Positions 1-32,430 of a stretch of 32,430 nucleotides of DNA are shown here, in pieces (the first letter of the stretch is position 1; every line of letters starts with the position of its first letter). Under the pieces are notes generated by a model. It saw only the letters and a list, made by a program, of their open reading frames with translations, did not search any database and had not been told where the DNA came from. The position numbers were made by a program, and so were the translations under genes. Origin of the DNA: Ignavibacteriota bacterium (GTDB taxonomy: Bacteria; Bacteroidota; Ignavibacteria; UBA10030; UBA6906); assembly GCA_016218065.1 (NCBI GenBank), contig JACRFA010000050.1:1-32430 (forward strand), read 5' to 3'.

Positions 1-9
1 CCTGTCGTC

Positions 10-3000
10 ATGCACGACGGAGATCGACTCTCAACTCCCTTTACCGAAATGCCGTGCACACCGCATATCAACGGGCGAACACGGACGTGGTTTGCTGAGG
101 CGACGCCACAGTCTCATACGAGCTTATGTGCACGTCCTGCGATATTTCGTCTCAGTACACTTCTTCTTCTCATCCTTCATTGCGTTGCGTTTACCTTTCC
201 GGCATTTCCGCAGCCCTCGCGCTTCTTCGAGGAGTGGCGCTGGATCGAGTTCACAACCGAATCCGGCCTACCCTCCAATCACGTCTATGCAATCGTCGAA
301 ACCGAACGCGGCACGCCGTGGGTGTTTACCAAATTAGGTGTTGCGTGGTATGATGACTTCATCTGGCATCAAGTGCCATTTCCCGCACGCCCACCGTTTT
401 CAAAACCGTATTCGTTCTATGCAGATTCTCATGATAGGATCATTCTTGTTCATGATTCGACACTTTATGTCGGCGATACAAGCGGCTTTCAGCGAGTGAA
501 CATCTCTCACGTCATTCACGCTGTGCCGATTCCTGATGGAAGTCTGATGGTGTTGCGAGACCACTTTGGCAAACCCCGACTCGACTTTTGTCCGCACGAC
601 TTCGTCGGAAAGACGGAAGCCGATCTGATACCGCTTGTACTTCCTTCGAATCACTTCGCAAGCCGAGTGGGTCTCTGTCGAACTCAAAGCAAAACCATCT
701 GGCTTGCGGCTGATGACTGCTTTTTTGAATGGCAGGAAGGGAAATGGATACAGAGGCTTTGCGCGGCTTTCAATAGCTCTTCCCTTCAAGAGGGGCTTGC
801 CGAGAACGAATCCAAGTCCGGAATCCTGCTCACTGCCGGTCGAGGTGATTCCCTCAGCGGTTGGGAGTGGAGCAAAGGTTCGGAGCCGGTTCGGCGCTCG
901 CGGCTCATCTCCCCTAAGACACTTGACATCGCACCGAACGGCACGGTGATCGTTACTGATGTCAGCGGGACATTCTTCATTCGCTGGAAAGATCAATGGT
1001 CAGAGGTTCGCCTTCAACATTTGTCGGCTCGGCTGGTCGAGATGCTAAGATTCCGAAAGAGCGGCGATCTCTGGCTGTGTACGGAGCGAGGCTTGCATTT
1101 GTTCAAATACACAGCGGAACGATGGCGTCTTCTTGCACAAACGGATGTTTCTCGTCGCAACGTTGGCGCCCTCATCAATGACATCGTTCTTGCTTCCGAC
1201 AGTTCCCTTTGGTACGGTACCGGCGATGGCCTGACTGTGCGACAACACGATGGGAACACTATCGCCCTCCGACACATACTTGGACAAAGAATTCGGACGG
1301 TCACGGGAGTGATTGAGGATAGAGAAAGGAATATTCTGATTTGCAGCGGTTCAGTTTTCAAAGGAGTATTCAGATGGAATCATTACTCGTGGGAGCGAAT
1401 CAGTGTCGGCACTCCGGTTGAGCATGCCTACATTCACAGGATGCGAACGGATAGGCGAGGCAGAACTTGGTTTCTCGGCATTACAGGTCCGCATACCGCC
1501 GTAGAGAAAGAAGGGCCCGGCGCTTTTCTTTACGAGAATGGAACTATCACCAAATGGAATCTCCCCGGCAATCGGGTCTACGCATTTGAAGAAGGACCTG
1601 ATAGCTCTCTCTGGTTTGGAACGCTCGCAGGATTAAGCCGATGGAAATCGGGCACGTGGAGACACTGGTCGCGCAATGAGCTGTTCTCCGCAGCGAAGGT
1701 CTTTACACTGGCAATTGATCGAGAAGGGCAAGTGTGGTTTGCCGACAGCAAAAGCGTCGTGGGTGTACTCCACCGAAACGGTGCGTTACGTCGCTTAACG
1801 ACGGAAGACGGACTGCCCGACGAACAGATATGGGAAATCAAAGTTGATGACAAAGGCCGCGTGTGGTGTACAACGCAAGCCGGTCTTGCAGTGTACTGCA
1901 ATGGAGTGTGGACACGATTCGATGAATCGTGGGGGTTGCCCAACACCGTGTTGTGGCCCGTGCTTCCTCTTGCGAAGGAGGTGTACGTAGGATCGAACAA
2001 TGGGCTGCTCGCATTATCATTGGCGGGACTGGAAGACGCTGCGCCGCGAGTCTTCTTAGATCAAGTGCTCACGAGTGAGAGCACTGCACTGCTGCGATGG
2101 AAAGCAATTGCGTGCTGGGGAGAGATTCCTTCCCGCGACATTCTTACGCGCTATCGTGTGAATACGCAGCCGTGGTCGCAGTGGAGCAACAAGAGAGAAT
2201 CGCAAATGCAAGACCTCGCGCCCGGCAAGTATGTGTACGAAGTACAATCGAGACCATTGCTCGGCGTTGATAGCAGCAGGTTCGAGACTGCTCGCTCGAC
2301 GTTCACGATCACTATTCCTTTGGCGAAAGATCCGCGTGTCATGATTCCGGTGACAGTCGTCGTCATTATTATCGCCGCGCTGGTCATTGGGTTCACCACG
2401 CACGCGCGACGGTTGAAGCAAGCGCAGTTGCGCGAAGAACTGCGGCGCGAGCACGAACATGCCGAGCGTCTCGCGCAAGTGGACAAGCTCAAGTCCCGGT
2501 TCTTCGCCAACATCTCGCATGAGTTTCGCACGCCGCTCACGCTGATACTGGGACCGATCGAAAAACTGAAGCAGTCTCTCAATCCTGAGGAGCGCAGCGA
2601 CGAAGGATCCGGATGTCAAACGACGGACAATATCCTTCGCCTCCGCTCCGCTACGGCTCAGGACGTAAAGATGATGGAACGCAACGCCCACCGTCTCCTT
2701 CGCCTCATCAACCAACTCCTCGACTTCTCCAAAGTCGAAGCCGGCAGCATGAAGTTGGCGCTCGCCCAAGGCGATATTGTCGCGTTCACTCGGCGGATCG
2801 TTCAATCATTTCAATCGTGGGCTGAGCAGAAGAGAATTCGATTGTGCTTCAACGCAGATGAAGAGAAGATCGAAGGCTGGTTCGATCAGGACACGGTCGA
2901 GAAGATTCTGAATAACCTTCTTTCGAACGCGATGAAGTTCACGCCGGAGGGTGGGATGGTCCAGATTGCCCTCACCCCCATCCCCTCTCCCACAGGGAGA

Positions 3001-4191
3001 GGGGAGCGAGGGGTGAGGGTCGTTGTCTCCGACTCCGGCGTCGGCATAGCGCCCGAGCATCTTCCGCACATCTTCGAGCGCTTCTATCGCGCAGATGAAT
3101 CGCACAAAACTGAAGGCACAGGCATCGGACTCGCGTTAACGAAAGAGCTTGTCGAGCTGCATCACGGAACAATCGCAGTCGAAAGCATCGTCGGAAGCGG
3201 GACGATGTTTACTGTGGATCTGCCGGTCAACAAAGAAACCTTCGCGCAAGATGAGATCATTGGAATCGACGAAACGGCGAAACAGAGATCACGCGAAACG
3301 GAGAATCGTGAAATCGCACCAAGCACCGACGCCCCCATTCGCCCATTCCCCGATTCCGCTTCAAGGAAAGACAATTCGCAGAGTCACCTCGCGCCCCCGC
3401 AGGAGAGCGCACCGCTCATTCTCATTGTTGAAGACAACGCCGACCTCCGCGCGTACGTACGGAGCTACCTTCTGGCCGAGTTCAGTGTACTGGAATCGGA
3501 GAATGGCGCTGACGGACTGGAGAAGGCGCGCGAGACAATTCCCGATCTCGTCGTGAGTGACATCATGATGCCGTTGATGGATGGCTACGAATTGTGCCAA
3601 GCGCTCAAGACGGACGAACGAACAAGTCATATTCCGGTTATACTCCTCACGGCACGAGCGGCGACAAAGGATAGGATCGAGGGTCTTGACATTGGGGCGG
3701 ATGACTACGTCACGAAGCCGTTCGACGCGCGTGAACTCCTTGCACGCATGCGCAATCTGATTGAAGGAAGACGCAGGCTGCGCGAGAAGTTTGGCAAGAC
3801 TGTTCCGCTCAAGCCGGGAGAAGTTGCTGTGACGTCTCTCGACGATGCCTTTCTGCAGAAGGCAATTGCCGTTGTCGAAAAACGCATAGGCAATCCGGAC
3901 TTCGGCGTCGATGAGTTCTGCTACGAGATGGCGTTGGGACGAACGCAGATCTACCGGAAACTTCATGCCCTCACGAATCAATCGGTCGTCGAATTTATTC
4001 GGCACATCCGGTTGATGCGCGCACACGAGTTGATTCTGAAAGGCGCGGGGACAATCTCAGATATCGCGTATCAGACAGGCTTCGGAAGCCTTACCTACTT
4101 CACCCGCTGTTACCGTGAACGGTTCAGCTGCACGCCAAGCGAAACACGATCCTCACAAAAGACCGGACCTCACGCGTCTTCACAGGGCTGA
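10..4191 (+). CDS. Hybrid two-component sensor/AraC regulator (HTCS), copy 1
   Basis: One-piece signalling protein of 1393 residues. A hydrophobic export signal lies at about residues 45-68. It is followed by two-component-regulator propeller repeats (for example SSLWFGTLAGLSRW) to about residue 680, a weak Y_Y_Y-like domain, and a membrane helix at about 777-799. The HisKA domain has phospho-acceptor His837 (ISHEFRTPL). The ATPase has an N-box near Asn968, G1 at Asp1008 (DSGVGI) and G2 near 1036-1045. The receiver spans about 1137-1255 with Glu1141/Asp1142, phospho-acceptor Asp1184 and Lys1236. An AraC-type helix-turn-helix occupies about 1283-1380. By family knowledge, such proteins sense an extracytoplasmic ligand and activate nearby genes. 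The start is uncertain: ATG at 49 is also possible, neither ATG has a good RBS, and the frame is open to the left edge. Compared with the copy at 17945, the kinase carries extra residues encoded by palindromic repeats (2583-2663 and 2969-3019), while its catalytic motifs look intact. Confidence 0.93.
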   Translation: MHDGDRLSTPFTEMPCTPHINGRTRTWFAEATPQSHTSLCARPAIFRLSTLLLLILHCVAFTFPAFPQPSRFFEEWRWIEFTTESGLPSNHVYAIVETERGTPWVFTKLGVAWYDDFIWHQVPFPARPPFSKPYSFYADSHDRIILVHDSTLYVGDTSGFQRVNISHVIHAVPIPDGSLMVLRDHFGKPRLDFCPHDFVGKTEADLIPLVLPSNHFASRVGLCRTQSKTIWLAADDCFFEWQEGKWIQRLCAAFNSSSLQEGLAENESKSGILLTAGRGDSLSGWEWSKGSEPVRRSRLISPKTLDIAPNGTVIVTDVSGTFFIRWKDQWSEVRLQHLSARLVEMLRFRKSGDLWLCTERGLHLFKYTAERWRLLAQTDVSRRNVGALINDIVLASDSSLWYGTGDGLTVRQHDGNTIALRHILGQRIRTVTGVIEDRERNILICSGSVFKGVFRWNHYSWERISVGTPVEHAYIHRMRTDRRGRTWFLGITGPHTAVEKEGPGAFLYENGTITKWNLPGNRVYAFEEGPDSSLWFGTLAGLSRWKSGTWRHWSRNELFSAAKVFTLAIDREGQVWFADSKSVVGVLHRNGALRRLTTEDGLPDEQIWEIKVDDKGRVWCTTQAGLAVYCNGVWTRFDESWGLPNTVLWPVLPLAKEVYVGSNNGLLALSLAGLEDAAPRVFLDQVLTSESTALLRWKAIACWGEIPSRDILTRYRVNTQPWSQWSNKRESQMQDLAPGKYVYEVQSRPLLGVDSSRFETARSTFTITIPLAKDPRVMIPVTVVVIIIAALVIGFTTHARRLKQAQLREELRREHEHAERLAQVDKLKSRFFANISHEFRTPLTLILGPIEKLKQSLNPEERSDEGSGCQTTDNILRLRSATAQDVKMMERNAHRLLRLINQLLDFSKVEAGSMKLALAQGDIVAFTRRIVQSFQSWAEQKRIRLCFNADEEKIEGWFDQDTVEKILNNLLSNAMKFTPEGGMVQIALTPIPSPTGRGERGVRVVVSDSGVGIAPEHLPHIFERFYRADESHKTEGTGIGLALTKELVELHHGTIAVESIVGSGTMFTVDLPVNKETFAQDEIIGIDETAKQRSRETENREIAPSTDAPIRPFPDSASRKDNSQSHLAPPQESAPLILIVEDNADLRAYVRSYLLAEFSVLESENGADGLEKARETIPDLVVSDIMMPLMDGYELCQALKTDERTSHIPVILLTARAATKDRIEGLDIGADDYVTKPFDARELLARMRNLIEGRRRLREKFGKTVPLKPGEVAVTSLDDAFLQKAIAVVEKRIGNPDFGVDEFCYEMALGRTQIYRKLHALTNQSVVEFIRHIRLMRAHELILKGAGTISDIAYQTGFGSLTYFTRCYRERFSCTPSETRSSQKTGPHASSQG
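2583..2663. repeat. Palindromic repeat read in frame within the HisKA domain
   Basis: This is an imperfect stem-loop. TCCTGAG (2583-2589) pairs with CTCAGGA (2657-2663), and CGAAGGAT (2601-2608) pairs with ATCCTTCG (2632-2639). The remaining arms are GC-rich and only roughly complementary. It encodes about residues 858-885 (beginning NPEERSDEGS), which fall between the two DHp helices. The equivalent loop in the paralogue at 17945 is about 20 residues shorter. The CCTGAG-AGCG-CAGCG-GAAGGAT style resembles dispersed repeats usually found between genes. Confidence 0.7.
2969..3019. repeat. 51-bp near-perfect palindrome read in frame within the ATPase domain
   Basis: The outer arms CCCTCACCCC (2969-2978) and GGGGTGAGGG (3010-3019) are exact complements. 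The inner arms TCCCCTCTCCC (2981-2991) and GGGAGAGGGGA (2995-3005) are also exact, around a 3-nt loop. It encodes residues 988-1003 (LTPIPSPTGRGERGVR), between the N-box and the G1 box. The paralogue has an unrelated, about five residues shorter loop there. The sequence matches the style of a widespread bacterial REP-type repeat normally found in intergenic DNA. Confidence 0.85.
3293..3359. repeat. Imperfect inverted repeat in the kinase-receiver linker
   Basis: A purine-rich arm (3293-3316, containing GGAGAATCG) is followed by a pyrimidine-rich, roughly complementary arm (3332-3359, containing CCCATTCCCCGATTCCGC). It encodes the low-complexity linker between the ATPase and receiver domains. 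The second sensor gene has a comparable repeat in the same linker. Confidence 0.45.
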
Positions 4192-4396
4192 CAAATCCTT
4201 TTGTAGAGATCGCCCCCTGACTCACTCACTCATCTTCAACTCCAAGACACCGTTCGTCACTTCATTATTTTTGGAATCCAATCGATAGAATGGGACGCCT
4301 GTACGAACATTTGGTACGATAGTACTAACGTTCAGGCGGCTTATCTCCATTAGTTTCTCCCACGGACCTCAGTGCACTCGGGCGAGGGCGCCCCGA
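4192..4396. other. Intergenic gap after the first sensor
   Basis: This 205-bp stretch has no plausible gene and no convincing terminator. It contains one copy of a 40-bp imperfect direct repeat (4291-4330), described separately. Confidence 0.6.
4291..4330 (+). repeat. Left copy of 40-bp imperfect direct repeat
   Basis: It matches 5129-5168 at 32 of 40 positions without gaps, sharing ACGCCTGTACGAA and GTACTAACG. The two copies flank the small gene at 4397-5095. Confidence 0.6.
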
Positions 4397-5095
4397 ATGA
4401 CGCGCATCCGTCTCCAACTGAAAGCACGGGACAGCGGAATGGAGCCGACACCGGATCTCAACGTGAATGACGTGACGATTCTCTCAGACAAGGAATTACT
4501 GAATGTCGTGAAGGGACGGAGGGAAGACCACACTGCGAGGTCTCTCGTGCTAGTGAATGCAGAAATTGCTGAGCGTGGCGGGATGTCGGATCTGTTGCTT
4601 CGTGTAAAATCAGCAACAGCCGCGCGGCCGTGGCTCGCGGGTTGCATTGTCTGTCTGAGATGCGGCGAGAGTATCATGTTGACTCCCTGCGAGCGGCGAG
4701 CGAAACGCGTTCTCTGCCCCAAATGCGACACTGCTCAGGATTTGAATGATGTGCCGGGCATGGTCACCAGCTTGATCGAACTCTACGCGCCCTTCAACTA
4801 TGGCTCCTGCTTTCTTGGTCCCATCTGGGCGATCTCGCACGGCTTCACGACGCTTGGTCTGGCAATTATTCTCCTGACAGTTGCTGCGTTTGCCATCGGG
4901 TGGGAAGGTGTGTTCGTTTTGCTCTCCCTTGCAATTGCGCTCGGGTTTTTCGGAAACCGCATGGTATGGCATCGCCGCAGATACACATCGATAAGAGAGT
5001 TGGAGACAAAACAACGCGCATGGAACAGGGCAGGATTGATCGTTGCAGCATTCACAGCGGTGTTGTTGTTCTCACTTATGCTGAAGTCGCCATGA
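4397..5095 (+). CDS. Small zinc-ribbon membrane protein, function unknown
   Basis: A 232-residue protein. The N-terminal part (about residues 28-58, ELLNVVKGRREDHTARS followed by an AEIAERGG stretch) resembles the short helical segment seen in many uncharacterised membrane proteins. Two CxxC pairs (CLRC and CPKC) form a likely zinc ribbon at about 78-115. The C-terminal half has the FNYGSCFLGPIWAISHG segment and about three hydrophobic helices, ending near the C-terminus (AGLIVAAFTAVLLFSLML). This layout resembles DUF2628-like proteins, by memory only. There is no export signal. ATG 4397 is chosen as start; ATG 4439 (residue 15) is an alternative, and neither has a strong RBS. No substrate or role can be assigned. 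It lies between two imperfect direct repeats and next to a MITE-like element, so this segment may have been rearranged. Confidence 0.75.
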   Translation: MTRIRLQLKARDSGMEPTPDLNVNDVTILSDKELLNVVKGRREDHTARSLVLVNAEIAERGGMSDLLLRVKSATAARPWLAGCIVCLRCGESIMLTPCERRAKRVLCPKCDTAQDLNDVPGMVTSLIELYAPFNYGSCFLGPIWAISHGFTTLGLAIILLTVAAFAIGWEGVFVLLSLAIALGFFGNRMVWHRRRYTSIRELETKQRAWNRAGLIVAAFTAVLLFSLMLKSP

Positions 5096-5128
5096 GGTTT
5101 CTGTGCAATCCTCCGTCCCGAGAGGAAA

Positions 5129-5168
5129 TGGAACGCCTGTACGAATCTTTGGGACTCCTGTACTAACG
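5129..5168 (+). repeat. Right copy of 40-bp imperfect direct repeat
   Basis: Counterpart of 4291-4330 (32/40 identical). It begins 33 bp after the stop codon of the membrane protein gene. The sequence GAATCCAATC also occurs near both copies (before the left one, after the right one). Confidence 0.6.
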
Positions 5169-5234
5169 CGTTGCCGCACGGAGTTTGTTTATTCCGCCAC
5201 ACTGTTCTTTGAATCCAATCAACACAACCTTGAA

Positions 5235-5430
5235 CTAGCAGGCTGTTGAAAAAGGCCAACATGTCATTCCGATGGAGCGCTTCGACTTCGCTCAGCACAG
5301 GCTGCGCGACTGAGGAATCTCTCCTTTTTTGGGATCAGATTCTCCCTAAGGGATGCCTTCGGCACTCACCCCGCCAAAGAGCGTCGGGGTTCGGAATGAC
5401 ATAGAGCTCAGTTTTTCAAAAGCCTGCTAG
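5235..5430. mobile_element. MITE-like element, 196 bp, with terminal inverted repeats
   Basis: Terminal inverted repeats of 19 bp lie at 5235-5253 (CTAGCAGGCTGTTGAAAAA) and 5412-5430, with one mismatch. A nested exact inverted repeat, ATGTCATTCCGA (5261-5272) and TCGGAATGACAT (5391-5402), lies inside. The interior has no credible ORF, so it is non-autonomous. Ends of the GGCTGTTGAAAAA type are known from IS ends and MITEs in many bacteria. The outer CTAG at both ends may be the element end or a target-site duplication. The interior contains further short repeats of the 'cttcgctcag' type. Confidence 0.75.
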
Positions 5431-5590
5431 GCGTTATCGCATTCGAGGCCGCCTGAATTACGCGATGTTGTTGGCTTGGCGGATAAGCCCGCCTCACTTG
5501 CTGCCCTTCCGCTTGCTTCAACGGATTCAATTCTCGACATCATTTCGACGGTCCCCAAATGCGGATCACCACCCCGAAAGGAGTATTACC
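5431..5590 (+). promoter_or_regulatory. Leader of the giant fibre gene with ribosome binding site
   Basis: The 160-bp stretch between the MITE and the ATG at 5591. AAAGGAG at 5577-5583 is 7 nt upstream of this ATG. An in-frame ATG at 5465 would add 42 residues ahead of the signal peptide and is rejected for lack of an RBS. No promoter boxes could be assigned with confidence. Confidence 0.6.
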
Positions 5591-8500
5591 ATGGATCGTA
5601 AACGTACCATCTTTTCCATATTGGCGTTGGTGCTTCTTTGTGCTGCTCCGTTATCCCTCTACGCGCAGGGTGTGAGCATCAATAGCACAGGCGTTGCCGC
5701 CGACAACTCGGCAATGCTTGATGTCAGCTCGACAACCAAAGGCCTGCTTGTGCCGCGGATGCTCTCGTCAGAGCGGACGGCAATCTTTCAGCCCGCAACC
5801 GGACTGATTGTTTTCCAGACGGACGCGCCGTCGGGGTTCTACTACAACGCGGGCACGTCAACATCGCCCACATGGGTGCTGCTAATTGCGGGCGCTACCG
5901 CCGGCACACCCGACAACGTGCCTAACGCGATTGTTCAGCGCAATGCCTCGGGCGGATTTGCTGCCGGGACAATCACGGCTGATTCCAACATCGTGTTGTC
6001 ATCAATAACGACTGCAACACGGGGACAAATCAGGCAGGGATCATCGCCACTCGTACATTCCTATGGTACCGACAATTTCTTCGCAGGGCCGAACGCAGGA
6101 AACTTTACAATGACGGGTCCTGGCGGCAATACGAGCGTGGGCAAACAGGCGCTTCAATCAAACACCACAGGATCTGAAAACACTGCCACCGGAACGAAGG
6201 CACTTCAGTTTAACTCAACAGGATGGCGTAACACTGCAATTGGGCTTGCAGCGCTCAACGTTAACTCGACGGGATCAAATAACACCGCCTCAGGTGTCGG
6301 AGCGCTCTGGTCGAACCTTACCGCTGACAACAATTCGGCGTATGGTTACATGGCGCTCCAATACAACCAAACAGGCGCCGGAAACACTGCTGTAGGTGCC
6401 AATGCCCTTCGTAACTATAATGCGGGAAATAGAAACACAGCGATTGGTTATCTGGCAGATATCACTCTGAACGGACTGTCGAATGCTACTGTGATCGGCT
6501 ACAATGCTAAAGTCGCCGCGAGCAATTCTCTTGTACTCGGCGGAACAGGTTCAGATGCAGTAAAAGTAGGTATCGGAACCACAACGCCTTCGCAAACGCT
6601 CGATGTGGTTGGAACCGCGAAGATGACCGGCTTCAATCTTTCGACAAACGCGGGTGCAGGTAAAGTGCTCACGAGCGATGCCACTGGCGTTGGAACCTGG
6701 GAGAACGCTGTTACGCCGCCGTTTAGTGATGCATCAGCGTTATTGAAGAACAACACCGATGTCACAAAACTCCTCTCCTTCAATCTCTCAGGAATCACCA
6801 CTGGAACAACACGCACGCTCACTGTGCCAGACGCTAACACAACTCTTGTCGGAACTGACGTTGCGCAGACACTGACAAACAAGACCATCACCGGAGCGAC
6901 AAACACAGTCGCCGCATCTCAGCTTGGCACGACCGGCTCGGATGTAGTCGTGAGCGGCGCAGCAGCACCAACACAGGGACAGGTTCTGACCGCAACATCT
7001 GGCACAGCCGCCGCATGGCAAACTCCTTTAAGTAGCCAATGGACGACGAGCGGGTCGGACATTTTTTACAATACCGGCAAGGTCGGCATCGGAACTTCTT
7101 CTCCCGGACAACTCTTCCACTTGTTTGGTTCAGCAGGCGCTGTCGAGCCGATGATCGAAAGCGGAAACAGTCGGGTCGGCTTGCAGTTGAAAGGTGGACA
7201 AACAGACGATGCAAATTGGACTCTGTATAGCGGCTATCCTGCGGCGGGTGACTTCACGATTCGGGAAAGTGGTGTGAGCAATCACTTCCTCGTGAAGAAA
7301 ACAACCGGCAATGTCGGCATCGGAGTAGCAAATCCAGCCGCCAAACTGGAAGTCGCCGGAGCAATTCGATCGAAAGCATCGACCGACCAAATACAATTTC
7401 AGTCGTATGACCAAGTGGGCAAGACATGGCGAATCGGCACGAACCTCGGTTCGAGCGGCTTGAACCGGAACTTTGCAATCTGGGAAAGCGATCTTGGCAA
7501 CGCTTTGCTCATACGGCAATCCGATGGCAACGTCGGCATCGGCACAACTAATCCGGGATACAAGTTAGAAGTGAGTGGATCTGGATACTTCGGCTCAAAC
7601 CTGCAGACCAATGGGAAACTGTATCTCTCGACAGGAATGATGACATCCAACAGTGCATCGAATGCTCTTCGGTTTGGAATCAATGATGTCGAAAAGCTGA
7701 GGATCGATGCTTCCGGCAATGTCGGGATCGGAACGACAACGCCCGGCTCGGCGCTCGATATTGTCGGTACCGCGAAGATGACCGGCTTCACCCTCGGCAC
7801 AGGCGCGGGTGCAGGCAAAGTGCTCACCTCGGATGTGTCGGGAATTGGGACGTGGCAAACGCCGGTCGCTGGGAGCAATCCTCCATTCAGCGATGCATCG
7901 GCGCTCATGAAGAATGGCGACGATGAGACAAAGCTGCTTTCATTCAATCTTTCGGGGATCGCAACGGGAACAACACGCACGCTTACGGTTCCGAACGCAA
8001 ATACAACAATTGTTGGAACAGATATCGCTCAGACACTAACAAACAAGACGCTGACTGCGCCAGTCATTTCCACGATCAGCAATACGGGAATACTCACGCT
8101 GCCGATATCAACGGATGTGTTGGTCGGACGAACAACAACCGATGCATTGACAAACAAAACGATCACCGGCGCCACGAACATCATCGCCGCTTCGCAACTT
8201 CGCACAACGGGATCGGATGTCGAAGTGAGCGCGGCAGCGGCGCCGACTGTCGGGCAAGTCCTCACGGCAACATCTGCAACGGCAGCGAACTGGCAGACAC
8301 CCGTCGCTGGAAGTAACCCGCCGTTCAGTGATGGTTCGGCATTGCTGAAGGCAAGCGGCGATGCAACAAAGCAGGCAATTATCAGCGCATCAGGTATTTC
8401 GACCGGAACGACGCGCACGTTCATTCTCCCGAACGCAAACACAACTCTCGTCGGAACAGATGTCGCGCAAACGCTCACAAACAAAACATTGACGAGTCCG

Positions 8501-11500
8501 GTCATCTCATCGATCAGCAATGGCGGAACATTGACGCTTCCAACATCAAGTGATGTTCTCGTTGGTCGAGCGACAGTGGACGTGTTGACGAACAAGACGC
8601 TTAGCTCTCCGGTGATCTCGACCATCGTTAACTCCGGCACATTGACACTGCCAACGGCGACCGACATTCTTGTTGGGAGAGCGACAGCCGACCCTCTGAC
8701 CAACAAAACAATCATCGGAACGACAAACACGGTTGCTGCTTCACAACTGCGGACCTCGGGTTCCGACGTCGTTGTGAGCAGCGCGGCCGCACCCACTGCG
8801 GGACAGGTGCTGACCGCCACGTCGGGGACGGCAGCGGCGTGGCAATCGCCCACCGTGAGCAGTGCGCCGTTCAGTGATGCAACAGCATTAGTGAAGAACA
8901 GTGCAGATCAATCGAAGCTCGTGAGAGTTGATGTCGCAGGAGCAACAACAGGAACAACAACTACACTCGATGTAAACCAGACTGCAAATCGCACGCTCAC
9001 TCTTCCCGATGCTACGACAACGCTCGTCGGTACTGACGTGACGCAAACACTCACCGGCAAGACGCTGATTACCCCAAGTATTGCATCGATCAATAACGGC
9101 GGACTGCTTACGCTGCCAACATCGACAGACAATCTCGTGGGGCGAGCGACAAACGATGCATTGACGAATAAGACCATCACGGGAGCAACGAACACCGTTG
9201 CTGCTTCGCAACTGCGGACGACTACCGCCGATGTCAACGTCAGCGGAGCTGTTGCGCCAACGTCCGGACAGGTACTCACGGCAACATCCGGCACATCTGC
9301 CACGTGGCAGACCCCGGCAGTAAACGGTTCGCCCTTCACCGACGCAACAGCAATCATAAAGGCAAACGCCGACCCAACAAAGCTCGTGCAAATTGTTGTC
9401 AGCGCTGCGGCGACAAACACAAAAACCACGATCAATGCAAGCCAAACCGCCAATCGTGCAATTAACCTTCCGGATGCAAACACAACACTCGTTGGTACAG
9501 ACGTTGCGCAGACGCTCACGAGCAAGACGCTGACCTCGCCCATCATCTCGACAATCTCCAACGCAGGAACGCTGACGCTGCCAACATCAACGGATGTGTT
9601 GGTAGGAAGAACAACGACGGATGTTCTGACGAACAAATCCATCACGGGTCCGACGAACACGGTTGCTGCTTCACAACTCCGTTCGAGCGGCTCCGATGTA
9701 GTGGTGAGCACAGCAGCAGCGCCTAATACCGGACAAGTCTTGACGGCAACATCAGCGACCGCCGCTTCATGGCAAACACCGACGAGCAGCCAGTGGACAA
9801 CCAGCAGCCCGAATATCTACTTCAACACAGGGAACGTTGGCATCGGCACTGCGACGCCAGCGTACAAGTTGGACGTGAATGGACTAGGGTTCTTCCATTC
9901 AAATTTGCAGACCGACGGACAACTGTATCTCTCGACAGGCATGTTGTCAACCAATAGTACGTCGAACTCCCTTCGGTTTGGAATCAATGATGTAGAGAAA
10001 GTGAGGATCCTTCCGAACGGCAACGTCGGGCTTGGGACGACAAATCCGATCGACAAGCTCGAACTGTTCGGTACCAACGCTGCACTCAGATTCACGCGTG
10101 ACGATGGTGCGAAGTTCGGACAGATGTTCTATGATGGCGCCGATTTGGTTATCAGGCAGCCGAGCGGTGACGGGGTATCGATTCAGAATTCTGCCGGCAG
10201 TTCACTCTTCTATTTCACACCGGGAGGAAACCTTGGGATTGGCAGCACGACACCATCGCAAAAACTTGATGTGAACGGTACGGTGAAAATGACCGGCTTC
10301 AATCTCAGCGGGGGTGCGAGCGGAAAGGTTCTTACATCTGACGCATCGGGAAACGGCACATGGCAAACACCCGCGACAAGCCAGTGGACGACACACGGAT
10401 CTGATATTTACTACAATAGTGCGGGTAGAGTTGGCATTGGAACGATACCATCACAAACACTTGATGTGAACGGCAACATCGAACTACCTGCTACGACCGC
10501 AACGACTGGCATCATTTACAAAGGTAGCAATCGATTCATACATTCGTTCGGATCGAACAACCTTTTTGCTGGAGAGAATGCTGGCAACTTCACGATGACT
10601 GGCGGGAATAACACGGCTACTGGATCTGAGGCGCTTAACGCAAATACAACGGGAGGCACCAACACTGCGGTTGGCTCCCGTGCGCTGACGAGTAACACAA
10701 CCGGATATAACAACACTGCCTGCGGTGCGGATGCGCTCGTGTCAAACACCATTGGGTGGTCCAATGCGGCAGTTGGGCTCTCTGTGCTACGACAAAACAT
10801 CACTGGGTCTAATAATGCTGGATTTGGAAATAGCGCACTTCAGTACAACAGTGATGGAACTGCAAATTCCGCGATTGGCATTGGGGCTCTCCAGCTCAAT
10901 ACGAACGGAAACAGTAATACGGCGATTGGCTATGGTGCAATGGGCTCCATGACGACCGGTACTGGCAATACGTCGCTTGGTGCCTCTAGCGGCGTTGCAT
11001 CATCTGGCCTCACTAATGCAACTGCGATCGGTTACAACGCCACAGTGGCCCAAAGCAATTCGCTCGTGCTTGGCGGAACAGGCTCCTATTCCGTTAAGGT
11101 TGGCATTGGAACGCAGACGCCCTCACAAACGCTGGATGTTGTCGGCACAGCGACGATGACGGGGAACGTCGGGATTGGGACGACAACGCCAGCGCAGAAG
11201 CTCGACGTGAATGGCAACATCAAAATCCCCACCACCACAGCATCAACTGGGATTATCTACCAAGGAAGCAATCGTCTCATACATTCATTCGGAACCGGAA
11301 CGTATAACTTCTTTGCTGGTGTCGGTGCAGGAAATCTCACTATGTCCGGTAGTGGGGGAAACACAGGTGTAGGTACACAGGTACTCGAGTCGAATACCAT
11401 TGGTGCTGGCAATACGGCAACTGGTATCTTTACACTTCGAGATAATACCAGCGGGTCTGCCAATACTGCTAATGGCACTGCTGCACTCCGAAGCAATACT

Positions 11501-12223
11501 ACTGGCATCAACAACACCGCTGTTGGCAACAACGCGCTCGTCTTCAATACCAGTGGTGGTGAGAATACGGCTGTTGGTTATCAGGCGCTCCAGAACAATA
11601 CAATAGGGGAATCCAACACTGCGTTGGGTGACTTTGCACTTGGATCGAATTCGACTGGCAACTACAATACGGCCATCGGGTTTGGTGCAAATGTCTGGGC
11701 TAATAACCTCAGTAATGCCACTGCAATCGGTTACGGTGCCATCGTGAATGCAAGCAACAAAGTCCGCATCGGCAATTCCTCGGTAACCTACATCGAAGGT
11801 CAGGTTGCATTCACAGCTTCATCCGACTCAACGAAAAAGGAAAATCACCGCGCAGTTGACGGCGAAGAAACACTAAGCAAGTTGAGACAAATGAAGGTCG
11901 GTAGCTGGAACTTCAAGGGACATGACCCATTGAGGTTTCGTCATTACGGTCCCATGGCGCAAGAGTGGTTCTCACTCTTTGGTCGTGATAAGGTCGGCAC
12001 ATTCGGCAACGATACGACTCTCAGTTCGGGCGACGTGGACGGGATCAGCCTCATAGCGATCAAAGCTCTTGAGAAGCGAACCGTCGAACAGGAACAAACA
12101 ATCGAAGCGTTGCGGGCAGAGTTGAAATCTATGAATGCGAAGCTTGAGCATATACAGGCTGTGTTGCAGAGAGAAACTTCATCGGACAATGCAGTGAAAG
12201 TCTCCGAACTGGACACGAAGTGA
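5591..12223 (+). CDS. Giant secreted fibre with YadA-like blocks and S74 chaperone domain
   Basis: A 2210-residue protein starting at ATG 5591 after AAAGGAG. The signal peptide is about 1-26 (ending SLYAQ). The next segment (NSAMLDVSSTTKGLLVPRM, about 35-55) is a common N-terminal motif of Bacteroidetes fibre proteins. A first block of about eight ~17-residue YadA-head-like repeats (GxNTAxGxxAL) lies at about 147-333. Five long tail-fibre-like modules (GTDVAQTLTNKT ... GQVLTATSGTAAAWQTP) follow, mixed with GNVGIGTxxP motifs. Second and third YadA-like blocks lie at about 1640-1834 and 1890-2066. A peptidase S74 chaperone domain starts near 2075 with Ser2078-Asp and Lys2083, the spacing of the known Ser/Lys self-cleavage pair. 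A coiled coil ends the protein. By family knowledge it trimerises and the last ~133 residues are cut off. It lacks a T9SS tail, unlike its neighbours, so its export route is unknown. It probably forms an operon with the gene at 12256 (32-bp gap). Confidence 0.9.
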   Translation: MDRKRTIFSILALVLLCAAPLSLYAQGVSINSTGVAADNSAMLDVSSTTKGLLVPRMLSSERTAIFQPATGLIVFQTDAPSGFYYNAGTSTSPTWVLLIAGATAGTPDNVPNAIVQRNASGGFAAGTITADSNIVLSSITTATRGQIRQGSSPLVHSYGTDNFFAGPNAGNFTMTGPGGNTSVGKQALQSNTTGSENTATGTKALQFNSTGWRNTAIGLAALNVNSTGSNNTASGVGALWSNLTADNNSAYGYMALQYNQTGAGNTAVGANALRNYNAGNRNTAIGYLADITLNGLSNATVIGYNAKVAASNSLVLGGTGSDAVKVGIGTTTPSQTLDVVGTAKMTGFNLSTNAGAGKVLTSDATGVGTWENAVTPPFSDASALLKNNTDVTKLLSFNLSGITTGTTRTLTVPDANTTLVGTDVAQTLTNKTITGATNTVAASQLGTTGSDVVVSGAAAPTQGQVLTATSGTAAAWQTPLSSQWTTSGSDIFYNTGKVGIGTSSPGQLFHLFGSAGAVEPMIESGNSRVGLQLKGGQTDDANWTLYSGYPAAGDFTIRESGVSNHFLVKKTTGNVGIGVANPAAKLEVAGAIRSKASTDQIQFQSYDQVGKTWRIGTNLGSSGLNRNFAIWESDLGNALLIRQSDGNVGIGTTNPGYKLEVSGSGYFGSNLQTNGKLYLSTGMMTSNSASNALRFGINDVEKLRIDASGNVGIGTTTPGSALDIVGTAKMTGFTLGTGAGAGKVLTSDVSGIGTWQTPVAGSNPPFSDASALMKNGDDETKLLSFNLSGIATGTTRTLTVPNANTTIVGTDIAQTLTNKTLTAPVISTISNTGILTLPISTDVLVGRTTTDALTNKTITGATNIIAASQLRTTGSDVEVSAAAAPTVGQVLTATSATAANWQTPVAGSNPPFSDGSALLKASGDATKQAIISASGISTGTTRTFILPNANTTLVGTDVAQTLTNKTLTSPVISSISNGGTLTLPTSSDVLVGRATVDVLTNKTLSSPVISTIVNSGTLTLPTATDILVGRATADPLTNKTIIGTTNTVAASQLRTSGSDVVVSSAAAPTAGQVLTATSGTAAAWQSPTVSSAPFSDATALVKNSADQSKLVRVDVAGATTGTTTTLDVNQTANRTLTLPDATTTLVGTDVTQTLTGKTLITPSIASINNGGLLTLPTSTDNLVGRATNDALTNKTITGATNTVAASQLRTTTADVNVSGAVAPTSGQVLTATSGTSATWQTPAVNGSPFTDATAIIKANADPTKLVQIVVSAAATNTKTTINASQTANRAINLPDANTTLVGTDVAQTLTSKTLTSPIISTISNAGTLTLPTSTDVLVGRTTTDVLTNKSITGPTNTVAASQLRSSGSDVVVSTAAAPNTGQVLTATSATAASWQTPTSSQWTTSSPNIYFNTGNVGIGTATPAYKLDVNGLGFFHSNLQTDGQLYLSTGMLSTNSTSNSLRFGINDVEKVRILPNGNVGLGTTNPIDKLELFGTNAALRFTRDDGAKFGQMFYDGADLVIRQPSGDGVSIQNSAGSSLFYFTPGGNLGIGSTTPSQKLDVNGTVKMTGFNLSGGASGKVLTSDASGNGTWQTPATSQWTTHGSDIYYNSAGRVGIGTIPSQTLDVNGNIELPATTATTGIIYKGSNRFIHSFGSNNLFAGENAGNFTMTGGNNTATGSEALNANTTGGTNTAVGSRALTSNTTGYNNTACGADALVSNTIGWSNAAVGLSVLRQNITGSNNAGFGNSALQYNSDGTANSAIGIGALQLNTNGNSNTAIGYGAMGSMTTGTGNTSLGASSGVASSGLTNATAIGYNATVAQSNSLVLGGTGSYSVKVGIGTQTPSQTLDVVGTATMTGNVGIGTTTPAQKLDVNGNIKIPTTTASTGIIYQGSNRLIHSFGTGTYNFFAGVGAGNLTMSGSGGNTGVGTQVLESNTIGAGNTATGIFTLRDNTSGSANTANGTAALRSNTTGINNTAVGNNALVFNTSGGENTAVGYQALQNNTIGESNTALGDFALGSNSTGNYNTAIGFGANVWANNLSNATAIGYGAIVNASNKVRIGNSSVTYIEGQVAFTASSDSTKKENHRAVDGEETLSKLRQMKVGSWNFKGHDPLRFRHYGPMAQEWFSLFGRDKVGTFGNDTTLSSGDVDGISLIAIKALEKRTVEQEQTIEALRAELKSMNAKLEHIQAVLQRETSSDNAVKVSELDTK
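6029..6590 (+). repeat. YadA-like repeat block 1 in the fibre gene
   Basis: About eight ~51-bp units encoding GxNTAxGxxALxxNxTG. The block opens with a HSYGTDNFFAG segment and closes with SNSLVLGGTGS and GIGTTTPSQTLDVVGTAKM, a frame shared with the later blocks. Confidence 0.8.
6715..9780 (+). repeat. Five tandem-like fibre modules in the fibre gene
   Basis: Copies begin near 6715, 7882, 8320, 8865 and 9328 with PFSDA/PFSDG/PFTDA and end with QVLTATS plus AxWQ(T/S)P. They range from about 310 to 530 bp; the third contains an extra half-module with a repeated DVLVGR/DILVGR segment. Between copies 1 and 2 lie GNVGIG-containing spacer segments. DNA similarity between modules is obvious but imperfect. 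Confidence 0.75.
10503..11095 (+). repeat. YadA-like repeat block 2 in the fibre gene
   Basis: About nine ~51-bp units, opening with FIHSFGSNNLFAGENAGNFT and closing with SNSLVLGGTGS. One unit contains a Cys (NNTACGADAL), unusual for this block type. Confidence 0.8.
11245..11790 (+). repeat. YadA-like repeat block 3 in the fibre gene
   Basis: About eight units, opening with LIHSFGTGTYNFFAG. It ends NASNKVRIGNSSVTYIEGQV instead of the LVLGGTGS closure, leading straight into the S74 chaperone. Confidence 0.8.
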
Positions 12224-12255
12224 ACAGCAGGTGCACTTGAAAGGACAGCATCACC

Positions 12256-13884
12256 ATGAAACCGAAACGTAAAACCAACTGGCTCATCCTCGCACTGCTG
12301 CTCTTTGCCGCGTGGGCGACACGCCTTGACGCGCAGGAGGTTGAGAAAGTGCCGGAGAAGGTTAAGGATAAGATTGAGGGAAAGAGAAAGGTTGAGACTG
12401 AGGTTCAGGTTGAGAAGAAAGCTGTTGGTCGCGAAACCGATCCTGACGATGCGCGAGCTGTCGATCAGGAAAAGATCCGTCCGAAAGAAAAAGAGAAGCA
12501 CAGCCCCCCTTCACGCGACAACCCGCTTTCTGTACCCGCCGATTTTGTGGTGGGAGGAGGAACGCAGGTGATGCTCAAGAACGGCGCGCAGTTGTCGATG
12601 GGTGGCAATCTCATGAGTGGCGGGGTAATCTCATCCGTCGGCGGCTCGGCAGTATGTTTCAACGGAGTCGATCAAACGCTGAGCGGTGTGCCGGTGCTGG
12701 ACACGCTCGATGTTTGCAGCAGCGGAACGCTCACGCTCAGCAACTCCGTAACAGTAAACGGCAGGCTGGTGCTCACAAGCGGAGAGCTGACCACCGGCAG
12801 TAATACCCTCACGGTCGCCAACACCGATCCCGGCGCAGTCTCGATACCGACAGACGGCGGCAGCATCAATGGCACCATCATCAGGTCGATTGCTGCAGGT
12901 GCGTCGGGGCTGTATCAATTCACCAACGACAGCACGTACCTCCAACTGGATGGCTCGTTGGCAGCGCCGCTCAGCGTCACCATCACGGCGTATCCGAACA
13001 CGTTTCCGCCTGCCGGAAACACATCGGGCGCAATCAAACGCCATTACACCGTCACGCCGAGCGGCGCACTCAATGCCTACAAGTTCTCACTCGCCTGGGA
13101 TCGCGCAACGGAAAACCCGCACGCTGTGTCGGTAATGGTTTTGATTCTCTACCGGAACACCGGCGGCACTCTCTGGACGCCCGAAGGCGGCGTGCCCAGT
13201 ACGTTCAACCAGGGCACATGCCACAACGTGTGGATCGGCCCGATCAACCAATGGTCCAATTGGGCGATCGGCTCATCGTTCTCACCGCTGCCTGTTCAGC
13301 TCGCATCGTTTACGGCGGTGGAACTCGCGGGCCGCGGCGTGTTGCTGCGGTGGCGAACGCTCAGCGAGACGAACAACTACGGCTTCTTTGTGCAGCGAAA
13401 GAATAATGGATTGTTGGATGGTTGGATGGATGTGCCGAACGGCTTCGTTGCGGGTCATGGTACGACACTGGAGCCACACGACTATGAGTTCCGCGATTCA
13501 ACAGTCGGCATCGGCAGATGGTCGTATCGATTGCGCCAGGTGGACATCGACGGAACCGAACACTTCAGCGATGCCATCGACGTGCGGGTGCTGACTGCTG
13601 TGCGTGAGTCGGCGCCGCTTGTGTACTCGCTTGCGCAGAACTACCCGAATCCGTTCAACCCATCGACGACCATCAAGTTCAGCGTCGAGCGGACGGGGCG
13701 CGCGGTGATAGAAATGTACAACATACTCGGCCAACGCGTGATGACGCTCTTCGACGAAGTCGCGGAGGCGGGACAGTACTACACGGTTCGGTGGAACGCA
13801 AACGGAATTGCGAGCGGGATGTACATCTACCGGCTGCAGTCCGGAAGTTTTTCGAGCGTGAAGAAATTGGTTGTACTCAAGTAA
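12256..13884 (+). CDS. T9SS cargo protein with charged N-terminal segment
   Basis: A 542-residue protein; ATG 12256 is preceded by GAAAGGA (12239-12245). The signal peptide is about 1-26 (LDAQ end). Residues 27-92 are almost entirely Lys/Glu/Arg/Asp/Pro-rich and look like an extended or coiled stalk. Residues about 93-340 are a Thr/Ser/Gly-rich beta region with no identified enzyme motif. From residue 345 (LPVQLASF) comes the interdomain common before T9SS tails, then QNYPNPFNPSTTIKF (about 461) and a C-terminal beta domain ending VKKLVVLK. By family knowledge the tail directs export through the type IX system and attachment to the surface. It is 32 bp after the fibre gene and probably co-transcribed with it; it could help anchor the fibre (inference). 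Its tail region is nearly identical to that of the next gene. Confidence 0.88.
   Translation: MKPKRKTNWLILALLLFAAWATRLDAQEVEKVPEKVKDKIEGKRKVETEVQVEKKAVGRETDPDDARAVDQEKIRPKEKEKHSPPSRDNPLSVPADFVVGGGTQVMLKNGAQLSMGGNLMSGGVISSVGGSAVCFNGVDQTLSGVPVLDTLDVCSSGTLTLSNSVTVNGRLVLTSGELTTGSNTLTVANTDPGAVSIPTDGGSINGTIIRSIAAGASGLYQFTNDSTYLQLDGSLAAPLSVTITAYPNTFPPAGNTSGAIKRHYTVTPSGALNAYKFSLAWDRATENPHAVSVMVLILYRNTGGTLWTPEGGVPSTFNQGTCHNVWIGPINQWSNWAIGSSFSPLPVQLASFTAVELAGRGVLLRWRTLSETNNYGFFVQRKNNGLLDGWMDVPNGFVAGHGTTLEPHDYEFRDSTVGIGRWSYRLRQVDIDGTEHFSDAIDVRVLTAVRESAPLVYSLAQNYPNPFNPSTTIKFSVERTGRAVIEMYNILGQRVMTLFDEVAEAGQYYTVRWNANGIASGMYIYRLQSGSFSSVKKLVVLK
13291..13789 (+). repeat. 499-bp near-identical tail segment, copy 1
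   Basis: Aligned without gaps to 17022-17520, it has 12 mismatches in 499 positions (97.6% identity). It runs from the CCTGTTCAGC of the LPVQLASF linker to ACACGGTTC, after which the last ~31 codons diverge. Confidence 0.92.
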
Positions 13885-13902
13885 GAAAGCTCTGTCGCTA
13901 TT

Positions 13903-13935
13903 CGGTGGCCGTCGCCTTGCACGTGCCGGTCACCG
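13903..13935 (+). terminator. Possible terminator hairpin after the fibre operon
   Basis: CGGTGGCCG (13903-13911) pairs with CGGTCACCG (13927-13935), with one G-T pair and a 14-nt loop, 18 nt after the stop codon. No strong T-run follows, so termination is not certain. Confidence 0.35.
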
Positions 13936-14017
13936 CAAACTGTTCGTTCTAATAATTCAATCCTGCGCGACGTGGCTTGATGCAAAAGTCAGGCGTTGCC
14001 GATATGTTCTTTCCGTC

Positions 14018-14047
14018 ATCCCGTCCCGGCTCTGTCGGGATCGGGAT
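14018..14047. repeat. GC-rich inverted repeat before the beta-helix gene
   Basis: ATCCCGTCCCG (14018-14028) and CGGGATCGGGAT (14036-14047) are complementary apart from one inserted base, around a 7-nt loop. No T-run follows. The core TCCCGGCTCTGTCGGGA resembles a weaker motif at 17767-17780. It is probably a dispersed short palindrome. Apart from this and the hairpin at 13903, the 281-bp gap 13885-14165 shows nothing else clear. Confidence 0.55.
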
Positions 14048-14165
14048 CCTCTCTCAATCATACCGTCGACTTCCTTCTAAAGCTGCGCTGCGGCAGTTCA
14101 TAGCATGCAACACCGACGACACGCAGCCGTGTCATGGCAAATTAACAATACAACACGGAGGTACC

Positions 14166-17100
14166 ATGTGTACCAGAAACAGAATTCTCCTTCTGCTCGC
14201 GGCAGCGCTTGCAATTGTTACGAATACTACGCTTGGCCAGGCGCTGAGCGGCACGAAAACCATCGGCCCGACAGGTAACTACACCGCTATCGGTGCGGCG
14301 ATCCTCGACATTCAGACCCAAGGCCTATCCGGCCCTCTGATCCTGGAACTTCAGTCAACATACGTAAGCACTGTCGAGACATTCCCGCTTGTGTTCTCGG
14401 GATTGCCGACGAGTGCGACGAACACACTCACACTGCGACCAACAACCGGAGCAACTGGCCTCTCCATCGTGGGGGCGGCTTATCCAACGATAGTCGCTCT
14501 GGACGGAGTTGATTATTTCACTATCGATGGACGACCGGGTGGAACAGGAACATCCAGGGAGCTTGCGATCGAGAACTCAGCGGCTGGTAATGCTATGCGG
14601 TTCCTCAACGATGCCTGCTATAACAGACTCATGTATCTCATCCTACGAGCTACTGGTGGAGCCCCGATAGTGGGTTTCAGCACTACCACGGGCACCACGG
14701 GTAATGATAATAACTGCATCGACTTCTGCGACTTAAGGGACGGTCTGTCATATCCAAGCACCGGAATAGAGTCGTACGGCTCGACTGGAACGCCTGCACA
14801 GTACAACAGCAACGATACTATCTCCAATTGCAGCATTTTCAATTTCAGGCAACATATGTTTAATGGAGGGGCAGGCGTCGTCCTGTGGAGTGGTAACAGC
14901 GATTGGATCATAACAGGGAACAGCGTGTACCAAACCGCGCCAATACTTTCTGGAGCTTCGGGGTACGGGTTGTGGTATCAAGGTATTCGTATTAGTGGTG
15001 GCAGCAACCATGTAATTTCCGGAAACTACATTGGTGGTTCGGCTCCACAAGCCGGAGGCGCGCCCTGGGCAATCACCGCGAGCCCTGCAATAACATTTGT
15101 AGGTATTTCGCTTTCGACTGACGCCGCGGCAAGCATTCAGAATAATACAATCTCAAATCTTTCGTGGAATACAAGTTCGTCTGGTATATGGGGAGGTATC
15201 TCTCTCCAGGGAGGTGGCACAAGTACGATGACGGTAATGGGCAATACGATAGGCTCGCCCACTGGCACCGGTTCCGTTCTGGTTACCTCATCTTCACAAG
15301 CGACAAGCTACGGGATTGCTATCAATGCAGCAGCTGGGGCTACGGCGAACGTCACCAACAACATCATTGGCGCGATCACGCTCATGGGAAGCTCGACCTC
15401 CGTCTCACACTCATTCCGAGGAATCGAGAATACCGGAGGCGGAATCGTCAACATCACAAACAACACCATAGGCAGCACGGCAACTGCCAATAGCATCAAC
15501 CTCATCACCTCATCAACAAGCACCACGGGACAGAGATTCGTCGGCATCAACAACACTTCCACCGGTCCCACGCTCACGATTTCCTCAAACGTCATTGCAA
15601 ACATCAACAACAACTATGTGGGGACGAATTCGGCTGGCCAAGTAATTGGAATTCTCACTTCAGGTGGCGGTTGCACGATTGCGGACAACACAGTCCGCAG
15701 CATGTCCACAACAAGCAAGAACTCAAACTCATTTGCGAGTTCTTCTGTCATCGGCATCAGTCTGACTTCAACCAATGTCGGGCAAACTGTCTCACTAAAC
15801 AGGATCTATGGCTTGACGAATACGACCTCCTCATCCGGCGTAGGAAACATTGGTCTGTTCTATAACGGGCCTACATCTGGCACGAACACAGTTACGCGAA
15901 ACATTGTGCACAGCCTTTGTCTGTCCACGCCTATCACAAGCTCTTTCATTTTCGGCATTCACGCATTCGGCGGGACGGCAAACTATCAGAACAACATTAT
16001 CCGCCTCGGCTTTGACGCTGCTGGTAACTCGATAACGACCGGATACTCGATCTACGGGATCACTGAGATGGGATCGGGAGGGACGGTCAACAACAACTAC
16101 TACTTCAACAGCATTCATATAGGAGGAACCGAAGTACTCGCTGGGGGATCATCGACGTTTGGTCTCTCGAGTGTCGGTTCACCTGGTTCTTGCCAGGTTC
16201 GCAACAATATCATCCTGAATGATCGATCCAATGCAAGCGGTTCAGCGGTCAACCATTATGCGTTCCTCCGGGAGAGCATTACCGGCGACTACAACTTCTA
16301 CCGTGCGGGCGGGAATGGTGGGGCACTAACCACTATGAATGGATCTCCCATCTCGACGCTTCCGGCGTATCAGACCTTGACAGGCCAGGAGTTGAATAGC
16401 GGTTATGGAGATCCCGCTTTCACCTCAACAACAGATTTGCATATTGATCCAGCGAATGCAAATTCTTGGAACGTCAACGGGCGCGGCATTGCCGTTGCCT
16501 CAGTTGCTAACGACTATGATGGAGATGTTCGCAGCGCTATAGTCGGAACCCCGACAGACATTGGCGCCGACGAATTTACACCATCGGCTGCGCCTCCGAA
16601 CGCAACTTCCTCCGGTGCGCCGGCAGCAGGCACAACAACTACATATACATCCGGCGGCAGAGTCGTGGCAGAGATCGTGTGGCCCGCGACGCTCCTGGCG
16701 CCAATGGATTTCCCGACTGATGTTGTTGTGAGATACTATCCGGGCGTGCCGCCTCCAGGTACGGTCAACTCCAACATCAACAGTTATTGGGATATCACGG
16801 CAACGGGTGGTTCCGGCTATACCTGTGACGTCGTTCTTCACTATTCGCCAGCCGAGTTGAACAACATTCCGGAATTGAACCTCTATATGGGAAAGACCGA
16901 TGCCACGAACGCGTGGCGGCTCGTGGAACCGAGCATCCCTAACGAAGTCGCCAACACTGTGACCGGATTAGGCGTGACTGGCTTCTCGAAGTTTACACTC
17001 ACTAACCAGAACAATGCCCTTCCTGTTCAGCTTGCATCGTTCACGGCGGTGGAGCTTGCGGGCCGCGGAGTGTTGCTGCGGTGGCGAACGCTCAGCGAGA

Positions 17101-17615
17101 CGAACAACTACGGCTTCTTTGTGCAGCGAAAGAATAATGGATTGTTGGATGGTTGGATGGATGTGCCGAACGGCTTCGTTGCGGGTCATGGTACGACACT
17201 GGAGCCGCACGACTATGAGTTCCGCGATTCAACAGTCAGCATCGGCAGATGGTCGTATCGATTGCGCCAGGTGGACATCGACGGAACCGAACACTTCAGC
17301 GATGCCATCGACGTGCGGGTGCTGACTGCTGTGCGTGAGTCGGCCCCGCTTGTGTACTCGCTTGCGCAGAACTACCCGAATCCGTTCAACCCATCGACGA
17401 CCATCAAGTTCAGCGTCGAGCGGACGGGGCGTGCGGTGATCGAGCTGTACAACATACTCGGCCAACGCGTGATGACGCTCTTCGACGAAGTCGCGGAGGC
17501 GGGACAGTACTACACGGTTCTGTTCGATGCAAAGGCCCTTGCCAGCGGCGCGTACATCTACCGCATCCAATCGGGAAGCTACGCAGCCGTGAAGAAGATG
17601 CTGATTCTTCGATAG
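14166..17615 (+). CDS. T9SS-exported beta-helix surface protein
   Basis: A 1149-residue protein. ATG 14166 is preceded by CGGAGG (14156-14161); an in-frame ATG at 13977 is rejected because it lacks an RBS and would put 63 residues ahead of the signal peptide. The signal peptide is about 1-24 (TTLGQ). Residues about 25-860 are rich in NTI/NNI/SGN turns (for example GNTIGSPTGTG, VTNNIIGAITL), the pattern of a right-handed parallel beta-helix. A segment ending DIGADEF (about 803) closes the helix as in other such proteins. A short beta domain follows, then LPVQLASF at 952, QNYPNPFNPSTTIKF near 1067 and a C-terminal T9SS beta domain. By family knowledge it is surface-attached or secreted; beta-helices often bind or cut polysaccharide, but no catalytic motif could be picked out. 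The 499-bp tail segment is nearly the same as in the preceding cargo gene. Confidence 0.88.
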   Translation: MCTRNRILLLLAAALAIVTNTTLGQALSGTKTIGPTGNYTAIGAAILDIQTQGLSGPLILELQSTYVSTVETFPLVFSGLPTSATNTLTLRPTTGATGLSIVGAAYPTIVALDGVDYFTIDGRPGGTGTSRELAIENSAAGNAMRFLNDACYNRLMYLILRATGGAPIVGFSTTTGTTGNDNNCIDFCDLRDGLSYPSTGIESYGSTGTPAQYNSNDTISNCSIFNFRQHMFNGGAGVVLWSGNSDWIITGNSVYQTAPILSGASGYGLWYQGIRISGGSNHVISGNYIGGSAPQAGGAPWAITASPAITFVGISLSTDAAASIQNNTISNLSWNTSSSGIWGGISLQGGGTSTMTVMGNTIGSPTGTGSVLVTSSSQATSYGIAINAAAGATANVTNNIIGAITLMGSSTSVSHSFRGIENTGGGIVNITNNTIGSTATANSINLITSSTSTTGQRFVGINNTSTGPTLTISSNVIANINNNYVGTNSAGQVIGILTSGGGCTIADNTVRSMSTTSKNSNSFASSSVIGISLTSTNVGQTVSLNRIYGLTNTTSSSGVGNIGLFYNGPTSGTNTVTRNIVHSLCLSTPITSSFIFGIHAFGGTANYQNNIIRLGFDAAGNSITTGYSIYGITEMGSGGTVNNNYYFNSIHIGGTEVLAGGSSTFGLSSVGSPGSCQVRNNIILNDRSNASGSAVNHYAFLRESITGDYNFYRAGGNGGALTTMNGSPISTLPAYQTLTGQELNSGYGDPAFTSTTDLHIDPANANSWNVNGRGIAVASVANDYDGDVRSAIVGTPTDIGADEFTPSAAPPNATSSGAPAAGTTTTYTSGGRVVAEIVWPATLLAPMDFPTDVVVRYYPGVPPPGTVNSNINSYWDITATGGSGYTCDVVLHYSPAELNNIPELNLYMGKTDATNAWRLVEPSIPNEVANTVTGLGVTGFSKFTLTNQNNALPVQLASFTAVELAGRGVLLRWRTLSETNNYGFFVQRKNNGLLDGWMDVPNGFVAGHGTTLEPHDYEFRDSTVSIGRWSYRLRQVDIDGTEHFSDAIDVRVLTAVRESAPLVYSLAQNYPNPFNPSTTIKFSVERTGRAVIELYNILGQRVMTLFDEVAEAGQYYTVLFDAKALASGAYIYRIQSGSYAAVKKMLILR
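17022..17520 (+). repeat. 499-bp near-identical tail segment, copy 2
   Basis: Partner of 13291-13789. The 12 differences include several silent changes and a few that alter residues (GIGRW to SIGRW; IEMYN to IELYN). Confidence 0.92.
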
Positions 17616-17633
17616 AGACTATGCGGAAGAATA

Positions 17634-17658
17634 AGTCCCGCCGCATTGGGGCGGGGCT
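17634..17658 (+). terminator. Possible terminator hairpin 1 after the beta-helix gene
   Basis: AGTCCCGCC (17634-17642) pairs with GGCGGGGCT (17650-17658) through a 7-nt loop, including one T-G pair. It starts 18 nt after the stop codon. There is no T-run. Confidence 0.4.
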
Positions 17659-17708
17659 CAGGTTGAAATGATTTCTGAAGAAGATGTCCCCACCGCGCCT
17701 GGGGCATT

Positions 17709-17734
17709 GGGGCGGCTCAAGCATGAGTCGCCCC
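17709..17734 (+). terminator. Strong hairpin, possible terminator or REP-like palindrome
   Basis: GGGGCGGCTCA (17709-17719) pairs with TGAGTCGCCCC (17724-17734) over a 4-nt loop with one G-T pair. The stretch GCATTGGGGCGG occurs both here (17704-17715) and in the first hairpin (17643-17654), so the two hairpins share sequence. Confidence 0.5.
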
Positions 17735-17944
17735 CTTCAGAGATTTCGGTCCTCTTGCGTCCTTGTCCCGACTTCGTCGGAATGAGATGAAGCCGGAAAT
17801 CAGGTCGTATCTGCTGTTTGCTTCTTTGCATTTCAATTCTGTTATTCACGTTGCAACTTCCTTTTTCAGATAGTCATCTATCGTAAACAAATCGATCGTT
17901 GTCGCAAGCAATCTACCTTCCGATAGATTCCTGGATCTTTCCGC

Positions 17945-20900
17945 ATGAGATTTCCCATGTCTTCATACAGACTGTTGCGAGTGATCTCGACTTTCCTCGC
18001 TGCTGCTCTCACATACGGCGTGGTGTGGGGAGAAAACATTTCCTTCCGCCATCTTACCATCGATGATGGTCTTTCGCAAAATGCTGTGACTGCAATCCTT
18101 CAGGACCATCGTGGGTTCATGTGGCTCGGGACGAAGGATGGCTTGAATCGATACGACGGCTATGTGTTCACGACGTACCGGCACAATCCGTTTGACACCG
18201 CCTCTCTCTCTGCGAGTCATATTACATCGCTCTTCGAAGACAGTCGCGGTTCATTGTGGATAGGGACAGTTGAAGGGAGGGTTGATCGCTTCGTTCGACG
18301 AACCGAGACGTTTCAACGATTTCGCACGAACGTAGCTTCCGAAATCTCCACCATCGCGGAGGATTCTTCCGGGAACATTTGGGTCGGAACACACAGTGAT
18401 GGCCTGCTGATGCTTGCAAAGGAATCGCATGAATTCGTGCACCTCAAAAATCAACCCGGTCGCGCGCGCAGCCTGAGCAGTAACGCAGTGCATGCATTGC
18501 TCGTTGACGTATCAGGAACTGTGTGGGTAGGAACGAAGAACCGGCTGAACAAGTTGGTCGGCGGCGACGCGTTCGAACACTTTCTGATCTACACAAAGAA
18601 TCCGCTCGCCCCTCCTTCGGATAACGACAGCAGCATTACTGCCATTCTTCAGGGTGAACACGGAACATTGTGGCTCGGCGTTGGAAACGGAGTGGTGCAC
18701 TTTGATCCGGCGGTAAAAAAGTTCGTCGGCTATCCACACCACTACGATGTTTATCGGTACGATTGGGGCCGCGTAAAGGGAATGGCGCAAGGGGGGGATC
18801 GCGAGCTTTGGATTGCAACCGCGTCCGAACTCATGCGGTTCAATCAGGAAAAGAAAACGTACGAGTACTCTCGAAACGATCCGCTCGACCCGAAGAGTCT
18901 GAGCTACAATGTTGTCTCTACGATAAGGAAAGATCGAACAGGTATTCTCTGGATTGGAACCGCCGGCGGCGGAGTGAATCTGTACGACGACAAGTCACGA
19001 CGATTCTCAACTCTCATACGAAAGCAAGATCCCGCGTCGCGCATCGCAGGATTTAGTGTGCGGTCGATTCTTGAAGACAAAGAAGGATACGTCTGGGTGA
19101 GCACAGACGTCGTGTATAGATGGAACAGACACACGCGTGAACTCAAGTCCTTCGAGACGACATCCGACCAACCGGACGACTTCGGCAATACCACTGCGGG
19201 GTCGATGGTCCAATCAACGAGTGGAATCTTATGGTTTTCCTCGACCCAAGGGCTTTTTTCCTACGACCCGATTTCGCAACGCACCAGACTGTACAAGCAT
19301 ACTCGTGAAGATACGACGGGGCTGCCGGAGAAGTCTGTGCACGCGCTCTTCGAAGACCGGAGCGGAACGCTGTGGGTCGCGACCGAATCATATCTCTGCA
19401 AGCTTCTCGACACGGAGAAGGGGAAGTTTCGGCGCGTACGCTTTCGGCAGAATACCGGTCAGAGCCAGAACGTTGGCTTAGTCATTCGTCAGGATGGCGC
19501 GGGTCGCATTTGGCTCGGCACAGAAAACGGTTTGCTGCGATTCAGCCAAACGGATGAGACCTTTGAAGAGTTTCGGAATGATCCGGCGCGGCTGACGAGT
19601 CTCAGCAATAATCAGATCAAGTGCATCTGCATCGATCCACAATCACCAGAGAAGATTCTCTGGATCGGGACTGCAGGCGGCGGTTTCAGCCGATTCGATC
19701 TTGAGACGAGGACCTTCCATCACTTTGGCGAGAAGGATGGCTTGCCGAATAACGTCGTGTATGGAATTGTCCCTGATGAACAGGGTCATCTGTGGCTGAG
19801 TACGAACAAAGGGCTATCTCGGTTCGACCTGAAGACGCATGCGTTCAGGAACTACGATGTAGGTGATGGGCTGCAAAGTAATGAGTTCAACACCGGCGCC
19901 TACTTCAGAAGCAGGAGTGGAGAAATATTCTTTGGCGGGATCAAGGGCTTAAACTACTTCCGTCCGGAGACTTTGAGGGAGAATTCCTTCCTTCCGCATG
20001 TAGTGTTCACGGGTCTCAAACTTGATAATGTCGAAGTCTCCCGCACGTATCCGAATTCCATTCTTGCGAGTTCAATATCAGAAACAAAATCGCTGACGCT
20101 CTCGCCGAACATCAGCATCGTCACGTTTGAGTTTGCGGCGATGGAATTTACCGCTCCCGAAAAGAACCGCTACCAGTATAAGTTGGAGAATTTCAATTCT
20201 GATTGGATCGATGCGGGCACTGTTCGCTCAGCGACATACACCAACGTACCGCCCGGCTCATACACATTTCGCGTGAAGGCCTCCAACAATGACGGCATCT
20301 GGAACGACGAAGGCGCCGCGCTTGAGCTGACGATATTACCACCGTGGTGGAAAACGTGGTGGGCATACGCGCTGTATGCGATCGTGGTTCTTGCAGCTCT
20401 ATATATAATGCGTCGCTACGAACTGAACCGACTCCGATTGAAGGGCGCTCTTGAGTTGGAAACAATCGAGGCGGTGAAGTTGAAGGAACTCGATCGGTTG
20501 AAGTCGCGGTTCTTCGCCAACATCTCGCATGAATTCCGCACGCCGCTCACGCTGATTCTCGGCCAGGTGGACAACGTAATGAACTCCGGCATTGAAGTGA
20601 AGGAAAAGGCAAAGCTCCACGTTGCTCTTCGTAACGCGCGACGGCTCCTTCAGTTGATCAACCAATTGCTGGATCTTTCGAGAATCGAAGCGGGAAGCAT
20701 GGAGCTGAAAGCCGAGCGACACAACCTCGTCTCGTTCGTCAAAAACGTCGTGTACTCATTCGAAGCGCTCGCCGAACAACGGCAGATCTCACTGACTTTC
20801 AACTCCGACAGTGCGCAGATTACCGCGATGTTTGAACCGGACAAGATGGAAAAGATTTTTTCCAATCTGCTTTCGAATGCGTTCAAGTTCACTCCGAAAG

Positions 20901-22111
20901 GCGGGGGCGTGAGTGTAATTGTGGAGACGAGCGGCGCAGGGTTCGTTCAGGTCACCGTGCGCGACACCGGCATCGGCATCCCGGCTGATCAAGTTCAGCA
21001 CATCTTTGATCGCTTTTATCAGGTTGACAGCGCGTCGAGTTTTCGACCGGACGGGCAGGAAGGCTCAGGCATTGGTCTTGCACTTGCAAAGGAGTTGGTG
21101 GAATTGCACGGCGGTTCAATCGCCGTCAGTAGTAAGCAAGGAGTCGGTACTGAGTTCGTTGTGATATTGCCATTCGCGCGTGGCAGCGTAAACGAGGAGG
21201 AGTTACGAAACGAGCGAGCCGGTGAAACGGAGATGGAGGAGCGAATCGGAGAGTTGAAAGAGCGAAACGGAGAAGCGGAGAAGCGGAGAACGGGAAGGGT
21301 CCCCGATTCACCGATTCTCCCTCTCGCCGACTCTACTTCTGCGGAAGAAACGAATGCGCAACTCATACTCGTCGTCGAAGATAACGCCGATGTGCGTGCG
21401 TACATTTGCGAGCAGTTGGAAGATCGGTACAATGTCATCGAAGCTGCAGACGGCGACGAAGGCGTTACGAAGGCGCAGGAAGCGATTCCCGACCTAATCA
21501 TCACCGACCTCATGATGCCGAGGATGGACGGCTACCAGTTCACGAAGCAGATTCGTCTCGATGAAAAGACGAGTCACATCCCGATTGTCATGCTCACTGC
21601 AAAAGCGGATCTCGACGACAAGATCGAAGGGCTTGAGCGAGGCGTGGATGTCTATCTCACGAAGCCATTCAGCGCGAAAGAATTGAAAGTTCAAGTTCAT
21701 GCACTGATTTCACGACGAGAGGAACTGCGGCGTCGGTTCAGCACAGCGACAATCATCAAACCTTCTGAAATCACAGCGACATCAATCGACAAAGCATTCC
21801 TCCAGAAAGTGATTGCCTGTGTCGAGACCCATTTCGAGGATGAACAGTTCAGCGTGGAGCAACTTGCCCGTTCGCAGAACATGAGCATCTCGCAGCTCAA
21901 CCGAAAGCTCAATGCGCTGATCAATCAGGCGGGCGGAGAACTCATTCGCTCGATGCGCCTGGAACGTGCTGCCGACTTGCTAAAGCAGAATGCAGGTTCG
22001 GTGGCTGAAATCTCGTACAAGCTCGGCTTCACGGATCAAGCGTACTTTTCGCGCGCATTCAAGAAGCAGTTCGGATGCACGCCGTCGCAGTACAGGGATG
22101 CCCAATCCTGA
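17945..22111 (+). CDS. Hybrid two-component sensor/AraC regulator (HTCS), copy 2
   Basis: A 1388-residue protein with the same architecture as the one at 10-4191. The signal peptide is about 1-30. Many propeller repeats (LSQNAVTAILQDHRGFMWLG, LWIGTAGGG and similar) run to about 690. A clear Y_Y_Y domain follows (YQYKLENFNSDW to NNDGIWND, about 725-795), then a membrane helix at about 806-824. HisKA His862, N-box Asn974, G1 Asp1007 (DTGIGI), G2 near 1040, receiver Glu1145/Asp1146, Asp1188 and Lys1240, and an AraC helix-turn-helix from about 1283 to the end (FGCTPSQYR) are all present. ATG 17945 is chosen, with ATG 17957 possible; neither has a clear RBS. By family knowledge it couples an external signal to transcription of nearby genes. 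The DHp loop lacks the palindromic insert found in copy 1, but the kinase-receiver linker contains a comparable purine/pyrimidine repeat. Its target genes are not identified. Confidence 0.94.
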   Translation: MRFPMSSYRLLRVISTFLAAALTYGVVWGENISFRHLTIDDGLSQNAVTAILQDHRGFMWLGTKDGLNRYDGYVFTTYRHNPFDTASLSASHITSLFEDSRGSLWIGTVEGRVDRFVRRTETFQRFRTNVASEISTIAEDSSGNIWVGTHSDGLLMLAKESHEFVHLKNQPGRARSLSSNAVHALLVDVSGTVWVGTKNRLNKLVGGDAFEHFLIYTKNPLAPPSDNDSSITAILQGEHGTLWLGVGNGVVHFDPAVKKFVGYPHHYDVYRYDWGRVKGMAQGGDRELWIATASELMRFNQEKKTYEYSRNDPLDPKSLSYNVVSTIRKDRTGILWIGTAGGGVNLYDDKSRRFSTLIRKQDPASRIAGFSVRSILEDKEGYVWVSTDVVYRWNRHTRELKSFETTSDQPDDFGNTTAGSMVQSTSGILWFSSTQGLFSYDPISQRTRLYKHTREDTTGLPEKSVHALFEDRSGTLWVATESYLCKLLDTEKGKFRRVRFRQNTGQSQNVGLVIRQDGAGRIWLGTENGLLRFSQTDETFEEFRNDPARLTSLSNNQIKCICIDPQSPEKILWIGTAGGGFSRFDLETRTFHHFGEKDGLPNNVVYGIVPDEQGHLWLSTNKGLSRFDLKTHAFRNYDVGDGLQSNEFNTGAYFRSRSGEIFFGGIKGLNYFRPETLRENSFLPHVVFTGLKLDNVEVSRTYPNSILASSISETKSLTLSPNISIVTFEFAAMEFTAPEKNRYQYKLENFNSDWIDAGTVRSATYTNVPPGSYTFRVKASNNDGIWNDEGAALELTILPPWWKTWWAYALYAIVVLAALYIMRRYELNRLRLKGALELETIEAVKLKELDRLKSRFFANISHEFRTPLTLILGQVDNVMNSGIEVKEKAKLHVALRNARRLLQLINQLLDLSRIEAGSMELKAERHNLVSFVKNVVYSFEALAEQRQISLTFNSDSAQITAMFEPDKMEKIFSNLLSNAFKFTPKGGGVSVIVETSGAGFVQVTVRDTGIGIPADQVQHIFDRFYQVDSASSFRPDGQEGSGIGLALAKELVELHGGSIAVSSKQGVGTEFVVILPFARGSVNEEELRNERAGETEMEERIGELKERNGEAEKRRTGRVPDSPILPLADSTSAEETNAQLILVVEDNADVRAYICEQLEDRYNVIEAADGDEGVTKAQEAIPDLIITDLMMPRMDGYQFTKQIRLDEKTSHIPIVMLTAKADLDDKIEGLERGVDVYLTKPFSAKELKVQVHALISRREELRRRFSTATIIKPSEITATSIDKAFLQKVIACVETHFEDEQFSVEQLARSQNMSISQLNRKLNALINQAGGELIRSMRLERAADLLKQNAGSVAEISYKLGFTDQAYFSRAFKKQFGCTPSQYRDAQS
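21243..21317. repeat. Purine/pyrimidine inverted repeat in the kinase-receiver linker
   Basis: GAATCGG (21243-21249) is complementary to two copies of CCGATTC (21303-21309 and 21311-21317). The left side is a purine-rich run with repeated GAAACGGAGAAGCGGAGAA-like units. It encodes a Glu/Arg-rich stretch followed by a Pro/Ser/Leu-rich one, in the same linker position as 3293-3359 of the first sensor. Confidence 0.45.
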
Positions 22112-22294
22112 GCGCTTTCCAGCGAAGGATCTTACCTGCACTCAACTGGAGCACGCTTGACTGTTGATATCTACTCTCCACTTTACCGCAGTTGACCCGC
22201 GAGCTCACTCTCGAGAAAACCAAGCACCTCACCCTAAGAGCCAACTCCTGCGTAGTTCTCCGAACAGCCTTCAGCTATCTTTGCAGGTGAAAAT

Positions 22295-22320
22295 ATCCTT
22301 CGCTGAGAATCGCTCAGGAT
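22295..22320. repeat. Degenerate short palindrome
   Basis: ATCCT (22295-22299) pairs with AGGAT (22316-22320), and CTGAG (22303-22307) with CTCAG (22313-22317). The ATCCTTCGC and GCTCAGGA parts match the right arm of the repeat inside the first sensor gene (2632-2663), suggesting a shared family. Confidence 0.4.
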
Positions 22321-22483
22321 TTAGAGTTGACCGAAAAGTCCAAGCAAACGCGCCAAAACTACAAGCATTAGCCGATCCCTCCCGCTAAATTGTGCCCGCT
22401 TCTTCAATCACCTTCTCATGGTTGCCAGTTTTTCATTGATGTTCGCATTCTGACGCCGCTTGCGAACTTACGCATCGCATATC

Positions 22484-22490
22484 AAAGGGG
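22484..22490 (+). promoter_or_regulatory. Ribosome binding site supporting a TTG start
   Basis: AAAGGGG is 6 nt upstream of TTG 22497. There is no usable ATG nearby, so this site decides the start of the small gene. Confidence 0.6.
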
Positions 22491-22496
22491 AACGCA

Positions 22497-22838
22497 TTGC
22501 ACACACAGGGAACGAGTAAGACCATCGAGCTTGCTCTCTCGCTCGACCCGACAGGGTACCCAAGCGGAAAAGACAATATCGTCTGGGGGACATTCGATGC
22601 ACGCCAGGCGGAGACCATTGCAGGTTCGCTCAAGGCACAGCAGATCGTTTGCCAAGTCCAGAAGAAGAAGATTTCGACCAACACACTGTACTTGCTGGCG
22701 GTCGGCGAAGAGCGGGAGGCTAGCGAAGCAATGGATTTCATCTGGAGAGAAGGCAGCGGTTTGCGGCTGAAACCGGATTGGAGCTACGCCGATGGGGAGA
22801 TGAACACGAGTTTTGAGCTGTGGATAAACGGGCGTTGA
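22497..22838 (+). CDS. Small conserved-looking protein, TTG start, possibly DUF2007-like
   Basis: A 113-residue protein without signal peptide or membrane helix. The NIVWGTFDARQAETIAGSLK segment (about 27-46), followed by a KxLYLLAVGE-like strand and EAMDFIWREGSGLRLKPDW (about 78-96), has the alpha/beta pattern of small proteins in which residues read 'change in sequence position of the address' (DUF2007-like putative signal-transducing proteins). This resemblance is from memory and only moderate. It starts at TTG 22497 with AAAGGGG upstream. It lies 149 bp before the CAP protein gene and may be transcribed with it. Its function is unknown; a role in sensing or regulation would be a guess. 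Confidence 0.65.
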   Translation: MHTQGTSKTIELALSLDPTGYPSGKDNIVWGTFDARQAETIAGSLKAQQIVCQVQKKKISTNTLYLLAVGEEREASEAMDFIWREGSGLRLKPDWSYADGEMNTSFELWINGR

Positions 22839-22987
22839 GTTTTCAAATCCATGGGTTCGACAAAGATTTTTGTTACGATGGCCGGGATACAATAGGAGTA
22901 GTATTGCTAGCTCCACGAACAAGGAAAAATGCAGACTGGCTTGCTGCTTTTTCAACTAACAAACCCATTCAACAACAAGGAGGTTTT

Positions 22988-24379
22988 ATGAACTCTCAAT
23001 CCACAAATGTTCGGACCAAAAGTGTTCGGGCGACACTTGTTGCATTGCTTGTTGCTCTCTCTTTTCCTGCGTTGGGAAACGCGCAAAACTTTTATCTTGA
23101 TCGCACTACAAATATCGCTTGGTCCGGAGCGTTTAATTCTGTGACGGATATTCAAGGGGCGTTCAATAATGCGCGAACCATTGAGAATGGAGAAAATCTC
23201 GGCGCCGGACAAGTTCAAATGCCCATGATGACCATGCCGTCGCAAGCCGAATGGGATGGGAAGTCGAACAGTCTCAAAGCGCTCTGGCTTATCAACAGCG
23301 AGCGAGTCGCCCGCAATCTCCTGCCGCTCCAGGACGTGGACCTCAACGTGATAACCGTAGCCCAAAATTATGCAAATTTCTTGCTGACGAACAACGCGTG
23401 GGGTCATGAAGCAAACGGTCAGACTCCGGGGCAGCGTCTCGACGCTAACCCTGCGATCCTCGGTCACCACGACAATTTAGGAATTTCTGAGAATCTCTCG
23501 GCATTTGTCACCAGCGGCAATTCTATTCCATTGCCTGTTGAACGTTCTGTGTACGGGTGGAACTATGATGACCTCTCGAGTGCATGGGGACATCGACATG
23601 CTTTGCTCTGGACAGCGTTCACGAATAACTTTGGCGACGGAGGTTCCGAAGGTCTTATGGGAATTGGCCGTGCAAGCGGCGGTCCGTGGTCGGGCTTCGG
23701 AACGCCATGGAACTTTGCCGAGATCATCGTCTTCAATGTGTTCGATCCTAATGCATCATATAACGCCGCGTTGCCTGTGCAGTTGAGCAGCTTCAGCGGA
23801 AGCGTCACTGCGCAGCGTCATGTCCTGCTGAAATGGAGGACGCTCAGCGAGATCAATAACTATGGCTTCTTCGTGCAGCGGAGAACTGAGAGCGTCGAGC
23901 CATGGAGTGAAGTTCCAAACAGTTTTGTTGCCGGCCACGGAACGACGAACATGCCGCACGACTATACCTTCACTGATGCAGGAGTGAGTGCGGGTGATTG
24001 GCAGTATCGGCTGCGTCAGGTTGATCTTGATGGTGCGATTCACTTCAGTGAGCCGATTCAAGTCAACTTGGTGACGGGTGTCGTTGAGGCGACTGCGCCG
24101 AGCGAGTTTTCGTTGCATCAAAACTATCCCAATCCATTCAACCCATCGACTGTCATCAGGTACGCGTTGCCTGTCGATGCACGGGTTACACTCGAAGTGT
24201 ATGACATGCTGGGACGACAAGTCGCGGTGCTCGTGGACGCACAGACCACAGCAGGATATCATGATGTGAGCTTCGATGCCACGAATCTCGCGAGTGGTTT
24301 CTACACCTATCGTCTCCACTCCGATGCCGGCGACAAGAACAACTTGGTGCTTGCGAGAAAGTTGATGGTGCTGAAGTGA
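22988..24379 (+). CDS. CAP-domain (SCP/PR1-like) T9SS cargo protein
   Basis: A 463-residue protein. ATG 22988 has AAGGAGG (22977-22983) 4 nt upstream; a longer in-frame start at 22820 overlaps the previous gene and is rejected. The signal peptide is about 1-33 (LGNAQ). The CAP domain at about 95-250 has LINSERVARNLLPL (101-114), the catalytic-type His140 in WGHEANGQTPGQRL, Glu168 in SENLS, and His202 in AWGHRHALL, matching the His-Glu-His layout of bacterial CAP domains. A T9SS tail follows: LPVQLSSFSG (about 260), QNYPNPFNPSTVIRY (about 378) and the end KLMVLK. By family knowledge it is exported and surface-attached; CAP proteins have varied roles (lipid or glycan binding, occasional protease activity). 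Its tail is clearly related to, but well diverged from, those at 13291 and 17022. Confidence 0.88.
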   Translation: MNSQSTNVRTKSVRATLVALLVALSFPALGNAQNFYLDRTTNIAWSGAFNSVTDIQGAFNNARTIENGENLGAGQVQMPMMTMPSQAEWDGKSNSLKALWLINSERVARNLLPLQDVDLNVITVAQNYANFLLTNNAWGHEANGQTPGQRLDANPAILGHHDNLGISENLSAFVTSGNSIPLPVERSVYGWNYDDLSSAWGHRHALLWTAFTNNFGDGGSEGLMGIGRASGGPWSGFGTPWNFAEIIVFNVFDPNASYNAALPVQLSSFSGSVTAQRHVLLKWRTLSEINNYGFFVQRRTESVEPWSEVPNSFVAGHGTTNMPHDYTFTDAGVSAGDWQYRLRQVDLDGAIHFSEPIQVNLVTGVVEATAPSEFSLHQNYPNPFNPSTVIRYALPVDARVTLEVYDMLGRQVAVLVDAQTTAGYHDVSFDATNLASGFYTYRLHSDAGDKNNLVLARKLMVLK

Positions 24380-24449
24380 ATGCCATGCAGCACGAATAGT
24401 CGATCATGACGTATCAACAAACTAATCATCATACAACGAGAGGAACCAC

Positions 24450-24914
24450 ATGAAACAATTCACACGAACTCTTGTGATGCTTGCAGTGATTTCACTGACG
24501 GCGTCAACGAATCTTTTTGCGCAAGAATGGAACGCTATCCAAAAGGAAGTATGGAAGAATGTTGAAGCGTATTGGGCGCTTGATGCAGCAGGAAACCTCG
24601 ACGCGTTCATGTCTTACTTTCATGAGAGCTACATCGGTTGGGAAACCAGTCAGCCGATGCCGGGCAACAAGGCGACAGTGAAGAAGTTCATTGAGCATGA
24701 TTACAAGACGGAGAAGACAGTTCTCTATAACATCACGCCCGCCTCGATCAATGTTCTTGGCAACGTTGCGATAGCGAACTACTATTACTCACGCATTGTG
24801 AAGGATGCCGAAGGCAAAGAGAAGAGCCGTTCAGGTCGTTGGACGGATGTTCTCATGAAGCAAGGCGACAAGTGGGTGCTGATTGGCGATCAGGGTGGTC
24901 AGACATCCAAATAG
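24450..24914 (+). CDS. Secreted NTF2-like (SnoaL/DUF4440-like) protein
   Basis: A 154-residue protein; ATG 24450 is preceded by GAGAGGA (24438-24444). The signal peptide is about 1-25 (TNLFAQ). The mature part fits the NTF2-like cone fold used by SnoaL/DUF4440 proteins: a helix with WKNVEAYWALDAAGNLDAFM, a short HESYIGWETSQPMPG turn, then strands (NVAIANYYYSR, RWTDVLMKQGDKWVLIGDQG). By family knowledge these are small ligand-binding or isomerase-like domains; no active-site residue can be assigned here. It lies 70 bp after the CAP gene, and a likely terminator follows, so it may be the last gene of that unit. Confidence 0.8.
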   Translation: MKQFTRTLVMLAVISLTASTNLFAQEWNAIQKEVWKNVEAYWALDAAGNLDAFMSYFHESYIGWETSQPMPGNKATVKKFIEHDYKTEKTVLYNITPASINVLGNVAIANYYYSRIVKDAEGKEKSRSGRWTDVLMKQGDKWVLIGDQGGQTSK

Positions 24915-24946
24915 CAGTGCCTAAATTGATTGTGGTCCAAACCCAA

Positions 24947-24980
24947 CTGCAAGAGCGGGGCGAGAAACTCGCTCTTGCAG
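24947..24980 (+). terminator. Likely terminator after the NTF2-like gene
   Basis: CTGCAAGAGC (24947-24956) pairs exactly with GCTCTTGCAG (24971-24980), with GAG/CTC continuing the stem across a GGGGC bulge and an AAA loop. It begins 33 nt after the stop codon and is followed by a T-rich stretch (ATTTGTTTCC and on). Confidence 0.6.
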
Positions 24981-25440
24981 ATCGACAATTTGTTTCCTGT
25001 GTGTCTTCCTCTTTGTTTGTATTTATGATCCTTGAAAGGTATAATGTTCCACCAATTTACACCTGTTCATTTTCATTCTTAAGCTCAATTCACCATCGCA
25101 TGCATAGCGCTTTGCTGCGTGTTCTCTATTCGATTGGTTGTGCAGGCGATTTACTTCATCGCAGCAATCTCCCTTCTTCATTCTCCAGCAAAGGAACTTA
25201 CGACAGTACATTCGACCGCCCCGGTTTTGCGGTCCCCAACACAGAACCCTTCACTCGGGCCGCAGAATCTCTTGCGCCCGGAATATTTGAACCAGATTTT
25301 TCCTCACATCCGAACATCGTGCGTTCTTTGAAAATTTAGAATTTCCACTTTGTGTGAGACTTCACCAAAACAGGGATCACGCAAAGGACGTTAGTGCAGA
25401 GTGTCAAAACTAAACAACAATCACCACAACGGGGTACACC
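24981..25440. other. Intergenic gap before the giant surface protein
   Basis: A 460-bp stretch without a convincing gene; the open frames in it have no RBS and no recognisable protein features. It probably contains the promoter of the next gene, but no clear boxes were found. Confidence 0.5.
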
Positions 25441-28400
25441 ATGAACGCAACGTCTAACCCACTCTCGATTTTCCGTTCGCGATTTTACCAGACGCGACAT
25501 CGTGTGCTCATACATCTTAGTGTGAGTTTCGTTCTCCTGTGCGGCCTAAGTTCTGCAAGCGCGCAAGTAGCCGCCATCGGTTCTCCTGCCTCGGCCTCTG
25601 CAACGAATACTATCGCGAGCTTTACCGCAGTGGCAGGCACGAACCGTGTGCTAATAGTAACCGCCTCGGATGCTGCTTCAACGAATATTACCGGAGTCAC
25701 ATTTGACGGCAATGCAATGACAGAAAGAGCGGAACGAAACGATGGAACTGCGGTTGATGCCATCTATACGTTTTCACTCGGCACAAGTGCTGGTCCAACG
25801 ACCGGAGCAATTGTCATGGCAAGCACGAATGGCGTTCATACGGGAAAGGTTGTTACGGCAAGGGTGTTTGAGAACGTGGACCAGGCTACTCCGTTAACAA
25901 GTATTTTGTCGGCTGACAATACAACGACACCATCAACCAGTACCTTGACTGTCACAAGCGCCACAGGAGATTTGGTGTTCGACATTTTTGATTCATTCAG
26001 GAATTCTTTACCGGGCAGCGCGCATAGCGCCGGAGGCGGGCAGACAATTATGCATAGCGTTGCTGAATTGCCGGTAACTGGTGGATTTGCCTGGTACAGC
26101 ACAAGCACGAAGGCTGGCGCTGCGAGTGTGGCAATGAGTAGAAGTACAACTGATCATATCGCTCTCATTCACATTGCAGCAAACATAAAAGCAGCAGTCG
26201 CTCTGCCCTTGTTGTCGATCAACAATGTCACGCTGAATGAACTCAACACCGGCACATCCACTTTCTCATTTACGGTGAGCCTCTCCGCTCCTGCAGGCAC
26301 GGGTGGTGTCACGTTCGATATTGGTACGCAAGACAATACCGCCACAACGGCTGACAACGATTACATACAGAAAACTCTTACCTCGCAGACAATTCCATCG
26401 GGAAGCTCGACGTACTTGTTTGATGTGACAGTCAATGGCGACACCAACGTTGAACCCGATGAGACTTTCTTCGTCAACGTGACAAATGTTGCTGGCGCAA
26501 CGGTGAGTGATGGCCAAGGGCAAGGGACAATTACGAATGATGATGTCGCGCCCTTCACCGACATCGCCGCTGCGCTCACGGGTGTGTACGGTTCCGCTGC
26601 GTGGGGTGATTACGACAACGACGGCGACCTTGATATTCTGTTGACGGGAGTCAGCAACAGTGGAGGAAATGTAGGAAGCAGCTTTGTGTACCGAAATGAT
26701 GGCAGCGGCGTGTTCACCGACATCAACGCCGGGCTGGCGGGTGTCACTGGCAGTTCCGTTGCGTGGGGCGATTACGACAACGACGGCGACCTTGATATCC
26801 TGCTGACAGGCAGCACGAACGGTTCTAATTCCGGAGCAATCAGCAAAGTGTATCGGAATGATGGCGGGACATTTACGGACATCGCCGCCGGTCTAACGGG
26901 AGTGCACCTCGGTTCCGTTGCGTGGGGCGACTACGACAACGACGGCGACCTCGATATTTTGTTGACGGGGGTGGATGCAGGAAACACGAAAACGAGCAAG
27001 ATCTATCGAAACGATGGCGGGACATTCACGGACATCAACGCCGCACTGACAGGCGTGGAATTTTCTTCCGTTGCGTGGGGCGATTACGACAACGACGGCG
27101 ACCTCGACATAGTGCTGGCAGGGTATGATGGAACTTACCTCAGCAAGATATATCGCAATACTGCAGGTACATTCACCGACATCAACGCGGGACTGGTAGG
27201 GGTTCTTCAAGGCTCTGTTGCGTGGGGCGATTACGATAATGATGGCGATCTCGATATTCTGCTTACCGGCAACTTGTCCAGTGGCAGAGCTGCAAAAGTG
27301 TACCGCAATGATAACGGCGCTTACACAGACATCAATGCGGCGCTGACGGCAGTCTCCAGTAGTGCCGCTGCGTGGGGCGATTACGATAACGACGGCGACC
27401 TTGATATTCTCTTGGAAGGATATAATGGTTCAGGACGCACCACGACGGTATATCGCAATGATGGCGGCACGTTCACCGATATCAATGCCGGGCTTGCGTT
27501 AGTTGCCGGGGGATCTGTTGCCTGGGGCGACTATGACAACGATGGCGATCTCGATATTTTGCTCTCGGGTCTGGACGGCAGCAGCAATCGCATCAGCAAA
27601 GTGTACCGCAACAATGCGACAACGCCGAACACAGTCCCCACAGCCCCATCGGGGCTGACAGCTACACAACTCAGCGGCAACCGCGTTGCGTTGGCATGGA
27701 ACACTGCAACTGATGCAAAAACTTCGTCTCCGAATGGAGTAACTGTTCCGGTGTTGAGCTACAATCTCCGGGTAGGAACAACCCCAGGTGGCATCAACAC
27801 CCTCAGCCCGATGGCAGATGTCGGATCCATTCATATCTCCAGTGATGGATTAAATGACGGCTGGAGGAGAATACCGAAATTCGGTCCACTGCAAACTTTG
27901 CGCGACACGCTTACGCTTCCCCCAGGACAATATTATTGGGGCGTGCAAGCGATTGACGCCGCATTTGCCGGCGGTCCGTTTGCGACCGAAGCGTCGTTCA
28001 ATACATGCCCGCCGTTTACCAACAACAGGGCGTATGTCAACGCTTCTGCAGTTGGCGCAAACAATGGTACAACCTGGGCTGATGCATTAACGAGTCTGCA
28101 ATCTGCGTTGGCAGTTACTGGAACATGCGGCGTAACAGAAATATGGGTCGCAGCGGGAACATACAAACCGACTGCTACCTCAGACCGAACAACTTCATTT
28201 GTCATGATAAACGGCGTTGCCATTTACGGCGGCTTCCCGAACACTGGCAATCCAACAATGGCTGATCGCAACTGGACGGCGAACCCGACGATCCTGAGCG
28301 GCGACATTGGCACACCGAACGACAGCACGGATAATAGCTATCACGTTATCTTCAATAACTACACTGTTAGCACTCCGCTGACAAATACGGCAGTGCTTGA

Positions 28401-31400
28401 CGGGTTTACCGTAACGGGAGGAAACGCGAATGCCGCCGCGCCGCATTGCAACGGCGGCGGAATATACAACGAGTATGCATCGCCGACTGTCGCGAACTGC
28501 ACGATCTCAAACAACACCGTCGTTCGCTCCAACGTCACATCGACTGAGAGCGCTGGCGGTGGAATGTACAATTCGAATTCCTCGCCGACCGTTTCGCATT
28601 GCACCTTCTCGCAGAACAAAGCTCTCGCGTTGAACACTTCGGGGCACAGCTACGGCGCGGGCATGTACAATTCAGTGGGTTCTCCGACAATCACAAACAG
28701 TACATTCAACAGCAACACAACTCCCAACGATGACGAAGACACGTACGGCGGCGGGATGTACAACTCGAACGTTACGGTCACTGTTGACAGTTGCACGTTC
28801 ACGAACAATCAGGCAGTTTTTGGTGGAGGGATGTACAATGATGCAAGTTCAATCACAGTAACAAACTCAACATTCTCGGGCAACTTCATTCTTACGTATC
28901 CCGGCGGAGTTAACGGCGGTGCAATAAATATTCGAAACTCTTCGGGAACCATTTCTCACTGCGTTTTCTTGAACAACAGCGGCGTTGGCGCAATAGGCGT
29001 AGAAGTCTATTCGGGTACCCCTGCTCTAAATGTAAGTGGTTGCACCTTCTCGGGAAACAACTACGGTATTGCAAATCAGAGCGCTACTCCAACTGTGACC
29101 AATTGTCTGTTCACGGGAAACGCATACGGCGGCATTGTGAATTGGACGGGAAGCACCAACGCGCCGACCATTACCAATTGTACGTTTTCTGAAAACCCCG
29201 GGAGTGGACTTGGCTCGATTTCCAATTACGGCTCTTCAGCCCCGGTTTTGAAAAACTGTATTCTGTACGGTAGCGGGAATTCTGTGTTTGTTCATGGTAG
29301 CAGCGTTCCCCCAGCTATTACCTACTCCAACGTTAAACAAGCAAGTGGAGTTTTTGCGGGCACAGGCAACATCAATCAGGATCCATTGTATGTCAACTCC
29401 GCCGACCCTGATGGTGCTGATAATACGTGGATGACATCGGATGACGGCTTAGCTCTGCAAAATGGCTCTCCATCAATCAACACAGGAGATAACACGGGAG
29501 CGCCGAGCACGGACATCGTAGGAAATCCCCGACCACTCACCGTTGCGAACCGTGCCGACATGGGAGCGTACGAAGCAACGGTCTTCCACACATTCATCGT
29601 CACCAACACGAACGACGCAGGCGCAGGCTCGTTGCGCGCAGCAATTGAGAATGCAAACGTGCTGGCAAACATTGATGCGGCAACACCGGATACGATTGTG
29701 TTCAACATTCCGGGAGGCGGCCCTCATAGCATTACGCCACTCACACCGCTCCCGGCGATCACCGATCCGGTGATTGTTGATGGCTACTCACAACCGGGAA
29801 CAAGTCCGGGTGTGTTGAAAATAATCTTGAGCGGTGCAGTGCCTCCGGGATCGCCGACAGGTCCGGGAGCCGAGGCTGTACTGAGTGCTCACGCAAAGAC
29901 GGGCGTAGGTGAAACCGACAATCCGCCTCCGGCAGACGGACTCACCATCAGCGCCGGCAATACGACGGTGAAGGCGCTCGTAATCAACGGGTTTAGTGGG
30001 AATGGCATCGTGCTGCAAACAAACGGCGGCGACACACTCAGAGGCAACTTCATCGGCACGGATGTGAGCGGCACAGTTGATCTCGGCAATGGCGGACAGG
30101 GAATAATAGTCAACGGCACATCGAACAACGTTATTGGCGGAACGACCATCGGCGACGGCAACCTCATTTCCGGCAATACAAATTTTGGAATCTATTTCGC
30201 CGGCAGCAATGGCAACACCGTGAAGGGCAATCGTATCGGAACAAATATCAACGGCACGAGCGCCATTCCCAATTGGGTCGGTGTGGTGATGGCAGGATCC
30301 AACAACGTTGTTGGTGGGGCGACTGCAGCAGACGGCAATTTGATTTCGGGCAACACAGGGGATGCCATCTTCATCACGCAGGCAAGTGGCGCGAATAATT
30401 CTGTCAAGGGAAATCTTCTCGGCACTGATGTCACCGGCACATTAGATCTCGGCAACGGTGCTGACGGTATTGCAATAAGCGGAGGAGCGGCGAACAACAT
30501 TATCGGCGGCGCGACCGCGGGTGAACGGAATATTATTTCCGGCAACAATCGCTACGGCGTGTACTTCTCAGGCACGGGGACAACCGGCAACAAGATCATT
30601 GGCAACTACATCGGGACCGATATGACCGGAACGAATTTTCTGGGCAACACGAGTGATGGTGTGCTGCTCTATCCGCAAGGCGGCAACAGTGTTGGTGGAA
30701 CAGCGGCAGGTGAAGGAAACATTATTGCAGGAAACGGCCGCGCAGGTGTTGACGTTATCGCGGGCGGAAACAATGGCAATCCGATCGTGGGCAATTCCAT
30801 TTTTGGTAATAGCGGTCTTGGAATTGATCTTTCCGCAACTACAGGTATATCGCACGAAGCGGATGGACTGACACCGAATGATGTTGCCGATGCCGACACG
30901 GGCGCGAACAAGCTGCAGAACTTCCCCGTGATGACGCAGTCGCAGCGACAGAACAACGGAGACCTGAGTGTGACATACAGCGTTCCATCGGCTGTTGCCA
31001 ACTCCACGTACCCGTTGCATATTGAGTTCTTCAAGGCGCAAGGCGGTGAGGGAAAAATATTCCTCAGTGCGCAGAATTACGCGGCGGCGAATGCCGAGCT
31101 TACGATTTCGCAAACGTTCACTCCAACTGTTGCTGTAGCAATTGGTGATAGTATTGTTGCCACGGCGACCGATGCGAGTGGAAATACATCGGAATTCTCG
31201 GCGGGTGCTCTATTGTCTTCTCCCGATCCCTCCGGCATCACGTCTGATGATTTCAACACGCCGACATTGAAACCCTTCTGGACATTCATCAATCCGGGCA
31301 ACCCCTCGACGATGAGTTTGGTAGGAACGGGAACAGCCGATGCGCGGCTACGGATTCAGATTCCCGACGGCGCATCGCACGATGTTTGGGCAAGCGGGAA

Positions 31401-32430
31401 CAATGCGCCACGCGTCATGCAGAACTGCAACAACATCGACTTCGAAGTGGAAGTGAAGTTCGATTCGCCTCTGATGTCACAATATCAATTGCAGGGAGTG
31501 ATTGTCGAACAAGACGCACAGAACTTCATCCGCTTTGACTTCGTGAGAGAGAATGCAAAGATCCGCGCATTCGTCGCAACCTTCGCCGGCGGAGCGCCAA
31601 CGGTCCGCACTGACCTACCGATTCCGATGGGCGGAATGGTCTGGATGCGATTGAAACGCGAAGGGGACGCGTGGCGACAATCGTATTCGTATGATGGAGT
31701 GAACTTCACAGTGACTTCGCAGTTCAGCTATCCTCTTGCAGTCGCCAAGATCGGACCGTTCGTTGGCAACGCCGGATTTCCGGAAGGCACCGCGCCTTCA
31801 TTCGATGGTCTGATAGATTACTTCTTCAGTCTCGCATCGCCGATCGTGCCGGAAGACGGAACGACGTCGGGACCATCCATCACACAACAACCCGCAAATG
31901 CAACTGTGCAGTCAGGACAGACTGCAACGTTCACAGTTGCAGCGACCGGAACGATTCCGCTTTCATATCAGTGGCAGAAGAACTCTGCTGATATTGTCGG
32001 AGCGACGAATCCATCGTACACGACTCCACCGACAACGCTCGCGGATAATGGCGCAACATTCCGATGCATCGTCTCGAACAGCATCGGTACGGTGACGAGC
32101 AACGCGGCAGTGCTTACAGTAACATCGCCTGCCCCCGGCTCGAACATTGTGTCGGATGACTTCAACAGTCCGACATTGAACACATCACTCTGGACAATTG
32201 TGAATCCCGGAACGCCGTCAACATTTTCGATGACAGGGACCGGAACGGCGGATGCGCGACTTTCAATTGCTGTGCCCGCAGGTTCAAGTCACGATGTGTG
32301 GTCGCCGGCAAATGCCGCGCCGCGCATCATGCAGCCGGCGGCAAACACGGACTTCGAGGTCGAAGCAAAATTCGAGCAGCCGATGACAACCGGCTATCAA
32401 CTCGAAGGCGTCATCGTTGAACAGAGTCCG
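25441..32430 (+). CDS. Giant modular surface protein, partial (open at right edge)
   Basis: An open frame of 2330 codons from ATG 25441 with no stop in the window; a weak RBS (ACGGGG) lies about 9 nt upstream. Signal peptide about 1-42 (SSASAQ). Modules in order: a beta-sandwich-like region (43-250); Calx-beta (about 256-368, ending TITNDD); seven FG-GAP/VCBS repeats (about 371-725), each with the Ca-binding type GDYDNDGDLDI; an Fn3-like region (about 729-855); a first right-handed beta-helix with GGGMYN turns (about 860-1378, ending ADMGAYE); a second beta-helix with NxIGG...GNLISGN turns (about 1380-1820); a short domain to about 1925; a DUF1349-like beta-sandwich (about 1935-2134); an Ig-like domain (about 2144-2228, YQWQKN); and the start of a second DUF1349-like copy (from 2239). 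By family knowledge these modules are adhesive, Ca-dependent or glycan-binding; no catalytic motif was seen. Further domains, perhaps a T9SS tail, are expected beyond the edge. Confidence 0.9.
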   Translation, partial: MNATSNPLSIFRSRFYQTRHRVLIHLSVSFVLLCGLSSASAQVAAIGSPASASATNTIASFTAVAGTNRVLIVTASDAASTNITGVTFDGNAMTERAERNDGTAVDAIYTFSLGTSAGPTTGAIVMASTNGVHTGKVVTARVFENVDQATPLTSILSADNTTTPSTSTLTVTSATGDLVFDIFDSFRNSLPGSAHSAGGGQTIMHSVAELPVTGGFAWYSTSTKAGAASVAMSRSTTDHIALIHIAANIKAAVALPLLSINNVTLNELNTGTSTFSFTVSLSAPAGTGGVTFDIGTQDNTATTADNDYIQKTLTSQTIPSGSSTYLFDVTVNGDTNVEPDETFFVNVTNVAGATVSDGQGQGTITNDDVAPFTDIAAALTGVYGSAAWGDYDNDGDLDILLTGVSNSGGNVGSSFVYRNDGSGVFTDINAGLAGVTGSSVAWGDYDNDGDLDILLTGSTNGSNSGAISKVYRNDGGTFTDIAAGLTGVHLGSVAWGDYDNDGDLDILLTGVDAGNTKTSKIYRNDGGTFTDINAALTGVEFSSVAWGDYDNDGDLDIVLAGYDGTYLSKIYRNTAGTFTDINAGLVGVLQGSVAWGDYDNDGDLDILLTGNLSSGRAAKVYRNDNGAYTDINAALTAVSSSAAAWGDYDNDGDLDILLEGYNGSGRTTTVYRNDGGTFTDINAGLALVAGGSVAWGDYDNDGDLDILLSGLDGSSNRISKVYRNNATTPNTVPTAPSGLTATQLSGNRVALAWNTATDAKTSSPNGVTVPVLSYNLRVGTTPGGINTLSPMADVGSIHISSDGLNDGWRRIPKFGPLQTLRDTLTLPPGQYYWGVQAIDAAFAGGPFATEASFNTCPPFTNNRAYVNASAVGANNGTTWADALTSLQSALAVTGTCGVTEIWVAAGTYKPTATSDRTTSFVMINGVAIYGGFPNTGNPTMADRNWTANPTILSGDIGTPNDSTDNSYHVIFNNYTVSTPLTNTAVLDGFTVTGGNANAAAPHCNGGGIYNEYASPTVANCTISNNTVVRSNVTSTESAGGGMYNSNSSPTVSHCTFSQNKALALNTSGHSYGAGMYNSVGSPTITNSTFNSNTTPNDDEDTYGGGMYNSNVTVTVDSCTFTNNQAVFGGGMYNDASSITVTNSTFSGNFILTYPGGVNGGAINIRNSSGTISHCVFLNNSGVGAIGVEVYSGTPALNVSGCTFSGNNYGIANQSATPTVTNCLFTGNAYGGIVNWTGSTNAPTITNCTFSENPGSGLGSISNYGSSAPVLKNCILYGSGNSVFVHGSSVPPAITYSNVKQASGVFAGTGNINQDPLYVNSADPDGADNTWMTSDDGLALQNGSPSINTGDNTGAPSTDIVGNPRPLTVANRADMGAYEATVFHTFIVTNTNDAGAGSLRAAIENANVLANIDAATPDTIVFNIPGGGPHSITPLTPLPAITDPVIVDGYSQPGTSPGVLKIILSGAVPPGSPTGPGAEAVLSAHAKTGVGETDNPPPADGLTISAGNTTVKALVINGFSGNGIVLQTNGGDTLRGNFIGTDVSGTVDLGNGGQGIIVNGTSNNVIGGTTIGDGNLISGNTNFGIYFAGSNGNTVKGNRIGTNINGTSAIPNWVGVVMAGSNNVVGGATAADGNLISGNTGDAIFITQASGANNSVKGNLLGTDVTGTLDLGNGADGIAISGGAANNIIGGATAGERNIISGNNRYGVYFSGTGTTGNKIIGNYIGTDMTGTNFLGNTSDGVLLYPQGGNSVGGTAAGEGNIIAGNGRAGVDVIAGGNNGNPIVGNSIFGNSGLGIDLSATTGISHEADGLTPNDVADADTGANKLQNFPVMTQSQRQNNGDLSVTYSVPSAVANSTYPLHIEFFKAQGGEGKIFLSAQNYAAANAELTISQTFTPTVAVAIGDSIVATATDASGNTSEFSAGALLSSPDPSGITSDDFNTPTLKPFWTFINPGNPSTMSLVGTGTADARLRIQIPDGASHDVWASGNNAPRVMQNCNNIDFEVEVKFDSPLMSQYQLQGVIVEQDAQNFIRFDFVRENAKIRAFVATFAGGAPTVRTDLPIPMGGMVWMRLKREGDAWRQSYSYDGVNFTVTSQFSYPLAVAKIGPFVGNAGFPEGTAPSFDGLIDYFFSLASPIVPEDGTTSGPSITQQPANATVQSGQTATFTVAATGTIPLSYQWQKNSADIVGATNPSYTTPPTTLADNGATFRCIVSNSIGTVTSNAAVLTVTSPAPGSNIVSDDFNSPTLNTSLWTIVNPGTPSTFSMTGTGTADARLSIAVPAGSSHDVWSPANAAPRIMQPAANTDFEVEAKFEQPMTTGYQLEGVIVEQSP
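26599..27621 (+). repeat. Seven tandem FG-GAP/VCBS repeats
   Basis: The unit containing GCGTGGGGCGATTACGAC recurs at 26599, 26761, 26920, 27073, 27220, 27370 and 27520, about 147-162 bp apart. Each copy encodes AWGDYDNDGDLDI. Seven units is the number expected for a closed seven-bladed propeller such as that of integrin alpha chains. Confidence 0.9.

Follow-up and report, generated by a model that had tools for sequence, protein, structure and literature searches.

The window, by which we mean the whole 32,430-nt stretch of DNA analyzed, is contig C282 of a 5.17-Mb Ignavibacteriota genome assembled in 319 contigs. It opens with a gene for a hybrid histidine kinase whose product carries propeller repeats, a HisKA domain, a HATPase_c domain, a response regulator, and an AraC-type HTH. 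A palindrome lies within the ATPase domain of this kinase and a second repeat-derived insert within its HisKA domain, and a paralogous hybrid kinase is encoded farther downstream (Table 1).

Table 1. Features of the window and loci of other phyla referred to in the text (positions with a locus prefix refer to that locus)
Feature	Position	Strand	Details
Hybrid histidine kinase gene	1..4191	+	1396-codon ORF; 5' end cut by window; in-frame ATG at 10
HisKA	2491..2745	+	Residues 831-915; Pfam PF00512
Second repeat-derived coding insert	2581..2664	+	Residues 861-888, NPEERSDEGSG..SATAQD; HisKA helix-helix turn; fold z -3.3
HATPase_c	2884..3231	+	Residues 962-1077; Pfam PF02518, 100.3 bits
Mobile palindrome	2968..3020	+	51-nt core plus 1 base each side; inverted-repeat detection, folding, further copies
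Palindrome translated	2968..3021	+	ALTPIPSPTGRGERGVRV, residues 990-1007; beta-hairpin tip, N box to G1 box
Paralogous hybrid kinase	17945..22111	+	Without either insert (2968..3020 palindrome, HisKA insert)
Copy of HisKA-insert repeat	22105..22130	+	3' end of paralogous kinase gene; chance expectation 0.00
Inverted partner of 22105 copy	22295..22320	-	Inverted-repeat detection
DUF559/methylase locus	L119:2319-4616	-	
DUF559/methylase locus	L189:5394-8000	-	
DUF559/methylase locus	L130		
In-gene copy, Asparaginase_2	L087		
In-gene copies, HsdM-type methylase	L114, L119		
In-gene copy, amidase	L136		
In-gene copy, squalene-hopene cyclase	L147		
In-gene copy, aminotransferase	L173		
In-gene copy, DNA polymerase I	L179		
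In-gene copy, MmeI	L189		

The palindrome consists of outer arms, CCCTCACCCC at 2969–2978 and GGGGTGAGGG at 3010–3019, and inner arms, CCCCTCTCCC at 2981–2991 and GGGAGAGGGG at 2995–3005, enclosing a loop at 2992–2994; inverted-repeat detection reports the arms as 2969–2989 and 2999–3019. Its sequence from 2968 to 3020 reads GCCCTCACCCC-CAT-CCCCTCTCCC-ACA-GGGAGAGGGGA-GCGA-GGGGTGAGGG-T. As single-stranded DNA it folds at –24.6 kcal/mol (z = –6.86), a stability that none of 200 dinucleotide shuffles equaled, and the 51-bp palindrome proposed at 2969–3019 in the initial annotation is thus genuine. Its in-frame reading between N box and G1 box of a sensor kinase was confirmed in the 1396-codon ORF. 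The residues then assigned to it, 988–1003, were roughly right; numbered from base 1, codons 990–1007 are involved, downstream of the N box (residue 971) and upstream of the G1 box (residue 1011). Both boxes are intact around the segment, as had been proposed, with HATPase_c still scoring 100 bits across the palindrome, and alignment bore out the unrelated, shorter loop of the 17945 paralogue (VSV-IVETSGAG-FVQV vs. VQIALTPIPSPTGRGERGVRV in the first kinase). An expectation that all six frames of the element would be open proved wrong, as only four of the six are free of stops. An Rfam search of the window gave no match.

The insert in the HisKA domain derives from a different palindromic repeat, ATCCTGAG..GAAGGAT, which is translated in the HisKA turn but also forms an extragenic inverted pair at 22105–22320; a full second copy of this insert was not found elsewhere in the host genome. 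The window holds further repeats. Two neighboring secreted-protein genes share a segment of at least 300 nt (13288–13587 and 17019–17318) at 97% identity, a recent duplication or conversion; an intergenic, MITE-like inverted pair, CTAGCAGGCTGTTGAAAAA, lies at 5235–5253 and 5412–5430 (95% complementary, 158 nt apart); and the last gene contains, at 26540–27616, six to seven tandem repeats of ~150 nt each, encoding units of the DYDNDGDLDIL type.

Copies of the palindrome were sought in the host genome by DNA search and with a covariance model. Eight genomic places matched at E ≤ 1e-5, all of them within long ORFs and in one register: two in kinases (contigs C282 and C18) and the others in proteins ending NYPNPFNPSTTIRY..LKIYDLLGREVATLV (contigs C251, C114, C113, C77, and, twice, C151). 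The C-terminal domain (CTD) of the latter is the T9SS type A sorting domain (TIGR04183; PF18962), present at least 150 times in the host genome, and three decayed copies (C237, C221, C277) occupy the same CTD hairpin as the strong ones. Strong and decayed copies together number two in paralogous kinases and nine in T9SS C-terminal domains, which have a different fold. The register ALTPxPSPxGRGExGVRV is shared by 11 of 11 copies in the host genome and by the one further copy detected in a genome of the same genus, G002 (1/1); no other register was found among the host copies. The element has two register pairs free of stops and is always read in one of them. No long conserved ORF was seen around the more divergent relatives in the host genome (C161, C176, C110, and others). 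Across the phylum, matches at E ≤ 1e-6 occurred in 7 of 395 genomes, the host included. Among 118 palindrome loci of other phyla, the in-gene copies in Pfam-recognized proteins (Table 1) use several registers, and viral contigs, scanned for exact matches to the GTAGGGACGTTC palindrome, contained none.

These searches delivered the further genomic copies that the initial annotation had called for, and they modify two of its statements. The palindrome had been described as of a type normally found between genes, which fails for this subfamily in the host genome, where the covariance-model matches at E ≤ 1e-5 are all intragenic. The kinase setting holds insofar as the palindrome does sit in a kinase, but it is not kinase specific, most copies being in T9SS sorting domains.

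Between kinase and CTD copies the element is 85–92% identical and the flanks only 23–29%, that is, unrelated; because of this difference we conclude that the element moved as a unit. Among the CTD copies the element is 92–98% identical and the flanks 63–80%. An alternative history would have a single insertion into one CTD, passed on afterward only as CTDs duplicated and recombined, and a second event for the kinase copy. CTDs are numerous and homologous, and their copies of the element are very much alike; their flanks, however, are far less similar than the element they surround, and the carriers are unclustered on a tree of 113 CTDs inferred with the hairpin excluded. The eight scored carriers require eight changes on that tree, so the insert-bearing CTDs appear scattered, and the alternative is left without support and looks unlikely, although the tree is short and its resolution poor. 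Gene conversion may have given the CTD copies some shared history, and as few as two independent events could therefore account for the single register.

Gene conversion, which we infer, whereas unit mobility is demonstrated, is also suggested by the kinases. In the paralogues on C282 and C18 the element is 98% identical, the adjoining sequence 82–86%, and the sequence further upstream mostly 60–70%, a gradient that, judged from sequence alone, looks like a short conversion tract. Aligning the loop, as had been proposed, confined the element to these two among the homologous kinases: neither the third paralogue (C221, 55% identical) nor the G002 homologue has it, and the remaining homologous kinases examined within the order lack it as well. 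The outcome named in advance as refuting an inserted repeat, the same segment in all distant orthologues with no other copies, was not found. There is no sufficiently close empty site in which the insertion event or its boundaries could be read.

Placed on the HATPase fold, the kinase copy aligns to the short hairpin turn of solved kinases, and the CTD copies align to the hairpin turn of a solved CTD. The hairpin position is shown by these alignments; a structure model of the kinase has strands 986–994 and 1004–1011 flanking a turn, with low confidence (mean pLDDT 53, only two sequences). In both folds, the tip of a β-hairpin has been replaced by the element at a net gain of about 6–10 residues: the kinase gains six relative to the paralogue in the window, and CTD hairpins with the element go from 14 to 24 residues. 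The palindrome thus replaces a hairpin tip and does not add 17 residues.

The element is not the only repeat at these positions. The CTD hairpin of the host genome also contains the palindrome GGGACGGGGCATGCCCCGTCCC (translated VGTGHAPSL), which has 69 strand matches at up to two mismatches against none for the control, many of them in CTD hairpins and others without a long ORF, and several further repeat-derived tips are found there. Diverse tips of this kind, some palindromic, were seen in L232, L233, L236, L238, L240, L243, L250, L251–L255, and others, and in L251, L254, and L255 one palindrome is nested inside another. In G009, a genome of the same family, the corresponding HATPase hairpin of one kinase (L045, 2942–2975) holds a different, perfect palindrome, GTAGGGACGTTCAATTGAACGTCCCTAC, and a broken relative of it is present in genome G006 (L048).

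Conservation of the segment in both kinase paralogues and the high stability of its hairpin could be read as selection, either for a kinase function such as the tuning of ATP-lid or dimer movement or for an mRNA hairpin slowing translation. The identity of the paralogues is, however, explained by conversion or recent arrival, and the presence of the element in secreted proteins unrelated to the kinases, together with the varied inserts at the hairpin, points to tolerance; we consider selection for such a role improbable. Most likely, we infer, the kinase segment merely lengthens the hairpin between N box and G1 box, tolerated and close to neutral, and is not a new functional module.

The label REP-type given initially holds in the sense of a mobile palindrome. 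Membership in the strict sense, with movement by the host's RAYT transposase, would find some encouragement in the two Y1_Tnp (RAYT) genes of the host genome and in REPs already known to occur within genes (PMC3733652). Both Y1 genes are, however, flanked by different palindromes, GCATGACCGTTTGACGGTCATGC and GTTGAACCCCAACGGGGTTCAAC, which leaves strict membership unsupported. At these loci (L031, L032) each gene adjoins its own palindrome, L031 on both sides. A RAYT was rejected as the mobilizer since the palindromes at the Y1 genes have no sequence match to the element. Of the features defining strict REPs, only that of a short palindrome in many dispersed copies is met (eight strong and several weak in the host genome): the copies are not mainly extragenic, the strong ones all being in genes, the foot is GCCCTCACC and not GTAG or CGTC, and no copies lie beside the genome's RAYT genes. 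We give this origin little credence. The remaining possibility, that an ancestral, ordinary kinase loop has GC-rich codons that are self-complementary by chance, can appeal to the variable length of the N box–G1 box loop in all kinases and is dismissed by near-identical DNA in unrelated genes with unrelated flanks, the absence of the element from other homologous kinases, and a fold z of –6.9.

The nuclease gene beside palindromes of this type is DUF559 (PF04480, Vsr-like nuclease). Two-tier palindromes flank it in Cyanobacteria, Deinococci, Alphaproteobacteria, Planctomycetes, Spirochaetes, and the host's order, each lineage having its own variant (L100, L119, L130, L140, L184, L189; L340–L369; L370–L379). 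DUF559 and its palindromes also occur in frame within methylase genes (HsdM, MmeI) whose downstream parts are still readable (Table 1). Palindromes of the element's type flank DUF559 genes across phyla far above chance. In six of the seven DUF559-bearing loci of other phyla the domain lies within 160 nt of the palindrome, several having copies on both sides; direct flank repeats scoring at least 40 were found at 11 of 28 DUF559 genes from the host and its relatives vs. 0 of 237 control windows; and among 10 DUF559 genes sampled from plasmids, 8 were bracketed by strongly matching repeats or by the palindrome core. The pattern TCACCCCn(1-8)CCCTCTC matched 68 times in genomes with DUF559 and 21 times in those without, and at least four copies occurred in 7 of 28 genomes with the gene and 0 of 32 without (p = 0.003, uncorrected for shared ancestry). 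The host's single DUF559 gene is flanked by a sibling palindrome, not by the exact element. A literature search for DUF559 with palindromes found no paper, most subscription journals being outside its scope. A role of DUF559 in moving the palindrome is an inference and has not been shown.

Overall, the interpretation of the initial annotation is supported, and we are rather confident that a mobile, REP-like palindrome landed in the kinase gene and was kept as protein. Under this explanation, a short mobile palindrome would have inserted into the gene and been retained as coding sequence. The register may have survived because it suits the site: A-L-T and G-V-R-V at its ends could prolong the two antiparallel strands, and PSPxGRGE between them, rich in proline and glycine, could make the turn. 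A DNA hairpin would in this way supply a protein hairpin and leave the fold largely unharmed. Copies would then have spread between paralogous genes by short-tract gene conversion, and the class may be moved, now or formerly, by the DUF559 nuclease, for which the flanking palindromes in many phyla provide independent support. A broader reading remains tentative, and we stop short of favoring it: DUF559 nucleases would drive mobile palindromes across phyla, as a counterpart of the RAYT/REP system, and these would serve as ready-made β-hairpin tips in lineages rich in T9SS domains and hybrid kinases. On that reading a DNA hairpin would encode a protein hairpin, as the symmetric ends of one register give two strand ends able to pair.

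In-frame repeat insertions are usually viewed as scattered accidents. Here, short repeats have been recruited repeatedly into working proteins, and with one element and several unrelated palindromes at the same position in two folds, it can be asked directly whether palindromic DNA is biased toward hairpin peptides. The insertions are a source of length variation both in T9SS sorting domains and in the N box–G1 box loop of kinases. Through the DUF559 link, a palindrome family of many bacterial phyla gains an enzyme that can be tested, and this link may matter more than the main result.

Several known systems resemble the element. Like MITEs, it is nonautonomous inverted-repeat DNA feeding into proteins, but no terminal repeats of a resident IS or target duplication were recognized, without a close empty site for reading the ends. 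Intragenic REPs of the GTAG and CGTC superfamilies are read in frame in many proteins of several phyla (Di Nocera et al. 2013, PMC3733652). They too are short palindromic repeats in frame within many different proteins, whereas the element lacks the GTAG/CGTC foot and any RAYT link in the host and keeps to a single register and a single structural position across two folds that are unrelated. With the DUF559-flanking palindromes it shares the arm motifs TCACCCC and CCCCTCTC and a two-tier hairpin, but it lies apart from any nuclease gene, the host DUF559 carrying a sibling. Rickettsia palindromic elements are mobile palindromes turned into protein segments in unrelated genes, with a preferred frame. 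The comparison with them, drawn at the outset, is apt in the sense that the element works alike: the same palindrome is translated in unrelated proteins (kinases and T9SS domains) in one preferred frame, with the caveat that the independent events may be few. It differs in being shorter, in belonging to another lineage with no sequence relation claimed, and in its concentration at β-hairpin tips, where it often replaces residues. Since intragenic REPs and the Rickettsia elements are already known, the element is a variant of an established phenomenon; what is new, as far as we have seen, is that a single register has been used repeatedly at a single structural position of two folds without relation to each other, and that DUF559 is associated with palindromes.
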